A stretch of DNA of 64,000 nt from Cellvibrio sp. 79 (GTDB taxonomy: Bacteria; Pseudomonadota; Gammaproteobacteria; Pseudomonadales; Cellvibrionaceae), in assembly GCA_003056245.1 (NCBI GenBank), contig MVDH01000001.1, positions 62,001-126,000 of the forward strand. Direction: 5' to 3'. Below, in pieces: positions 1-64,000 of this stretch. The notes under the pieces were generated by a model, which worked only from the letters and a program-made list of their open reading frames with translations, was not told the origin of the DNA and searched no databases. A program made the position numbers and the translations under genes. Position 1 is the stretch's first letter. Each line of letters opens with the position of its first letter.

Positions 1-135
1 AGTAATAAGGACGGATATGGGTTCTGGCGCATGTTTGTCTTCTTGTGGATTTGTACTACCTTTAAAGTCCACTTAACCATTACTACACGCTATTACTACC
101 GTCACTAGTTATAACAATAATTGGGGTTTGGCCTG

Positions 136-1821
136 ATGCGCTCCTTATCTATGAAATACAAATTGATCCTGTTGGGGTTGGTGCCTGGCATCGTCATCTT
201 GCTGGTGTTACTCATTCTGGTCAGTTCGAGGATGAACAAGATCCTCAACAAAGATATGGAAGTGGTCCGTGCGACCTTGTTGGAAGCGCATAAAACAGAG
301 CTTAGTCATTCGCTCGACGTAGCGAGTTCACTGATCAAACCGCTATACGATGCCGCAAGCGGCAATGAGGCCCTGGAAAAAGCCCAGGCCATTGAATTGC
401 TCAAACGCCTGAAATACGGAAAAGATGGTTATTTCTTTGGTTATGACGGCAATTCCGTGCGCGTTTTCTCCGGCAGTGACAGCGCCAAAATTGGCGAGAG
501 CTTCCAGGGTTACAAAGATGTAAACGGGGTCTACCTGATCAACGAGTTGGTCAAACAAGGCAAGGCGGGAGGCGGCTTTGTGACTTACCATTTTCCACGG
601 CAGGGGCAGGGCGATACCGCATATCCCAAACTCAGCTACGCCATCTGGTTGGAAAAATGGAACCTGATGATTGGTACCGGCTTTTATATCGACGATATCG
701 ATGCAGCTGTTGCTGAAGCGCGCGCGCAAAGCGAGTCATTTATTCACTCTACATTGATGATGGTTTTTGGGGTGGCATTAGTATTGTTAGCGGTCATCGC
801 TTTTGTTGCCGTCTTTATTGCTAACAAAACCCTGGCGCCATTAAACGGCCTGGTGCGCAGCCTGGAAGATATTGCCCGCGGTGGCGGCGATTTAACCCGG
901 CGCCTGACGCGCACCGGCGACGATGAAATCGGTGCGGTAATCACCGCGTTTAATACCTTTGTGGATTCCATTCACGGCATGATCCAGCGTATCCAGCAGC
1001 TGACCCGCCAAGTGGCCGATATCGGTCAACAAGTTTCGCAAAACACCACCGCGACCTTTCAAACGCTGGATCTCCAGCGCGAGCAAACATTGCAAGTTGC
1101 CAGCGCGATGAATGAAATGGCCGCGTCAGCCGTGGAAGTGGCGCGCAGCACGCAAGATGCTGCCGAAGCGGCAAGCGTGACTGAGGCTGCCACCAAAGAC
1201 GCACAAAAGACCGCGACCAGATCTATCGACAATATCCATCAGCTCTCGGATGAAGTGCGTTTGAATACCGATGGTTTACAACAGTTGCAGCAGGACGTAA
1301 ACGGCATTGGTGCCGTGTCCGATGTTATTCGCGGCATTGCCGAACAAACCAATTTGCTCGCGCTTAACGCCTCCATCGAAGCAGCGCGCGCGGGTGAACA
1401 AGGGCGCGGTTTTGCGGTAGTGGCAGATGAAGTGCGCGCACTTGCTGCAAGAACGCAAACTTCAACTCAGGAAATCCAGGGCATGATCCAGCGCTTGCAA
1501 GCGAGCACTACCGCAGCGAGCGATTCGATTAAGCGCAGCCTGGTAAAAGGGGATGTTTCAGTGCAAATGGTGACGGAAACTTCGGCCGCACTTAAATCGA
1601 TTGATGATCAGGTCAGCACTATTAACCAGCGCGGTTTGCAAATCGCTACGGCAGCAGAAGAGCAAACCCAGGTGATTGAATCCATCAACAAAAATATGCA
1701 TGCAATTGCTGATGCAACGGAATCGGCAAGCGAATACGCGGCGCGCTCCAATGAGTCGGGTGAGAGGCTTGCCAAGGTGGGTTCGGAGTTACAGCAATTG
1801 GTGGGGCAATTCCGCACCTGA
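136..1821 (+). CDS. Methyl-accepting chemotaxis protein with a Cache sensor domain
   Basis: Transmembrane chemoreceptor of 561 aa that should signal to a CheA/CheW array. A first membrane helix (about residues 8-30) is followed by a periplasmic Cache-like domain, seen in the [10 protein letters not shown] stretch and in the [15 protein letters not shown] end typical of single-Cache receptors. A second helix lies near residues 201-226, then a HAMP domain and a long cytoplasmic coiled coil whose hairpin tip reads [19 protein letters not shown]. The ATG at 136 is chosen because a G-rich stretch lies about 9 nt upstream; an in-frame TTG at 121 and an ATG at 151 are alternatives. The ligand cannot be read from the sequence. 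The gene is not adjacent to the che genes at 59-64 kb. Confidence 0.93.
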
Positions 1822-1836
1822 GGTTTTATGGTGTTG

Positions 1837-1853
1837 TGCGCAGGTTTGGTGCA
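1837..1853. promoter_or_regulatory. NtrC-like enhancer site
   Basis: The 17-mer TGCGCAGGTTTGGTGCA fits the NtrC dyad (TGCACCA-N3-TGGTGCA). The right half is perfect (7/7) and the left half matches 4/7. It lies about 260 bp upstream of the sigma-54 promoter at 2110-2125, a normal distance for an enhancer. It also sits just downstream of the preceding chemoreceptor gene. Binding is inferred. Confidence 0.5.
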
Positions 1854-1907
1854 ATTTTAATAAGTGGCTCATTAACTGTTTTTGCTGCACTTTTTAAAAT
1901 TGCACCA
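1847..1907. repeat. 14-bp perfect inverted repeat
   Basis: TGGTGCAATTTTAA (1847-1860) is exactly reverse-complemented at 1894-1907, with 33 bp between the arms. Both arms carry the TGCACCA half-site of the NtrC consensus, so the repeat may form part of the enhancer of the nitrate reductase gene. It could instead fold as a hairpin downstream of the chemoreceptor gene. Confidence 0.6.
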
Positions 1908-2109
1908 CTAAAAAACAAATCTGTGCCCGTGCCCCTGAAAATTGCTTTTATCTGGGGCGAAAAAATTTATTCTCTTTCCGATAATCCTCCCGGTAATTTG
2001 TTCCTTCATTTAATCGCGATATAAAAAACAGTTAAAAATCAAATCGTTAAGGTTGATTTTCCGGCTCCGGTCATTGGTGTTCACGAAAACAAAACCCTTC
2101 TCCGGCCAC

Positions 2110-2125
2110 TGGCATAGCGCTTGCT
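2110..2125 (+). promoter_or_regulatory. Sigma-54 (RpoN) promoter
   Basis: TGGCATAGCGCTTGCT matches the -24/-12 consensus TGGCAYRNNNNTTGCW at every defined position, with GG at 2111-2112 and GC at 2123-2124. Transcription would start near 2136, just ahead of the AGGAG ribosome site (2141-2145) and the ATG at 2156. This places the nitrate reductase under RpoN and, by inference, NtrC control. Confidence 0.8.
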
Positions 2126-2155
2126 AAACCCCTCGTATTGAGGAGTTGCAGCCCT

Positions 2156-5100
2156 ATGTCGAGTTCTGTTGTTAAATCTGTCCGTTCTGTGTGCCCTTAC
2201 TGCGGTGTGGGTTGCGGTATGGTTCTTGAAACCGATGGCAAAAAAGTTATCAAGGTATCGGGCGATAAAAATCACCCTTCCAATTTCGGGCGCTTGTGCA
2301 CCAAGGGCCAAACCAGCGCCCAGGCATTGGTGAATTCCGGCCGCATGGAATCGGCATTTGTGCGCACCGAGCGCAATCGCGATCCCGTAAAAACACCAAT
2401 TGCACAAGCAATAAGTTTCACCGCAAAACGCCTGCGTGAAATTCTGGATCAATACGGCCCTGACGCACTCAGCTTTTATGTGTCCGGACAAATGTCTATT
2501 GAATCCCAATACCTGGTGAACAAACTCTGCAAAGGTTTTGTGCGCACCAATAACATCGAATCCAATTCGCGCTTGTGTATGGCGAGCGCGGGAATGGGGT
2601 ACAAACTATCACTGGGTTCTGATGCACCGCCCGGTTCCTACCAGGATTTTGACCACACCGATTTATTTTTTGTGATCGGTGCAAATATGGCGGATTGCCA
2701 TCCGATTTTATATTTGCGCATGATGGATCGTGTCAAAGCCGGGGCAAAATTAATTGTCGCTGATCCACGTCGCACAACCACCGCCGAAAAAGCCGATTTA
2801 TTTTTACCCATCAAGCCCGGCACTGATCTCGCGTTGTTAAATGGCTTGTTATTTTTACTGCACAAAAATGGTAAAACCGATTCCGAATTTATCGCGCAAT
2901 ACACTCAGGGCTGGGAAAATTTTCCGGCGTTTCTTGCCGATTACACACCGGAAAATGTAAGCGCAATTACCGGGCTTTCTGTTGATTCTATTACCAAGGC
3001 CGCAGAATTAATTGGCGCCGCGCCAGAATTTATGACGTGTTGGACTATGGGGCTTAATCAAAGCACCCACGGTACCTGGAACACCAACGCCATTTGCAAT
3101 TTACATTTAGCGACTGGAAAAATTTGTCGTTTGGGGAGCGGGCCTTTTTCACTCACCGGCCAGCCCAATGCGATGGGCGGCCGTGAGATGGGTTATATGG
3201 GGCCGGGGTTGCCGGGCCAGCGCACTTTGTTGGTAGAAAAAGATCGCGATTTTATTGAAAACCTGTGGGGCATTCCGCAAGGTTCCATCAGTACCAAATT
3301 AGGCAAAGGTACGGTGGATATGTTTGAGCGCATGGCGGCGGGCGAAATAAAAGCCTGCTGGATTATTTGTACCAACCCCGTTGCTTCTGTACCTAATCGC
3401 AAAATGGTGATCGAAGGTTTGCAAAAAGCCGAGCTGGTTATTGCGCAAGATGCATTTCTCGATACCGAAACCAATCGCTACGCCGATATTTTATTGCCCG
3501 GCGCATTATGGGCAGAAGCGGAAGGCGTAATGATTAATTCCGAACGCAATATCACGCTGATGCAGGAAGCGGTAAATCCTCCCGGTGATGCCATGGCGGA
3601 TTGGGAAATTGTTGCGCGCGTTGCGCGTGAAATGGGTTTTAGTGAAGGATTTAATTTTACCTCTGCCGCAGAAGTGTTTGAGGAAATAAAACGGAGCTAT
3701 AACCCCAAAACCGGGTACGATTTGCGCGGCGTTAGCTACGAACGCTTACGCAAAGATCCGTTGCAATGGCCATGTGCCGATGACAATTCCAAGCGCAATC
3801 CAATTCGCTATTTAAATACCGGTGTTAATCAGCCATTAAAAACTACGGATGATGGTTCGGTTCCGAAATTCCAATTTGCCACTGAATCCGGCAAAGCAAT
3901 TTTCCTGCCGCGTCCACACGTCAATCCCGCTGAAATGCCCGATGCAGAATTTCCCATGGTGCTCAATACCGGGCGCGTACAACACCAATGGCACACGCTT
4001 ACCAAAACCGGAAAAATCCCCACACTCAATAAATTAAATCCCGGTACTTTTGTGGAAATAAATCCGCAAGACGCCGCTGAGTTGGAAATTAAAAACAACG
4101 ATAAAGTGGAAGTCCGCTCCCGTCGTGGTTACGCAATCTTGCCCGCCGTTGTTACTGATCGAGTGCTTCCGGGAAATTGTTTCGCGCCGATACATTGGAA
4201 CGATGTATATGGCGATAATCTCTGCATCAATGCCGTGACCAGCGATAAGGTCGATGCAATTTCCCAGCAACCGGAATTAAAAGTGGCCGCGGTGGCTTTA
4301 ACGCGTGTGGAGGTTTTTGCAGAAGAATCTGCAAGCTTTAACGATTATGAATCTGCGTCTACCAGCGCGCCGGATTTGATAAGCAGCCAATGGGCATATG
4401 CACCGGTGGCTGAGGAAACCAGTATGACTTTAATTAAAACCTTTGCTGAAAAAGTTGGTGTGGTTGAAGCGGTTGCGCCACAATTTTCGGCGGATGAAAA
4501 AACCTATCTCGCCGGCTTTGTCGGCGGCTTGCAGGCTAGCGCCAAATTTATTCAAGCTGTGCCCGCGTTGCCCGGCGATGCACCGATCAGTGCTGAATAT
4601 CGACATTGGGTGAATGGCTTGCTCGCTGGCATGTTCAGCCGTGTTTTGCCCTTGGGGGTGAGTGCTGCATCTGCGGAAAATAAACCGGCATTGACACTGT
4701 TGTGGGCTTCACAAACCGGTAATGCAGAAACGCTTGCGCAACGGTTTATGCAGGAGTTATCGGCGCAGGGGTGGGCAGTGAGTCTGCAATCCATGAATGA
4801 TTACTCGGTCGCAAAACTTGCTGCGGACAAATTTGTTGTTTTTGTTACCAGCACGTTTGGCGATGGCGATGCTCCGGATAACGGCGGCGACTTCTGGAGT
4901 CAATTAAATGATGGTGCGGCCACCACCTTAAATGAATTGCAATTCGGTTTACTGGCATTAGGTGACTCCAACTACGATCAATTCTGTGGCCACGGCAAAA
5001 AACTATTTGCGCGCTTGCAAGCGCTGGGAGCTAAAGCGTTAGTAGAGCGTGTGGACTGCGACACGGATTTTGAAGCGCCCGCGGCAGAATGGTTTGCTAA

Positions 5101-6316
5101 GCTCAAGGAACAATTAGCGCCGCATGTAGCCTCACAAGCGGCCTCGACTGTTTCTACGAGTGCCACATCACCCATGACTGCAAGTGCAACAGGTTTCACC
5201 AAAGCCAATCCCTACGCATCGCGTTTGGTGGTGAATAATCGTTTGAGCGGTGAAGGCTCCGGTAAAGATGTCCGTCAATTTGGTTTTGATCTGGGCGATT
5301 CCGGTATTGTTTATGAAGCGGGTGATGCGCTTGGGGTGTGGCCAAAAAATTGCCCGGATTATGTGTTTGAGCTTGAGCAAGCGCTCAATCTAAATTCTGA
5401 TGCGCCGGTGATCGTTGATACGCACGAAAAATCACTGCACAAAGCATTGATCGAAAACTATGAAATCTGTCGCCCCAGTCTGGAAGCGCTGCAATTTATT
5501 GCTGATCGTTCCAAAAGTAGTGAGTTGAAAAAGTTATTGGACACAGAGCATAAGCAGGAATTACAGGAGTGGCTTTACGGCCGCCAATTGGTAGACATCC
5601 TGCAAGAATTTCCCGTTCGCGCGAGTGTGGAAGAGTTTATCGCTGTATTAAAACGCATCCAGCCGCGCTTATATTCCATCGCCTCCAGCTCAAAAGCACA
5701 ACCATCACGAATTGATTTAACGGTATCTGCCGTGCGCTACACTCGCTTTCGCGAGAGCAAAAAAATTCGCAAGGGTGTTGCGTCCACATTCCTCGCAGAT
5801 CGCGCCAGCAATGTGGATGTGCCCATCTTTGTTCAACCGAGTAAACATTTCCATGTGCCGGAAAAAGGCGATACGCCATTAATCATGGTTGGCCCGGGTA
5901 CCGGTGTAGCGCCATTCCGTGGTTTCCTGCAAGAACGCCAGGCGCGCGGTGATGCCGGAAAAAACTGGTTGTTCTTTGGTGAACAACATGCGGCGACCGA
6001 TTTTTATTATCAGGATGAATTACAGCAATTCCAGAAAGACGGTGTGCTCAATGAATTAAGTCTGGCGTTCTCGCGCGATCAATCACAAAAAATTTATGTG
6101 CAGGATCGCATGCGTGAACGCGGCGCTGATATCTGGGAATGGTTGGAACAGGGCGCTTACTTTTGTGTTTGCGGGGATGCCAGCCGTATGGCAAAAGACG
6201 TAGACCAGGCATTGCGCGATATCATCCAGCAATATGGAAAATTCGACGAAGCGGAAACCGTAAACTACATTCGCAAGCTGAATATGGATAAACGTTATCT
6301 ACGCGATGTTTATTAA
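2156..6316 (+). CDS. Assimilatory nitrate reductase fused to a CysJ-like NADPH flavoprotein
   Basis: Single chain of 1386 aa predicted to reduce nitrate to nitrite in the cytoplasm using NAD(P)H electrons. The N-terminus carries the 4Fe-4S cysteines of NasA-type enzymes (C13, C16, C20, C48), followed by molybdopterin oxidoreductase and dinucleotide-binding domains up to about residue 740. A flavodoxin domain begins near 848 (WASQTGNAE). A CysJ/P450-reductase FAD domain starts near 1017. The NAD(P)H domain carries VGPGTGVAPFRGFLQERQ near 1243 and ends in the typical YLRDVY. The ATG at 2156 is preferred over the upstream TTG at 2138 because AGGAG lies 10 nt upstream of it. The preceding sigma-54 promoter and NtrC-like site suggest induction under nitrogen limitation. 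No nitrite reductase or nitrate transporter gene is in the window. The fusion makes a separate reductase subunit unnecessary. Confidence 0.93.
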   Translation: MSSSVVKSVRSVCPYCGVGCGMVLETDGKKVIKVSGDKNHPSNFGRLCTKGQTSAQALVNSGRMESAFVRTERNRDPVKTPIAQAISFTAKRLREILDQYGPDALSFYVSGQMSIESQYLVNKLCKGFVRTNNIESNSRLCMASAGMGYKLSLGSDAPPGSYQDFDHTDLFFVIGANMADCHPILYLRMMDRVKAGAKLIVADPRRTTTAEKADLFLPIKPGTDLALLNGLLFLLHKNGKTDSEFIAQYTQGWENFPAFLADYTPENVSAITGLSVDSITKAAELIGAAPEFMTCWTMGLNQSTHGTWNTNAICNLHLATGKICRLGSGPFSLTGQPNAMGGREMGYMGPGLPGQRTLLVEKDRDFIENLWGIPQGSISTKLGKGTVDMFERMAAGEIKACWIICTNPVASVPNRKMVIEGLQKAELVIAQDAFLDTETNRYADILLPGALWAEAEGVMINSERNITLMQEAVNPPGDAMADWEIVARVAREMGFSEGFNFTSAAEVFEEIKRSYNPKTGYDLRGVSYERLRKDPLQWPCADDNSKRNPIRYLNTGVNQPLKTTDDGSVPKFQFATESGKAIFLPRPHVNPAEMPDAEFPMVLNTGRVQHQWHTLTKTGKIPTLNKLNPGTFVEINPQDAAELEIKNNDKVEVRSRRGYAILPAVVTDRVLPGNCFAPIHWNDVYGDNLCINAVTSDKVDAISQQPELKVAAVALTRVEVFAEESASFNDYESASTSAPDLISSQWAYAPVAEETSMTLIKTFAEKVGVVEAVAPQFSADEKTYLAGFVGGLQASAKFIQAVPALPGDAPISAEYRHWVNGLLAGMFSRVLPLGVSAASAENKPALTLLWASQTGNAETLAQRFMQELSAQGWAVSLQSMNDYSVAKLAADKFVVFVTSTFGDGDAPDNGGDFWSQLNDGAATTLNELQFGLLALGDSNYDQFCGHGKKLFARLQALGAKALVERVDCDTDFEAPAAEWFAKLKEQLAPHVASQAASTVSTSATSPMTASATGFTKANPYASRLVVNNRLSGEGSGKDVRQFGFDLGDSGIVYEAGDALGVWPKNCPDYVFELEQALNLNSDAPVIVDTHEKSLHKALIENYEICRPSLEALQFIADRSKSSELKKLLDTEHKQELQEWLYGRQLVDILQEFPVRASVEEFIAVLKRIQPRLYSIASSSKAQPSRIDLTVSAVRYTRFRESKKIRKGVASTFLADRASNVDVPIFVQPSKHFHVPEKGDTPLIMVGPGTGVAPFRGFLQERQARGDAGKNWLFFGEQHAATDFYYQDELQQFQKDGVLNELSLAFSRDQSQKIYVQDRMRERGADIWEWLEQGAYFCVCGDASRMAKDVDQALRDIIQQYGKFDEAETVNYIRKLNMDKRYLRDVY

Positions 6317-6324
6317 GTAAAAAT

Positions 6325-6341
6325 GGGCCACCTTGTGGCCC
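6325..6341 (+). terminator. Stem-loop after the nitrate reductase gene
   Basis: GGGCCAC-CTT-GTGGCCC forms a 7-bp GC-rich stem with a 3-nt loop 8 nt after the stop codon. Only a short T-containing tail follows, so termination may be weak. Confidence 0.5.
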
Positions 6342-6482
6342 TTGCGTACTCCTCCGGGTTTTGGTTAACTTCGCATCTCCTTACCTTCCCCCCTGTAAAC
6401 CCGGAATCCTTGCCTATGAAAGCCAAACATTTGATCGTTGCTAATTCATCTTTCAACAATCGATTATTTCATAGGTATTCCC

Positions 6483-6932
6483 ATGGTTTTTTTACCGATT
6501 ACCACCGCGCTGGTTAATTCATCGCGTGTAGCATCCTCGGATTTTCTTACTCAAATTTGCACTGCAACACTGGCTATTTATCCTGATTCTGGCCCCGTTT
6601 TTCCCTGGATGGGATATCTGGTTGAAGAGCAAGGTGTGTTTACAGGAGCATGCGCATTTAAATCACTCCCTGTAGATGGCACCGTTGAAATTGCGTACTT
6701 TACTTTCCCGGAGTACGAAGGAAATGGTAACGCTACGAATATGGCAAAACATTTAATCCGTATAGCCAGCGCCCATGGCGCAAGAAGAGTCACGGCGCAA
6801 ACATTGCCCGAACACAATGCTTCAACACATATTCTTCAAAAGCTACAATTTGTTTTTGCTGGTGTGGTACAGCATCCGGAAGATGGCGAAGTTTGGGAAT
6901 GGGGTTATCCTGTAGTGGAAAAAATAAAATAG
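6483..6932 (+). CDS. GNAT-family N-acetyltransferase
   Basis: 149-aa protein of the Gcn5-related acetyltransferase family, RimJ/RimL-like. The sequence shows the family's central strand (TVEIAYFTFPEYEGNGNATNM), in which EYEGNGNAT occupies the acetyl-CoA pyrophosphate loop position. A helix and the segment GARRVTAQTLPEHNAST follow, with an HxxNxxS-like pattern before the final strand. The ATG at 6483 is chosen because AGGT lies 7 nt upstream; a TTG start at 6438 would add 15 residues. It stands alone between a stem-loop on each side. The acceptor substrate is unknown. Confidence 0.8.
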   Translation: MVFLPITTALVNSSRVASSDFLTQICTATLAIYPDSGPVFPWMGYLVEEQGVFTGACAFKSLPVDGTVEIAYFTFPEYEGNGNATNMAKHLIRIASAHGARRVTAQTLPEHNASTHILQKLQFVFAGVVQHPEDGEVWEWGYPVVEKIK

Positions 6933-6950
6933 TAGCGGGATAAATCGAAA

Positions 6951-6974
6951 TACTGCCAGAGTTTTCTGGCAGTA
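6951..6974. terminator. Strong hairpin, probable terminator
   Basis: TACTGCCAGA-GTTT-TCTGGCAGTA is a perfect 10-bp stem with a 4-nt loop, 19 nt after the acetyltransferase stop. There is no T run on the plus side; a partial one lies on the minus side. Confidence 0.5.
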
Positions 6975-7040
6975 TAACCCACTGATAATTAGGTACTGGC
7001 GAGCTGCTGGTATCGCGACATTCATTCAATAATTTTTAAG

Positions 7041-7529
7041 ATGGGCCGATCCATGGAAAACCAAATAAAAGTAAATGCGGAAAAATTATTAGAGGATGGA
7101 GAGCTTGATGCGTTGTATGAACTGTTATCTCCTTATCTTGAAAAAGATGACCCTTACGCACAGTTTTTATATTCCAGTTTCAGCCTTGAAAGCACCAATG
7201 AAATGGAGGAGGAATTTGAAGAGCGCAGTATGAGATTGCTGATAAAAGCTTCGGAAGGTGGTGTTGCCGAGGCTTCCTATCGGTTAGGTGTGATTTATCT
7301 GTATGGTGATTTTGTTGATACAAACTCAACCAGCTCAAGCGAATATTTTGAGCGCGCTATCAAACAGGGGCATTCCCATTCCAAATTCACCTATGGTTTC
7401 AGTTTATATTATGGGTCCAGTGGTGTAAGCCAGGATAAAACAAGAGGATTAATGTTGTTGGAAGAGGCCGCAAAAGAGGGTATTTCATTAGCTGCAGAAG
7501 AGTTAAAAATAATTTACTCCAAAAGATAA
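7041..7529 (+). CDS. Sel1-like repeat protein
   Basis: Small 162-aa protein of the Sel1/TPR-like solenoid type. Two repeats are visible, ASEGGVAEASYRLGVIYLYG and AIKQGHSHSKFTYGFSLYYG, each a pair of antiparallel helices, followed by a third, partial one (EEAAKEGISLAAEELK). Such proteins usually act as protein-protein adaptors; no partner can be deduced here. No signal peptide is present, so it is probably cytoplasmic. Either the ATG at 7041 or the one at 7053 could be the start, since neither has a clear Shine-Dalgarno sequence. It converges on the TonB receptor gene. Confidence 0.75.
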   Translation: MGRSMENQIKVNAEKLLEDGELDALYELLSPYLEKDDPYAQFLYSSFSLESTNEMEEEFEERSMRLLIKASEGGVAEASYRLGVIYLYGDFVDTNSTSSSEYFERAIKQGHSHSKFTYGFSLYYGSSGVSQDKTRGLMLLEEAAKEGISLAAEELKIIYSKR

Positions 7530-7593
7530 TCGTGTTTGCAGTTATCTAATTTTCTTTGCCGTGCGCTGTTTTTATTAATCATTTATAAAAACA

Positions 7594-9573
7594 TCAAAAC
7601 TGCCAGGTAATTCTGGCAAAAACACTTCGTTCAATTTCCCCATAATTAATATCGGCGGCGCTACCAAATTCCGGGTGTGCGCTATCGCCAAGGTTTTCTC
7701 CCACTATATTAAGCCGCAAATTTTTCCCCAGTTGTTTTCCAATATTTAAATCCCAACGAATATAAGACGGCGTAAAGGCGATCTGGCTGACATAAGTGAC
7801 AGTGGTATCCAGAGTCCACTGATTACCTGGGTTATAAAAAAATGCCAGCCCGGCTTGATGGCGCGGATACAACAGTTCGGCACTTTTTTGTGATGCATCT
7901 TGTGCATCCAGCTGCAAATCCAGATAAGAATAATTTGCAGTCAATTTCATGTTTTCGGTAGCAGACCAATGGCTCGCTAGTTCAGCGCCGCGTGTTTTTC
8001 CTTGCATGTTGTTGGTGAATTGCACCGGAATAAATACATGCGGCGGATCGATATTATTTATCACCAGGCGCGGTGTCTGGATGCTGGTTGTCATCAGATG
8101 TTGGTAATCGTTATAAAAAGTGGTGAGGTCGATTGAGAGATTGGGTTTGATTTGATGGCGATAACCTAATTCGTAAGCAACCAGCTCCTCGGGCTGAAAA
8201 TTGTCGTTGGGTTCTATCGCAAGGCGCGCGTTGGCTGCCGTGCCGAGTGTGCTGGTTAGGTCTTCTTCAACGGCAGTCGGTGTACGTACCGCGCGTGATA
8301 CAGCGGTCCATAATGTTTGCATGGAATTCGGTTGCCATTGCAAACGGATATTGGGTTGGGTTTCAGAACCGGAAAAATTATTGTGCTCGAATTTGGAACC
8401 CAGTGTTAAAAACCAGGTATCAGGTTGCAGCGTGATTTTGTCTTGAATAAAAAAACTGTATAACTCATCGCGGCTTTTCTGTGGTGAGAAAGAAACATTG
8501 CGATTGCCTTGCTTGTCCTCGCTAAGGAACCGCAAGCCCCCGCCGATAATAAACTCATGAATGTTATAAGGTGCAACGTTATATTGCGTATCCAGATCGT
8601 AAATAATTCGATCATCGATAAAATTAAAGGGCTCGTCGCGTTTTGCCCAATCAATATAAGCCTGCAAGGAAAATTGCGAGCTGTCCTGTTGTACTTCTGT
8701 CCAGCGGCCAAGCAGGTGTGCACCTTCATAGTTAATTGTTTGTTGTTTCACTGGCATGTACGGCGGTGTTAATGCGTAATCCACACGCAATTGCTCGGTA
8801 TCGGTACGGTACGCATCACCTTGGAGGGTAAATGTATCGGCCCAGTCAGTACGGAAGCCCGTGCGGAATCCATCCCACTTATCAAACGTGTCATCGCCAT
8901 TGCGTTTGCGTGATGCATCGCGCTGGAAGTGTTTGGCATACACCCGATAGCTGCCATCATTGTCCATGTGCCCACCATGACGCACATTAAATGTTCCTTG
9001 CTCTTCATTACCGTAAAGCGCGCTCGCTAACGTTCCCTGGGTATCGCGGCTGTGTTTGGTGATGATGTTGATTACCCCGTTCACCGCATTCGCTCCCCAG
9101 ATAGTACCGCCGGGACCGCGGACGACTTCAATGCGTTCTATATCTTCCAGCATCAAATCATGGGCTTCCCACAAGGTTCCGCCAAACACCGGGTTATAAA
9201 TACTGCGTCCATCCACCAGCACCAGTAATTTATTGGCAAGGGTACTATTGAAACCGCGAATGCTGATTGCCCAGCTATTGGAGTCGGCGCGCGCTACCTG
9301 AACACCGGGCACCATGCGCAATGCATCTGCAATAGTGGTGACGCCGGAACGTTGGATATCTTCTCCGGTTACTACGTAGGCCGCTGCGGCGGTGTGGGCG
9401 ATGGGCTCGTTTTTTTTGGATACGCTAAGGATTTTGACCTCCATCAACTGTTCCAGGCTGAGGTCAAAAATATCGTTGGCAAAACTATGGGATATTCCTA
9501 ATAGCCCTGTTAGCAACACAAGGCTTTTGGTTCGGTGGGCACGGAATCTGCCCCGCGCTGTCTGGATAGGCAT
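7594..9573 (-). CDS. TonB-dependent outer-membrane receptor
   Basis: 659-aa gated porin for TonB-energised uptake of a scarce ligand. After a signal peptide (cleavage after SFA) comes the segment DLSLEQLMEVKILSVSKK, typical of one TonB-receptor subgroup. A plug domain follows (VVTGEDIQRSGVTTIADALRM, LVLVDGRSIYNP, DIERIEVVRGPGGTIWGANA), then a 22-strand-type barrel that ends in an aromatic strand, VFARITWQF. The ATG at 9573 is preferred over the one at 9591 because GGGAG lies 7 nt upstream. The ligand is unknown: no FecIR-type regulators or ABC transporter genes flank it. In this genomic setting oligosaccharide uptake is as likely as siderophore or vitamin uptake. Confidence 0.93.
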   Translation of the reverse strand: MPIQTARGRFRAHRTKSLVLLTGLLGISHSFANDIFDLSLEQLMEVKILSVSKKNEPIAHTAAAAYVVTGEDIQRSGVTTIADALRMVPGVQVARADSNSWAISIRGFNSTLANKLLVLVDGRSIYNPVFGGTLWEAHDLMLEDIERIEVVRGPGGTIWGANAVNGVINIITKHSRDTQGTLASALYGNEEQGTFNVRHGGHMDNDGSYRVYAKHFQRDASRKRNGDDTFDKWDGFRTGFRTDWADTFTLQGDAYRTDTEQLRVDYALTPPYMPVKQQTINYEGAHLLGRWTEVQQDSSQFSLQAYIDWAKRDEPFNFIDDRIIYDLDTQYNVAPYNIHEFIIGGGLRFLSEDKQGNRNVSFSPQKSRDELYSFFIQDKITLQPDTWFLTLGSKFEHNNFSGSETQPNIRLQWQPNSMQTLWTAVSRAVRTPTAVEEDLTSTLGTAANARLAIEPNDNFQPEELVAYELGYRHQIKPNLSIDLTTFYNDYQHLMTTSIQTPRLVINNIDPPHVFIPVQFTNNMQGKTRGAELASHWSATENMKLTANYSYLDLQLDAQDASQKSAELLYPRHQAGLAFFYNPGNQWTLDTTVTYVSQIAFTPSYIRWDLNIGKQLGKNLRLNIVGENLGDSAHPEFGSAADINYGEIERSVFARITWQF

Positions 9574-9914
9574 TAACAATCTCCCTCTCATGCAAGCGGT
9601 GCATTCGTGCTGGTTACAAACTATTCGTTGATAAATGTATTGCTCATAATAGACGATATTTTCATTTCTGCTTTGATGTTAGCCAAACTGCATCACAATG
9701 CTGGAGGTCAGCAAAAACAATTAAGGCTCTTTACATTTCTTAAAAATAAATACGACTGGATGAGTAAACGTTGCCGAGGTATTAACGGTTGCTTTTTAAG
9801 AGTGGTAATAAAGTTAAACGGGATCGATTACCTGAGCTCAAATTAACCAATCTGCCTCAAACGTTAACCAGTTGGCCTGCTTACGGTTTTCTCCCTGTTT
9901 TTATATTAACCAAT

Positions 9915-9947
9915 GCTACAAAGCCCATATTCCATGGGCTTTGTAGC
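9915..9947. terminator. 14-bp perfect hairpin downstream of the cre operon
   Basis: GCTACAAAGCCCAT-ATTCC-ATGGGCTTTGTAGC forms a perfect 14-bp stem with a 5-nt loop. It lies about 60 bp beyond the last gene of the minus-strand cre cluster and may terminate it, although there is no clear T run. It could also be a REP-like element. Confidence 0.5.
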
Positions 9948-9961
9948 GCTTACCAAAAGAG

Positions 9962-9994
9962 CATCCACAAACTTATCCACAAGTTCTGTGGATA
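9962..9994. other. Triplet of DnaA-type boxes (copy 1)
   Basis: Contains CATCCACA (9962-9969), the perfect DnaA box TTATCCACA (9973-9981) and the inverted box TGTGGATA (9987-9994). The same three boxes with identical spacing recur at 50818-50850. DnaA binding is inferred from the consensus; titration or regulation is possible. No replication-origin genes are nearby. Confidence 0.6.
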
Positions 9995-10006
9995 GCTGCA
10001 TGAATA

Positions 10007-10219
10007 TTATGGCGATGTTTTCAGCATAGTGTTCGCGTAACGATCTTTTAGCGGTTTTGCTGGAAAATAATACGCATGTGTATGCAAGCTGATCAACGCG
10101 GCACAAACAAACAGCGCAATGCGCGCGGACCAACCTTGCCTCCAGCAATAAATGACGACAATACCTGCGACGAAAACCGGAACGAATAAAATAATGATTG
10201 AACTGATAACATTAATCAT
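10007..10219 (-). CDS. Small two-helix membrane protein
   Basis: 70-aa hypothetical protein with two likely membrane helices, one at the N-terminus (about residues 4-24) and a second one covering about 31-45. It starts 6 nt after the stop codon of the VanZ-like gene. Its AGGA ribosome site lies inside the end of that gene, so the two are probably co-transcribed and translationally coupled as the tail of the cre cluster. I do not recognise a family. The tight operon spacing is the main reason to consider it real. Confidence 0.6.
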   Translation of the reverse strand: MINVISSIIILFVPVFVAGIVVIYCWRQGWSARIALFVCAALISLHTHAYYFPAKPLKDRYANTMLKTSP

Positions 10220-10225
10220 TTGAAT

Positions 10226-10612
10226 TTATTCCTGTGCGGGTTTGCGGCGTAATAAAAATTCAGCGATAGCAATACCGATTGCATCAGCAATTAAGTCACC
10301 TGCATCCAATGTCCGTGTGACGAAAAATTGTTGGCTTAATTCTTCGGCTATCGCAAACACCAGCACGAATAGACTGCCGCGATAAATGCTTAAATAATGG
10401 AAGTGATACTTGCGCAGTTTTAAACTCAAATTAAGTAAAAAGGCGAGAGCGCCGTAAAGCCAGAGGTGGCCAAGTTTATCGCCCAGCGGAAAACTTTCTA
10501 CCAACAGGAACAGGCGGATTTTCTCGCCTGTGTCTGCCTGATAAATAATCCAGCCGATAAAACCGGCAAGCATTGCAAATGCCAGCCAATAACAACGCGT
10601 GCTTATTCCCAT
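10226..10612 (-). CDS. VanZ-family membrane protein
   Basis: 128-aa integral membrane protein of the VanZ-like family. It shows the typical spread of motifs: GDKLGHLWLYGALAFLL in an inner helix, the EELSQQFFVTRTLDAGDLIADAIG block (acidic and glutamine residues after helix 3), and a final helix. VanZ proteins are linked to teicoplanin resistance in enterococci, but their role in Gram-negatives is not established. Its first 10 nt overlap the end of creD, and AGGTG provides a ribosome site, so it belongs to the cre operon. A cell-envelope function is inferred from that context. Confidence 0.85.
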   Translation of the reverse strand: MGISTRCYWLAFAMLAGFIGWIIYQADTGEKIRLFLLVESFPLGDKLGHLWLYGALAFLLNLSLKLRKYHFHYLSIYRGSLFVLVFAIAEELSQQFFVTRTLDAGDLIADAIGIAIAEFLLRRKPAQE

Positions 10613-11991
10613 GTTGCACCTGCAGTGTCGCCACTATTTTTACGTGCGCTGGAGTCATTACTGTTACTTCCCGAATTACCCAGGCTGTACCAATCCACGT
10701 TGCGTGTGAGCGCCATAAATACACCGAGCATTGCAAACAACAGAATTGATCCCATCAACAATGCATAGTCTTCCGCGCTTAACAGGCCGTAGAGCAACGC
10801 ATAGAGCAGCGCGAGGGCAGAGGTAAAACCCAATGCGCGAACCACACTTTGCAGTACGAAACTGACATAAAAACCAATCAGGCCTACACAGGCTGCGGCG
10901 GAAATACCATAGGCGAGTGCAAAACCAATATGTTCAGACAAAGCAATTAATAACAGATAGAAAAATGCCAATGCCAAACCAACCAATGCATATTGGATCG
11001 GGTGAACTTGCAGGCGTTTAAGAATTTCGAACAGGAAAAATCCGGCAAATGTCAGGGCGATAAACAGCAGTGCGTATTTTATTGCACGATCACTCTTTAC
11101 ATAATGATTGATCGGATCGATTAAATTCACACCCAATTTACTTTGTTCAAAGGAAGCGCATTCCTGTTTTTGTGTGCATCGGTAAAATTGTTCACGCATA
11201 TTGGTGGAGAAATAACTGGTTTGCCAGCGAGCGGAAAAACCGTGTTCAGTGATACCGTGTTCAATGGGTAAATAGTCGCCGATGAAGCTCGGGTGTGGCC
11301 AGTTGGATCTCATACTCAGGTGCGTTTCTTTACCTAAGGGAGCTAGGTTAAATTGGTTGGTGCCTTTCAGTTGCAAGTTAAGTGAAAAGTTATAGCTTTT
11401 TCCCGCCTCAACAGTATCCAGTTTTATGTGGACGCCACTGTGAAACAATGACACCTGGCTACCAGGCTCGGCATTAAAGGTGGATTTATCCCATTGCAGC
11501 GCCAGCGAATTTTCTATGCCGCGGATATCGCTGATTCCCAGGGCAATATAGGCTGGCTTAAATGTGTAATCAGCAATCTTTTCACCCACGCCAAAATCGG
11601 CCGGCACCGAAAATTTTCCATCGATTTTATTTTTGGTATGGTAAAGGTGGGCACTGTAAATTCCACGGCTGCGCGCTTTCATATCCATCTCGGAATCCAC
11701 CCGCAGTAGCTCCGGCAAAAAATACAGCTTGCCATTTACTTCGCGGGTTTCAGTAATTTTTTCCTTCAATTCGTTAAACGTGGTGGTGTATTCAATTCTA
11801 CTGTAAGGCACAACCAATACTGGTCCGGTCAAGGTTTGGCTGTGGCTGGAACTTTTAGCAATATCTTGCAAAACCGATTCACTGTAGCGTTGACGCTCTT
11901 CAATAGAGTTGCCGATCATTGCGATGGGAATGAGCAGTAGCAGTATCAACGCACCAATAGTGATTAACTTGACGAGCAGCGATTTTTTCAT
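10603..11991 (-). CDS. creD: Inner-membrane protein CreD
   Basis: 462-aa CreD-family protein with one N-terminal membrane anchor (about 8-26), a large periplasmic domain of roughly 270 residues, and a cluster of five or six membrane helices in the C-terminal third (from about residue 300). In enterobacteria and Aeromonas/Pseudomonas, creD is the main target of the CreBC two-component system and affects envelope integrity and beta-lactam response. Here it follows creC by 102 bp with no terminator between, so it lies in the same cluster. An AGGAAGAA ribosome site precedes the ATG. The last 14 residues are unusually rich in Ser, Asn and Gly. Confidence 0.93.
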   Translation of the reverse strand: MKKSLLVKLITIGALILLLLIPIAMIGNSIEERQRYSESVLQDIAKSSSHSQTLTGPVLVVPYSRIEYTTTFNELKEKITETREVNGKLYFLPELLRVDSEMDMKARSRGIYSAHLYHTKNKIDGKFSVPADFGVGEKIADYTFKPAYIALGISDIRGIENSLALQWDKSTFNAEPGSQVSLFHSGVHIKLDTVEAGKSYNFSLNLQLKGTNQFNLAPLGKETHLSMRSNWPHPSFIGDYLPIEHGITEHGFSARWQTSYFSTNMREQFYRCTQKQECASFEQSKLGVNLIDPINHYVKSDRAIKYALLFIALTFAGFFLFEILKRLQVHPIQYALVGLALAFFYLLLIALSEHIGFALAYGISAAACVGLIGFYVSFVLQSVVRALGFTSALALLYALLYGLLSAEDYALLMGSILLFAMLGVFMALTRNVDWYSLGNSGSNSNDSSARKNSGDTAGATWE

Positions 11992-12093
11992 AAGGTTCTT
12001 CCTGTGAATTGTGTGAACCTATGGTCGCTGCGTCCTGTGCGGTTTGTATGGCGGGAATGTGGAGTTTGTGTGGAGTTTGCTTAATAAAAGGGC

Positions 12094-13521
12094 CTAGCGT
12101 GGAAAGCGAAGGCTCGCACTAACGCCATCTTGTGTATTTTGAAGCTGTAATTCTCCCTGGTGCAACTTCATAACCTCTTGTACAAAACTTAATCCAAGGC
12201 CGGTGCTTTTGCGGCCGGTATCAGGGCGTGGCAGGGAAAAGAATCGTTCCGTCAAGCGCGGTACCGCAAAGTCTGGTACCGGTTCTCCCTGGTTGATAAC
12301 CGTTATTGTGCAGGTCTCATCGGTAAGCAGGGTGATTATTTGAATCGTACCGCCAGCAGGGGTGAAGTCCAGTGCATTGTCTATGAGGTTTAAGAGCGCT
12401 TGTTCAATTAAAAATTTTTCGCCATAAATTTCTGCATCGTTATCCAGCGTTAGTTGTAATCGAATATCTTTGCGGGCGATGCGCGCAGAACGCGTGTCCA
12501 CTAATGATTCGATTAATGGTTTTAGTGACATATTGTGCGGCGCTTGTAAACTCTGTTGCTGTTCAACCAATGCCAGATTTAGCAAGCGTTCAATCAATTG
12601 TTGCAGGCGCAAACTTTCTGATTCGATATTGGCAAGAAATTTTTGTTGTTGCGATTCACTCATAGGCGATTGCAATAATTCACTTGCAGCGCGGATGCCA
12701 GCGAGCGGACTTTTCAATTCGTGTGTTAACGTTTGTACGTATTGTTCAATATACGTTTTGCCATCTAACTGGTTGCGCATGGATTCAAGCGCTTTGGCCA
12801 GTTGCCCCAGTTCCCCACTGTGAATTAATCCCGGCGTTAATATCGCGCGTTGCCCCTGGCTGACATTGAGTGCATATTCACGCAAACGGCGCAGTTCGCG
12901 ACTAAACCACCAGGAAAAAACCGCACCGGAAATTAGCCCCGATAAAATCAACCCTGCGCCGAGCAATCCCAGTCGGCGCTGGGTTCGGTCTATATAAGGT
13001 TGCAAACTGCGGTTGGGTTTTGCTACGGATACAACGCCAATAATTTTTCCGGCGTGCATGATGGGTGCTGCGACATACATGATGCTGGAGCTTTCATCGC
13101 CCAGTGTTTCCTGGGTGGAGCGAGCTCCATATTTTCCCTGAAGTGTTAAATGAACATCATTCCAACGCGAATAATCCTGCCCCGCTGCAATATCACTGGA
13201 ATCGAGTAAAACTATGCCCTTGTTGTCGGTCACATAAATACGGTGATTGACCTGTAATTTATTTACACCCCAGATGTTGGCATTGGGCTGGCGCTGGCCA
13301 TAGGCTTTTAGAATTTCGCGAATACGCGGCGACTGCAACTGATTTTCCAATAGCGGTTCACGCAAAAATTCAGCGAGCAAATTGGCAGTGTCAACCAGGG
13401 TTTCTTCTGTTGATTGGCGTACGCCGGGACGAATTTCATCCATTACCGTACGCAACACAAAATAACTGCAGAAAGCGACGAAGATAAGGTAAACGATAAA
13501 AATCCGTGCACTCAAACTCAT
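12094..13521 (-). CDS. creC: Sensor histidine kinase CreC
   Basis: 475-aa membrane histidine kinase, partner of CreB. There is a first membrane helix at about 7-27, a periplasmic sensor of about 160 residues that reads like a Cache/PAS fold (RIYVTDNKGIVLLDSS, IIGVVSVAKPNRSL), a second helix near 184-206, HAMP, and the HisKA box LTHELKSPLAGIRAA with phospho-acceptor H267. An ATPase domain follows, with NLIDNALDF and GLGLSFVQEV. It starts 55 nt after creB ends. The signal sensed by CreC is not settled in any organism; envelope or penicillin-binding-protein stress and metabolic cues have been proposed. Confidence 0.93.
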   Translation of the reverse strand: MSLSARIFIVYLIFVAFCSYFVLRTVMDEIRPGVRQSTEETLVDTANLLAEFLREPLLENQLQSPRIREILKAYGQRQPNANIWGVNKLQVNHRIYVTDNKGIVLLDSSDIAAGQDYSRWNDVHLTLQGKYGARSTQETLGDESSSIMYVAAPIMHAGKIIGVVSVAKPNRSLQPYIDRTQRRLGLLGAGLILSGLISGAVFSWWFSRELRRLREYALNVSQGQRAILTPGLIHSGELGQLAKALESMRNQLDGKTYIEQYVQTLTHELKSPLAGIRAASELLQSPMSESQQQKFLANIESESLRLQQLIERLLNLALVEQQQSLQAPHNMSLKPLIESLVDTRSARIARKDIRLQLTLDNDAEIYGEKFLIEQALLNLIDNALDFTPAGGTIQIITLLTDETCTITVINQGEPVPDFAVPRLTERFFSLPRPDTGRKSTGLGLSFVQEVMKLHQGELQLQNTQDGVSASLRFPR

Positions 13522-13576
13522 AGTGTTCTCCTTGGTTTCATTATTTTATTTTTTCTACTGTTTACGATATCTATTT

Positions 13577-14314
13577 TCAACTATTTTTTGTTTGTGGTTG
13601 ATAGGCATAACCAAAACCGCGTTGGGTTTTAATAGGCTCAGCCTCAGGAGCAATTGCACGCAATTTAGCGCGTAGGGTTTTGATATGACCATCGATATTG
13701 CGATCATATCCCGCATCAGGATTAATCCCGAGTGCATCCAGTAATTGATCGCGACTAAGCACGCGTCCTGGTTGGGTAACCAATGTTTGTAGTAATGAAA
13801 ATTCCAGGCGGGTGAGACTCAGGGGCTGCTGCCGGTAAAGAATGGTTTTGCGTTCATCGTCAATAATAAATTCCCGTTCATGGTTTTCTGCAACCGCCGT
13901 GTCAGTTCCTGCGATGTAGGGTATTGCAGCCTCCGCGACAGCAGCCAATAACGGACGCGTGCGTTTGAGGATAGCTTTGACGCGAGCCGCCAGTTCCCGT
14001 GGGCTAAAAGGCTTGACTACATAATCATCGGCACCTATTTCCAGGCCGATAACACGGTCAAGTTCAGCACCGCGTGCGGTTAAAAAAATCACCGGCACTT
14101 CAGAAAATTTACGCAATTGTTTGCAGGCTTCAAAACCGGTGGTATCCGGTAAACCAATATCCATTACCACCAAATCCACTGGATTAACTTTTATATACGC
14201 TAATGCTTTATGGGCGAGTGTTTCCCAATGGGTAGTAAAACTCTCTGCCTGAAGTACAAAGACCAGACTTTCAGCGATAGAGGGTTCATCTTCAAGAATC
14301 AATATGTGGGGCAT
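13577..14314 (-). CDS. creB: Response regulator CreB
   Basis: 245-aa OmpR-type response regulator. The receiver domain has the acidic pocket (E8, D9, E10), phospho-acceptor D52 in VVMDIGLPD, and the KPFSPREL switch lysine. After a linker of about 25 residues unusually rich in Ala and Glu comes a winged-helix DNA-binding domain (SLTRLEFSLLQTLVTQPGRV, DRNIDGHIKTLRAKL). It leads the creB-creC-creD-vanZ-like cluster. CreB regulators elsewhere bind paired TTCAC repeats; no properly spaced pair was found here. Confidence 0.93.
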   Translation of the reverse strand: MPHILILEDEPSIAESLVFVLQAESFTTHWETLAHKALAYIKVNPVDLVVMDIGLPDTTGFEACKQLRKFSEVPVIFLTARGAELDRVIGLEIGADDYVVKPFSPRELAARVKAILKRTRPLLAAVAEAAIPYIAGTDTAVAENHEREFIIDDERKTILYRQQPLSLTRLEFSLLQTLVTQPGRVLSRDQLLDALGINPDAGYDRNIDGHIKTLRAKLRAIAPEAEPIKTQRGFGYAYQPQTKNS

Positions 14315-14414
14315 TTGGCCTGTGTTCCTGCATTTTTCACAGGCATGTTAAAGCCTTGATCAGCCAGTAATCAAGTATTTCGGTGGCGGGATTTTAGTTA
14401 ATAACGCACTCGTG

Positions 14415-14819
14415 CTAGCGCATAAAAAGATTGGCAAGTGCAATAAAAAATAAATAGAAGCATGCAACTATTGCGACTAAAAACGATAAGGTTCGAAGCT
14501 TGTCCAGATTTACAAGGTAGAAAAATCCATGAGCCACGCGCGCAATCAGGACAATAATAGCTGCGAGAGCAATATTAGGAACATCCACTCGTGCTGCAAC
14601 CACGGCAAGTAGCGCTGCGCTATAAATTATTAATGCTTCCCACGCGTTTTGTTGGGCGGCTACTGCGCGTGCACCCGGTCCCTCCAATTGAGCATATTGC
14701 TCGCGCGGTTTTTTATTATCTATTGTCCCTAACTGTTTGCGGCGATAGTACCCTGAAATACAAGCCATGATATAGGGCAGTATGCACAGGCAAACTAAAA
14801 CAATAATGGCGATTCTCAT
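14415..14819 (-). CDS. MAPEG-family membrane protein
   Basis: 134-aa integral membrane protein of the MAPEG family (membrane-associated proteins in eicosanoid and glutathione metabolism). Four membrane helices are visible. The family-type segment QLEGPGARAVAAQQNAWEAL lies between helices 1 and 2, and ARVAHGFFYLVNLDKLRTL comes before the last helix. Eukaryotic members are glutathione transferases; bacterial ones are mostly uncharacterised. It lies upstream of creB on the same strand, about 100 bp away, and may be a separate unit. Confidence 0.85.
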   Translation of the reverse strand: MRIAIIVLVCLCILPYIMACISGYYRRKQLGTIDNKKPREQYAQLEGPGARAVAAQQNAWEALIIYSAALLAVVAARVDVPNIALAAIIVLIARVAHGFFYLVNLDKLRTLSFLVAIVACFYLFFIALANLFMR

Positions 14820-15077
14820 TTTTTGCCCTCTGTAATTTCAGGATTCTCGGATAAAGTCTGCACATCCGGGCTTGTGCCGACCCGTTTAAGTATTGGTGAG
14901 GATTAGATTCATTTCAATTAAGTGGACTACGATGTCTGATAAAGGTTGCATTGTCATATTAAGCAACCTGAAAAAATTTCCTCGCTTTAATTCCCTGATT
15001 TTATAAACGAATCCAGTGAACAAAATGACCTTGATTGTCGTCCAATCGCTAATAGGAATTGGATCTGGGGGTATCAG

Positions 15078-17051
15078 ATGTCTTTTGTTCGTGTTCGCCA
15101 GCACAAACTATTATCCGCCCTTGGCGCGATAATTCTTTTGTTATTAATTGCTATTGTCGGCGTTATTGTATTTTCAGAACCACTAACGCGCTGGGTAATT
15201 GAAGATAAAGGAAGCAAAGCAACTGGCCGTCCACTAACAATAGATGGACCACTCGTTATCGATTGGCATTGGACTTACACGAGTATCCACGCCAAAAATA
15301 TTCGCCTCGGTAATGCGGCCGGCTATCGCGAGCCGGATATGGTTTCAGTCGATACACTGGAATTTACATTGAAGCCGCTAAAATTATTCTGGGGAAAATT
15401 GGAACTGGGTTCAGTAACCCTGGAAAAACCGGTTGTCATTCTTGAGCGAAAAACCTTTGAGGATGCCAATTGGAACTTTCCATCATTATCCGGCGATAAG
15501 GAAAAAAATAGTGAAGATAATGTTAGTGATAAATTGCAAATAAATGACCGCTTGGCAATCAGGCAAGGTCGTATTATTTTTCGCGATGCGGTGCGTAATT
15601 TATCCCTTGATTTAAAGGTGGATTCGATTGGTGATACTCCGAAACAGGAAAAAGAGTACGAGTTTAAATTGTCTGGCACAGGCAAATTGCAAGGTCGTCC
15701 CCTTTCGCTGGATGCGGTTGCCGGCTCATTGCAATCCCTGCGTGACCCTGCGACGGATTTTCCGCTACATTTCAAAATTAATATGGGAAAAACCCGGGTG
15801 GAAATGAATGGTGTTTTTAATGATCCATTCAATTTCAGTGGTGTGAATGTAAACCTGAAAATTGTTGGCGATAATCTTGCCGATTTGTTTTATCTAACCG
15901 CTATTCCTTTGCCACCAACACCGCCTTACCGCCTCAATGGGCAGCTCACTAAAAATGGCGATGTATGGGGATATAGCGATTTTACCGGTGAGGTTGGCAA
16001 GAGTGATTTATCGGGAAGTTTATCTTACGATGTTGGCGGCCCGCGCGGATTCCTCAAGGCAACCCTGTTTTCCAATGTGCTGGATAGTGCAGATTTAGGC
16101 GGATTCATTGGTTTGCCACCTTCACTGGATGCTGAAAATACCACTAATGAACAACAACAAGCCGCCGCTGCAAAAAAAGAAAGTGCAAAACTAATTCCTG
16201 ATGTTCCATTAAATGTTGAGCGTCTGCGCACAACGGATCTGGATGTAACGCTTACAGCAAAGGAAATCAATGCGCCTAATTTGCCATTTAAAGGTATGGA
16301 AGTTCGTTTCCTGTTAAAGGATGGGCAATTAACGCTGGACCCATTCAGTGTGGTGTTGGCCGATGGCACTGTCGATGGTGTTATTAAAGTCGACGCGCGT
16401 CAGGATATTCCGCCGATGGATATGAAATTAAATTTTCGCAAATTAAGCCTCAATAAATTTTTTGAAAACACGCGTTTCGCTACTACCACCCAAGGCTTTT
16501 TTGGTGGCAATCTCACGCTTGCCGGGACAGGAGCATCCCTTGCAGATGTACTGGGAAGTAGCAGTGGGAAAACTGCCATTATTATTTCCGGAGGACAAAT
16601 CAGTTTATTGTTAATCGAAGCATCTGATGTTGATCTCGGTGAAGCTATTCCATTATTCCTTGGGAAAGATAAAGCTACAAAAATTCGCTGCGGCGTAGCT
16701 GATTTCGATGTGAAAGATGGTCAGCTCACTTCCAAAACGTTTGTATTGGATACTAATGATTCAACATTGGTTGGCAGGATTGGAATCGATCTGAAGCAAG
16801 AAAAAATTGACGCCCGGCTGGATGCCAAGCCGAAGGACAACAGCGTACTTTCCGCACGAATCCCCATCACGTTGTCCGGTAATTTAAAATCTCCCCGCAT
16901 TGGTCTGGATGCGGAAAAAACAGGCGCGCGCGGCGCTGCAGCAATCGCGTTGGGAACCCTGTTAACGCCATTTGCAGCGCTCCTGGCATTTATTGATAGT
17001 GGGGATGCAAAAGATACTGACTGCCATGCATTGATCTCGGCCGCTAAATAA
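15078..17051 (+). CDS. AsmA-family protein
   Basis: 657-aa AsmA-like protein, anchored by one N-terminal membrane helix (about residues 12-33) with a large periplasmic body of repeated beta structure. The N-terminal block (NIRLGNAAGYREPDMVSVDTL) and the C-terminal AsmA_2 region (RCGVADFDVKDGQLTSKTF, LVGRIGIDLKQEKIDARLD, ISLSG-type repeat) are both present. AsmA-like proteins are now viewed as bridges that move phospholipid or affect outer-membrane assembly. The ATG at 15078 has a GGGGGT stretch upstream. It is divergent from the MAPEG gene, with about 260 bp between them, and monocistronic as far as can be seen. Confidence 0.9.
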   Translation: MSFVRVRQHKLLSALGAIILLLLIAIVGVIVFSEPLTRWVIEDKGSKATGRPLTIDGPLVIDWHWTYTSIHAKNIRLGNAAGYREPDMVSVDTLEFTLKPLKLFWGKLELGSVTLEKPVVILERKTFEDANWNFPSLSGDKEKNSEDNVSDKLQINDRLAIRQGRIIFRDAVRNLSLDLKVDSIGDTPKQEKEYEFKLSGTGKLQGRPLSLDAVAGSLQSLRDPATDFPLHFKINMGKTRVEMNGVFNDPFNFSGVNVNLKIVGDNLADLFYLTAIPLPPTPPYRLNGQLTKNGDVWGYSDFTGEVGKSDLSGSLSYDVGGPRGFLKATLFSNVLDSADLGGFIGLPPSLDAENTTNEQQQAAAAKKESAKLIPDVPLNVERLRTTDLDVTLTAKEINAPNLPFKGMEVRFLLKDGQLTLDPFSVVLADGTVDGVIKVDARQDIPPMDMKLNFRKLSLNKFFENTRFATTTQGFFGGNLTLAGTGASLADVLGSSSGKTAIIISGGQISLLLIEASDVDLGEAIPLFLGKDKATKIRCGVADFDVKDGQLTSKTFVLDTNDSTLVGRIGIDLKQEKIDARLDAKPKDNSVLSARIPITLSGNLKSPRIGLDAEKTGARGAAAIALGTLLTPFAALLAFIDSGDAKDTDCHALISAAK

Positions 17052-17208
17052 TTAATGTGTTGTTTAAAATCACATAGCGTTGAGCCATATAAAATTTTAT
17101 TGTCAGAACTGGTTTTATTTTTTGGTGAGGAACATAAAAGGTTTAATGAAGGTCAATATTGTCATTAGCTGTTGTAGAGAAGCGATATACATTATTGGAG
17201 TGCTTTAT

Positions 17209-17382
17209 ATGTCACCAAAATCCCCTGTACAGAAAATTATTATTTATTCTTCCACACTTATATTAACGTTTTTGGTCGGATTCGTTACCGGTGGAATTCA
17301 GAAAACCTATGATCCCGAAGATTGCAATAACACATTGCGCGAGGGTAGTGGCGCGCCAGATATTGAAAATAGTGAACAGTGA
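17209..17382 (+). CDS. Small single-helix membrane protein
   Basis: 57-aa hypothetical protein. One hydrophobic helix (about residues 9-28, IIIYSSTLILTFLVGFVTG) is followed by a short acidic tail (DPEDCNNTLREGSGAPDIE) with one cysteine. The ATG at 17209 has GGAG 9 nt upstream, which is better than the start at 17080 of the longer frame. No family recognised. It sits between the AsmA gene and another small membrane protein gene. Confidence 0.5.
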   Translation: MSPKSPVQKIIIYSSTLILTFLVGFVTGGIQKTYDPEDCNNTLREGSGAPDIENSEQ

Positions 17383-17537
17383 AATTATTTTGTTATAGCT
17401 TGCGCCAATCTATACGGCTTTATTCATGAAATTGCAGCACTAGATCTCTGGCGATTTTCTTCTAGAATTTTTAACAGACTATCAAAAGTCTTTATGAGTG
17501 AAATGTTGGTATGTAGTTCTTATCAAGGATAATGATT

Positions 17538-17708
17538 ATGAAGCAGTTATTTATGTGCCTTTCAATAGTATTAATGCTATTGGCGTTAGATAGTGATGCA
17601 TTACCGCCACTGGAATTCATGCTGCACCAGTTTATTTATATAAGTATATTTTTAGCAGGGATAATGTATTTGGGGCGAAGTTTTCGTCGTGCCTGCATTG
17701 ATAAATGA
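17538..17708 (+). CDS. Small two-helix membrane protein (56 aa)
   Basis: A 56-codon frame with a good AAGGA ribosome site 8 nt before the ATG. The product begins MKQLFMCLSIVLMLLAL, has a short polar turn (DSDALPPLEFM), a second hydrophobic helix (FIYISIFLAGIMYLG) and a basic end (RSFRRACIDK). A strong terminator begins 7 nt after the stop codon, which supports a real transcript end. Function unknown. Confidence 0.5.
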   Translation: MKQLFMCLSIVLMLLALDSDALPPLEFMLHQFIYISIFLAGIMYLGRSFRRACIDK

Positions 17709-17714
17709 CGGAGT

Positions 17715-17748
17715 AAAAGTTAAGGCGGCAGTGGCCGCCTTAACTTTT
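17715..17748 (+). terminator. Rho-independent terminator
   Basis: A perfect 15-bp stem (17715-17729 with 17734-17748) around a 4-nt loop AGTG, with A-rich and T-rich outer arms. It directly follows the 56-aa membrane protein gene and could work in both directions. Confidence 0.85.
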
Positions 17749-17829
17749 CATGAAACTCGGCTAATTAAACCTTGTCTTTAAAATATGGTTGGAATTTCGA
17801 AATTGCTCCCCTGAAAATCAGGGCTGACT

Positions 17830-19506
17830 ATGAACAATTACATCCTCTACCCTGTGTGCCTTGCAATGCAAATATTAGGTGTTAGTTGTACTCATATTGA
17901 GATGGCGGACCCTGAAAAATCAATTGTTAATTCTATTGATGCCTCTGCTGTTGACTTGCTCAGTCCCGCGATTAGTCCCGCGCTTAGTCCCGCGCTTAGT
18001 CCCGTGCTTGGTCCCGCACTTATTAGCCCTGATGATCGTTTCGGTGAGTTATTTATTGCCGTGCAAACTTCCGGAATGTTTAGTGATTCCAAGACATTTG
18101 TCGACGCGATTCCCCTATACCCTGATGCAGAAATTCTGGCTAACTACCAACATAGAAAAAACCAACCCGGTTTTAGATTGAATGATTTTGTGATCGAACA
18201 TTTTGCGGTGCCATTGGATAGCCCGACACATTTTGTAACTGACACGTCTAAAAGCGCTGTTGAACATATAAATATTTTATGGGATGTATTAACCCGTCAA
18301 CCGGGCACTGTGACAAATAGCGGAACCCTGATTCCTATTCCCATGCCTTATGTTGTGCCGGGTGGACGTTTCCGCGAGATTTATTACTGGGACAGCTATT
18401 TCACCATGTTGGGATTGCAAACATCTGATCGCTGGGATCTGATTGAAAATATGGTGGATAATTTTTCTTATCTTATTGATACCCTCGGTTTCATTCCCAA
18501 TGGTAATCGCACCTATTATCTTTCCCGCTCACAACCACCGTTCTATTCATTGATGGTGAAATTGCTGGAGCAGAAAAAGGGTGGTGCAGTTCTGGAAAAA
18601 TACAGCGCGCAATTGCAAAAAGAATACGATTTCTGGATGGCGGGGGCTGCAGAGCTATCGCATGAGAGACCGGCAATTAAACGCGTCGTCTTATTGCCTG
18701 ACGGCTCGATCATGAATCGTTACTGGGATGAGCGCGCAACTCCGCGTCCTGAATCCTATATAGAAGATATTGAATTGGTAAAAGCGCATCGCTTGCCGGT
18801 TGAACGGTATCGCGATATTCGTGCTGCTGCAGAATCCGGTTGGGATTTTAGTGGGCGCTGGTTTAAGGATCACGGCAATATGTCCAGTATCCATACCACG
18901 GAGATTATTCCCATTGATCTTAACGCGTTGCTTTATCACCACGAAATATTGCTTGCAGAGGTATATCTGCAAACCGGTAATTCTGTGCTACAGAAAAAAT
19001 ATTTAGCACTGGCAGAAAAAAGAAAACAGGCTTTGCAGCGTTATATGTGGGATGAGCGTGACGGTTTTTTTCATGATTATGATTTTATATCCAAACGGCA
19101 GACCCACAACAAATCGCTCGCCGCTATGTTTCCTTTGTATTTCAATATGGCGGAACCCTTGCAGGCATATCGTGTAGCAGGTGTTATCCAACGTGATTTT
19201 TTAAAGCCGGGCGGTGTGACGACTACGTTAAATAATACTCATCAACAATGGGATGCCCCTAATGGATGGGCACCATTGCATTGGATAACTATCAAAGGAT
19301 TGGAAAATTATCAGCAGAATGAATTGGCTGCTTCAATTCGGCAACGCTGGATTGATGTCAATCTTGATGTATATAAAAACAGTGGCAAGATGGTCGAGAA
19401 ATACAATGTGTATGACCTGGAGTTGGAAGCCGGTGGCGGCGAGTATCCTGTGCAGGATGGATTTGGCTGGACTAACGGTGTGTTATTGAAATTGCTGGAT
19501 AAATAA
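17830..19506 (+). CDS. Exported trehalase, glycoside hydrolase family 37
   Basis: 558-aa enzyme predicted to split trehalose into two glucose molecules outside the cytoplasm. Both GH37 signatures are intact: PGGRFREIYYWDSY (residues 177-190) and QWDAPNGWAP (near 476). The N-terminal 20 residues look like an export signal ending at C20 (ILGVSC), but the -3 position is Gly rather than Leu/Val/Ile, so lipoprotein status is uncertain. Residues 45-65 are a Ser-Pro-Ala-Leu tandem repeat encoded by 12-bp DNA repeats, probably a flexible spacer before the catalytic domain. It is a single gene bounded by strong hairpins on both sides. It may serve carbon scavenging or periplasmic osmoprotectant recycling, as TreA does in enterobacteria. 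Confidence 0.93.
   Translation: MNNYILYPVCLAMQILGVSCTHIEMADPEKSIVNSIDASAVDLLSPAISPALSPALSPVLGPALISPDDRFGELFIAVQTSGMFSDSKTFVDAIPLYPDAEILANYQHRKNQPGFRLNDFVIEHFAVPLDSPTHFVTDTSKSAVEHINILWDVLTRQPGTVTNSGTLIPIPMPYVVPGGRFREIYYWDSYFTMLGLQTSDRWDLIENMVDNFSYLIDTLGFIPNGNRTYYLSRSQPPFYSLMVKLLEQKKGGAVLEKYSAQLQKEYDFWMAGAAELSHERPAIKRVVLLPDGSIMNRYWDERATPRPESYIEDIELVKAHRLPVERYRDIRAAAESGWDFSGRWFKDHGNMSSIHTTEIIPIDLNALLYHHEILLAEVYLQTGNSVLQKKYLALAEKRKQALQRYMWDERDGFFHDYDFISKRQTHNKSLAAMFPLYFNMAEPLQAYRVAGVIQRDFLKPGGVTTTLNNTHQQWDAPNGWAPLHWITIKGLENYQQNELAASIRQRWIDVNLDVYKNSGKMVEKYNVYDLELEAGGGEYPVQDGFGWTNGVLLKLLDK
17962..18021 (+). repeat. 12-bp tandem repeat, five copies, inside the trehalase gene
   Basis: Unit AGTCCCGCGCTT, with small variations, repeats five times in frame and encodes Ser-Pro-Ala-(Leu/Ile). 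Variable copy number between strains would be expected. Confidence 0.85.
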
Positions 19507-19551
19507 TTTTCCCATCACCTGAAAGTATTTTCATTCGATGGGAAAATTTTT
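19507..19551. terminator. Terminator between convergent genes
   Basis: TTTTCCCATC (19507-19516) pairs with GATGGGAAAA (19537-19546), and an inner TGAAA/TTTCA stem may extend the structure. A T run follows on the plus strand and A/T-rich sequence on both sides, so it can serve the trehalase gene and the opposing gene. Confidence 0.7.
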
Positions 19552-19557
19552 AAAAAT

Positions 19558-19962
19558 TTATTTTTTGTGAGCACCATTTTTGCTGTTTCTTTTTCCTTTA
19601 TTCAAGGGCTCGGCCCTTGCCAATTCTGCTTCATCCAATCCGCTTCCCGCTCCGATTTCGTCGTCGTGCACAATAGAAAGTGTTTTATCAGCGGGTTCGA
19701 CATTGCCTTGTTGCGGTTCGTGCGGGGAGCGTGCGCCATCTTCCAGAATGAGTGTTTCCTGTGTGAGATCATCGTTGGTAGGGCCTTCGCCCGGTTGTGA
19801 TGCCTCCGTTAAACCCGCCGTGCGAATTGTAGGGTCAATGGTCTCTTCCTCTGCTGTTTCATCAAGATCTCGCGTCGGCGCGTCGTCTTCAAAATTCAAT
19901 TCATCGGCTTCCGCCGGGCGATCCGTGGCAGGCTTGGAATGGTAGTTACGTTTGTTCATCAT
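19558..19962 (-). CDS. Acidic, disordered hypothetical protein
   Basis: 134-aa protein with no hydrophobic core. It is dominated by Asp, Glu, Pro, Thr and Gly over its middle part and has a basic tail (KGKRNSKNGAHKK) and a basic start (MMNKRNYHSKP). It is expected to be intrinsically disordered. AGGAG lies 5 nt before the first ATG and 8 nt before the second (19959), so either may be used. No family recognised. It is convergent with trehalase and divergent from the hybrid kinase gene. The 83-aa protein encoded at 50487 has a similar composition, though no sequence similarity is evident. Confidence 0.6.
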   Translation of the reverse strand: MMNKRNYHSKPATDRPAEADELNFEDDAPTRDLDETAEEETIDPTIRTAGLTEASQPGEGPTNDDLTQETLILEDGARSPHEPQQGNVEPADKTLSIVHDDEIGAGSGLDEAELARAEPLNKGKRNSKNGAHKK

Positions 19963-20125
19963 TTATGCTCCTGACAGTTGTTAATCAGTTGACGATTTTC
20001 CAGCGCAATAATTCCCCTCTATTTTTTATGATTAGCGCCCAAATAAGTGACAGTTTGTTCCGGGCAGTTATTAGTGATTTACTGCTAAGCTACTTTCTAT
20101 TGCAAACACTTCAGAGTTAGTACCG

Positions 20126-22120
20126 ATGAATCAAAATCTGCATTCCCATATCTTTTTATCTGGCGGTGGAGAGATGGGGCAGCGTATCCGTGAGTATGAT
20201 TGGAATAATTCCCCTTTAGGTAATCCTTCTACGTGGCCGCAAAGTCTTAAAACAGCAGTACGCTTGATGCTTTCATCGGGTCATCCGATGTTTATCTGGT
20301 GGGGGCCAACTCTGGTCCAGTTTTACAATGACCGATTTCGGTCTTACATCGGATCCGAACGTCACCCCAGTGCATTGGGGCAAGAAGGTGAAATTTGCTG
20401 GGCAGAAATATGGCCAACAATAGGACCACAAATTGAACAGGTGATGAGCGGTTCTGGCAGCGTTTGGCGACAGGATCATTTAGTTCCGGTTACGCTGAAT
20501 GGTCAATTGAAATATGGATATTGGACCTACTCCTACGATCCTATCTATGACGAGAATGCGGCTAATCAAGTTGGCGGTGTGTTGGTGATTGTTTCTGAAA
20601 CGACACATCATGTGCTTGAGCGACAACGGCAGGACGCTATTGAGGCGCGCTGGCAAAATCTGTTTAACAATGCACCGGCATTCATGTGTATTTATTCGGG
20701 ACCTGATCACGTCTATGAATATGCAAACACGCGTTACCATGAATTGGTAGGGAAGACGGATGTAGTTAATAGAACATTGAAAGACGTTGTGCCTGAAGTA
20801 TTCGAACAAGGTTTCGGCGATTTACTGGATTATATTTATGCGACCGGCCAGTCCCATGTCGGGCTTGCAACACCGGTAACATTTAGAAGTTTTGATGGTG
20901 TCGAGCGCAATGTTTATCTTGATTATGTTTTGCAGCCTATTCTCAATACCGAAAATGAAGTAACCGGCATCTTTGCCAATGGTTACGATGTCACTGAACG
21001 TGTGCTTTCACAGCAATCCCTGGAAGAGCAGGATCGTCGTAAAGATGAATTTCTGGCAATGCTTGCACACGAATTACGCAATCCATTAGCGCCTATAAGT
21101 AACGCCAGTGAATTGCTTATGCAGATTACCCCCTACGGTTCTACACCTCATTCATTGGGTGAACTTGTTAAACGCCAGGTCATTCAATTAACGCGCTTGA
21201 TTGATGATTTGCTGGAAGTATCGCGCATATCACAAGGACGGATGGAGTTGCAGTGCGGCCCCGTATTACTGGATCAGGTAATACGTTTTGCCGTTGAATC
21301 GACCAGCATGGTGATGTTGGAAAAAAGCCTTCGCCTCACTTACAACTGCGATGAATTACAACTGTTGGTGAATGGCGATTACGCTCGCCTGGTGCAAAGC
21401 ATTGTCAATATTCTTATCAATGCAACCAAATACACTGAAGTCGGCGGCAGTATTAGTATTAAACTTCACAGCAATAATGGACAAGCAATTCTCGACATTG
21501 CCGACTCTGGCATTGGTATTGAAGCAAGTATGCTGGAAAAAATATTTGACCTGTTTATGCAGGTTGATAAATCGATTGATCGTAGCCAGGGTGGCTTGGG
21601 AATCGGATTGTCTGTAGTTAATACCATTATTAAAATGCACGGCGGTACGATTACGGCACACAGCGAAGGCTTGGGTCACGGTTCTATATTTTCAATTCGC
21701 CTCCCGCTGATTGAGTCAAAAGAAACTGCATTGGCTACCGAAAAAAATAAAATTGTTTCTCCCCTGCATTTTTTATTGGTCGATGATAATGAAGATGCAA
21801 CCAATTCACTCGCTATGCTCTTGAATATGTTGGGGCATGAAACTGTCGCGGTGTACCGTGGTGCAGACGCATTGGCGTTGCTGGAAAAAGAAAAGTTTGA
21901 TGTGGTGTTGCTGGATATCGGTTTGCCCGATATTGATGGCTATAAAGTTGTACAGCAAATCCGGCAGACGCATAAGGATCTCGTTGTTGTTGCTGTTTCC
22001 GGCTACGGTCAGGCGGAAGATATTCGCAAGGCATTGGCATCCGGTTTCAGCGGGCATCTAACCAAACCGGTTTCGCTTGATGCGTTTGAAAATACTCTTA
22101 ATCGATTGCTCGCTGAATAA
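20126..22120 (+). CDS. Hybrid sensor histidine kinase with PAS domains and receiver
   Basis: 664-aa soluble hybrid kinase without membrane helices. Residues about 20-165 form a PAS/GAF-like sensor of the kind beginning EYDWNNSPLGNPSTWPQSL, common in phytochrome-like and chemotaxis-linked kinases. A second PAS domain spans about 173-295. The HisKA box is LAHELRNPLAPIS with H315. The ATPase domain has INATKY, DSGIGI and LGIGLSVVN motifs. The C-terminal receiver (about 548-664) has phospho-acceptor D597 in VVLLDIGLPD. Its input is unknown. No response regulator with an output domain is adjacent, so a histidine-phosphotransfer partner elsewhere is likely. Confidence 0.9.
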   Translation: MNQNLHSHIFLSGGGEMGQRIREYDWNNSPLGNPSTWPQSLKTAVRLMLSSGHPMFIWWGPTLVQFYNDRFRSYIGSERHPSALGQEGEICWAEIWPTIGPQIEQVMSGSGSVWRQDHLVPVTLNGQLKYGYWTYSYDPIYDENAANQVGGVLVIVSETTHHVLERQRQDAIEARWQNLFNNAPAFMCIYSGPDHVYEYANTRYHELVGKTDVVNRTLKDVVPEVFEQGFGDLLDYIYATGQSHVGLATPVTFRSFDGVERNVYLDYVLQPILNTENEVTGIFANGYDVTERVLSQQSLEEQDRRKDEFLAMLAHELRNPLAPISNASELLMQITPYGSTPHSLGELVKRQVIQLTRLIDDLLEVSRISQGRMELQCGPVLLDQVIRFAVESTSMVMLEKSLRLTYNCDELQLLVNGDYARLVQSIVNILINATKYTEVGGSISIKLHSNNGQAILDIADSGIGIEASMLEKIFDLFMQVDKSIDRSQGGLGIGLSVVNTIIKMHGGTITAHSEGLGHGSIFSIRLPLIESKETALATEKNKIVSPLHFLLVDDNEDATNSLAMLLNMLGHETVAVYRGADALALLEKEKFDVVLLDIGLPDIDGYKVVQQIRQTHKDLVVVAVSGYGQAEDIRKALASGFSGHLTKPVSLDAFENTLNRLLAE

Positions 22121-22168
22121 ATCGTAATAGAAAATAATGCAGAAATAAAAAAATTACGGCCGATAAAA

Positions 22169-22190
22169 AGGGCGCAATTTTTTGCGCCCT
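22169..22190 (-). terminator. Terminator of the NTF2-like gene
   Basis: AGGGCGCAA-TTTT-TTGCGCCCT, a 9-bp stem. On the minus strand it is followed by a T5 run, so it terminates the gene at 22203-22757. On the plus side it may also block the kinase transcript. Confidence 0.8.
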
Positions 22191-22202
22191 CCGGGTTGAT
22201 AA

Positions 22203-22757
22203 TTATTTTGCACTATAGGGGAGGGATGAATGATGCAGCACTATGCGAATTTTTCCATCATCACCTTTTTTGAAGCCCCAGGTTTTATCGACTGTAGTCG
22301 CTTTCCCTTTTTTATCAATGACGGTTACGTGACCCATGGTTAGCGCAATATCACCATTGATGTAAACCGCTGCGTTGTTGTAGGAATATTTCGTCCAGCT
22401 TTTTAATGCAAAACCTTTATCCTGCGGGTATTTTTTATCATCGCCGACAAAATACGATAAGGCTCCCTGATAATCGGTGCGAAATGTTTGCTCGCCACCA
22501 CTCAACGTTGGTTTAAACAGAACCGGCCCCGCGTTGTAACCATAAGCGGAATCCAGAACAGCTTTGGCTGTTGCCTTCGCCTTTTCCAAACCGGATGTAT
22601 CGTAATCCGTGCTAATTTGAATTAACGCCTTGCCCCATGCGTCCTGTGCTGCCTTTACTTCGGCTTCGGTGATATTGGTATTAACTGTCTGTGCAAAAGC
22701 CAACGGAGCGCTCAGCGCAATAATGGCGAGGGTTGTTCGGGTAACGATGGTGCTCAT
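22203..22757 (-). CDS. Secreted NTF2-like (SnoaL / CaMKII-association-like) protein
   Basis: 184-aa exported protein with a clean signal peptide (LAIIALSAPLAFA, cleavage near residue 22). The rest fits the cone-shaped NTF2-like fold: an N-terminal helix (EAEVKAAQDAWGKALIQI), a long central region, and a final strand pair ending in IRIVLHHSSLPYSAK, which resembles the CaMKII-association-domain family end. Similar proteins are sometimes mis-annotated as phosphoribosyl-AMP cyclohydrolase; none of that enzyme's metal motifs are seen. GAGGAA lies 8 nt before the ATG. It is divergent from the histidine kinase gene at 22868 with about 110 bp between them, so they might share regulation. Function unknown. 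Confidence 0.75.
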   Translation of the reverse strand: MSTIVTRTTLAIIALSAPLAFAQTVNTNITEAEVKAAQDAWGKALIQISTDYDTSGLEKAKATAKAVLDSAYGYNAGPVLFKPTLSGGEQTFRTDYQGALSYFVGDDKKYPQDKGFALKSWTKYSYNNAAVYINGDIALTMGHVTVIDKKGKATTVDKTWGFKKGDDGKIRIVLHHSSLPYSAK

Positions 22758-22867
22758 AGGTTATTCCTCATCTGAAAGGTCGTAGTGACGCGCCTATTCT
22801 TCTGACGGGACATAGCCTGGAGCGTGGCTACCAGATGAAGTTTTTACCTATACAACATTAACATTGG

Positions 22868-24538
22868 ATGAATAACGCGGTTTATCGCCAACAGATGCAT
22901 TACTCTATATCTACTTATCCATCGGCTAAAAAAGCGGGAGTGAATGTGTTTCGAAGCAAACTATATTTGGCCTTCTTTTTGTTATTGGCAATTACATTAG
23001 TGCAGGCTGGCCTGGCAATTTGGGCCTCCAGTGTTGCCAGTTACCATGTAGAACGCAGCCGTGTTGCGAATCAAATGCTTGCCGAATTTATCACCCTGGG
23101 TGCTGATAAGCAGCGGTTAAAAGTGTGGCTTGCGCAATCGTTGTTGGTTAAAGACACAACGGTCGAGCAGCGGGAAAAATATTTGGGACAAATGCAACAA
23201 AGCCTGATTAATCTGAATCATTTGTTGCAACACGACCAGCGCTTGTCTGAACATCCGGAAGATTTTTCGGCGATAGGCCAACAGCTAAAATCACTGTCGA
23301 TTTTAGAAACCAATGTGGCGGCACTTAAGCAGAGCTTGAGAAATAAACAGGTAAAACCTGAGCACGAAGCAGAGATCTGGCGTTTACTTATCCAGACTTT
23401 TGATAATCTCGAAGGGCTTGATTTAAAACATTTGATTTCAGATTCAATCGAGTTGCAACGCAAACGTTCGGCCGAGGCTGAAGCAAAAGCAGCCAGCGCA
23501 TTACAGCGAGTAAAATTATTGGTCATTGCCGTCGCGTTATTTGGCGCTGCCTGCGCAGTCATGCTTGCGCTGGTTTTATCGCGAGCGTTGTATCAACCTA
23601 TCCAGCAATTATTAACAGGGACCTCGGCGTTATCCAATGGCCAATTGAATTACCGTTTGCCAGAACAGGACCATTCCGAATTCAGTACCCTGGCGCGCAG
23701 CTTTAATCAAATGGCGGCGGGATTGGAGCGCGCCCGGCAACAAGAAGAGGATCACACTCGCCGGGTAGAACAGGAAGTGACCGAGCGCACGCGCCAGCTG
23801 CAACATGCATTGGAACAATTGCAACAAGCAGAGCAGCAACAACAGCGATTTTTAGCGGATGTTAGTCACGAGTTGCGCACACCGGCTACCGCCATTCGCG
23901 GTGAAGCAGAAATCAGTTTGCGCGGCGGCGATAAAACTCCCGATTTTTATAAAGATAGTCTGCTCCGCATTGCCGATACCAGCGCACAACTTTCCCGTCG
24001 TATTGATGATTTGCTAATGCTGGTCCGTGGCAGCCAGCAATTGCAGTTGAGGTTCCGTACGGTATCGCTTGCAGATTTATGGCAGCAATTGCAGATGCTG
24101 ACGCAGCGTTTGTCATCCAGCGAGTCTGTGCGGATTAATTGCAGCGCATTGCCAGCGACCATCAATGCAACATTATGGATTGACCCTGACAAATTTTTTC
24201 AAGCGCTCCAAATTATCCTCGATAATGCAATACGTTATTCAAATCCATGCCATCCGATCAATGTGGATGTGCATGTGGGGGAGCAATGCAGAATTTCAGT
24301 GAATGATTGCGGAATAGGGATAGCGCCGGAAGATTTACCGTTGGTATTTAACCGTTATTTTCGCACAAGCAATGCGCGCAATCTCCGCCCGGACGGTTTG
24401 GGTATAGGTTTGTCATTGTGCGAAACATTAATTCAGGGCTTGCATGGAACTATTGAGTTAGCCAGCGAGCCGCAAAAAGGTACAACAGTTACTGTGACTT
24501 TACCCTTGATTGAAGAAGACGATGAATGCAAATCCTGA
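22868..24538 (+). CDS. Membrane sensor histidine kinase
   Basis: 556-aa kinase with membrane helix 1 at about 31-53, a mainly helical periplasmic domain of about 155 residues, and helix 2 near 215-238. HAMP follows (about 239-292), then a glutamine-rich coiled coil (292-327), the HisKA box DVSHELRTPATAIRGE with H334, and an ATPase domain with DNAIRY, NDCGIGI and DGLGIGLSLCE. It overlaps the response regulator gene by 13 nt, so the pair is translationally coupled. The signal is unknown. The start at 22868 has a poor ribosome site, and the ATG at 22895 is possible. Confidence 0.9.
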   Translation: MNNAVYRQQMHYSISTYPSAKKAGVNVFRSKLYLAFFLLLAITLVQAGLAIWASSVASYHVERSRVANQMLAEFITLGADKQRLKVWLAQSLLVKDTTVEQREKYLGQMQQSLINLNHLLQHDQRLSEHPEDFSAIGQQLKSLSILETNVAALKQSLRNKQVKPEHEAEIWRLLIQTFDNLEGLDLKHLISDSIELQRKRSAEAEAKAASALQRVKLLVIAVALFGAACAVMLALVLSRALYQPIQQLLTGTSALSNGQLNYRLPEQDHSEFSTLARSFNQMAAGLERARQQEEDHTRRVEQEVTERTRQLQHALEQLQQAEQQQQRFLADVSHELRTPATAIRGEAEISLRGGDKTPDFYKDSLLRIADTSAQLSRRIDDLLMLVRGSQQLQLRFRTVSLADLWQQLQMLTQRLSSSESVRINCSALPATINATLWIDPDKFFQALQIILDNAIRYSNPCHPINVDVHVGEQCRISVNDCGIGIAPEDLPLVFNRYFRTSNARNLRPDGLGIGLSLCETLIQGLHGTIELASEPQKGTTVTVTLPLIEEDDECKS

Positions 24539-25203
24539 TTGTAGAAGATGAAAAAAAAGTAGCGGATTTTCTCGTCAGGGGATTGCGCGCCGAAGGTTAT
24601 TTTATTGATTGGATTGCTGATGGCAGTGAAGCGATGGGCGCGTTGATTGAACAAAAACCGGATTTGGTCATACTGGATCGAATGCTACCCAAAATGGATG
24701 GTTTACAAATTTGCCGCTTGATTCGTGCACAGCAATTGCCGGTGCGCGTGTTGATGTTATCCGCATTGGCGGAAGTCTCTGATCGGGTTGATGGATTGAG
24801 GGCAGGGGCAGATGATTATCTGGTAAAGCCATTTGCTTTTGAGGAACTCCTCGCAAGAATTGAAGCATTATCCAAACGTAATCCATTTACCCATATCGAG
24901 CGCAAGTTAATAGTGGGTGAGCTGGAACTGGATCTGGATACCATGCAGGTTAAACGATCTGGCAATTTATTATCGCTTACGGCGAAAGAACTGGCTGTGC
25001 TTGAATTGCTAATGTCCAGCCCGCAAAAAGTGTTTAGTCGTGAACGGATATTGGCAACGGTGTGGGGTATTAATGAAGATCCACTGACAAATGTGGTGGA
25101 CGTTTATATAAGACGCTTGCGCAAAAAAGTAGATGCTCCCTTTAATCAAAACTACATAAAAACATTGCGCGGCATTGGTTATTGTTTATCGGCTGAAATA
25201 TAA
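24526..25203 (+). CDS. OmpR-family response regulator
   Basis: 225-aa regulator, cognate to the overlapping kinase gene. The receiver has the acidic pair E8/D9, phospho-acceptor D51 (LVILDRMLPKMDG) and the KPFAFEEL lysine motif. The winged-helix domain (about 125-222) contains LTAKELAVLELLMSSPQKVF and NVVDVYIRRLRKKVD. It is of the CusR/PmrA-like size class. Likely targets could include the divergent NTF2-like secreted protein gene, but this is only positional inference. A bidirectional terminator lies about 35 bp downstream. Confidence 0.92.
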   Translation: MQILIVEDEKKVADFLVRGLRAEGYFIDWIADGSEAMGALIEQKPDLVILDRMLPKMDGLQICRLIRAQQLPVRVLMLSALAEVSDRVDGLRAGADDYLVKPFAFEELLARIEALSKRNPFTHIERKLIVGELELDLDTMQVKRSGNLLSLTAKELAVLELLMSSPQKVFSRERILATVWGINEDPLTNVVDVYIRRLRKKVDAPFNQNYIKTLRGIGYCLSAEI

Positions 25204-25233
25204 AACTGCATAATGATCGTTAATTCGCTGTGT

Positions 25234-25264
25234 AAAAAACCGCCCGGACAACGGGCGGTTTTTT
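25234..25264. terminator. Bidirectional terminator
   Basis: AAACCGCCCG (25237-25246), loop GACAA, CGGGCGGTTT (25252-25261), with T runs on both strands. It separates the response regulator gene from the end of the convergent GH6-esterase gene. Confidence 0.9.
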
Positions 25265-25284
25265 ATGCGGTCATTCAATCAGGT

Positions 25285-28200
25285 TTATTCAACCAGTCTC
25301 ATTGAACCGAATACACTTGCATCCAGATAACCCTGGTTATTTTTATGTCCCTGGGTATCTACAGAGCCCATCATGCTTTCGCGTTGCTGGCTGCCGTCGT
25401 TATCGATGTAGCTGGCGGAGAATCCCATCAGTTTGCCAGCCGTTAACTTGAGCGGTGTATTGGCTTGCGAGTCGGAATAATTCTCGCCGTAAATACGCAC
25501 GCGCATTTCCCATACGTGTTTATCGCCCATGCTGACCAAACGCACATCGATGTGATCGTTCAGCAATTTTGGACCGGAGGTGGTGTAGTCCACTACGTCA
25601 CCATAAGTGCTGACGTGATAAGCCCAGGCACTGGTATTGTATTGATGTTGACCACCATTTTTATTTTCGTCGATAAACAATTCTACGGTGTCATCTTCCC
25701 AATAATTGCTCAGTGGATCGCGGGTGCGATCGTAGATGCGGTCATCGGTAACATCGAATAACAAGTAGAGATAATTTTCATCCCACAGCGCTTTGTATTG
25801 GCCGGTGTAATCCGCCGCGCTTGGGTTGGATTGCGTACCGAGCCAGAATACATTGATCGGCGCCCAGCTTGCTTGTTCCCATACTGCATCAACGGTGCCA
25901 TCAATTACCGGTGCGACTTGCGCTTTGCGCGCGGTATAAAGATTGCGGTCAGCAATGCTTGAACTCGACGATGATCTTGCTATTGATGAAGAACTTCTTG
26001 AAGAAGAAACAACAATCACTGAGCTTGATGAGCGGCTTGATGAAATAATTGAAGAAGAGCTGGATGATCGGCTGCTACTCAGCACGCTACTCAATTGCGA
26101 AACATTTGAGCGTGCGCTGGACGACGAACGTGAGCTGCTAATTACGCCGGTGTGGGCACGTTTGATAGAGAAAACGTAATCCCATAATTGCGGATTCAGA
26201 TAGCCACGCATCCACACAGTGTGCAGCAAATCATTACCGTTTGGTGGATCACCCGGATCAAGTTCCTGCGTGTTGCCACGTGGGAATTTGTTCATGGTGG
26301 CACAACCACCCGCAGTGCGAATGGCATTCACGGTGTTTTCGGTATCGTTCACAGAATTATTTTCATCACCATCACCTTGCTGCGGCCAAATAACCACTTT
26401 GGAATTGGCAACCGCTTGCGCATGGTTGCTGCTTACCGGATGGCCAGACATTGGAACTGCCGCGGCAATTAAATCCGGACGACGCGCCGCCAATTCCCAT
26501 GAACCGCCACCACCCATGGAAATACCGGTGACGTAAATACGGTCGCGATCAATTTGATAGGTTGCCGCTAAGTGCTCGATCAAATCGGTGAGTGCTTTAC
26601 CGTAACGTGAAGGGCTACCGCTGATTGAAAACGGCGCACCGCCACCGGAGGACCATTCATTGCTGTAGAACTCGCAATTACATTGCGGTGCAACAATGTA
26701 AGTGGGTTTGTTAGCCAGATTTTGCGGTGTCAGCAATGAATTGCTGGACGCAAAAAATGGCAACGCATGGCGCGAACTTAAATGCTCTTCGTTGCTGCCG
26801 CGCTCACCACCACCGTGCAAATAAATTACTAGCGGATATTTTGCTTGTGGATTCGCTGCGGCTTGCGCGGGTTGATGCAAGTTGTACGGCAATGGAATAA
26901 CACCATTGTTAAATACCGGCATTTTCACCATCAAATCGCGATAATTTTTTACCACTTTTTGATTTTCATCATTGGTGTTGTACGGCGCCCATGAACCAAA
27001 TTGCGTAGTCGGTGGTGCCGCCGGGCAATCAGTGCGCACTACATCCGGTACAGAACTGCTGGATGATGAAATCGCAATGCTTGAAGAGCTGCTGATTGCA
27101 GAAGAGCTAATGATTGATGAGCTGGATGAAGACCGGCTGGAGCTAATCACCGAGCTTGAGCTTCTAATTGAACTGGATGCAATTGAGCTCGACGGAATAG
27201 AGCTCGAAATCGCCGAGCTTGATGGCACGATCACCAAAGAACTACTGGAACTGGATACAAGGCTTGATGACGCACTTGAAGAGGATTCTTCCAGCGCCGG
27301 GTACGCATTTCTTACCAGCAATTTGAAACCTTCCGCGAACCAGCGGCCAGCAACCGGCGCATTTGCCAATGCACCAGTACCGAGGTTGGTATTATTGCCT
27401 TCGTTGAAGGTATAGGTTGGATCACACATGCGATCAAAACCTTTTGCAGGATCAAGCGGATCGTAAGACAACTCCAGTGATGCCGCACCGTCGGACTCGC
27501 CCGGTGGTTTCACCCACACGTACGCATCAATACCCGGTGCCGGAGTAGCACGTGGACGCTCGCCAATGCCGCCGGGTTGGTTGCACCAGTTACCACGATG
27601 CAAGCGACGGTCAACGCGTGAATCGTTCACAAACGTATCGAGCACCGTGCTGGTCGATTGCGCAGTTGGACGACCTGCACCGCCCCAGCCATTGCGCGAG
27701 GTATCAATCAACATACCGATGCTTTGCGGGAAACCGGCCGCGATCATTTTGGTGCGCCACGCTTGAACGAAAGAGACTTCACTGAATTGCGGGTTCCATT
27801 CATAGAATTTCGCTTGACGCACTTGCGTGCCGCCACCGCTGCCCGGTAATGGGCTGCTTGCTAATGAATCCAGGAAGGGTTCGTAAATCGGCGTATAACC
27901 GGATGTATTGGAAACAAAACCGGCAATCGAACCAACACCGGCGGTGGTGCCTTTAATGGCATTACCAATTAAAGTCACTGCCTTGCTGAAATTATCATCC
28001 CAACCTAACCAGCCTGAATGGCCGATATCGACGTAGCTGTACACGTTTGGAATCGGTGCAAACTTGTTGAGTGTGTATTGGGTGTTGGCGACATAACCGT
28101 GAGTTGCATCGGTTGCCAATTGGCACTCGGGATCATTCAGATTGGTAACGAGGTTGGGCAATGAATCCGGTTCAATGATCGCAATAATACGCAGTCTGCT

Positions 28201-29451
28201 GTATTTGCTATCGGAGAAAATTGCCGCAAGTGCATCAACATATTCGGTGCGATAACGCACGGTACCGTTAGGACCTTGTGCGAGTTCACCATTCGACGCC
28301 AGCGCATGGCAGTCGCGGTTAGGTAAATCGTAAACCACCACCTGGATCAGGTTCGCTCCTTGTTCCAATGCTGCATCAAGGTGATCGCGCAAGCCGAAAC
28401 CTTCTGCCGGATCTATCGCGCCGATGCGATCCATCCATACCGCGGTATTAAAGCGTGCAACTTTATCGCCGCCGACTTCTGCACGGGCTTTTGCTGACCA
28501 GATCGGGTCGACATACCAGCGTGCGCCGTTGAAGGGATTATCAATCGGTTGGGTGTCGGTAGGGATTGAGCTTGAAGAGCTCGATGAGCTGCTCGGGCGT
28601 AAACTCGAACTACTGGAGCTGCTGGAAGACAGAACCGAGCTGGAACTTTTTGATGATGCCCTCGGGCACAAGCCTGGGCCAAGCAGTTGGCAATATTCAT
28701 CGCTCCAGGTTTCGTACGGGCAATCTGGCCAGCTATTGCCTTGCGGGCAACTTAATGCGGAGCGGCTTACAGAACTGCTGCTGGAGGGGCGCACAGAGCT
28801 GGAGCTGCTGGCATAACTTGAAAAGTTCCTATCGCAAGTTGGAGGGCCAACTAACGCACAATAGGCATCGCTCCAGGTATTGGGTGGACAATCGGGCCAG
28901 CTGTTGCCCTGTGGACAAAGCAACGGCGTGCTGCTTATTGAACTGCTTGTTGAAATGCGGCTGCTTGAGCTGCTAGGTATTATTGAACTGGATGAAATAC
29001 TGCTCGGGCGAATAGAACTACTACTGACAACACTGCTACTGGCCGGGCTGCTTGAGGTAACGCCGCTGCAAACTGCGCCGGTAACAACAGGGCGTTGCGC
29101 GGGGCTATTGGCCACACCTTTGTTTCCTTGCACACCGAATTCCACGGTGTTACCGGGGTTAATGCGATCATTCCAGCCTACACCGGTAGCGGTAAATGGA
29201 TTGTTACCGGAAATAGTCGCGTTCCAGCCACCGGTGCGCGTTGTGCCATCGGTGTAACGCCAGTTAACCGACCAGCCATTAATTGCTGTACTTGTGTCGT
29301 TGGTAATGCGCACGGCGGCTACAAAACCGTTACCCCATTCATTTTGAATTACATATTCGCAACGCGCCGCATGGCTGGCTGCGGAATGTAATGCAAACAT
29401 TCCTATTAGCATTGCAGCGGATCGCCGCAACAAACGATTTGAGATTTTCAT
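25285..29451 (-). CDS. Multimodular cellulase-esterase: CBM2, two Cys modules, GH6, esterase, CBM9
   Basis: 1388-aa secreted enzyme. Order: signal peptide (1-29); CBM2 (31-128, C31/C128); a Ser linker; two copies of a small module CPQGNSWPDCP-x2-TWSD-x-YC (178-206 and 234-262); a Ser linker; GH6 (302-720); a Ser linker; an alpha/beta-hydrolase esterase (808-1100); a long Ser linker; CBM9 (1168-1388). GH6 residues are intact: D380 in YDLPNRDC, D429 in IIEPDS, D654 in KPPGESDG. The pattern suits a cellobiohydrolase-type enzyme. The esterase has HGGGERG (oxyanion hole), nucleophile S978 in TGISMGG and a probable catalytic H1077. The ATG at 29451 has GAGGGAATA directly upstream. It could cut cellulose while a linked domain removes ester groups from hemicellulose. 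It is a close paralogue of the gene at 31482-36608. Confidence 0.92.
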   Translation of the reverse strand: MKISNRLLRRSAAMLIGMFALHSAASHAARCEYVIQNEWGNGFVAAVRITNDTSTAINGWSVNWRYTDGTTRTGGWNATISGNNPFTATGVGWNDRINPGNTVEFGVQGNKGVANSPAQRPVVTGAVCSGVTSSSPASSSVVSSSSIRPSSISSSSIIPSSSSSRISTSSSISSTPLLCPQGNSWPDCPPNTWSDAYCALVGPPTCDRNFSSYASSSSSVRPSSSSSVSRSALSCPQGNSWPDCPYETWSDEYCQLLGPGLCPRASSKSSSSVLSSSSSSSSSLRPSSSSSSSSSIPTDTQPIDNPFNGARWYVDPIWSAKARAEVGGDKVARFNTAVWMDRIGAIDPAEGFGLRDHLDAALEQGANLIQVVVYDLPNRDCHALASNGELAQGPNGTVRYRTEYVDALAAIFSDSKYSRLRIIAIIEPDSLPNLVTNLNDPECQLATDATHGYVANTQYTLNKFAPIPNVYSYVDIGHSGWLGWDDNFSKAVTLIGNAIKGTTAGVGSIAGFVSNTSGYTPIYEPFLDSLASSPLPGSGGGTQVRQAKFYEWNPQFSEVSFVQAWRTKMIAAGFPQSIGMLIDTSRNGWGGAGRPTAQSTSTVLDTFVNDSRVDRRLHRGNWCNQPGGIGERPRATPAPGIDAYVWVKPPGESDGAASLELSYDPLDPAKGFDRMCDPTYTFNEGNNTNLGTGALANAPVAGRWFAEGFKLLVRNAYPALEESSSSASSSLVSSSSSSLVIVPSSSAISSSIPSSSIASSSIRSSSSVISSSRSSSSSSIISSSAISSSSSIAISSSSSSVPDVVRTDCPAAPPTTQFGSWAPYNTNDENQKVVKNYRDLMVKMPVFNNGVIPLPYNLHQPAQAAANPQAKYPLVIYLHGGGERGSNEEHLSSRHALPFFASSNSLLTPQNLANKPTYIVAPQCNCEFYSNEWSSGGGAPFSISGSPSRYGKALTDLIEHLAATYQIDRDRIYVTGISMGGGGSWELAARRPDLIAAAVPMSGHPVSSNHAQAVANSKVVIWPQQGDGDENNSVNDTENTVNAIRTAGGCATMNKFPRGNTQELDPGDPPNGNDLLHTVWMRGYLNPQLWDYVFSIKRAHTGVISSSRSSSSARSNVSQLSSVLSSSRSSSSSSIISSSRSSSSVIVVSSSRSSSSIARSSSSSSIADRNLYTARKAQVAPVIDGTVDAVWEQASWAPINVFWLGTQSNPSAADYTGQYKALWDENYLYLLFDVTDDRIYDRTRDPLSNYWEDDTVELFIDENKNGGQHQYNTSAWAYHVSTYGDVVDYTTSGPKLLNDHIDVRLVSMGDKHVWEMRVRIYGENYSDSQANTPLKLTAGKLMGFSASYIDNDGSQQRESMMGSVDTQGHKNNQGYLDASVFGSMRLVE

Positions 29452-30072
29452 TATTCCCTCGATAAGAATAAAAGATGAGTCATTCAAGAGCTGGTTATTG
29501 TGGGAGGAGCATAGCGATATCTATGCAGCGCGAATTATCGGCATCTGCGTAAAAAAAAAGCGGTAATAGATCAAGCTAATGAAAAACAGCAGCAATAAAA
29601 TTCATTAAAAGTTTTATAAAAAATTTGATTATCATTTTTTATAGCAACGCCAATCATTAATTGATGAGTACCAACATTTTGTACCAAAAAATAACATTAC
29701 TTTTCACTGGCTAACAAATGTTGGAAATGCAAAATATCGGTTGTTTTTGCACATTATTTTTTGTGGATAAAACTCCGTTTAAGTATTGAATTTCGGCGCC
29801 ACATTAAAAGCTTGGAAAAAATCAGGTGCGGGTAACTTTTTTCATCTTTGGGTACTATCGATTAACATCCTTTTGTAGCCATAGATTTAACGCCCAATTA
29901 ATGCATAAATTGTGTATTGGTCTACACTGTGAACGAGATAAGCCTTATTATTTTTTATAGTTAAAAAAACCAGGGCTCATCGATAACTATAAAGACTGAT
30001 AACTACAAAGGTTCATTAGAGGAAATAGTTTATAAGACTACCAGGATATCCAATAAAAAAAGGTGAAGTAGT
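29452..30072. other. AT-rich divergent intergenic region
   Basis: About 620 bp between the GH6-esterase gene and the 77-aa gene. It holds the paralogue-conserved element at 29562-29585. It also holds a spaced 9-bp inverted repeat, CCAACATTT (29671-29679) and AAATGTTGG (29716-29724), which could be an operator. No coding frame is supported. Confidence 0.6.
29562..29585 (-). promoter_or_regulatory. Upstream element shared by the two GH6 genes (copy 1)
   Basis: 24 bp (GGTAATAGATCAAGCTAATG plus four A on the plus strand) recur at 36716-36739 with 21 of 24 identical bases. They lie 111 bp upstream of this gene's ATG and 108 bp upstream of its paralogue's. Read on the minus strand it contains TTGATC, so it may be a -35 region or a regulator site. 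Confidence 0.5.
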
Positions 30073-30306
30073 ATGAATAACTTTCAGATTGCATTGGCGG
30101 AATCAAAATTAAAGATAATCCTTGAAGCGCTCACCGAGCTGGAATCACGCAAAAAATCTATCTGCGAAACATCCAGTAATGAAGATGAGAAAGCTGATGT
30201 CGGCAACGAGCTGACCGAGCTGCGCCTGCTATTAAAACCCCTTAGAGAAAGGGCCATTAGAGAATATGGCTACAAGATAATAAATTTCTCGCGCGCACTT
30301 ACATAG
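30073..30306 (+). CDS. Small coiled-coil hypothetical protein
   Basis: 77-aa protein, almost entirely helical and charged, with a heptad-like pattern (ALTELESRK, ELTELRLLLKPLRERAI). An AGGTGAAG ribosome site precedes the ATG, which supports real translation. No family recognised. It lies between the two GH6 genes on the opposite strand, upstream of the EcsC gene by about 180 bp. Confidence 0.6.
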   Translation: MNNFQIALAESKLKIILEALTELESRKKSICETSSNEDEKADVGNELTELRLLLKPLRERAIREYGYKIINFSRALT

Positions 30307-30482
30307 CATAGTTTATTTGCAAAAAAGCCGGTGTAATTGCCGTTGTTGCTGTTCTCTATCTTTTGCTTACCCGGAATTTGTGGGCGAGCGCTACTCCATA
30401 TTTTAAAATTTTCCGGCTGATCTGAAACTAAAACACCACCATTCTGGTCGATTGTTAATACACATCCCGGAGAAACATATAT

Positions 30483-31280
30483 ATGTCATTGGCTTTTTCC
30501 GAGCAGGATAGAAAAGAACTGCAAGTTGCAAAAAATCTTTTGGAAAATCCTGGTGTTGCGGCAAAGATAACTAATTTTATTGGTTCCCCGATAGAAAAAG
30601 GCTTGGCTTTATTGCCGGAGAACTGGAATAAAAATATTGGTGAGGTTACGCAAAAGGCCTTACTAAAAGCCTCCGAAGCCGCCATTTTCACAATGAAAGA
30701 TATTCCCGGCGAAGCATCATCCAACATTTGGCATAAGCTTGGCGTTGCGGTGAGCGGCGGTGTAGGCGGTTTTTTTGGCATTGCAGCCCTATCAATTGAA
30801 TTACCGGTATCCACCTCGATAATGTTGCGTTCAATTGCTGATGTCGCGCGGAGCGAGGGTGAATCTATCTCGGCGATAGAAACCAAACTGGCTTGCCTGG
30901 AAGTCTTTGCATTTGGCGGTAACAGCAAATCTGATGATGGTTCAGATAGTGGTTATTATGCGGTGAGAGCAACATTGGCGAGATCTGTTGCTGCAGCGTC
31001 GGAATTCGTCGTGAACAACACATTAACCAGCGAGGGGGCGCCGTTATTAATCAAATTCATCGCCACTATCGCACAACGATTTGGAATTCAGGTAACAGAA
31101 AAGGCCGCCGCCCAAGCTGTACCGGCAATTGGTGCTGCCGGAGGAGCAATAATCAATACGATATTTATTGATCACTTTCAGGATATGGCAAGAGGGCATT
31201 TTATCGTAAGAAAACTGGAGCGCAAATACGGTAAGGAGCTGGTAGAGCGTGTGTATCTATCACTGCCTAAACTGGGATGA
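30483..31280 (+). CDS. EcsC-family protein
   Basis: 265-aa EcsC-family protein. Glycine- and alanine-rich hydrophobic segments are typical of the family (VAVSGGVGGFFGIAALSIELPVSTSIMLRSIADVARSEGE and VPAIGAAGGAIINTIFIDHFQDMARGHF). The family is named after EcsC of Bacillus, whose role is unclear, and Gram-negative members are uncharacterised. GGAGA lies about 10 nt before the ATG. No link to cellulose breakdown is evident; its position between two GH6 genes may be incidental. Confidence 0.85.
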   Translation: MSLAFSEQDRKELQVAKNLLENPGVAAKITNFIGSPIEKGLALLPENWNKNIGEVTQKALLKASEAAIFTMKDIPGEASSNIWHKLGVAVSGGVGGFFGIAALSIELPVSTSIMLRSIADVARSEGESISAIETKLACLEVFAFGGNSKSDDGSDSGYYAVRATLARSVAAASEFVVNNTLTSEGAPLLIKFIATIAQRFGIQVTEKAAAQAVPAIGAAGGAIINTIFIDHFQDMARGHFIVRKLERKYGKELVERVYLSLPKLG

Positions 31281-31432
31281 TTTATCCACTGTAAGAAGTT
31301 TAAATGCGCTCTTTTAAGCTGTACTGCTTTCTGTTTTTTTAATATTGATTGGCTTCTGTTAAATCTGGCAAGCAACATTCATCAGCGTTTTTCATCGTTA
31401 GCGAAAATCAATGCGATTCAAACACTGCCTTA

Positions 31433-31461
31433 GCAAAAAAAACCGCCCATTCAGGGCGGTT
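31433..31461 (-). terminator. Terminator of the double-GH6 gene
   Basis: AACCGCCC-ATTCA-GGGCGGTT (31441-31461) is followed on the minus strand by a run of at least eight T. It lies 20 bp after the stop of the minus-strand gene. Confidence 0.88.
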
Positions 31462-31481
31462 ATCAAAAGCGTGAATTAAAG

Positions 31482-34400
31482 TTATTCAACAAGTTTCAAT
31501 GATCCAAATACACTCGCATCAATATACCCCTGATTGTTTTTATGCCCGGCAGTGTCCACAGATCCCATCATACTTTCACGTTGCTGGCCGCCGTCATTGT
31601 CGATGTAACTCGCAGAGAACCCCAGCTCTTTTCCGGCAGTGAGTGTGAGTGGTGTATTGGCTTGTGAATCGGAATAATCTTCACCGTAAATACGCACGCG
31701 CATTTCCCACACATGTTTATCCCCTAAGCTTACTAACCGCACATCAATGTGGTCATTCAATAATTTCGGCCCCGAGGTGGTGTAATCCACAATGTCACCG
31801 TACGTACTGATGTGATAGGCCCAGGCTGAAGTATTGTATTGGTGCTGGCCACCGTTTTTATTTTCGTCGATAAAAATTTCCACGGTGTCATCTTCCCAGT
31901 AAGCATCCAATGCGGAGCGCGTATTGTCGTAGAGGCGGTCGTCGGTAATATCAAATAACAAGTAGAGATAATTTTCATCCCATAATGCTTTGTATTGACC
32001 GCTGTAATCCTGCGCATCCGGATTGGCTTGCGTGCCCAGCCAGAAAACATTTATCGGTGTCCAGGGCGCCTGGTCCCACACTGAATCGATAGTCCCGTCA
32101 ATTTCCGGTGCAGTTTGCGCTTTGGGCGCGATGTAAGTATTGGGTTCTGCGCTAACAGAGCTTGACGAACTGGATGAGCTGGATGCTGATGATTCCACTG
32201 AGCTTGATGAACTGCTTGCAGTTTCGCCAACAATAATGTCCACCGTTTTTGTAGCGGCAATGTCAGGACCATATGCCGTTAATGTGACGGTGTAAGTGCC
32301 AGGTTCGTTGTAGGTGTGTGAGCTGATGAGGCCGGATGCATTACTGTTATCACCAAAATCCCACGCAAGATAAACCGCGTCGCTCGATTCGCGCCCATCA
32401 ACATAAACGGTATTATCCTGCAGTCGCCAATTAAATTCGGCGACCGTTATTTTGGGTTCGAACACACCGCAAGGCTGATTAAAAGTAGCTTGTTGTGTAT
32501 CCGCCAGTTCGCCATCAAAAACTGTCAGCGTAACCGTGCGTGCTGTAGCAATTGATGTTGCCGATTCGCAATCGTTAAAAACTTGCGTGCTATCACCGGG
32601 CGCATCGCCATTTCCAAAATCCCACAAAAAAGACAGCGAATCGCCATCAACATCGAACGATGTTGAACCGAACGCGACAATGTTCAAACCGCTACGCGCA
32701 ACGCTCAATCGTGCAATCGGCGCGTTATTTTCGGTAGCCGTTTGCGCTTCAATAATTTCACTGGTGCTGGTGGAATTTATCCCATCAGAAACCGTGAGCG
32801 TTACTGTGTAATTGCCGCTGGCCGCATAGGTGTGCCACGCCTCGGGATACTGGATAGTGCTGCCATCACCGAAATCAATCACGTAAGTGAGGTTATCGTT
32901 TTCTGCATCGGTCGACGCGCGACCATTTACGTGAATGGTCGAACCGGTTGCGGTTATCGCCACATTTGCAATAGGCGGTTCATTCGCATTGCTCGATGAA
33001 CTTTGTTCAGATGAAGATACAGAGCTTTCTACCGAACTTGAACTTTCTACCGAGCTGGAGCTTTCCACCGAACTGGATATATCAACACTTGAAGCTACAG
33101 AGCTTGAAGTTTCAACACTCGATTCTTCCGAGCTTGATTCTGAACTCACCACAACCGAACTACTAGATTCAGCTTCCACACTTGATGATGAGCTGGAAGA
33201 ACTTGAAGGCGGAACATCATCCAATGCCGGATACGCATTTTGTACCAGCAACTGGAATGCTTCGGGGAACCAGCGGCCAGCAACCGGAGCATTGGCTAAT
33301 GAACCAGTTGCAACACTGCCATTATTTCCTTCACTGCGCGTGTAAGTCGGATCGCACATGCGATCAAAACCTTTGGCGGGATCGAGCGGATCAAAAGACA
33401 ATTCCAGCGATGAAGCGCCATCCGATTCACCCGGCGGTTTCACCCACACATACGCATCAATGCCCGGTGCCGGAGTTGCTTGCGGACGCTCGCCGATTCC
33501 ACCCGGTTGGTTACACCAGTTACCGCGATGGTGGCGGCGATCTACACGCGACTCATCAATAAAGGTATCCAGCACTGTGCTTGTCGATTGCGCCGTCGGA
33601 CGATTCGCGCCGCCCCAGCCATTGCGTGAAGTATCCACCAGCATACCGATGCTGCTTGGGAAACCCGCAGCAATCATGCGCGTGCGCCAGGCTTGCACAA
33701 AGGCGACTTCACTGAAATACGGATTCCATTCATAGAACTTCGCTTGACGTACTTGCGTGCCGCCACCGCTGCCGGGGAACGCACTGTTCGCGAGTGAATC
33801 CAGGAATGGTTCATGAACCGGTGTGTAGCCCGCGGTGTTGGAAACAAAACCGGCGATAGAACGCACACCGTTAGTTGTTCCTTTAATCGCATCGCCAATT
33901 AATGTAATAGCCTTGCCGAAATTATCGTCCCAACCCAGCCAACCGGAATGACCGATATCGACGTAGCTGTACACATTGGGAATTTGCGACAATTTATTTA
34001 ATGTGTAACGCGTGTTCGCAACATAACCATCGGTTGCATCGGTGGCCAATTGGCAATCGGCATCGCTCAAATTGGTGACGAGGTTGGGCAACGAATCCGG
34101 TTCAATAATCGCAACGATACGCAAATTCCGATATTTACTATCGGAAAAAATTTCCGCGATCACATCAATATATTCAGTGCGATAACGCAGCGTGCCTTCA
34201 GGTCCTTGCGTTAATTCACCGTTTGATGCGAGCGCATGGCAATCGCGATTGGGTAAGTCGTAAACCACAATCTGGATTAAATTAGCGTTTTGTTGCAGCG
34301 CTGCATCAAGGTGATCGCGCAAACCAAAACCATCGGCGGGATCAATCGCACCAATGCGATCCATCCACACCGCCGTATTAAAACGCGCAACTTTATCGCC

Positions 34401-36608
34401 ACCAATTTCTGCACGCGCTTTACCGGACCACACCGGGTCTACGTACCAACGCGCGCCGACGAATGGATTATCCAATGGGTGATCGTCGATTGGGTCGTCG
34501 GAGCTGAAACTGCTCGAACTGCTTGACGATAACGCAATACTGGATGGAGCGGAACTTGACGGTACTGAGCTGATAACAGGTTCCGAGCTTGAAGTTTCCG
34601 AACTGGATTGCGCTGAACTTGATGGCTCGGAACTCACCACAACTGAACTGCTCGATTCCGCTTCCACGCTTGATGATGAGCTGGAAGAACTCGAAGGCGG
34701 AACATCATCCAGTGCCGGATACGCATTTTGCACCAGCAACTGGAATGCTTCGGGGAACCAGCGGCCAGCAACCGGAGCATTGGCTAATGAACCAGTTGCA
34801 ACATTGCCATTATTCCCTTCGCTGCGCGTGTAAGTTGGGTCGCACATGCGATCAAACCCTTTGGCCGGATCGAGTGGATCAAAAGACAATTCCAGCGATG
34901 AAGCGCCATCTGATTCACCCGGCGGTTTCACCCACACATATGCATCAATACCCGGTGCCGGAGTTGCTTGCGGACGCTCGCCGATTCCACCCGGTTGGTT
35001 ACACCAGTTACCGCGATGGTGGCGGCGATCTACGCGCGACTGATCAATAAATGTATCCAGTACTGTGCTTGTCGATTGCGCCGTCGGACGGTTTGCTCCT
35101 CCCCAGCCATTGCGTGAAGTATCCACCAGCATACCGATGCTGCTTGGGAAACCCGCAGCGATCATGCGTGTGCGCCACGCCTGCACAAAGGCGACTTCAC
35201 TGAAATACGGATTCCATTCATAAAATTTCGCTTGACGAACTTGCGTGCCGCCACCGCTACCGGGGAACGCACTGTTCGCGAGTGAATCTAGGAATGGTTC
35301 GTGAACCGGTGTGTAGCCCGCGGTGTTGGAAACAAAACCGGCGATAGAACGCACACCGTTAGTGGTTCCTTTAATCGCATCGCCAATTAATGTAATAGCC
35401 TTGCCGAAATTATCGTCCCAACCCAGCCAACCGGAATGACCGATATCAACGTAGCTGTACACATTGGGAATTTGCGACAATTTATTTAATGTGTAACGCG
35501 TGTTCGCAACATAACCATCGGTTGCATCGGTTGCCAATTGGCAATCGGCATCGCTCAAATTGGTGACGAGGTTTGGCAACGAATCCGGTTCAATAATCGC
35601 AACGATACGCAAATTCCGGTATTTGCTGTCAGAAAAAATTTCCGCAATCACATCAATATATTCGGTGCGATAACGGAGCGTGCCTTCAGGTCCTTGCGTT
35701 AATTCACCATTCGATGCGAGCGCGTGGCAATCGCGATTGGGTAAGTCGTAAACCACAATCTGGATTAAATTAGCGTTCTGTTGCAACGCCGCATCGAGGT
35801 GATCACGCAAACCAAAACCATCGGCGGGGTCAATTGCGCCGATACGATCCATCCACACCGCCGTATTAAAACGCGCAACTTTATCGCCACCAATTTCTGC
35901 ACGTGCTTTACCGGACCACACCGGGTCTACATACCAGCGTGCACCGACGAATGGATTATCCAATGGGTGATCGTCAATTGCGCCGTCGGAGCTGATGCTG
36001 CTGGCAATACTTGATGATGACGGAACTGATGAGCTTGAGGATTCAATTGCAATTGAAGATTCACTATTTGAACTGCTGGAAATAATCAGTTCTGACGAAC
36101 TGCTGCTCGATTCAATTGAACTATTTGATTCAACGGAACTTGATTCAACGGAACTGGAATCTACCGAGCTGCTTGTTTCAATCGAACTTTCAACACTGCT
36201 ACTCTCACTTGATGTTGAATTGCTGCATATAGCGCCGGTCACCGTCGGGCGCTGTGCAGGGCTACCAGCGGTTCCCTTATTTCCTTGCACACCAAATTCA
36301 ATCGTTTGCCCCGGATTAATCCGGTCATTCCAACCGACTCCTGTCGCAGTGTAAGGATTACTCCCGGAAATATTGGCATTCCAACCACCGGTGCGTGTCG
36401 TGCTATCGGTGTAACTCCAGCTTACAGACCAGCCATTAATTGCTGTGCTGGCGTCATTGGTTATGCGCACGGCGGCGACAAAACCGTTACCCCATTCATT
36501 CTGGATAACATAGTCGCAACGGGCTGCATGGCTGGATACAGAATGTAATGCCAGCATTCCTATAAGTGTGGCGGCAGAGCGCCGTAGAAAAATAGATGAG
36601 ATTTTCAT
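31482..36608 (-). CDS. Double-GH6 cellulase: CBM2, GH6, GH6, three PKD-like domains, CBM9
   Basis: 1708-aa secreted enzyme. Order: signal peptide (1-29), CBM2 (31-128), Ser linker with Val-Glu-Ser repeats, GH6-A (212-636), Ser linker (637-706), GH6-B (708-1132), Ser linker, three PKD-like domains (about 1212-1288, 1296-1381, 1384-1462), Ser linker, CBM9 (1488-1708). The two GH6 domains seem to differ at only two residues (FIDQ/FIDE and NNGN/NNGS). Both keep all catalytic acids (D293, D342, D567 and D789, D838, D1063). Two linked catalytic domains on one cellulose anchor may raise local processivity. The ATG has GAGGGAATA directly upstream, exactly as in the paralogue at 29451. CBM2 and CBM9 are also close to those of the paralogue, which suggests gene duplication followed by swapping of the middle modules. 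Confidence 0.93.
33138..34490 (-). repeat. Direct repeat encoding the second GH6 domain
   Basis: About 1353 bp (codons 707-1157) nearly identical to 34626-35978, with an offset of 1488 bp. It covers the whole GH6 domain plus the start of the following serine linker. The differences seen are mostly synonymous. Confidence 0.92.
34626..35978 (-). repeat. Direct repeat encoding the first GH6 domain
   Basis: Partner of 33138-34490 (codons 211-661). The shared ends, [10 protein letters not shown] and [15 protein letters not shown], show that the duplicated unit included a linker segment. This suits unequal crossing-over between serine-linker repeats. Confidence 0.92.
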
Positions 36609-36715
36609 TATTCCCTCGATAAAAAAATTGAGTCAATCGGAGCTGCAATTTCGCAAAAATGCATCGTGAGATATATGCGGAGCCGGATTATCAACGTCGA
36701 GGAAAAATAAAAAAT

Positions 36716-36739
36716 GGTATTAGATCAAGTTAATGGAAA
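36716..36739 (-). promoter_or_regulatory. Upstream element shared by the two GH6 genes (copy 2)
   Basis: GGTATTAGATCAAGTTAATG plus GAAA on the plus strand; 21 of 24 bases match the element at 29562-29585, and it lies at the same distance from the start codon. Surrounding sequence is much less alike, which suggests selection on this stretch. Confidence 0.5.
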
Positions 36740-37348
36740 TGTGAAAAAAATAAATTGCATCTAAATAATTAAAAAAATGATTATTAATTTTCTCTACCAA
36801 AAATTTATCAATAAATATGGTTGATTGGTGTTTTTAATCAATGCCAATCATTTTGTTTCAATAACTAACAGTAAATTTAGGCGAAAATAATAATGCAATT
36901 TTTTGAAGATAGATTACCAGTGAGTGCATCTTGAGTTGAAATAAAACAGCAACAGCAGTGGCCTTCTTTTTATAGGTGGAATTTTTTTAATAATTTCGGT
37001 TCGCCCGAAAGTCGACTTCGATAGTTACCAAACCAGTAAGTAATGTTATCTGAGTATGCAGGCACACGCTGAACGCCGCACGGAAAAATGCGCAAGAATA
37101 TTAAGAAAAAAGTAAAGATGATTGCGTATGCGCAGGAGACGTTTGGAAACAGAGCTAACTATTAGGTTGCGAATAGCCTCAACCAAGTCAGATTTTAGAT
37201 TCGCGGATAGCGATAAGCGGGCGCTGTTCAATAGCGCTCAACAATTAGTAAATTATTTTAAAAATATATAAAAAATATCTTCGTTATTAGAAAGTCAGCT
37301 TTTCTTGCTAGTAGTGGATTATCAGGTAAATGCTGAATTAATTTTCAA

Positions 37349-37531
37349 TCAAACCATAAACTCTTCTGTAAGATAGTGATTCGGTCTACGGTTACTTCTA
37401 AGGAAATTGGCACTGCGGCGACTTGCATCTCCTGCGTCATCCCCATCGCGTTTGAAATGTTTTCCGTTTCTACCAAAAAGCTTTGCCGATCTGGATTTAC
37501 CTTGCGATTTTTCTCTTTGTGTTCTGGACAT
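37349..37531 (-). CDS. Possible small basic protein
   Basis: 60-codon frame giving a basic, polar product that begins MSRTQREKSQGKSRSAKLFG and ends in HYLTEEFMV. The composition is protein-like and not of the hydrophobic kind seen in shadow frames. The ribosome site is weak (GAGAT about 12 nt upstream) and a plus-strand frame overlaps it. No family recognised; it may be spurious. Confidence 0.25.
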   Translation of the reverse strand: MSRTQREKSQGKSRSAKLFGRNGKHFKRDGDDAGDASRRSANFLRSNRRPNHYLTEEFMV

Positions 37532-37786
37532 GACTTACATCTCAATCTCTGTGATTATGATTTTTTGAATATTGCAATAACGGGGCCAGTTATCTTTTGG
37601 GTTGTAGGCGCATGATTTTATTGGGAAAAATATGCGTGGGAAAAGCTCTTGCTTAATCGTTTGAATTATTTGCAGGATTGGGAGCCATTACCTGGAAAGT
37701 TTTACATTTCTTATGTGGTTATGCATTTTTGTTTATTAGCCAATGCCATTTTTATCTATGTCTGGCAGTGCTCACTTCCACGTTAA
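37376..37786 (+). pseudogene. Possible decayed two-helix membrane protein gene
   Basis: A continuous frame of 136 sense codons is interrupted only by a TGA at 37613-37615. Around the stop the product reads like a membrane protein: helix NIAITGPVIFWVVGA, stop, FYWEKYAWEKLLLNRLNYLQ, then helix YVVMHFCLLANAIFIYVW. The two-helix plan vaguely recalls PgaD-type proteins. The first 55 codons look less protein-like, so the true gene may begin later. There is no ribosome site for the second half. Confidence 0.25.
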
Positions 37787-37865
37787 GTTTTGTTTATTGC
37801 TTTTTTTGACGCCTGAATTTTAATAGGTGATGGTGATAAGTTCTTGCCAAGCGTATATGGTTGAA

Positions 37866-37881
37866 TGGCATCTTTTTTGTA
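37866..37881 (+). promoter_or_regulatory. Sigma-54-like promoter upstream of the PEP-CTERM gene
   Basis: TGGCATCTTTTTTGTA keeps the -24 GG exactly and the correct spacing, but has GT instead of GC at -12 and C at one purine position. The ATG lies 53 bp downstream. RpoN control of PEP-CTERM genes is known in floc-forming bacteria, so the site is plausible but unproven. Confidence 0.35.
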
Positions 37882-37933
37882 TATCTTTTTTCTATAAATA
37901 AACATTCAGCGGCTTAAAAACGGGAACTTTATT

Positions 37934-38680
37934 ATGAATGCAAAGAAATTATTCTTCTCTGCTTGTTCGGGTCTAATGCTGGCGCTTCCATTAAGTGCAC
38001 AGGCGGTCATCGTTGATGGTACATTTAAAGCAACGGTGATTGGTTCCGAGGCAACGGAAAACCTGTGGGGTGATATTTACGGTGATACGATATCGGGAAC
38101 ATTTTCTTACAAAACAGATACGTTTGACTCAAGCCTTGCCGACAACGAAAGCCACACCAGATATTTCAACGGTCGTAACAATTTTGTTTACCTGACTTTT
38201 AATATCGCCGGGCAAATTTTCGATATTTCCCGTGATTACGCCCAATCACTTGAGCTCGAGACGTCAACCGATGTAGTGGAACTGCGTGATGGCAATTTCG
38301 GAACACCGGGCAATAAACACGATTATTTTCACTTATTGGATATCGTTTATCTTGGTTCGGAAAACACGGGGTATGTGCACACCATGGGCGAAATCCATTT
38401 CTTCGATAACGTTGCGAATGTAATTAATGGCACAGGTCTTGAGCAAGAGTTCAAATGGGTGAGTACTGGTACCAACGACTCTGGCGGTTATGGTACGTTT
38501 CAGTACACCAGAGGCGTGAATGCGTCCTATGCGGCAGCTTATGTTTCTTTGGATATTACAGAAGTCACCGCATCAATACGCAGGGCGGTGCCAGAGCCTG
38601 CGCCTTTATTATTGCTAGGTACTACACTATTGGGATTTGCGGTGCGCTCACGTAAAAATTTCCTGAAATCGAATAAATAA
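37934..38680 (+). CDS. PEP-CTERM sorting-domain protein
   Basis: 248-aa exported protein with an N-terminal signal peptide (LMLALPLSAQA) and a C-terminal PEP-CTERM tail. The tail consists of the motif VPEPAP, a hydrophobic helix (LLLLGTTLLGF) and a basic end (RSRKNFLKSNK). Such tails are cut by exosortase (EpsH/XrtA type) for delivery to the cell surface or matrix. The body of about 190 residues is beta-rich and of unknown function (GTFSYKTDTFDSSLAD). No exosortase or exopolysaccharide gene is in the window. A terminator follows directly. Confidence 0.88.
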   Translation: MNAKKLFFSACSGLMLALPLSAQAVIVDGTFKATVIGSEATENLWGDIYGDTISGTFSYKTDTFDSSLADNESHTRYFNGRNNFVYLTFNIAGQIFDISRDYAQSLELETSTDVVELRDGNFGTPGNKHDYFHLLDIVYLGSENTGYVHTMGEIHFFDNVANVINGTGLEQEFKWVSTGTNDSGGYGTFQYTRGVNASYAAAYVSLDITEVTASIRRAVPEPAPLLLLGTTLLGFAVRSRKNFLKSNK

Positions 38681-38685
38681 AACTC

Positions 38686-38722
38686 TCTGCGCAGATAACG
38701 TTGTTCTCTGCGCAGAATTTTT
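38686..38722 (+). terminator. Terminator after the PEP-CTERM gene
   Basis: Two copies of the palindrome TCTGCGCAGA (38686-38695 and 38707-38716) can pair with each other or fold separately. ATTTTT follows. Confidence 0.75.
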
Positions 38723-38763
38723 AATAGATTATTTACCTCCAAAAAAATAATTTTTTTACAGGA

Positions 38764-39477
38764 TTAATCGATTGGCTTACCAAACTCTTCAATCACCTGG
38801 GTTAACGGAACATGACCGTGGAACGCCCCTGAACCTTCTGGTGTCTCCCCTCGTTCAATTGCAGTAGCAAATTGCACTGCCGGAGTTGTTTCAAGCGTAC
38901 GCCGTAATTTTTCAATTTTTGGCCACCTCGAAGAGTTTTCTACCTCGTGGAAATCAAGCCACCGCGCCACACCGATAAAAACAGCATCGGCAAGTGATGG
39001 TTTGTTACCAATAAGAAATTCAGTAGTCCCAATTTGCTCTTCAAGGCGATCGTGACGTTCGATCACGCTTTCGCGTCCATACTTGCGCAAAATTTCCAGC
39101 GTAAGTGGATCAGGTGATTCCATTTCAAGTGCTGTCCATAGAGGGCTAAATGCGCCGGTAAAGCCAGTGTTGAGGAATGCCATTATTTGATGCATTCGAT
39201 CAGCATCATAAGTTATTGGAGAAAAACTTATGCGGCGTTCTTTATCGCGTGCTTCTAACCATAATGCGATAGCCATAGTCTCGGTTAACAGCTGCCCCTC
39301 ATCTGTTATCAACGCTGGCGTTTCCAGTCGGCGGTTAATGCGTGCGTACGCATTATTTTTCATTTCAGATAACATGTCTACGCGGCATAACATATAAGGT
39401 TGACCTAACCATTCCAGTGCAGACACAAGGCCCATCGAACTACCCAGTGGATGGCCGTATACTAATATTGGTTTCAT
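38764..39477 (-). CDS. Glutathione S-transferase-like protein
   Basis: 237-aa GST-fold protein. The N-terminal thioredoxin-like domain (PILVYGHPLGSSMGLVSALEWLG) contains the substrate-binding ETPAL and LTETMAIALWLE segments. The C-terminal helical domain contains FLIGNKPSLADAVFIGVARW with the conserved N-capping Asp. The ATG at 39477 follows GGAG at close range; an upstream GTG at 39489 would fall in the ribosome site. It is divergent from an HxlR regulator gene with about 110 bp between, the usual arrangement of a regulator with its target. A role in detoxifying an electrophile is likely; the substrate is unknown. Confidence 0.88.
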   Translation of the reverse strand: MKPILVYGHPLGSSMGLVSALEWLGQPYMLCRVDMLSEMKNNAYARINRRLETPALITDEGQLLTETMAIALWLEARDKERRISFSPITYDADRMHQIMAFLNTGFTGAFSPLWTALEMESPDPLTLEILRKYGRESVIERHDRLEEQIGTTEFLIGNKPSLADAVFIGVARWLDFHEVENSSRWPKIEKLRRTLETTPAVQFATAIERGETPEGSGAFHGHVPLTQVIEEFGKPID

Positions 39478-39591
39478 TTTTTTCTCCACAATTAAGTAAA
39501 GGATGTTACATAGCGAAGCTTGACGTTACGCTGCTCACGGGCAGCTGTAAATTACGCACATTTTTGTAACCATGATATTTGGAAAAGTTGT

Positions 39592-39960
39592 ATGAAAAAT
39601 ACAGTCTCGTTTTGTCCGATTGAAGAAGCAATGCTGGTACTCAGTGGGCGTTGGCCCGCACTGCTACTTTATTATCTAAAAGATGGTGCCAAACGCTTTA
39701 GTGATTTGCAGCGCGACAACCCGAGCGTTTCGCACCGTATTCTCACATTGGAATTGCGAAAGCTTGAGCACGCGGGAATTGTGTTGCGCACGCCTTATGA
39801 GGGGTATCCGTTGCGTGTTGATTATTCCCTGACCCCATTCGGATTAAAATTGATTCCATTGATTGATGCGATAGGTGATTGGTGGGAAGAGGGAATGAAA
39901 TCGTTAGAGAAAGACATTAGCGATGGTGAGGGAGAGCTATCCAGGAAAAGTAGTTTGTGA
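39592..39960 (+). CDS. HxlR-family transcriptional regulator
   Basis: 122-aa winged-helix regulator of the HxlR family. The sequence contains the family's CPIEEAMLVLSGRWPALLLYYL start (with the conserved Cys and Trp), the recognition region RFSDLQRDNPSVSHRILTLELRKLE, and the wing VDYSLTPFGLKLIPLIDAIGDWW. The ATG at 39592 has GGAA about 9 nt upstream; the longer TTG frame from 39520 lacks support. Several HxlR members sense aldehydes or redox state through the conserved N-terminal cysteine. It probably controls the divergent GST gene. The spacer contains repeated GTTAC/GTAAC words that may be operator halves. Confidence 0.9.
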   Translation: MKNTVSFCPIEEAMLVLSGRWPALLLYYLKDGAKRFSDLQRDNPSVSHRILTLELRKLEHAGIVLRTPYEGYPLRVDYSLTPFGLKLIPLIDAIGDWWEEGMKSLEKDISDGEGELSRKSSL

Positions 39961-40026
39961 GACACTTTTGGCGCGGTGTTTGTCCCACAATTTAATTCAC
40001 GAACTACTTGGAAAAAGGATCTGTTT

Positions 40027-40338
40027 ATGATTTCAAAAGTAAAATTATCAACTGGATTATTATTGGTTGCATTAACTCAATCTCATGCCTATGCAGACAT
40101 CTCCGTGAACGGCTTGCCACTTAACGGTCTTCAGCTAAATGGCTTGGAACTTAATGGTCTACCACTGAATGGATTGAACATTAATGGTCTGCCACTCAAT
40201 GGATTGAACTATAACGGCGCCAGGCTAAATGGTCTGGACCTGAATGGTATGAAAACGCTTAATAACGTTGAAACAAGCGTGGAAAGCGTTACAGTAAATC
40301 CATTGGTTAGCCTGGCTGACGAATCCTTGGCTAAATAA
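40027..40338 (+). CDS. Exported NGLxL-repeat protein
   Basis: 103-aa protein with a signal peptide (cleavage likely after SHAYA, residue 23). It then has nine to ten five-residue repeats of the form N-G-L-x-L (residues 28-74: [25 protein letters not shown] and so on) and a polar tail of about 28 residues. The repeat differs from the classic A(D/N)LXX pentapeptide but has the same period and may form a small beta-helix or stacked sheet. AAGGAT lies 7 nt before the ATG. The next gene starts 4 nt after the stop, so the two are almost certainly an operon and a functional pair. Function unknown. Confidence 0.8.
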
Positions 40339-40342
40339 TTTT

Positions 40343-41020
40343 ATGATGTTTATAATTTGTCGCCAGCTCTCAAAAGCTGGCGTTTTTTTTCTTGTTTTTA
40401 TTGCTTCAATCGCGGCTGCCACAGAGCATCCGTTGCGAAATGAATCACTGGCGCAAACCGAACAAGGGCGGCAATTGCTTAAATATCTGGTTAGTTGCGC
40501 ATTGCCGGAAACGGATGGTGTATTTGTTGTTGTCGACGGGAAAAGGTATGTCTTCCCCGGAAACCTGGGTTGGGTTCCTGACTGGATTGATCGTCCAATG
40601 ACTGTCGCAGAGAAGCGCAGAATGTCTGCATGTATCGCTGCACATACCAACTTTTTTGGAAAAACAGTGCGGATTTCAGTGCGTAGTGATAATCCGGCGG
40701 CACCGAAAGGTTTTCAAACAACGGCTGCTGAGCGCAAGAATTATTCTTTTTTTGAAGCCGGATTTTTTGGCAACCTTTTTGTATCAAATCCGGTAAGTTA
40801 TGTGTGTTTGGGGAATGATTTTGCAGAACGTGAAAAGCATTTGGAGAATTTGTATCGTGTTTGCTCTCTTGAGCATAAAAATGTAACAGGATTTAGTCGC
40901 TGTAACTTTAAAATTGTCGGGCTTTGTAAGGATAAGCCTTTTGTACAGGATGGCGTTGATTATTCCCGTGAAATTTTAAAGGTGTACTTGCCGGCTCCAT
41001 CACGAAGTAACGCAAAATAA
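40343..41020 (+). CDS. Exported Cys-containing protein paired with the NGL-repeat protein
   Basis: 225-aa protein with an N-terminal signal peptide (AGVFFLVFIASIAAA). The mature part has six cysteines, in SCALPE, SACIAAH, YVCLG, YRVCSL, SRCNF and GLCKD, probably forming disulfides. The central block RRMSACIAAHTNFFGKTVRISVRS followed by FFEAGFFGNLF recalls uncharacterised exported proteins of myxobacteria that also sit beside NGL-repeat proteins; this is from memory and unverified. Translation is coupled to the upstream gene (4-nt gap, no good ribosome site of its own). No enzymatic motif is recognised. Confidence 0.75.
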   Translation: MMFIICRQLSKAGVFFLVFIASIAAATEHPLRNESLAQTEQGRQLLKYLVSCALPETDGVFVVVDGKRYVFPGNLGWVPDWIDRPMTVAEKRRMSACIAAHTNFFGKTVRISVRSDNPAAPKGFQTTAAERKNYSFFEAGFFGNLFVSNPVSYVCLGNDFAEREKHLENLYRVCSLEHKNVTGFSRCNFKIVGLCKDKPFVQDGVDYSREILKVYLPAPSRSNAK

Positions 41021-41074
41021 CTTTTACTATCCAGATGGCGGATTCCGTTAGATATAAATAATTATTTTTTTTCT

Positions 41075-41599
41075 ATGAAAAAACTAGCAGAAATAATGCA
41101 ATCCGATCATCCGAGAATGAATTTGTTATTCACAGTTTCTGCCCTGGATTTGCCGGATTGCTATATTGCTGCTGGCTTTATACGCAATATGGTATGGGAT
41201 TATTTGCACGGTTTTTCATGCACACCCTTGAGCGATGTTGATGTTATCTACTTTTCCCAAGCAGTTGTAAATGAGCAGGTTATACTTGCGCGATTATCAA
41301 AAGCTCATCCGGACATTAATTGGCAGGTAAAAAATCAAGCTTATATGCATATCCGAAATGGCGACCAGCCTTATTTGAACAGCGTTCATGCGATGGAATA
41401 TTGGCCGGAAATTGAAACGGCAATCGGTGTTCGATTGAGTCGGCAGGGTGAATTGGTTTTCGTATCTCCATTTGATCTTTCTACTATATTTGACGGCTTT
41501 ATTACCCATAATAAAAAGCGAAGCCAATCGATATTCATAAAACGGATTGAGCAAAAGCAGTGGTTGAAAATTTGGCCAAAGCTAGAGGTTAAATTTTAA
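41075..41599 (+). CDS. Nucleotidyltransferase-fold family protein (NTP_transf_6)
   Basis: 174-aa protein of a bacterial nucleotidyltransferase-like family. The family start is visible (DCYIAAGFIRNMVWDYLHG) with LSDVDVIYF as the D-x-D metal site, and the later conserved QAYMHIRNGDQPYLNSVHAMEYWPEIETAIGVRL and FVSPFDLSTIFDG. Members are common and uncharacterised; they resemble tRNA CCA-adding and antibiotic nucleotidyltransferase cores but lack nucleic-acid-binding domains. No ribosome site is obvious. It is 55 bp after the preceding gene on the same strand. Confidence 0.85.
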   Translation: MKKLAEIMQSDHPRMNLLFTVSALDLPDCYIAAGFIRNMVWDYLHGFSCTPLSDVDVIYFSQAVVNEQVILARLSKAHPDINWQVKNQAYMHIRNGDQPYLNSVHAMEYWPEIETAIGVRLSRQGELVFVSPFDLSTIFDGFITHNKKRSQSIFIKRIEQKQWLKIWPKLEVKF

Positions 41600-41863
41600 A
41601 ATTTAGCTGCGGATTGATATATAGCAACGGAAACGGAAGGTGACGATAGATCTACTCCTTTGCATAAAATCAGGTATGTAATTTTTTCGAAAGTAATTAT
41701 GTGGCTAAATATAAATACAAAATGTACTTATCTTCCTGATGGCATTTAAGCTCCCAAAAGAATGACCCCTGAATAACGGGATGCGTTTGCATAAAACTTT
41801 ATCGCCAATCCTGATGTCGGAGTCAATGTACTTTGTCAATCGACTTCACTGAGGATTTTTATA

Positions 41864-43228
41864 ATGAGTAATGTCGAAGCTATCCGTTTAATTAGACACA
41901 TTGCCCTTGGAATCATGATGTCAATTGCAGCGATAGATGTAGTTGCGCAAAGCAGCAGTTCTTCATCATCATTCGCCGGTTATGGCATCAGTCCGGTATT
42001 GCCAAAGCCGGAGAAAAAAATTCTTCCAACAGTAAATGTTGCACCCGCTAAGGGCTGGCCAGAAAACGCCCGGCCAACCCCGACAGCAGGGACAAGCGTA
42101 AATATTTTTGCGAAGGATTTGCAGCATCCGCGGTGGTTATATTTGTTACCCAATGGTGACGTTCTTGTTGCTGAAACCAATGCACCGCCACGGCCGGAAG
42201 ATAACAAAGGCTTACGCGGCTGGTTTACGGGGTTGTTTATGAAGAAAGCCGGTTCAACAGGTGAAAGTGCCAATCGTATTACCTTGTTGCGTGATACGGA
42301 TAATGACGGCATTGCTGATTTTCGTTCGTCATTACTGGAAGGGTTGAACTCTCCTTTCGGCATTGCATTGGTGAGTGATGACGTGGCTGGCAGAAATGAT
42401 TTGTATGTCGCCAATACCGATGCGATTGTGCATTTTGAATATAATTCAGGTGATACGAAAATAAATACACCAGGAACCCGCTTGGTGGATTTGCCTGCGG
42501 GTCCGATTAATCATCATTGGACTAAAAATATTATTGCAAGTATTGATGGCAAAACGTTATACGCAACAGTGGGCTCCAATAGTAATGTTGGCGAAGCGGG
42601 GATGGCTGCGGAGGAAGACCGTGCAGCAATATTGGCAATTGATATTCGCACTGGCAAGCACGAAATTTTTGCTTCCGGATTGCGTAATCCCAATGGCCTT
42701 GCATGGCATCCGCACACTGGAGAACTATGGACCGTGGTAAATGAACGCGATGAATTAGGTAATGATCTGGTGCCTGACTATTTAACGTCGGTTAAACAGG
42801 GTGGATTTTACGGCTGGCCCTATAGTTATTTTGGGCAGCATGTTGATGAAAGAGTCAAACCACAACAACCGGAATTGGTGCGGCGTGCCATTGTGCCGGA
42901 TTATGCATTAGGTGCGCATACGGCATCATTGGGGTTAGCGTGGTCTGCAGGTAACAGTTTGCCGCCGCAGTTCGCGCAGGGAATGTTTATCGGCCAACAC
43001 GGTTCATGGAACCGTAAACCCCATAGTGGTTATAAAGTGATTTTTATTCCTTTCGAAAACGGTAAGCCTTCCGATGTGCCGCCTGTGGATGTTCTCAGTG
43101 GTTTTTTAAGTGAAGATGGCGATGCATATGGTCGCCCGGTTGGTGTCATTCTGGACAGCAAAGGCGCCTTGCTTGTTGCTGATGATGTTGGCAATGTTAT
43201 TTGGCGAGTAAGCTCCGTGTCACCTTGA
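41864..43228 (+). CDS. Exported PQQ-type sugar dehydrogenase (sorbosone dehydrogenase-like)
   Basis: 454-aa exported beta-propeller of the soluble glucose/sorbosone dehydrogenase family. There is an N-terminal signal segment, then a short Ser run (SSSSSSS). Propeller motifs include [80 protein letters not shown] and [15 protein letters not shown]. Such enzymes oxidise aldoses with PQQ and pass electrons to the respiratory chain. No PQQ synthesis genes are nearby. GAGGA lies 9 nt before the ATG. A second member, fused to a PEBP domain, lies at 47010. Confidence 0.88.
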
Positions 43229-43577
43229 TTGCTAATTATTTTTAATGGGTTTACTGAAACGAAATTTTTATACATTGAAAGCCGACAAAAGTCGGCTTTT
43301 ATTTTTATAAGGCTTTATTTCTATCGCATTGAAATTTTTTCAAAAACGTAGAGTTTAATATCGAAAAAATAAATTTATTTGCAGTAGTCGCCCCTAATGC
43401 CATATTAAATTTATAAATGTCGTATGCGGGTTATTTTTGATGAACTAACAGATTTCCATTTGGTCATGATTATGTGACTTAAAAATCGCGTATTAATCAG
43501 GCGTGTATGTTTGATTGTTTTTGAACTTTGAGCATCACAGCTTGAAACATAAACTGATAAATAGGAAAGGTGTTCTT
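43229..43577. other. Intergenic region
   Basis: About 350 bp with the terminator of the sugar dehydrogenase gene (43278-43306) and AT-rich sequence that should hold the promoter of the PRC-barrel gene. No gene or clear operator seen. Confidence 0.5.
43278..43306 (+). terminator. Rho-independent terminator
   Basis: AAAGCCGAC-AAAA-GTCGGCTTT with a T-rich tail, about 50 bp after the sugar dehydrogenase stop. Confidence 0.88.
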
Positions 43578-44009
43578 ATGAGCTATGAAACCCGTGATAC
43601 TTATGGCATTTATAAAACCAATCTTGTTCGCGATGATAGTGCAGGTCCCGGACCGCGCTTGATGGGCGCGGATACCTTGATTGGGAACGATGTTTACAAC
43701 CGCGCAGAAGAAGATCTTGGTGATATCAAGGAAATTATGCTTGATGTGGCTAGCGGTACTATTTCTTACGCTGTGTTGTCTTTTGGTTCATTCCTTGGCT
43801 TTGGCGAGAAATTATTTGCGGTGCCCTGGAGTGCATTGACGCTTGATACTATTAACAAGCGTTTCATTCTGGATATCGATAAACAGCGCCTGGAAAATGC
43901 GCCGGGTTTTGATAAGGATAATTGGCCTGATATGGCGGATGAGACTTGGGCGAGAAGCGTCCATAATTATTATGGAAGCCAATATCGGGATTTGAATATC
44001 AATAATTAA
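43578..44009 (+). CDS. PRC-barrel domain protein
   Basis: 143-aa cytoplasmic protein with a PRC-barrel domain (about residues 28-95). The visible core is ADTLIGNDVYNRAEEDLGDIKEIMLDVASGTISYAVLSFGSFLGFGEKLFAVPWSALTL. A C-terminal segment rich in Trp, Asp and Tyr follows. PRC-barrel proteins of this size are often stress-inducible in proteobacteria. The ATG at 43578 has AAAGG 7 nt upstream; the longer frame from 43515 lacks support. It is a single gene closed by a strong terminator. Confidence 0.88.
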   Translation: MSYETRDTYGIYKTNLVRDDSAGPGPRLMGADTLIGNDVYNRAEEDLGDIKEIMLDVASGTISYAVLSFGSFLGFGEKLFAVPWSALTLDTINKRFILDIDKQRLENAPGFDKDNWPDMADETWARSVHNYYGSQYRDLNINN

Positions 44010-44043
44010 CGATAAAATATAAGCAGGATGCATTACTTTCCGC

Positions 44044-44080
44044 AAAAAATAAAGATGGATGTTTCCATCTTTATTTTTTT
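44044..44080 (+). terminator. Rho-independent terminator
   Basis: A/T-rich 16-bp stem around TGTT (AAAGATGGA pairs with TCCATCTTT) ending in a run of eight T. It follows the PRC-barrel gene by 35 bp. Confidence 0.9.
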
Positions 44081-44151
44081 TGCAATTTACTTTCATGCCG
44101 AGTCTGCCTCATATTATTACTTTCCTGCCTATATAATTAAGCAAGCCTTTA

Positions 44152-44394
44152 TTAAAGCATGACCCCATCAGCATAAATAACTCTCCCGAAACTGGTGATT
44201 TCAGAGATTTGATCGAGCATTCTTTCTGCTGACATTTCGGCATCTTGTTCGCAGCCAAAATTGGGATCAATAACCCACAATATGTGGGCAAGACCATCTA
44301 CGTTTTTTCGCTGATAACCAATAATTCCCGCATACCCCAAACGGTATTTCATTGCATCGGTCCAGGCGATGTGGTGTTCAAATTCCTTAACCAT
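44152..44394 (-). CDS. Hypothetical 80-aa protein
   Basis: Small soluble protein beginning MVKEFEHHIAWTDAMKYRLG, with one cysteine and a mixed alpha/beta look (AHILWVIDPNFGCEQDAE, EITSFGRVIYADGVML). GAGGG lies 9 nt before the ATG. No family recognised. It lies on the minus strand between the PRC-barrel gene (convergent) and the BSP peptidase gene. The protein-like composition and the ribosome site support it. Confidence 0.5.
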   Translation of the reverse strand: MVKEFEHHIAWTDAMKYRLGYAGIIGYQRKNVDGLAHILWVIDPNFGCEQDAEMSAERMLDQISEITSFGRVIYADGVML

Positions 44395-44714
44395 AATATG
44401 CGGCCCTCATTAATATTGCATTCATTCTCAGGCTTTAGAGGGCTATATAAGCGACTGGTTCAGGTATTTTTTAGCGTGATAATTTTTCAAACCGAAAATT
44501 CGTTTATCGTCTTGTCTATTCCAAAACGGTTATTTTGCGCGTCGCTAATCAACCACCAACAGACAGATGTTCTAGTTTGAATAATGGAAGGGGCGGTGTT
44601 GTTTGTTGAATTAATTTTATTGTCGTTTGGTACGGTGCTGTATTGCCGTAGAAATTATTTGCATGAATTAAAAAAGCAGTTATGAGCCAGCAGCTCATAA
44701 CTGCATCATAAACA
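44395..44714. other. Intergenic region
   Basis: About 320 bp between two minus-strand genes. It contains the terminator of the BSP peptidase gene at its right end and must contain the promoter of the 80-aa gene. Nothing else stands out. Confidence 0.5.
44670..44704 (-). terminator. Terminator of the BSP peptidase gene
   Basis: GCAGTTATGAGC (44676-44687), loop CAGCA, GCTCATAACTGC (44693-44704): a perfect 12-bp stem followed by T6 on the minus strand, 10 bp after the stop codon. Confidence 0.92.
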
Positions 44715-46190
44715 TTATTGAATGAGTTCCACTTTGATTGAATGTACATTGTCATTCAATGCGCCTACATATGAAATGTCGGATGTATATTGCACACCGG
44801 CACCGGAAAGATCGCTGCTGGTATAGAGCGTTACGCGATAGCCTGCGGGTACAGTTATCGATGACACACCCGAGTTAGCACTGTTTGGATCAAACCAGGA
44901 ACCGGGCGCGCCGCGTACCGTTAAATCGGACGGGCGATATTCACCTACATCCAGCTTGAGTGCCAAACCACCAAAATTCGCGTGCTCATAAACAACAATT
45001 CCTTGCGTTGCAGGTAGTGGAGCTGGTTGTTCATTATAAAGTGCACCTTTTTCAACTGAATAGAAATACCATAGGTGGTCTACGTCATAACCTGTCCATT
45101 GCACCCAAATATTGTTGGTGTATTGTCCACTGCGAAGTAATTGATCCAATTGATCGACGCGAGAACTGCCTCCACCGGCATAATTAGCTTCAATCCATTG
45201 CAGGAAGCTCGCTGCCACGCCGTAACCATTCGAATAGTGTTGTCCATAGCGATATTGCTGCAATGACCAGCCAATGTTACTCAAACCATATTCGTTTCGT
45301 ACAAAATCGGCGATCCCTTCCGTTAACCAACCGGGAACATTTCCAAACGAATATCCCTGAATAATATGCATGCCTTCGTGCACCATAATATCGGTGTCGT
45401 GCGGGTTATTCAGCATCCATTGCCTTTGCACGGTGATGCGATCACCACCGGCGTAGGCGGGGGGATCAATATCGCGTATATCCAGATATACCGTTTGCGG
45501 TGCATTTTGATTAAAGCGTGCAAATAATTGCGGGTACACGGTGTGAAATGTGCACACCAAATTATTCAGGGTGTCATTGTTAAATGCACCTTCAACACTG
45601 ACGACCAGATTAATATTGCTTTGGCATCCACTCACTGGCTGACCGGAAAAACGTAAATTATCAACAATGACGGCGTTGCTGGTGGTGGGCACACTCAGCA
45701 CCAGTTTAATCACCAGATCAGAATAATTTTGCTTCAATGCTGTTTCGATATTGGCGGGAATAGGGATGGTTAGTTTGTGAAAGGTATTTGCGGATAAGTT
45801 CGACAGATTTGCAGAACCTACCCATGTGCTATAAAAACCGAGTGTTGGGCTTGAAACAGAAAGTTGAACTTGGCCCCAGGAAAATACTGCTGGAAGTTGA
45901 ACATCAATTTCAAACTCCTGCGAAACATTTGACAATGTGGATAATGGCGCAGAACTTAATTGCACATAGGAAAAATTGCCAATGGCTATAGCATTGTTTC
46001 CTTGTGAATGTACATTTGTACTCGCCACAGTTCCTGCATTAGCTGACCAATATTGAGTGGATTCAAAACCCAATATATCGGTTTGGGTTTGCGCTGTTAC
46101 AACGGGTGTCAGGCCAGTTGTGAGCACTAAACCCAATAATGATTTTAATAATCGATTTTTTGAAAATAACTTGCGAATGGGGTAAATCAT
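44715..46190 (-). CDS. Secreted basic-secretory-protein-type metallopeptidase with beta/gamma-crystallin domain
   Basis: 491-aa exported protein. It has a signal peptide (cleavage after VVTA, residue 33) and an N-terminal beta-sandwich (about 37-185) that looks like a carbohydrate-binding jelly roll. Next comes a BSP/plant-PBSP peptidase domain (about 190-390) with the zinc motif HEGMH (H271, E272, H275) and the following WLTEGIADFVR (E291). A C-terminal beta/gamma-crystallin-type domain (about 400-491) contains VYEHANFGGLALKLDVGEY and DNVHSIKVELIQ. The ATG at 46190 has GGAGAG 7 nt upstream, so it is preferred over the one at 46202. It probably degrades proteins in plant material outside the cell; the crystallin domain may bind calcium or stabilise it. 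Confidence 0.85.
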   Translation of the reverse strand: MIYPIRKLFSKNRLLKSLLGLVLTTGLTPVVTAQTQTDILGFESTQYWSANAGTVASTNVHSQGNNAIAIGNFSYVQLSSAPLSTLSNVSQEFEIDVQLPAVFSWGQVQLSVSSPTLGFYSTWVGSANLSNLSANTFHKLTIPIPANIETALKQNYSDLVIKLVLSVPTTSNAVIVDNLRFSGQPVSGCQSNINLVVSVEGAFNNDTLNNLVCTFHTVYPQLFARFNQNAPQTVYLDIRDIDPPAYAGGDRITVQRQWMLNNPHDTDIMVHEGMHIIQGYSFGNVPGWLTEGIADFVRNEYGLSNIGWSLQQYRYGQHYSNGYGVAASFLQWIEANYAGGGSSRVDQLDQLLRSGQYTNNIWVQWTGYDVDHLWYFYSVEKGALYNEQPAPLPATQGIVVYEHANFGGLALKLDVGEYRPSDLTVRGAPGSWFDPNSANSGVSSITVPAGYRVTLYTSSDLSGAGVQYTSDISYVGALNDNVHSIKVELIQ

Positions 46191-46523
46191 ACCGCTCTCC
46201 ATTGTTCACATATTAGTTACTAATAAGATATTAATTATGTGCCGTGCGCGGAGAAAACTCCGTTTAACGGGCGGGAGTGATAATCGGATAGCTGTGTGAC
46301 AAAGAGAAGATTAAAAATAAGGTAATAAAAAATTTTGTCGGCTTAATTTGTGTGTGATGTATTTATTTTGAACTGTTTTTTTTCAAGTGTTTTTTTGCGC
46401 AGATGAGAATCACAAAAATACAAAATTTTACAAAGGTCACATTAATAAAAATCGGCAGGATTATTTGTGATGGGGATACGCAACTAAGCGGTGTAAATCG
46501 AGGAAAGATTGGACTAAAAGACG
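46191..46523. other. AT-rich intergenic region
   Basis: About 330 bp between the BSP peptidase gene and the DksA-like gene, both on the minus strand. Should hold the peptidase promoter; no recognisable operator or gene. Confidence 0.5.
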
Positions 46524-46790
46524 TTATCGCAATTGACTATCTTTACTGCCCCGGCGATTGATTGGGGAGTAAATTGTCTCTTCCCTGTCATGTTCTTCCT
46601 GGCATTTCATGCACAAGCGAACACCGGGAATCGCTTTCCTGCGACCTTCCGGAATAGGCGCTTCGCACTCTTCACAATATGAAAGGCTTTCTCCTTCGGG
46701 AATACGACTACGTGCTTGTTGCACTGCATCTTCAATACTGGCGTCTATCTGATCCTGGACTGCGCCGTCACGTGTCCAACCACCGGCCAT
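46524..46790 (-). CDS. DksA/TraR-type C4 zinc-finger protein (YbiI-like)
   Basis: 88-aa member of the DksA/TraR family. The zinc site is C39-x2-C42 and C60-x2-C63 (YCEECEAPIPEGRRKAIPGVRLCMKC). It lacks the long coiled-coil of full DksA, like E. coli YbiI. Such short proteins may bind near the RNA polymerase secondary channel or simply bind zinc; their role is not established. The N-terminus MAGGWTRDGAVQDQIDASIEDAV is characteristic of YbiI-like members. Confidence 0.9.
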   Translation of the reverse strand: MAGGWTRDGAVQDQIDASIEDAVQQARSRIPEGESLSYCEECEAPIPEGRRKAIPGVRLCMKCQEEHDREETIYSPINRRGSKDSQLR

Positions 46791-47009
46791 AGGATAATCC
46801 TCAATAAACTTAAATCTATTCGTGATAATTTATGAAAGGCTAGCACCTGTCATATAAATTGGGTTGCTGGCATGAATTAAAGTTCAACCCGATTTTATTT
46901 AGGGGGAAAAGGTGAGAGCGGCGACGTATTTGCGGCAAGAGGGAATTTAACGTAGTGGCTTCCCTCAAAGAATTCTCTTCCCGTATCTCCCTTTATAAGG
47001 CGGTTGCTG

Positions 47010-48827
47010 ATGAAATATATTCCCTCTTTATTAATAGCATTCGGTGCCACAAGTCTTTTGGCGACGCAAACTTCTGCATTTGACCACGCGCACAAAAATC
47101 CTCAGGAATCCCAAAGTGTTCGGATTGTCGGTCATGTATTGAAGCCTGAGCCGATAGCAAGTAAACATTTGCTAAAAAAATTAGCTGTACCCAAAGGTTT
47201 TGAAGTAAATGTTTTCGCTAAAAACCTAATTAACCCGCGCATGATTGCCGTTGCCGATAATGGTGTTGTGTATGTTACGCGCCGTGAAGTGGGCGATGTA
47301 ATCAGGCTGGTTGATGCAAATAACGATGGTGTTGCTGAACAGCAGGATGTTGTCGCTAATCGCCCCGGTATGCACGGTATTGCGATTGCAGGCGATAAGG
47401 TTTTTCTCGCTACCGTTAATGATGTCTATTCCACTGGATTGGATGCGGACGGAAAATTCGGACCATTGATTCGTATTGTTGATGACTTGCCCGATGGTGG
47501 CCAGCATCCGAACCGTACGCTTGCTGTCGGGCCAGATGGAAAATTATATGTATCAGTAGGGTCTACATGTAATGCTTGTGATGAAACCAATCCCGAAAGT
47601 GCAACTTTATTACAAATGAATATTGACGGTACCGGGCGAAAAATTTTTGCATCCGGCTTGCGTAATACTATCGGTTTTGATTTTGAGCCGGGAACCGGTG
47701 AAATTTTCGGGATGGATCATGGAATTGATTGGCTCGGTGATAATGAACAATACGAAGAATTAAACCATCTTGTGAAGGGTAAACAATATGGCTGGCCGTA
47801 TATTTACGGTGACGGAAAATTTAATCCGCAAGATGAACCACCTGGCGATATTACTTTGCAAGAGTGGGCGGCGCGAAGTGTTGATCCTTTAGGCTTTTAC
47901 ACGCCGCATGCGGCACCGATGCAAATGACATTTTATACCGGCACACAATTTCCGGCGGAGTATTACGGCGATGCATTTATTGCTATGCGCGGTTCGTGGA
48001 ACAGGAAACCACCGGCGGGTTATGAGGTGGTGCGCATTCAATTTGCGGGTGGCAAGCCGGTTAAGTTTGAACCGTTTATGCAAGGATTCTTATCGCGCAA
48101 AGGTGAACGCTGGGTTCATCACGGTAGAATTTCCGGACTTGCGCAAGCGAAAGACGGGGCTTTGTTAGTTGCAGATGACACTAATGGAATTATTTATCGC
48201 ATCGCTTATACAGGAACAAAAAAAAGGACGGAACCACTCGGTCCGCCAACAAATTCATTCAATGTTGATGTGCGTATTACCAATGCAGATTCTCCTCCTC
48301 CTGATGATGTGCATACTCAGAATCTAGCTATGCATTTGTTAAACGGTGCAGGCGTTACATTGGATATTTCATCTCCTGCATTTCAAGCAGGGGCTCCGAT
48401 TCCTCCGTTATTTGCATTGGAGGGTGAAAATATTTCACCTCCACTAGTGTGGAGCAAAGGACCTGAAGGAACAAAAAGTTATGCAATTATTATGGAAGAT
48501 CCGGATGTAGCGCAGAATCCCCCATTCGTTCACTGGTTGTTATTTAACTTGCCGGCCGATGTAGTGAGTTTGCCACAAGGTATTCCGCCGCTGCCTGAGC
48601 TGGCAAAACCTGATGGTGCGTTACAAGGTAAAAATGATCGTGGTTCTATTGGATACATTGGTCCAAATCCCCCAACGCAAGATTCAGCTCATCATTACTA
48701 CTTTCAAATATTTGCACTGGATAAAAAATTAAATTTACCTGTCGGGACAACGCGTGAAGAATTGCTAGCGGCGATGCAAGGGCATGTATTGGCGAATGGT
48801 TTTATCATTGGCACCTATGATCGATAA
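47010..48827 (+). CDS. Exported PQQ-type sugar dehydrogenase fused to a PEBP (YbhB/YbcL) domain
   Basis: 605-aa exported protein. After a signal peptide (LLATQTSA) comes a sorbosone-dehydrogenase-like propeller (about 45-405), with IADNGVVYVTRREVGDV, FASGLRNTIGFDFEPGTG, GMDHGIDWLGDN, YGWPYIYGDG, MRGSWNRKPPAGYEV and LLVADDTNGIIYRI. A Raf-kinase-inhibitor-like PEBP domain of the bacterial YbhB type spans about 430-605, with PPLFALEGENISPPLVW, YAIIMEDPDVAQNPPFVHWLLFNLP and the closing HVLANGFIIGTYDR. The ATG at 47010 has AAGGCGG 8 nt upstream. The PEBP domain may bind a small anionic ligand or lipid. The propeller is related to the protein encoded at 41864. Confidence 0.88.
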   Translation: MKYIPSLLIAFGATSLLATQTSAFDHAHKNPQESQSVRIVGHVLKPEPIASKHLLKKLAVPKGFEVNVFAKNLINPRMIAVADNGVVYVTRREVGDVIRLVDANNDGVAEQQDVVANRPGMHGIAIAGDKVFLATVNDVYSTGLDADGKFGPLIRIVDDLPDGGQHPNRTLAVGPDGKLYVSVGSTCNACDETNPESATLLQMNIDGTGRKIFASGLRNTIGFDFEPGTGEIFGMDHGIDWLGDNEQYEELNHLVKGKQYGWPYIYGDGKFNPQDEPPGDITLQEWAARSVDPLGFYTPHAAPMQMTFYTGTQFPAEYYGDAFIAMRGSWNRKPPAGYEVVRIQFAGGKPVKFEPFMQGFLSRKGERWVHHGRISGLAQAKDGALLVADDTNGIIYRIAYTGTKKRTEPLGPPTNSFNVDVRITNADSPPPDDVHTQNLAMHLLNGAGVTLDISSPAFQAGAPIPPLFALEGENISPPLVWSKGPEGTKSYAIIMEDPDVAQNPPFVHWLLFNLPADVVSLPQGIPPLPELAKPDGALQGKNDRGSIGYIGPNPPTQDSAHHYYFQIFALDKKLNLPVGTTREELLAAMQGHVLANGFIIGTYDR

Positions 48828-48870
48828 CATGATGATCGATAACCTGTAAAAAATTAAAATCAGAAATAAG

Positions 48871-48898
48871 AAACGGCAACTCGCGTTGCCGTTTTTTT
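48871..48898 (+). terminator. Rho-independent terminator
   Basis: AAACGGCAAC-TCGC-GTTGCCGTTT with a T7 tail, between the PEBP-fusion gene and the convergent LPMO gene. Confidence 0.92.
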
Positions 48899-48929
48899 GG
48901 TTATGTAAAATCCTTTTTGCCATTAATTT

Positions 48930-50108
48930 TTATTGGCAGCTGCGAACCAGAGCCCATGCATTAGTCCATGCCCAACCTGTGCCTGGTGCATAAGCTCCGC
49001 CTTGTGAACACCAGCCACTTACGGTGCAACGATATTCACTACCACCATTTTGTACCAGCGCATTATTCGCATAACTTGCGCCGCTAACGTACGCAGGTGA
49101 TGTGCAATTACCGGTAGAAACAGATGATGATGAACGGGAGCTGCTGGTTGCTACAACCGATGAGTTTGCAACGCTGGAAGAAACGCTTGAACCACCTTCG
49201 CTACATGCACCTAAATCCAACCAGTAGTTGTATTGGCCGGAAGTGAGTGCCGGGTCATTACCTTGCGTCCAATAGTTTGCAGAGTAGCGACGATTATTGT
49301 GTTGAACTTGTTGTGGTGCTGTGTACGAGGTGTTTGCATTCCAGGTTGGTAAACCGGCGCAAGTATTATTGGAAATACTTGAGCTGGTGGTTGTTGTGCT
49401 TGAAGTCGTAGCGGTTGAAGAACTTGATACTGCTACTGAAGACGAACTGGTTGATGGACCGTAAACCACGTCGATACATTGATAGAAAGCTTCCGGTGCA
49501 TCAGCGACGGGATCGCGTTGCCAAATACTAAAAACAATATGGCGACCAGTGCGTTGCGGTAAATTCACAACATGCGTGGATGTTTGTTCGCGATCTGCAG
49601 GTGCTGATTGATGGATTTGTTCAAGGTCAGACCACTTCAATGGTGCTGCGCCTGGATTAAATCCTTGCTTGGTAATGTAATAGCGGAAGTATTTGGTTTT
49701 GTGTGCGGCAGTATTGGTCCAGATGAATGGACGTGGGCCTGCGCTAACGCTTGTTGCACCCCAATCATTACGGGCAAGGTTTAATCCGTTCATGCTACCA
49801 ATATTAGCGCCGCATAATTTGCCATCGGGAATCAGGTTTTGGTGATTGTCGTTAGCACCGCCAATACCAATTGATTGTGGTTCATATTGACTTGAATTAC
49901 CGGCTGCAGAAGCAGCGACACACGCAGGAGAACTGCCGCCGCCTTGTGCTGATGTACACAGGAATGCACGGCTTTTGGGGCTGGAAACATAGCCGTGTGC
50001 ACTCACTTCTACTGCGCTTATCAAAGCTGCAGCACCAAATAATGCAGACAAACCAAGTGCTTTAAATGATTGAACACGCGAAACGGGTTGATTATTAGTT
50101 ATGGCCAC
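48930..50108 (-). CDS. lpmo10A: Chitin-type lytic polysaccharide monooxygenase: AA10, CBM5, CBM73
   Basis: 392-aa secreted copper enzyme. The signal peptide ends at SAHG, so mature H38 becomes the N-terminal copper ligand. The second ligand is H136 in TNTAAHKTKYFRYYIT. The AA10 domain runs to about 225, followed by a Ser/Thr linker, a CBM5 (about 245-300, TWNANTSYTAPQQVQHNNRRY) and a CBM73 (about 335-391, ASYANNALVQNGGSEYRC). The same order and nearly the same length are known for CjLPMO10A of Cellvibrio japonicus, which oxidatively cleaves chitin. A GTG start at 50108 has GGAG 7 nt upstream; an ATG at 50123 is the alternative. Confidence 0.9.
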   Translation of the reverse strand: MAITNNQPVSRVQSFKALGLSALFGAAALISAVEVSAHGYVSSPKSRAFLCTSAQGGGSSPACVAASAAGNSSQYEPQSIGIGGANDNHQNLIPDGKLCGANIGSMNGLNLARNDWGATSVSAGPRPFIWTNTAAHKTKYFRYYITKQGFNPGAAPLKWSDLEQIHQSAPADREQTSTHVVNLPQRTGRHIVFSIWQRDPVADAPEAFYQCIDVVYGPSTSSSSVAVSSSSTATTSSTTTTSSSISNNTCAGLPTWNANTSYTAPQQVQHNNRRYSANYWTQGNDPALTSGQYNYWLDLGACSEGGSSVSSSVANSSVVATSSSRSSSSVSTGNCTSPAYVSGASYANNALVQNGGSEYRCTVSGWCSQGGAYAPGTGWAWTNAWALVRSCQ

Positions 50109-50486
50109 TTTCACTCTCCACATTTTTCAAAATGATGTGTTAATGGATTTGTCGATTGGCAAAAAAATTACCAAAAGAAATTGCAGTGTTGCGCGAATAA
50201 TTATTTCATTGGTGTACTACAAGGTCATTGATGTAACACAAGTGAAATTTTCATTCGGACCATGAGTCTACGGTGCTCGAAATAAAACACCAGTCTGACT
50301 TTTCGCTTTTGCCGGTTTTTTGCGTTCGACTTTAGGAGGGAAAAAAACGCACCCGCGTGAATGAAATTTTATGTGCCACAAGAGGAGATAAGGTTCACAA
50401 TGTTCTTGGTGGTGTGCACTCTGCTTTCTTCCGAACTTCCGGTTTTTGCGAGCATCACAGACAAGAGACCTGTTAGGAGGTGTGTT
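50109..50486. other. Divergent intergenic region
   Basis: About 380 bp upstream of both the LPMO gene (minus) and the 83-aa gene (plus). A frame opening at 50361, or at 50400 after a GAGGAG, runs into the 83-aa gene and could give a longer signal-like N-terminus. No clear promoter consensus. Confidence 0.45.
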
Positions 50487-50738
50487 ATGTCATCATCAAT
50501 TCATTCCACTGAGCCTTCAGTGAATTTACCCACCCGTCACGAACATCATCTTGAGGATCGCCAAACGGGTGGAGATCAGACTGATGAACTCTTTATTAAT
50601 AATCCTGATCACCCTTTAAAGGCGAAGGAGCGTGGTAATCAGGTGCAAGAGGTAGAGTATGTTGAAGGTCAGGATAATAAGCCTCGACAAAACCCTGCCG
50701 AGCACATTCCCGATGATGTAAATAGCCGGCCACGGTAG
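50487..50738 (+). CDS. Small acidic, disordered hypothetical protein
   Basis: 83-aa hydrophilic protein rich in Asp, Glu, Asn, Gln and His (HEHHLEDRQTGGDQTDELF, VEYVEGQDNKPRQNPAEH), with no hydrophobic core. A perfect AGGAGG lies 6 nt before the ATG at 50487, which decides this start. An upstream in-frame ATG at 50400 with GAGGAG would add a hydrophobic, signal-like segment. No family recognised; perhaps stress related by composition. Confidence 0.55.
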   Translation: MSSSIHSTEPSVNLPTRHEHHLEDRQTGGDQTDELFINNPDHPLKAKERGNQVQEVEYVEGQDNKPRQNPAEHIPDDVNSRPR

Positions 50739-51298
50739 TGTTGGTTTAGACGCCCATGAATTGAACAGCTATGCGTGAGGCAGGCCATATCTAGGTGTGG
50801 AATGTTTACCAAAATGACATCCACAGAGTTATCCACAGGTTCTGTGGATGGTGTCTGCCATCCAGGGTTACACAAATATTTCACCTTTTTGGAGTAAAAA
50901 GAGGTGGGCACGCTATTTGCTCTTTCTTTATCAGCCCTTTTTAATCGGCGGTGGAGATTAACTCTCGATCAATGTGTGGTTGACGGGAATCTGACGCCAG
51001 AGCGTTAATTTGCTCCCGGGAGGGAAGAAACGGCATTAAATTTACGATTTTTATCGTTTACGTGGGGTTGCATTGCTTCTGTGCGCTTGCATAGATCCTT
51101 GCACCTTTGTAATCTGCGCGGCCGCCCGAAAGCCCGAATAATCCTAATGATGTGAATAACGCTTTTAGGTTCGGGCCAATTGATAGTGATCCAATCGTCA
51201 TTTTCTACCCATTGGCCGGAGCGATGGCGTAGAATGCCGCCCGCTTTTGGTAATTCGCTTGTGCGTTTTTTAATCCCTCGATTTGTTGGAGAAGCCTA
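50739..51298. other. Intergenic region upstream of ppc
   Basis: About 560 bp with the second DnaA-box triplet (50818-50850) and the ppc promoter region. No coding frame supported. Confidence 0.55.
50818..50850. other. Triplet of DnaA-type boxes (copy 2)
   Basis: CATCCACA (50818-50825), perfect TTATCCACA (50829-50837) and inverted TGTGGATG (50843-50850). Order, orientation and spacing equal those at 9962-9994. It is about 450 bp upstream of ppc. Confidence 0.6.
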
Positions 51299-53914
51299 AT
51301 GTTAAAGCTGCCTGAAACCCTGCGCGAAAATGTCCGCCTGCTGGGAGAACTTCTGGGTGAAACAATTCACGCCCATGAAGGCGAAGAGCTGTTTTCCAAG
51401 GTTGAAGGTATTCGCAAACTGGGTAAGGCAATTACCAAAGCTGAGCATGGCGATTCTGCTTCCCTGGTTACTATGCTGAGCAGCTTGAATGATCAGGATA
51501 TTCTCCCGATTGTCCGTGCGTTTAACCAATTCCTGAATCTGGCTAATATTGCTGACCAGGAATACTTCTCCAGCGCTGAGGCGGAGCGTGAAGACAGCCT
51601 GCAAACCATGATTCAGGAGTTTGCCCTGGCGCATGGTAAAGATGCGCTAACCGAAATTATCAATAAATTGCGTATTGAACTGGTTCTGACCGCGCACCCG
51701 ACCGAGGTGACCCGTCGCACCCTGATTCGCAAATATGACCAGATCGTAGATACCTTGGCGGACCGCCAGAACGGTAGCCTGCTCACCTTCGAACAAGACA
51801 AGTTGCGTGGCCGCTTGCACCGTTTGGTGGAAGAGATCTGGTCTACCGACGAAATCCGTACGACTCGCCCGACTGCTGTTGATGAGGCTAAATGGGGTTT
51901 CGCGGTAATTGAAAACAGCCTGTGGCAGGCAGTTCCCGACTTTATTCGCCATCTTGATCGTATGTGTTCCCGCCATTTGGGCGAATCTTTACCGGTGGAC
52001 ATCCGCCCCATCAAGTTTTATTCATGGATGGGGGGGGATCGTGACGGCAATCCTAATGTGACCCACAAAATCACCCGCGAAGTATTGTTGTTAGGCCGCT
52101 GGATGGCTGCCGAACTCTACTCGCGCGATATCTACAGCTTGGGTGGTGACCTGAGCATGAGCGATGCGAGCGATGAGCTGCGTGCGCTTTATCCGGACAG
52201 TGTCACTCCTTATCGTGATGCGATGTACGATTTACGTCGCCGTATCCAATCTACCCTGGAGTGGGCTGAAGCTCGCTTGCAAGGCCGTGCAGTGGAAGTA
52301 CCTGCCGACCTGATTACCAGCCGCGAAGATTTATTATCGCCATTAATGTTGTGTTTCCGCTCCCTGAATGCTGTTGGTTTGCCGCATATTGCTAATGGAC
52401 CGTTGGTCGACACTATCCGTCGTATTCACTGTTTTGGCATTAATTTGGTGCCATTGGATATCCGCCAGGACGGTGATCGTCATGTGCAGGCGATCGATGA
52501 ACTCGTTCAGTACCTTGGCTTGGGCGATTATCGTGCCTGGTCTGAAGAGGAACGTCAGGCTTTCCTGCTGGAATCATTGACCAGCAAACGCCCGTTGCTC
52601 CCAACCGTATGGCCAATGAGTGATGAAACCGCTGAAGTATTGGCAACTTGTCGTATCGTGGCGCAAGAACCGCGCGAGATTCTTTCCCATTACATTATTT
52701 CCATGGCCCAGCAACCGTCAGATGTATTGGCTGTTGCGCTGCTGCTAAAAGAATGTGGATTGACCTGGAACATGCCGATTGTTCCATTGTTTGAAACCCT
52801 GGACGACCTGGATCGTGCTCCTATCGTGATGGAGCGTTTGTGGGATCTGGAGTGGTACCAACAATATTCTGCTCATCAGCAAACAGTGATGATCGGCTAT
52901 TCGGATTCAGCCAAAGACGCCGGCAAACTCGCTGCAACCTGGGCGCAATACAAAGCGCAGGAAAAACTGGTAGCTCTGGCCGATAAGTTTGGGGTGTCGC
53001 TGGTATTGTTCCATGGTCGTGGAGGTACTGTTGGTCGCGGTGGTGGCCCGGTTGAGAAGGCAATGGCATCGCAGCCGCCCGGGTCGGTAAAAGGCCGTAT
53101 CCGCGTAACTGAACAGGGCGAAATGATTCGCTATAAATTTGGTTTGCCACGTGTAGCGTTTAGCAGCCTATCTTCTTATGTAGTAGCAACATTACGCGCA
53201 ACTATGTCGCCTAACGCTGCACCAAAAGATGAGTGGCGTGATTTGATTGAGCGAATGGGTAAAGCCAGCCTTGAGGCATACCGCAGTGTGGTACGTGGCC
53301 ACAAAGACTTCGTGCCTTACTTCCGCAACCTGACTCCGGAACAGGAATTGAGTTTGTTGGCACTGGGCAGTCGTCCGGCTAAACGTAAGTCGACGGGTGG
53401 TGTAGAAAGCTTGCGGGCAATCCCTTGGGTATTTGCCTGGACACAAGTTCGTTTGAATTTGCCTGCATGGTTGGGCACCCGCCAATCGTTTGAGTATGCG
53501 CTGGAAAACGACCCTGCGTTGCTGGAAGACATGGTTAGCAACTGGCCGTTTTTCTCCAGCTTCCTCGATCTGTTAGAAATGGTAATCGGTAAAGCTGATG
53601 GCCCTATCTGCACTTACTACGAAGAGCAATTGGTTCCTGTTGAATACCGTGGGTTGGGGCAGGAATTGCGGGGTGATCTGAAAGCATTGGAAGGCTTGAT
53701 CAATAAAATGAAAAAGCAAGACACCTTGCTGGCAGATGATCCAATGTTGCGTCAGTCGCTGGAAGTGCGTAAGCCTTATGTGGACCCGCTGAACTATTTA
53801 CAAGCGGAATTGCTCAAGCGTTATCGCAGCAGTGAAACTATTAGTCCTGATCTGGAGCGCGCCCTCAAGGTTACTATGGCAGGTATTGCAGCGGGAATGC
53901 GTAATACAGGTTGA
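51299..53914 (+). CDS. ppc: Phosphoenolpyruvate carboxylase
   Basis: 871-aa cytoplasmic enzyme that adds bicarbonate to phosphoenolpyruvate to form oxaloacetate and so refills the TCA cycle. The signatures are all present: VLTAHPTEVTRR (catalytic His), GGDRDGNPNVT, GYSDSAKDAG, the glycine-rich loop FHGRGGTVGRGGGP, and the C-terminal allosteric end GIAAGMRNTG. Length is normal for the bacterial family. GGAGAAGCCTA precedes the ATG. It stands alone between an intergenic region with DnaA boxes and the pilin operon. Confidence 0.97.
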   Translation: MLKLPETLRENVRLLGELLGETIHAHEGEELFSKVEGIRKLGKAITKAEHGDSASLVTMLSSLNDQDILPIVRAFNQFLNLANIADQEYFSSAEAEREDSLQTMIQEFALAHGKDALTEIINKLRIELVLTAHPTEVTRRTLIRKYDQIVDTLADRQNGSLLTFEQDKLRGRLHRLVEEIWSTDEIRTTRPTAVDEAKWGFAVIENSLWQAVPDFIRHLDRMCSRHLGESLPVDIRPIKFYSWMGGDRDGNPNVTHKITREVLLLGRWMAAELYSRDIYSLGGDLSMSDASDELRALYPDSVTPYRDAMYDLRRRIQSTLEWAEARLQGRAVEVPADLITSREDLLSPLMLCFRSLNAVGLPHIANGPLVDTIRRIHCFGINLVPLDIRQDGDRHVQAIDELVQYLGLGDYRAWSEEERQAFLLESLTSKRPLLPTVWPMSDETAEVLATCRIVAQEPREILSHYIISMAQQPSDVLAVALLLKECGLTWNMPIVPLFETLDDLDRAPIVMERLWDLEWYQQYSAHQQTVMIGYSDSAKDAGKLAATWAQYKAQEKLVALADKFGVSLVLFHGRGGTVGRGGGPVEKAMASQPPGSVKGRIRVTEQGEMIRYKFGLPRVAFSSLSSYVVATLRATMSPNAAPKDEWRDLIERMGKASLEAYRSVVRGHKDFVPYFRNLTPEQELSLLALGSRPAKRKSTGGVESLRAIPWVFAWTQVRLNLPAWLGTRQSFEYALENDPALLEDMVSNWPFFSSFLDLLEMVIGKADGPICTYYEEQLVPVEYRGLGQELRGDLKALEGLINKMKKQDTLLADDPMLRQSLEVRKPYVDPLNYLQAELLKRYRSSETISPDLERALKVTMAGIAAGMRNTG

Positions 53915-54378
53915 TTCTTGATCGCTGCTGGTGGCCAATTTGCTGCCGCCAGCAGTTGTTACTCGCTGTTTCTTTTTTACCCGTACTTAAAAATCGCTTA
54001 TCACGAATTTTTCTATAGGTCGCCGATTTCAACCGGACTGAGTTGGCAGATCTTCTTAAAAAGCCATTCGGTATATTATTTGAACTGGTTATCGCAAAAA
54101 TACTTGGCTTTAGATTGTTTTGTCGTTAAAGTTTGTCTGAATGCGCGGCTGACAGCGCAGTCATAAAAAAAATCAATAAAAAATACCACACAAATAGCTT
54201 CGCTTTCAGAGGCAACACTACACGAAGTTCACTGGACTTTACGGTCACTTATGGATGGTGCTGCATTGGATTAATCCAAGCAGCGATTAGTCAGCTTTCT
54301 CGTTTTTAATAGCGAAAAAGCATAGGGATTGATTTTTTATACCCAAAATCAACAGATCGATAGAGGTTTTGTTTTACG
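53915..54378. other. Intergenic region between ppc and the pilin operon
   Basis: About 460 bp with the ppc stem-loop at the left. The rest is AT-rich, expected to hold the pilE promoter. The frame at 53918-54166 has no ribosome site and poor composition. Confidence 0.5.
53925..53955 (+). terminator. Stem-loop after ppc
   Basis: CTGCTGGTGGC pairs with GCCGCCAGCAG (one G-T pair) around a 9-nt loop, 10 bp after the ppc stop. The tail TTGTT is short. Confidence 0.55.
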
Positions 54379-54843
54379 ATGAAATCGGTTACCTCATTAA
54401 CGGCGGTGTCTTCAACGCAGCGCGGATTTACGCTGGTGGAAATTCTGATTGGCGTTGCAATAGCCGGAGTTCTTGCTGCGATTGCTATCCCCGCTTACAC
54501 CACCTTCATCTACAAAAGTGATGTGCGTGCTGCGCAATCAGACCTTTTGTCTTTGAGCCTGAAACTGGAAAGTCGGTACCAGCGCACCCTTGCCTACCCC
54601 ATTTTGGCTGATGATAAAAAAGATAATACCGATGGGATTAAAGAAAAATTGGAAGGTTGGAGCCCAAATTCCAATTCCAGGGATTTCAATTTCAAGTTTG
54701 AGGAAAATACTGAATCGACTTACAAGATAACTGCTGAAGGCAAAGCCGGCAGCCGTCAAAAGGATTGCAAGATTAGCCTTACCCATAACAACGAACGTAC
54801 TACGTCTAATTGCAAATATCTCGATGATGGAAAGTGGTTATGA
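54379..54843 (+). CDS. pilE: Type IV pilin, PilE-like
   Basis: 154-aa prepilin. The leader ends at G16, followed by the class-III sequence FTLVEILIGVAIAGVLAAIA with Glu at +5 (E21), the site for PilD cleavage and methylation. The globular head has a C-terminal disulfide pair (DCKISLTHNNERTTSNCKYL). It begins a five-gene operon: its stop codon overlaps the fimT start (ATGA). In pseudomonads PilE is a minor pilin that links the priming complex to the fibre; here it leads the set instead of ending it. Confidence 0.9.
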   Translation: MKSVTSLTAVSSTQRGFTLVEILIGVAIAGVLAAIAIPAYTTFIYKSDVRAAQSDLLSLSLKLESRYQRTLAYPILADDKKDNTDGIKEKLEGWSPNSNSRDFNFKFEENTESTYKITAEGKAGSRQKDCKISLTHNNERTTSNCKYLDDGKWL

Positions 54844-55319
54844 AACAACACGGTCTGACATTGGTTGAGATGATGATTGTAGTGGTAATCCTCGGCATCC
54901 TGGCTGCTGCGGCATCTCCGCTTACCACAAGGTGGGTTGATAATGCCAAATTGAACGAAGGTGCCGCTGCCCTGGATGAGGCTATCGGCCGCGCAAAAGC
55001 AGCTGCAATGCGCAACACGGCGAGAATTAATAGTAGCGATCAGGCTGCCAGCCGGTTGTGCTTTTCCGCAGAAAAAATAAAGCTGGTTGTTCCTGCAAAC
55101 GCAACGGACCCCCTTACGTGTGACCTTACCCCGGTGTGGAGTGTGACCTTGTCGGACAGGGTAAAGATAAAAGTTGATGATGCTAATTGGCAGTGCAGCT
55201 GCTTTAACAACCGCGGCTTGATTACCAATCCCAAACCCGCTGTTTGCGATACTTGCAGCAGCAGCCTTATGTTCACATTTACGACTGGAGACCACAGTGA
55301 AGATCGAAGCTTCCACTAA
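54840..55319 (+). CDS. fimT: Minor pilin FimT/GspH-like
   Basis: 159-aa prepilin-like protein with leader G5 and LTLVEMMIVVVILGILAAAA (Glu at +5). The head has four cysteines near its end (CSCFNNRG, VCDTCSSSL). FimT/GspH family members help prime pilus assembly and, in some species, bind DNA during uptake. The ATG at 54840 overlaps the pilE stop by ATGA and has GGAAAG upstream; a GTG at 54834 is an alternative. Overlaps the next gene by 23 bp. Confidence 0.85.
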   Translation: MKQHGLTLVEMMIVVVILGILAAAASPLTTRWVDNAKLNEGAAALDEAIGRAKAAAMRNTARINSSDQAASRLCFSAEKIKLVVPANATDPLTCDLTPVWSVTLSDRVKIKVDDANWQCSCFNNRGLITNPKPAVCDTCSSSLMFTFTTGDHSEDRSFH

Positions 55320-55773
55320 GCCTTCCCAGCCCAATTCGCCAGCTAGGTTCAAGCAGCTTGGCGGCATGATGATTGAATCGCTTATCGGCCTGCTCATATT
55401 AAGCGTGGTTGGTGGTGGCGTTATGCACGCATCGGCACGTATGTCCAAAATCCAGCAGCAGCAGACCGTAGACAACATTGCGGTAAATCAAATGCGCACT
55501 TTGTTAATGACTCGCACCTCGCCTACAGGGGCGGATTTGTGTGCTAATACCGGTGGACAAAGTCTGACGCTTCCCGGTGAGACTGTACCTGTTGCGATGT
55601 CGGTAAAGGGATGTGGCAATGCCAATTTCACTATCAATAATGTGCAGACTGGTGGCGCTACGCTCCCTGCCCAGCCAATTGCCAGCGTCCGTCCGGTAGT
55701 GTTGGAAATTGGCAGCGATACCAAAATGGTTCGTATCGGCGGTTCCGAGGTAAAAAGCATTGCGACTCCATAA
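55297..55773 (+). CDS. pilV: Minor pilin PilV-like
   Basis: 158-aa prepilin-like protein with a long leader (22 residues) ending G22, then GMMIESLIGLLILSVVGGGV with Glu at +5 (E27). The GTG start at 55297 has GGAG 7 nt upstream. The head is short with a Cys pair (DLCANTGG, KGCGNANF). Belongs to the priming complex with pilW and pilX by position. Overlaps fimT and pilW, so translation is coupled along the operon. Confidence 0.85.
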   Translation: MKIEASTKPSQPNSPARFKQLGGMMIESLIGLLILSVVGGGVMHASARMSKIQQQQTVDNIAVNQMRTLLMTRTSPTGADLCANTGGQSLTLPGETVPVAMSVKGCGNANFTINNVQTGGATLPAQPIASVRPVVLEIGSDTKMVRIGGSEVKSIATP

Positions 55774-56437
55774 CCTTCCTATTAACAGGCAACTGGGGGC
55801 CTCACTAATCAGCTTGATGGTGGGCGTGGTGCTAGCGATGATTGGTATCCTTGCCGCCATTAACCTCTATGAGAATATGATTCGCACCTCCATGCAGACA
55901 CGGAGCGATGCAGCACAAGATGGCCAGATTGCGTCATCAATGCTGACGTTGCAGTTGGAGTTGCAGAGTGCCGGTTTCGGTATTACCAAAGATCCCGCCA
56001 AGCAGCACATTGTTCGAACCGCTGATGGTACTTCACTCTACTGGCGCTACAAGACCAACGATTTTCAATGCAAAGGTTTTCGTATTGTCACCTCTGCTGA
56101 TAATACGCGCCGCGAGTTGCAGCTTCTCAAGCTGAAAGCTGGCTGTAACGATACGGCGATAATTACGACATTCGACTGGAGTCAGGCTGGTGTAGAAGTA
56201 ACTACCCTGGCGGAGTTTCGTAAATCTGACCCTGCTGTATCGGATATACCGGTGATAACCATCGCGCCAATAGCTACCCAGTCTTGTTTTCCCTATGGTA
56301 TGGGCACGAAGGCTAATCATCCGTTGGTCACCATTACCGCCGATAACGCGGCTATTACGGCAGCCAAAAAACTCGATGCTGCTGCGGTGGGACCGAATGC
56401 TCCCTATCGTTACGATATTTGTTTACCCAACCTTTAA
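55760..56437 (+). CDS. pilW: Minor pilin PilW-like, lacking Glu5
   Basis: 225-aa prepilin-like protein. The start is a TTG at 55760 that overlaps the end of pilV by 14 nt and has GAGG about 10 nt upstream. The cleavage site is probably after G13, followed by ASLISLMVGVVLAMIGILAA. Position +5 is Ser18 instead of the usual Glu. The head has three cysteines (FQCKGF, AGCNDT, QSCFPY). In PilW families the protein forms part of the tip complex with PilX and PilV. Confidence 0.8.
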   Translation: MRLHNLPINRQLGASLISLMVGVVLAMIGILAAINLYENMIRTSMQTRSDAAQDGQIASSMLTLQLELQSAGFGITKDPAKQHIVRTADGTSLYWRYKTNDFQCKGFRIVTSADNTRRELQLLKLKAGCNDTAIITTFDWSQAGVEVTTLAEFRKSDPAVSDIPVITIAPIATQSCFPYGMGTKANHPLVTITADNAAITAAKKLDAAAVGPNAPYRYDICLPNL

Positions 56438-56460
56438 TCATCACATATCGAGCAAACGCT

Positions 56461-58632
56461 ATGAAATCGCTTAAAGCTGCAATAGGGATTGGTGTCCGTC
56501 GCGCAAGCCAACGCAAGCAAACCGGTGTGGCCACTATTCTGGTTATTTTAATGGTCGGCGTAGGTCTTGTTGCGGTCTCGGTGGGTACGCTGCACAGTAT
56601 GCGTAATACCCAGGAGCGCCAGTTGGCTGCCCATGCACAGGTAAACGCACAAGCAGGGGCTTGGGCTGCCGTAGAAGCGGTGCGCCAATTCCTGGGAAAA
56701 TTGACGGCGGATCAGTTGGCTGGTCTTGCGACAGGTAACAGTAACTCCTGGAATATTACAGGGGCAGATGGTTTAACCCAGACTGCAATTGTCAGGGATA
56801 TAGTTCCACCTGCCGGAACAGAAAAAGCCTACAAGATAAAGGCGGAAATTGGTGCGGTGGCTGCTGCAGGACAATCGTCATCCACTATAGAAGTTGTGTA
56901 TGAAGTAACACCGGGTGCGGCGCCTGCAAACTACAACATTAATGGTTTTCTGGATTTCTATAACGACCTCAATATGTCGGGCGGTATTGAGTTAAAGAGC
57001 ACCGAGGATCAGCGAATCAAAGGTCTGGATTTTAACGTCGATGGCGACTTTATCGCCGGTGGGACCGGAGTGATGGGCGATGGCATTAGAAATATTTCGG
57101 TCACTGGAAATATCTCCGTAGGCTCTGATATCAAAGCCAAACTGTTGAAAGGGCGCAATGTAAGCCTGACTGGTGGTTCTATGGCAGAGAAAATTGAAGC
57201 CTGGGGGATTCCGTTTGGTGAAACTGGTAGCAAGGGGAGTGAAACCTCTTCCCTTGGCGGTGATACCTGCTGCGGTGTTGTCCGCTTGGGTAGTTGGGAT
57301 TCCAAGGTAATGCCGGAAGTGCGAGCTAATGGTGAAGTCTATGGTAAGGGGTCAGGAGCTAAAACTATTCATGCCAGAAAAACTGTCGACTTGAATAGTG
57401 ACGGTGGTTATGAATCGGTAAATTCCCTGGTGGATATTCTTGTAAAGCAGATCAAGACTGTGCCGAGTGGCAAAACGCTCGATATCCATGCTGCAGGAAA
57501 TGTCACTTTGTCAGGGACTAAGGTAACCAGCGTTAAAGCCGGCGGCAATGTAAATTGCTCTGATAAAAACATTGAATTTTTGATCACTGCCGCAGGTAGC
57601 ATTACAAACTGTAAACTGGCGGCAGGCAGTTCGGCTCCAACTCCTGTGGCATTGCCAACGATTCCCGAGGTTTCAAGGGTGGAGCTAAAGCGACCAACGG
57701 TGGATTCCTGGAAATTAAAAGACGCTGCCAATTACGCTTTTGAACTTGTTGATGGCAAGGTTCAGGTGACTGTTAAAAATATCAACGGCCTGGACGATGG
57801 AATTTATTACATTGGTACTTATGCACCGGAACACCGGCGTGAATATCTATGCAAGGGTGTGAAAGCAACCAATAAAACACAATGTGACGAAACAATAACT
57901 GCAAAAGTAAGTGCATTTCCGTTTTGCACCAATGGCGATGATTACAACTATTGTTTTGCCTTTGATCATACTGCTAAAAAAATGACAATGCGCGGTACAA
58001 CTGGCAATTATGCATTGCCGCCTGGCGTGATCTGGTTTAACGGCGATCTGGTATTAGAGACCGGCCCTTACTTCAATACATTTGTTGCGACAAAAAACAT
58101 CACCAGCAGTGGTGATTTGGTGACCTACGCACTCAACTATGCGGCCGCCTATGACAATAAAAACCCACCATCCAACGCTGTATGTAAAAATCAGTACAAA
58201 TTGCCAATTGTTGATGCATATAAAGGTCGGTACCCTAAAAATTATTGTTCAGCTGACGGTACCTACACGCCGAATGCGTTGGGCAACATTGCGTTGATTG
58301 CGGGTGGTTATGATCCTGCTGATAATCCGGATCTGACAAAACCGACTAAATACTCAGGCGGCATGATTAATTTGACTGCTAAAAATGAAATTTTTGGAAC
58401 TCTTGTTGCCGGTGATCTATTAAAGACATCAGGTGATACCACAGTTCATGGTTATGTATCAGCGGCAGGATTGCAGTTAATCGATTCTGCTACCAACGTT
58501 GTGAGTGCAAAAACAACCATCGACCTTACCAATCTTCCGAGCACTTACAAGCCTAACGAGATTCCTAACATGGGCGGCGGCGGCACTGGTACCACTGCTG
58601 AATCCAAAGTGCTTTGGACCCGTTATCTGTAA
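56461..58632 (+). CDS. pilX: PilX-like minor pilin with a very large head domain
   Basis: 723-aa protein, far larger than the usual PilX of about 150-200 aa. After a basic leader, the segment TGVATILVILMVGVGLVAVS marks a PilX-type N-terminal helix, again without Glu at +5. The rest is a beta-rich head with repetitive strands (GGIELKSTEDQRIKGLDFNVDGDFI, GNISVGSDIKAKLLKGRNVSLTGG, KSGDTTVHGYVSAAG), like a right-handed beta-helix. The ATG at 56461 has a GAG 9 nt upstream; the frame opening at 56419 lacks support. No pilY1 gene follows; a strong terminator ends the operon. The large head may take over an adhesin role. Confidence 0.75.
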   Translation: MKSLKAAIGIGVRRASQRKQTGVATILVILMVGVGLVAVSVGTLHSMRNTQERQLAAHAQVNAQAGAWAAVEAVRQFLGKLTADQLAGLATGNSNSWNITGADGLTQTAIVRDIVPPAGTEKAYKIKAEIGAVAAAGQSSSTIEVVYEVTPGAAPANYNINGFLDFYNDLNMSGGIELKSTEDQRIKGLDFNVDGDFIAGGTGVMGDGIRNISVTGNISVGSDIKAKLLKGRNVSLTGGSMAEKIEAWGIPFGETGSKGSETSSLGGDTCCGVVRLGSWDSKVMPEVRANGEVYGKGSGAKTIHARKTVDLNSDGGYESVNSLVDILVKQIKTVPSGKTLDIHAAGNVTLSGTKVTSVKAGGNVNCSDKNIEFLITAAGSITNCKLAAGSSAPTPVALPTIPEVSRVELKRPTVDSWKLKDAANYAFELVDGKVQVTVKNINGLDDGIYYIGTYAPEHRREYLCKGVKATNKTQCDETITAKVSAFPFCTNGDDYNYCFAFDHTAKKMTMRGTTGNYALPPGVIWFNGDLVLETGPYFNTFVATKNITSSGDLVTYALNYAAAYDNKNPPSNAVCKNQYKLPIVDAYKGRYPKNYCSADGTYTPNALGNIALIAGGYDPADNPDLTKPTKYSGGMINLTAKNEIFGTLVAGDLLKTSGDTTVHGYVSAAGLQLIDSATNVVSAKTTIDLTNLPSTYKPNEIPNMGGGGTGTTAESKVLWTRYL

Positions 58633-58651
58633 ATAACGTCTTGTTCTACAT

Positions 58652-58690
58652 AAAACGCAAATTGATTCGCCAATCAATTTGCGTTTTTTT
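58652..58690 (+). terminator. Terminator of the pilin operon
   Basis: A perfect 16-bp stem (58652-58667 with 58672-58687) around CGCC, ending in a T7 run. Confidence 0.93.
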
Positions 58691-58747
58691 ATTTAAGTTT
58701 CCCGCGCAAATTGTCGTCCTGAATTCCTGTATTTACAGCGAGTTAAC

Positions 58748-58767
58748 GTTGAGTAATTTCACTCAAC
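58748..58767. promoter_or_regulatory. Inverted repeat upstream of the chemotaxis promoter
   Basis: GTTGAGT-AATTTC-ACTCAAC, a perfect 7-bp dyad ending 9 bp before the -35 box. The position suits an activator site. Confidence 0.4.
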
Positions 58768-58776
58768 GGAGGGCTT

Positions 58777-58805
58777 TTGACACCTCCATAAACCCCGTCT
58801 ATACC
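58777..58805 (+). promoter_or_regulatory. Sigma-70 promoter of the chemotaxis operon
   Basis: TTGACA (58777-58782), 17-bp spacer, TATACC (58800-58805). The -35 box is perfect and the spacing ideal. Start of transcription expected near 58812, giving an untranslated leader of about 80 nt before the ATG at 58892. Confidence 0.65.
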
Positions 58806-58891
58806 TAGAGAACCCTCCTGAGAGCAAATTTCGCAGGGATTTCTACACAACTAACCTGTGTTTTTGCGTTTGATATTGACGGAATAAGCCA

Positions 58892-60145
58892 ATGAATAAT
58901 CGTTATTCCAGCGGGATTTCGCCCGCTTCCTATTCATCCCAAACAACTGCCGGAAACGTATCTGCACTGGGCGTTAGTGTTGCTATCGGTGCGCTCGGCT
59001 TGATTGCTCTTGGGGTAATTGTCAGCGGCTCGCTTTCAATTGTTTGGAAACTGGTGCTGGCCCTGGTGGTAATAGGCGCTGCAATTTTTACCTGGTTACA
59101 AGCGTCCACTGCAATAAAGCGTGCGGAGCTATTACAGGCTGAATTGGCTCAATCACAACTTTCCCAGCAACTTGCCAACACATACAAAACATTGCTGGAA
59201 AATTACCAGCAACTACTAAAAGATCTTTTGCCAACATGGCAGCGCCAAACTGAATTGGCACGTCATCAACTGGAATCCAGCATCACCGAATTGGTGGGGC
59301 GCTTTTCAGAAATCCATCAGCGTTTACAGGCTGCTGTTGCCAGTTCATCCACCACGGCGAGCAGTATGAAAGGTGATACCGGTTTAGGCGGTGTTATTCA
59401 ATTTGCAAATTCCGAACTTGGGCAAATTACCCAAACACTTCGCGCCGCTATGGAGCAGCGCGACGATTTGCTCACCGAAATTTCTGGCTTGTCAAAAATT
59501 ACTGTTGAGCTCAGCGGAATGAGTGCGGAGGTTGCAGGTATTGCATCGCAAACGAATTTGCTAGCGCTCAATGCTGCAATCGAAGCTGCGCGTGCCGGCG
59601 AATATGGTCGCGGTTTTGCCGTAGTTGCGGATGAGGTTCGCACCTTATCCACCCGTTCAGGAGAAACCGGTGCGCGCATCGGTAAACGTATTGAGCAAGT
59701 TAATTCCGCCTTGCAAACCACTCTGGATAGAACCACCGAATATGCCGCGCAAGATAGTAATCGCCTGAGCAAATCTGAAGGTTCTATCGCCCAGGTGCTC
59801 GAACAATTCCAACATTCAAGCGAAAGTATTTTGCAATCCGCACATATTCTTGAACAGGAAAGTGCAGCGGTGCAATCCAGTGTTGAAGAAGTATTGGTGA
59901 ATTTACAATTTCAGGATCGCGTAAGCCAGATCTTGAGTCACGTCACTGATGATATGGAAAAACTGGTAGGCGCGCTCGCTGATCAGGAAACACGTTTGCG
60001 CCATGGCGAATCGGTGACGCCTATTGATATTCAGGAATGGCTGCGTTCCATACAAAAAACTTATACCACGCTTGAGCAAGTTGATGTGCACCGCGGATCG
60101 CATCATTCCAAAACGCCGAGCAATTCTGAAATTACGTTCTTTTAG
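58892..60145 (+). CDS. Methyl-accepting chemotaxis protein without periplasmic domain
   Basis: 417-aa MCP-type protein. Two adjacent membrane helices (about 26-45 and 50-69) leave almost no periplasmic loop, so it must sense a cytoplasmic or membrane signal. The signalling hairpin is [20 protein letters not shown] (219-238). After it, residues 338-350 read [13 protein letters not shown], resembling the CheZ phosphatase motif (D342, Q346). It heads the operon with cheY, STAS, cheA and cheW, each separated by 0-13 bp, and is closely bound to them functionally. GGAA precedes the ATG. Confidence 0.88.
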
Positions 60146-60154
60146 GAGTAGTGA

Positions 60155-60517
60155 ATGTCTAAAGTTATTTTGGTTGTTGATGATTCAGCCAGTGTGCGCC
60201 AGGTTGTGGGAATTGCATTGCGCGGCGCCGGGTATACCGTAGTAGAGGCAAGCGATGGCAAAGATGCATTAACAAAATTGGATGGACAAAAAATCAATCT
60301 GGTTATTTCGGATGTGAACATGCCCAATATGGACGGCATCAGTTTTTTAAAAGAAATGAAACAAAAAGCCAATTACAAATTTACCCCCGTAATTATGCTC
60401 ACGACCGAAGGTGCGGAAGAGAAAAAGCGCGAAGGGCAGGCCGCTGGCGCTAAAGCCTGGATTGTAAAACCATTTCGCCCCGAGCAAATGCTCCAGGCTG
60501 TTTCCATGCTGATCTAA
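60155..60517 (+). CDS. cheY: CheY-like response regulator
   Basis: 120-aa single receiver domain. D9/D10 and phospho-acceptor D53 (LVISDVNMPNMDG), the T84 switch residue and K105 (IVKPF) are all present. AGGAG precedes the ATG. It should carry the signal from CheA to a motor or another output. It starts 9 bp after the chemoreceptor gene. Confidence 0.93.
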   Translation: MSKVILVVDDSASVRQVVGIALRGAGYTVVEASDGKDALTKLDGQKINLVISDVNMPNMDGISFLKEMKQKANYKFTPVIMLTTEGAEEKKREGQAAGAKAWIVKPFRPEQMLQAVSMLI

Positions 60518-60530
60518 AGGCTGCACTGCT

Positions 60531-60830
60531 ATGAAAATCGAGCGCAAAAAAAGCAAGGATACCTCCACCCTTATTTTTGAAGGTGAATTGACTATTTATA
60601 ACGTCAGCCAATTGAAAGAGGAATTGTTTGCCGATTACGAAAAGCTCGCTGACAAAATTGCGTTGGATTTACATGCGGTCACAGAAATTGATACTGCTGG
60701 TGTGCAGTTATTGTTATTCGCAAAAAAATTCTTCAGTACAATTCATAAGTCCGTATTTATCACTAAAAGCAACGAATCAGTGGAGAGTGTACTGGTTGCG
60801 CTCGATGTGAATAGTCAATTCGCCCTCTAA
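60531..60830 (+). CDS. STAS-domain protein
   Basis: 99-aa protein made of one STAS domain (anti-sigma-factor-antagonist / MlaB-like fold). The switch region reads EIDTAGVQLLLFAKKFF, with Thr at the position (T55) usually held by phosphorylatable Ser. It lies between cheY and cheA. In related che clusters such STAS proteins are poorly understood; phospho-switching in the array or recruitment is a guess. Confidence 0.85.
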   Translation: MKIERKKSKDTSTLIFEGELTIYNVSQLKEELFADYEKLADKIALDLHAVTEIDTAGVQLLLFAKKFFSTIHKSVFITKSNESVESVLVALDVNSQFAL

Positions 60831-60841
60831 AGGAAACCCCT

Positions 60842-63037
60842 ATGAATCTTGATGGTGCCTTGCAGACATTCTTCGCTGAGGCGGAGGACTTATTGAATTC
60901 AATGGAAGCCGCCTTATTGCGTTTGGATGAAGGCGAGAAGGATATGGAAACCATCAACGAAATTTTTCGCGCAGCTCACACCATCAAAGGTTCGGCGGGT
61001 TTATTTGGTTTGAACGACATCGTGAGTTTTACTCATATTGTGGAGAATGTTCTTGACCGCGCGCGCGATGAAAAAATCACTTTAAGCAGCGACTTACTCA
61101 GTATTTTATTACCTTGTCGCGATCACATTGCGGTGTTGGTAGAAAATGCCATGCACGAACGCGTGAATGACGAAGCTTGCCTCGCACAGGGGCAAGCATT
61201 GCTCGACGCATTAAAACCCTGGCTCGACGCTGCTGTGCCGGTAGCCGCCAAACAAGGAAATAATGCAACTGCAGGTTTTTTTGATGGCAATACAGGCCTC
61301 GCGTCTGATCGCGATGCATGGCATATTTCCGTGCGCTTTGGTCCGGATTTATTACGCAATGGTATGGACCCATTTTCAATTCTTCGTTTTTTGCGCACAT
61401 TGGGCGAAATTACCCATATCACTACTATCACCGATCATCTGCCGGAATTTAACGATTTTGATCCTGAGCAATTGTATCTCGGTTTTGAAATTACCCTGAG
61501 TAGCAATGCCAGTCAGCAGCAAATTGAAGATGCTTTTATGTTTGTGCGCGAAGAATCTTCAATAAAAATTATTCCCCCGCGCAGCAACGTTAATGCCTTT
61601 GTCAATTTAATCCAGTCGCTACCGGAAAACGCGCAGCGGCTCGGTGAAATTCTAGTGAAGAGCCATGCAATTAGTTATCAGGAACTTGAGGCTGCGTTGG
61701 CTACGCAGAAAAACCAGGCCAAGGCACTCGGTAAAGTGGGGATGCTGGGCGATATTTTAATTGAAGAACAAGCGGTGGCGCCGGAAATTGTAAATGCTGC
61801 ACTGGATAAACAGAAAAAAAACAGTGAGAAAAAGTCCAGTCCCGAAAATCGTTTTATTCGCGTAGACGCTGAACGTCTCGATAAACTAATTAATTTAATT
61901 GGCGAGTTGGTTATCAATCGCCAGCGTGTAGATTTACTTGCTTCCAAAATGGGCAACCCAACCCTGATTGAAGCGGTGACATCCATGGGCAATTTTACCG
62001 AAGCCATTCGCGATGCGGCACTTACCCTGCGCATGGTTCCTATTGGGGATACTTTCCAGAAATTCAAACGCGTAGTGCGTGACACCGCTAAATCATTAAA
62101 CAAAGAAATTGAATTGGAAATTGAAGGTGCGGAAACTGAACTTGATCGTTCCATGGTGGAAAAATTAAATGACCCATTGATGCATATTGTGCGCAATGCA
62201 ATGGATCACGGTATTGAATCCATCGCGGTGCGCCAGGCGCGGAATAAACCGGACAGTGGCACTATCAAGCTCACCGCGCGTCACGATGCGGGCAATATCG
62301 TTATCGGCATCCATGACGATGGCGGTGGACTTGATGTGGAAAAAATTCGTAAGAAAGCGATTGCCAACGGTTTGATCGAAGAGGGCGTACATCTTTCTCG
62401 CCAGGAATTATTTCAATTGATTTTCCATCCGGGCTTATCAACCGCCGAGCAGGTTACTAACTTGTCGGGGCGTGGTGTAGGGATGGATGTTGTGAAACGC
62501 AATATTGAGGAGCTGCAAGGCGGTATTGAAATCGAAAGTGAAATGGGTGTGGGCACGAGCTTAAGTATTCGCTTGCCACTCACGCTCGCGATTATTGATG
62601 GGTTCCATGTTACCGCCGGCAATATTGATTTTATTGTGCCGCAAAACACGATTCTTGAGTGCGTGGATTTAAATTCGCTCAGTCATGTACAAGGTCAAAA
62701 TTGTGTAAACCTGCGTGGTGATCAGGTGCCTTACATTCGCTTGCGTGAAATTTTTTCACTGCAACCGGGCAGACACAGTCGTGAAAAAATTGTGGTGGTT
62801 CAATTTGGTGAAAAACGTGCGGGCATTGTTGTCGATGAATTGCACGGCGAAATCCAAACTGTCGTAAAACCCATGGGCCCCATTTTTCAGGCACTGAAAG
62901 GAATAGGAGGGTCAAGTCTTTTAGGCACAGGTGCGGTTGCGCTGATTCTGGATATCCAGCAATTAATCAGTTTTGCTATTAACCGCGAACATCTCCGTAA
63001 CAATGCCTTTTCAGTCAACATCCAGGAGCAGGAATAA
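60842..63037 (+). CDS. cheA: Chemotaxis histidine kinase CheA
   Basis: 731-aa kinase. The HPt domain (about 1-110) contains the phospho-acceptor H46 in FRAAHTIKGSAGLFG. A P2-like and linker region (about 155-320) contains WHISVRFGPDLLRNGMDPF. The dimerisation helices start near 338 (VDAERLDKLINLIGELVINRQ). The ATPase core has HIVRNAMDHGIE, DDGGGLD and GRGVGMDVVK. The C-terminal CheW-like domain spans about 580-720. It is followed without a gap by cheW. All kinase motifs look intact. Confidence 0.95.
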   Translation: MNLDGALQTFFAEAEDLLNSMEAALLRLDEGEKDMETINEIFRAAHTIKGSAGLFGLNDIVSFTHIVENVLDRARDEKITLSSDLLSILLPCRDHIAVLVENAMHERVNDEACLAQGQALLDALKPWLDAAVPVAAKQGNNATAGFFDGNTGLASDRDAWHISVRFGPDLLRNGMDPFSILRFLRTLGEITHITTITDHLPEFNDFDPEQLYLGFEITLSSNASQQQIEDAFMFVREESSIKIIPPRSNVNAFVNLIQSLPENAQRLGEILVKSHAISYQELEAALATQKNQAKALGKVGMLGDILIEEQAVAPEIVNAALDKQKKNSEKKSSPENRFIRVDAERLDKLINLIGELVINRQRVDLLASKMGNPTLIEAVTSMGNFTEAIRDAALTLRMVPIGDTFQKFKRVVRDTAKSLNKEIELEIEGAETELDRSMVEKLNDPLMHIVRNAMDHGIESIAVRQARNKPDSGTIKLTARHDAGNIVIGIHDDGGGLDVEKIRKKAIANGLIEEGVHLSRQELFQLIFHPGLSTAEQVTNLSGRGVGMDVVKRNIEELQGGIEIESEMGVGTSLSIRLPLTLAIIDGFHVTAGNIDFIVPQNTILECVDLNSLSHVQGQNCVNLRGDQVPYIRLREIFSLQPGRHSREKIVVVQFGEKRAGIVVDELHGEIQTVVKPMGPIFQALKGIGGSSLLGTGAVALILDIQQLISFAINREHLRNNAFSVNIQEQE

Positions 63038-63547
63038 ATGAATCAGGCAAGTAAACAAAAAAAGACCGGTTCCCCGGAAGTGATTAAGCAATATTTAACA
63101 TTTCGTATTGGTAATGAGCATTACGGCCTGGAGTTATCGCAAACACGGGAAATTATTGAATACAGCGGCATCACCGAAGTGCCATTGATGCCTAATTTTT
63201 TGCGTGGCGTAATTAATTTACGCGGTGAAGTAGTGCCGGTTATTGATTTGGCTGTGCGTTTAGGACGCAAATCTATTGAAGTGCAAAAGCGTACCTGCAT
63301 TATTGTCGTGGAATTGCAAAACAACGAGCAAAACCATGTGCTGGGTTTGCTTGCGGATGCGGTGAGTGAAGTAATCGAAATGGATGATGAAAATATAGAA
63401 GATGCACCGTCTTTTGGAGCCAATATTCGCGCCGAGTTTATTCAAGGTATTGCCAAGCGCGAGGATGAATTTGTGGTATTGCTGGATGCAAATAATGCCT
63501 TGTCCATCCGCGAGCTGGCGCATTTGGTAGAAGCCCAGTTGCAATAA
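63038..63547 (+). CDS. cheW: Coupling protein CheW
   Basis: 169-aa CheW that couples receptors to CheA. Typical motifs: YLTFRIGNEHYGLELSQTREII, FLRGVINLRGEVVPVIDLAVRLG, and LGLLADAVSEVIEM. The ATG directly follows the cheA TAA, so translation is coupled. The N-terminal 16 residues (KQKKTGSPEVIKQ) are a short polar extension. Confidence 0.95.
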   Translation: MNQASKQKKTGSPEVIKQYLTFRIGNEHYGLELSQTREIIEYSGITEVPLMPNFLRGVINLRGEVVPVIDLAVRLGRKSIEVQKRTCIIVVELQNNEQNHVLGLLADAVSEVIEMDDENIEDAPSFGANIRAEFIQGIAKREDEFVVLLDANNALSIRELAHLVEAQLQ

Positions 63548-63575
63548 TCCACTTTATTGTTGTGAGGGAGTTACC

Positions 63576-64000
63576 GTGTTAGCTAATTTAACCTTGAAGT
63601 CCAAAATATTATTACTTAGCGCCATGATTATTTTAGGACTGTGCGTATTGGGTGGTTCCGCTTATTTACAAATTCGCCAATTCAATGCAATTGTCGATGA
63701 AACCAATCTGCATGTGCAGAGCCGCTCGGATATTTTGGACGAGATTCAGGGGTCCGCTATTGCGTTTAAAACCCAGGTGCAGGAATGGAAAAATATCCTT
63801 ATCCGCGGTAATGATCCTGAACAATTTGTTAAGTATGTCGATGGTTTTAACAGTGCCGAAAAAACGGTACAGAATCATCTTGCTAAAGCATTAGCGCTAC
63901 AAAAAACAGAAGGTATTGCCACTGAAGCCATAGAAAAACTCCAGGCGGAACATGCTGCATTGGGGAAAAATTATCGCAGCGCCCTGGGAAGTTTTGAACA
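63576..64000 (+). CDS. Methyl-accepting chemotaxis protein (cut by window edge)
   Basis: The first 141 codons of a chemoreceptor. GTG start at 63576 with GAGGGAG about 8 nt upstream. A membrane helix (about 9-31) is followed by a helical sensor region that begins with QIRQFNAIVDETNLHVQSRS and contains FKTQVQEWKNILIRGND, typical of a large family of MCPs in pseudomonads and relatives. The gene continues past position 64000, so the signalling domain is not visible. Confidence 0.85.
   Translation, partial: MLANLTLKSKILLLSAMIILGLCVLGGSAYLQIRQFNAIVDETNLHVQSRSDILDEIQGSAIAFKTQVQEWKNILIRGNDPEQFVKYVDGFNSAEKTVQNHLAKALALQKTEGIATEAIEKLQAEHAALGKNYRSALGSFE

Follow-up and report, generated by a model that had tools for sequence, protein, structure and literature searches.

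Two genes that lie 4 nt apart on the same strand (A stop to B ATG) attract attention in the window, the whole stretch of 64,000 nucleotides analysed here. The first, gene A, encodes a signal peptide followed by short repeats and a tail, and the second, gene B, encodes an exported protein with six cysteines in its mature part. Are these two proteins made for each other, and if so, what do they form together? A sequence-only reading had described the two genes in these terms, accurately, and had proposed that they are a two-gene unit with a joint function. Our comparisons bear this proposal out: A and B are a real, conserved and jointly inherited unit, and they very probably work together. Judged from the sequences of its relatives, the pair appears to correspond to a myxobacterial surface lipoprotein, here divided over two genes and without a lipid anchor, whose cysteine domain is undescribed. 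The features of the pair are collected in Table 1.

Table 1. Coordinates of the features of the A/B pair in the window
Feature	Position	Strand	Basis
Gene A, exported pentad-repeat protein, 103 aa	40027..40338 (ATG 40027, stop 40338)	+	ORF/translation; counterparts at 7 other split loci
Signal peptide of A (approximate; putative cleavage after AYA)	40027..40098	+	inferred by eye from translation
Array of A: nine N-G-x-x-x pentads + NGMKT	40108..40257	+	translation; regex match NGLPL...NGLDLN
Tail of A	40258..40335	+	motif L..[LM][ASC]...L by regex
Gene B, exported six-cysteine protein, 225 aa, undescribed family	40343..41020 (ATG 40343, last stop nucleotide 41020)	+	ORF, homologues, alignments
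Terminator-like hairpin, 8 pairs (6 G-C), then T8, within B signal-peptide codons	40361..40382	+
Mature B domain used for structure model	40421..41017	+	pLDDT 83.3, pTM 0.81

The two proteins and their surroundings in the window

The signal of A was judged by eye to be of the Sec type. Its repeats had been read as NGLxL; we counted nine complete N-G-x-x-x pentads with a degenerate tenth behind them, and the NGLxL motif is approximate, one unit being NGARL. On the C-terminal side, the motif L..[LM][ASC]...L is present in seven of the eight A proteins that are encoded separately from B, the eighth having VRALASQSL with V for the first L. When VRALASQSL is included, the motif lies at most 4 residues from the C-terminus in 7/8 of these proteins; since it was drawn up only once the sequences had been viewed, we treat it as a lead. 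No accepted Pfam or NCBIfam family was found for A. A match to Lamprin (PF06403, E 2.6e-4) was dropped because its score fell short of the curated cut-off, PADLOC gave no match and the PHROGs rows were weak (E 0.0032 and 0.07).

The six cysteines of mature B (C52, C97, C155, C174, C187 and C195) are invariant in 42/42 aligned relatives, A53, W81, E138, G143 and R172 are identical in the same 42 rows and N103 is found in 41 of them. The blocks ACIAAHTNFFGK and EAGFFGNLF are both found in B. In the present analysis we defined the B family as an array-linked six-cysteine domain, and window B shows its defining features, namely the order C52-C97-C155-C174-C187-C195 together with W81, E138, G143 and R172 (42/42 rows). 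No match to B was found in Pfam, NCBIfam, PHROGs or PADLOC, in agreement with the earlier remark that it matches no known characterised family; B represents a domain family that these libraries lack. Searched with a B profile, PDB sequences gave no match at E up to 10. We also modelled the mature window domain with seven relatives by AlphaFold2 and obtained a mixed alpha/beta model (scores in Table 1). With this model, Foldseek gave no match at E < 0.001 either in the PDB or among viral models, and the best VIA-align 2 match in the PDB reached Z 2.5 over 63 residues. The absence of a PDB fold match for a predicted model does not prove a new fold.

The pair is preceded by genes for an HxlR-type regulator and a GST-like protein and followed by genes for a nucleotidyltransferase (PF06042) and a glucose/sorbosone-dehydrogenase-like protein. 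A conserved host gene context was rejected, as the downstream nucleotidyltransferase was matched in just 5/21 genomes of the genus, the window's own counted. A compositional island was rejected as well: the GC content of the pair (42.2%) is not striking against window stretches of equal length (mean 45.9, sd 3.8). The hairpin listed in Table 1 could lower B relative to A. It is not kept in the GC-rich split loci, and a general terminator between A and B was rejected, such a hairpin being present in 2/7 pairs with A upstream (the window and locus L057); in Ca. Anammoxibacter, hairpins lie around A. Further upstream in the window, positions 31482-36608 (-) encode an exported protein of 1708 aa having two near-identical cellulase-like catalytic domains, which we take to be GH6-like, with serine-rich linkers between them, and positions 37934-38680 (+) encode an exported protein with the C-terminal tail VPEPAPLLLLGTTLLGFAVRSRK, presumably PEP-CTERM-like.

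Distribution, layout and descent of the B family

Within one myxobacterial order the B family is frequent; outside it, members are few and scattered. Using the single B protein, 1/57 genomes of the window's relatives was matched, which was the window's own; none of the other 20 genomes of its genus has B. In a phylum-wide draw with the same protein, 4/398 genomes were matched, three of them weakly, and the candidates L002-L004 (E 0.002-0.008) were dropped because the profile did not recover them. With the B profile, we observed matches in 1/369 genomes of the window's class (again the window's own), in 1/248 genomes of the family around Epibacterium, in 2/250 of the family around Aquabacterium, in 2/75 of the class around Ca. 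Anammoxibacter, in 9/282 of the phylum around a Myxococcales genome (best ten candidates per genome scored) and in 21/35 of the order around G452. Three B matches of this last search that lack a locus (G1234:C1277, G1261:C157 and G1232:C153) do not enter the comparisons below, and L100 and L101, at 2.8 and 0.2 bits, were not counted as B members. In two roseobacters, Sulfitobacter and Pseudosulfitobacter, the B family is carried on plasmids. Phage records gave no match to B by tblastn, and none of the viral contigs encodes a B relative.

Our list comprised 48 B frames; since two of them (L054) are fragments of a single gene, it amounts to 47 distinct genes. The sequence-only reading had proposed to look at whether the homologues of A and B are neighbours or rarely adjacent. 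We observed that a separate exported pentad-repeat gene lies beside B at 8/8 loci outside what we call the Myxococcota set, that is, the genomes around G451 and G452, reached via L010-L012 (Myxococcota per NCBI). These eight split loci are those of the window, Sulfitobacter, Pseudosulfitobacter, Aquabacterium, Epibacterium, Ca. Anammoxibacter, G1065 and G1288, and the array that belongs to the family definition, in the same chain or in an adjoining gene, is found in the window and at 7/7 of the others. In Sulfitobacter and Pseudosulfitobacter A is directly upstream of B, with a 4-nt overlap or a 10-nt gap, and it is likewise upstream in Aquabacterium, Epibacterium, G1065 and G1288. The coupling of the two genes is not tight everywhere: Ca. 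Anammoxibacter has A on the downstream side of B, at a distance of 167 nt. When the open frames of the eight loci were compared by blastp, all against all, A and B were the only widely shared frames; other shared frames were limited to the roseobacter loci, plus one GST-like similarity between the window and L006.

Two of these loci deserve a remark of their own. A gene annotated as isoprenylcysteine-methyltransferase-like is found 3' of the pair in Sulfitobacter (L005, 5822-6454) and in Epibacterium (L009, 5709-6437), with 63% identity. In G1288 (L057, 1130-1660), the A frame stops just past nine A in a row, and B lacks a recognisable signal peptide of its own; either the assembly slipped here, or A and B are made as one product through a frameshift.

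In the Myxococcota set, the array is within the B polypeptide itself, between the signal and the B domain. The suggestion that similar neighbour pairs exist in myxobacteria was thus right about the two parts, which do occur there, and wrong about their arrangement, the parts being fused and not neighbours. At least three pentads are found in the chain of 19/39 B genes of this set and fewer than three in 20/39; B thus does not require a long array. The fused arrays of L010 and L011 have six or seven NRLAV-type units, and many of the remaining genes have, by eye, one or two pentad-like units at the same site. A lipobox-like signal, called by a crude rule, is present in 29/34 rows of the Myxococcota set versus 1/8 split B proteins (Aquabacterium, ambiguous), suggesting that the lipid anchor was lost in the split form.

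These layouts bear on the suggestion of a toxin-like or bacteriocin-like role for the exported peptide A, with B as its immunity or processing partner. A small exported peptide adjoining an exported cysteine protein would suit such a role, as would the patchy distribution and the plasmid location in the two roseobacters; against it, myxobacteria carry both parts as a single lipoprotein chain, and the split loci have no common transporter or protease neighbour. PADLOC was negative for A and B, and PHROGs, weak for A, was negative for B. As no phage record or viral contig was found either, we rejected a toxin, immunity or defence function, a reading that we regard as very improbable; nothing was found in support of the toxin-like peptide put forward earlier.

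To place the split forms, a B tree of 42 rows covering most of the domain was built, with a midpoint root only. A branch with support 95/90, recovered in 96% of 200 bootstrap trees, separates the eight split forms from all other rows; in a shuffled-label control 7.4 changes were needed on average. The split clade spans Proteobacteria and Planctomycetota: window B clusters with Aquabacterium and G1065, two rows of the Ca. Anammoxibacter class come next, followed by the three roseobacters. This mixing of phyla, together with the absence of B from the other 20 genomes of the genus, fits a horizontal transfer of the two-gene unit. With a midpoint root, we infer that the split form arose from the fused one and not the other way round.

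The asparagine-led array and its relatives

When the six-frame open frames of 57 loci (412,828 residues) were scanned, runs of at least three consecutive N-x-[LIVMFYA]-x-x units occurred in B frames and neighbouring A frames only, which places the array above chance. In its pentads, position 1 is Asn throughout, by construction of the search pattern, position 2 is G in 55/63 split-form pentads and R or K in 82/99 fused-form pentads, position 3 is mainly L or I and position 5 is frequently hydrophobic.

Is the array private to B? A search with a four-pentad pattern matched 17/33 genomes of the order. Sixteen array places without a B match were fetched, those at contig ends (G1248:C345, G1253:C139 and G1235:C461) not being among them: eight have an ADYC domain (PF20032) behind the array, two have other proteins showing a hint of B at most, and six are unrelated frames and were dropped (L104-L107, L111 and L112). 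At L108 (G034), a weak place of the same family, no frame with an array was found. All eight ADYC matches exceed the cut-off of 27 bits, with scores from 98 to 163. As in the B fusions, these proteins of the same myxobacterial order have an N-terminal N-G-[IV]-x-x array directly before a cysteine-containing domain (L094-L099, L102 and L103); three of their arrays pass the Pfam pentapeptide cut-off and two that of GLTT. The ADYC domain is not B: their profile comparison gave a probability of 0.1%, B contains no ADYC domain at the Pfam cut-off, and the idea of a homology, which came from ARTNxFG versus LRADYCG, was abandoned as the comparison was negative twice. ADYC was found only fused to the array, whereas the window pair is split. 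The listings of a literature search showed nothing on the ADYC domain or PF20032, nor on the array strings, myxobacterial asparagine-rich-repeat lipoproteins or the window pair.

The finding of similar arrays before two unrelated domains speaks for a general role in structure or display rather than for a substrate specific to B. It weighs on the proposal that B is an enzyme, or a dedicated chaperone, acting on A, with the pentad Asn as substrate or ligand site and the action in cis when the parts are fused. Several features would suit this proposal: Asn leads each pentad (by construction) and position 2 varies from G to R, K or A, E138 and R172 are invariant and N103 nearly so besides the cysteines, and array and B adjoin or fuse. 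Yet the array is not private to B, fewer than three pentads are present in about half of the genes of the Myxococcota set (the 20/39 given above), and our searches found no enzyme fold or family for B. We consider an enzyme or chaperone acting on A rather unlikely.

The sequence-only reading had also named membership of a known pentapeptide-repeat family with a separate function as a possible outcome. The array and the pentapeptide-repeat proteins (PF00805; Qnr, NP275, 2bm4, designed beta1) both have a five-residue period, and phmmer matched the window array to solved members, best to 4yfo (E 3e-7) and then to Qnr (0.011), NP275 (0.016) and 2bm4 (0.21). A composition-matched shuffle of the window array gave no such match by phmmer. 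A fused NRLAV array gave no convincing match to the family, that of Aquabacterium only one at E 0.4, and PF00805 gave no row for window A or the seven other split A proteins at E up to 10; its gathering score was attained by three ADYC-type arrays only. As quoted in PMC8145042, the pentapeptide consensus is (A/C/S/V/T/L/I)(D/N/S/K/E/I/R)(L/F)(S/T/R/E/Q/K/V/D)(G/D/E/N/R/Q/K), with at least 8 contiguous repeats. We scored the fit to this consensus in the aligned register, with Leu-3 at i-2; at least four of the five positions fit in 25% of the window pentads, 10% of the split-form and 2% of the fused-form pentads. The Asn of the window array sits at i+1, where the consensus as quoted there has no Asn, so that this position never fits. 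The nine contiguous pentads of the window array do not amount to eight consensus repeats as quoted there, and many arrays fall short of the eight repeats by which, according to the same source, the family is recognised. Membership was therefore supported only weakly, by the phmmer likeness set against no Pfam match and a poor consensus fit: on sequence criteria, the window array is pentapeptide-like and not a PF00805 member, and Asn-led arrays are probably best described as a general, weakly pentapeptide-like module. The repeats of Lamprin (PF06403) and GLTT (PF01744) have a weak low-complexity likeness to the array that we take as compositional, the GLTT cut-off being passed by the two ADYC-type arrays; no other feature is in common.

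Could the array be a mere flexible spacer or wall-spanning linker, with split A a little-functional leftover beside a B that acts alone? Array length and composition drift, and divergent members carry single NG units. The pentapeptide-repeat superfamily has a right-handed quadrilateral beta-helix fold. In the model of a natural fusion, the array is a helix with pLDDT of about 35-62 (low confidence), which leaves a solenoid without support and, as no confident structure is seen there, would suit a plain spacer. On the other hand, a separate A has persisted beside B at 8/8 split loci, spread over Proteobacteria and Planctomycetota; it has a signal peptide of its own, and its C-terminal tail is similar between loci. 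A useless relic would decay. We therefore hold it unlikely that A is a leftover.

A working model of the pair

The explanation towards which we lean, with modest confidence, is that A and B correspond to the two parts of one exported protein, which myxobacteria make as a single chain; it would have been split once, and its two parts would partner after export. The ancestral-type chain would be the myxobacterial one, with a lipoprotein signal, then the Asn-led pentad array, then the six-cysteine B domain. In the lineage of the window's pair, this chain would have been split once, giving two coupled genes that each have a Sec signal and in most cases no lipid anchor. The two-gene unit would then have moved between phyla. 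Once exported, A and B would come together beyond the cytoplasm as a non-covalent complex. B may fold as a globular domain with three disulfides, and the array of A may be a short pentapeptide-like solenoid or an extended stalk carrying B, while the A tail L..LA..SLA could be a dock replacing the lost covalent link. The head, for binding or catalysis, would be B, in which W81, E138 and R172 are invariant and N103 nearly so; A would be the spacer and assembly part. That B and ADYC proteins have the array in common is as expected of a general module.

The existence of fused and split forms is a natural argument for joint function. Two orphan hypothetical proteins become one system with a clear prediction, that A binds B, and B itself has a confident model with no significant solved relative. 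Because the similar array ties the pair to the uncharacterised ADYC proteins, one answer would inform unstudied myxobacterial surface proteins. A bolder possibility, which we put forward as doubtful, is that myxobacterial surface lipoproteins generally use Asn-led arrays as a scaffold, for assembly or for presenting ligands, and that two or more unrelated cysteine domains, B and ADYC among them, share it. One such system would have been split into scaffold and head genes and moved between phyla as a self-contained cassette, with the scaffold in excess, and would represent a new class of exported two-part machine.

Two loci show further arrangements of the B domain. One Deltaproteobacteria MAG has two diverged fused array-B genes close together (L010, 3324-4067 (+) and 5739-6731 (-)), and in L044 (1141-3465) an SBBP-type beta-propeller-like region, under the cut-off of NF047494 (E 9.6e-17), lies behind the B domain.
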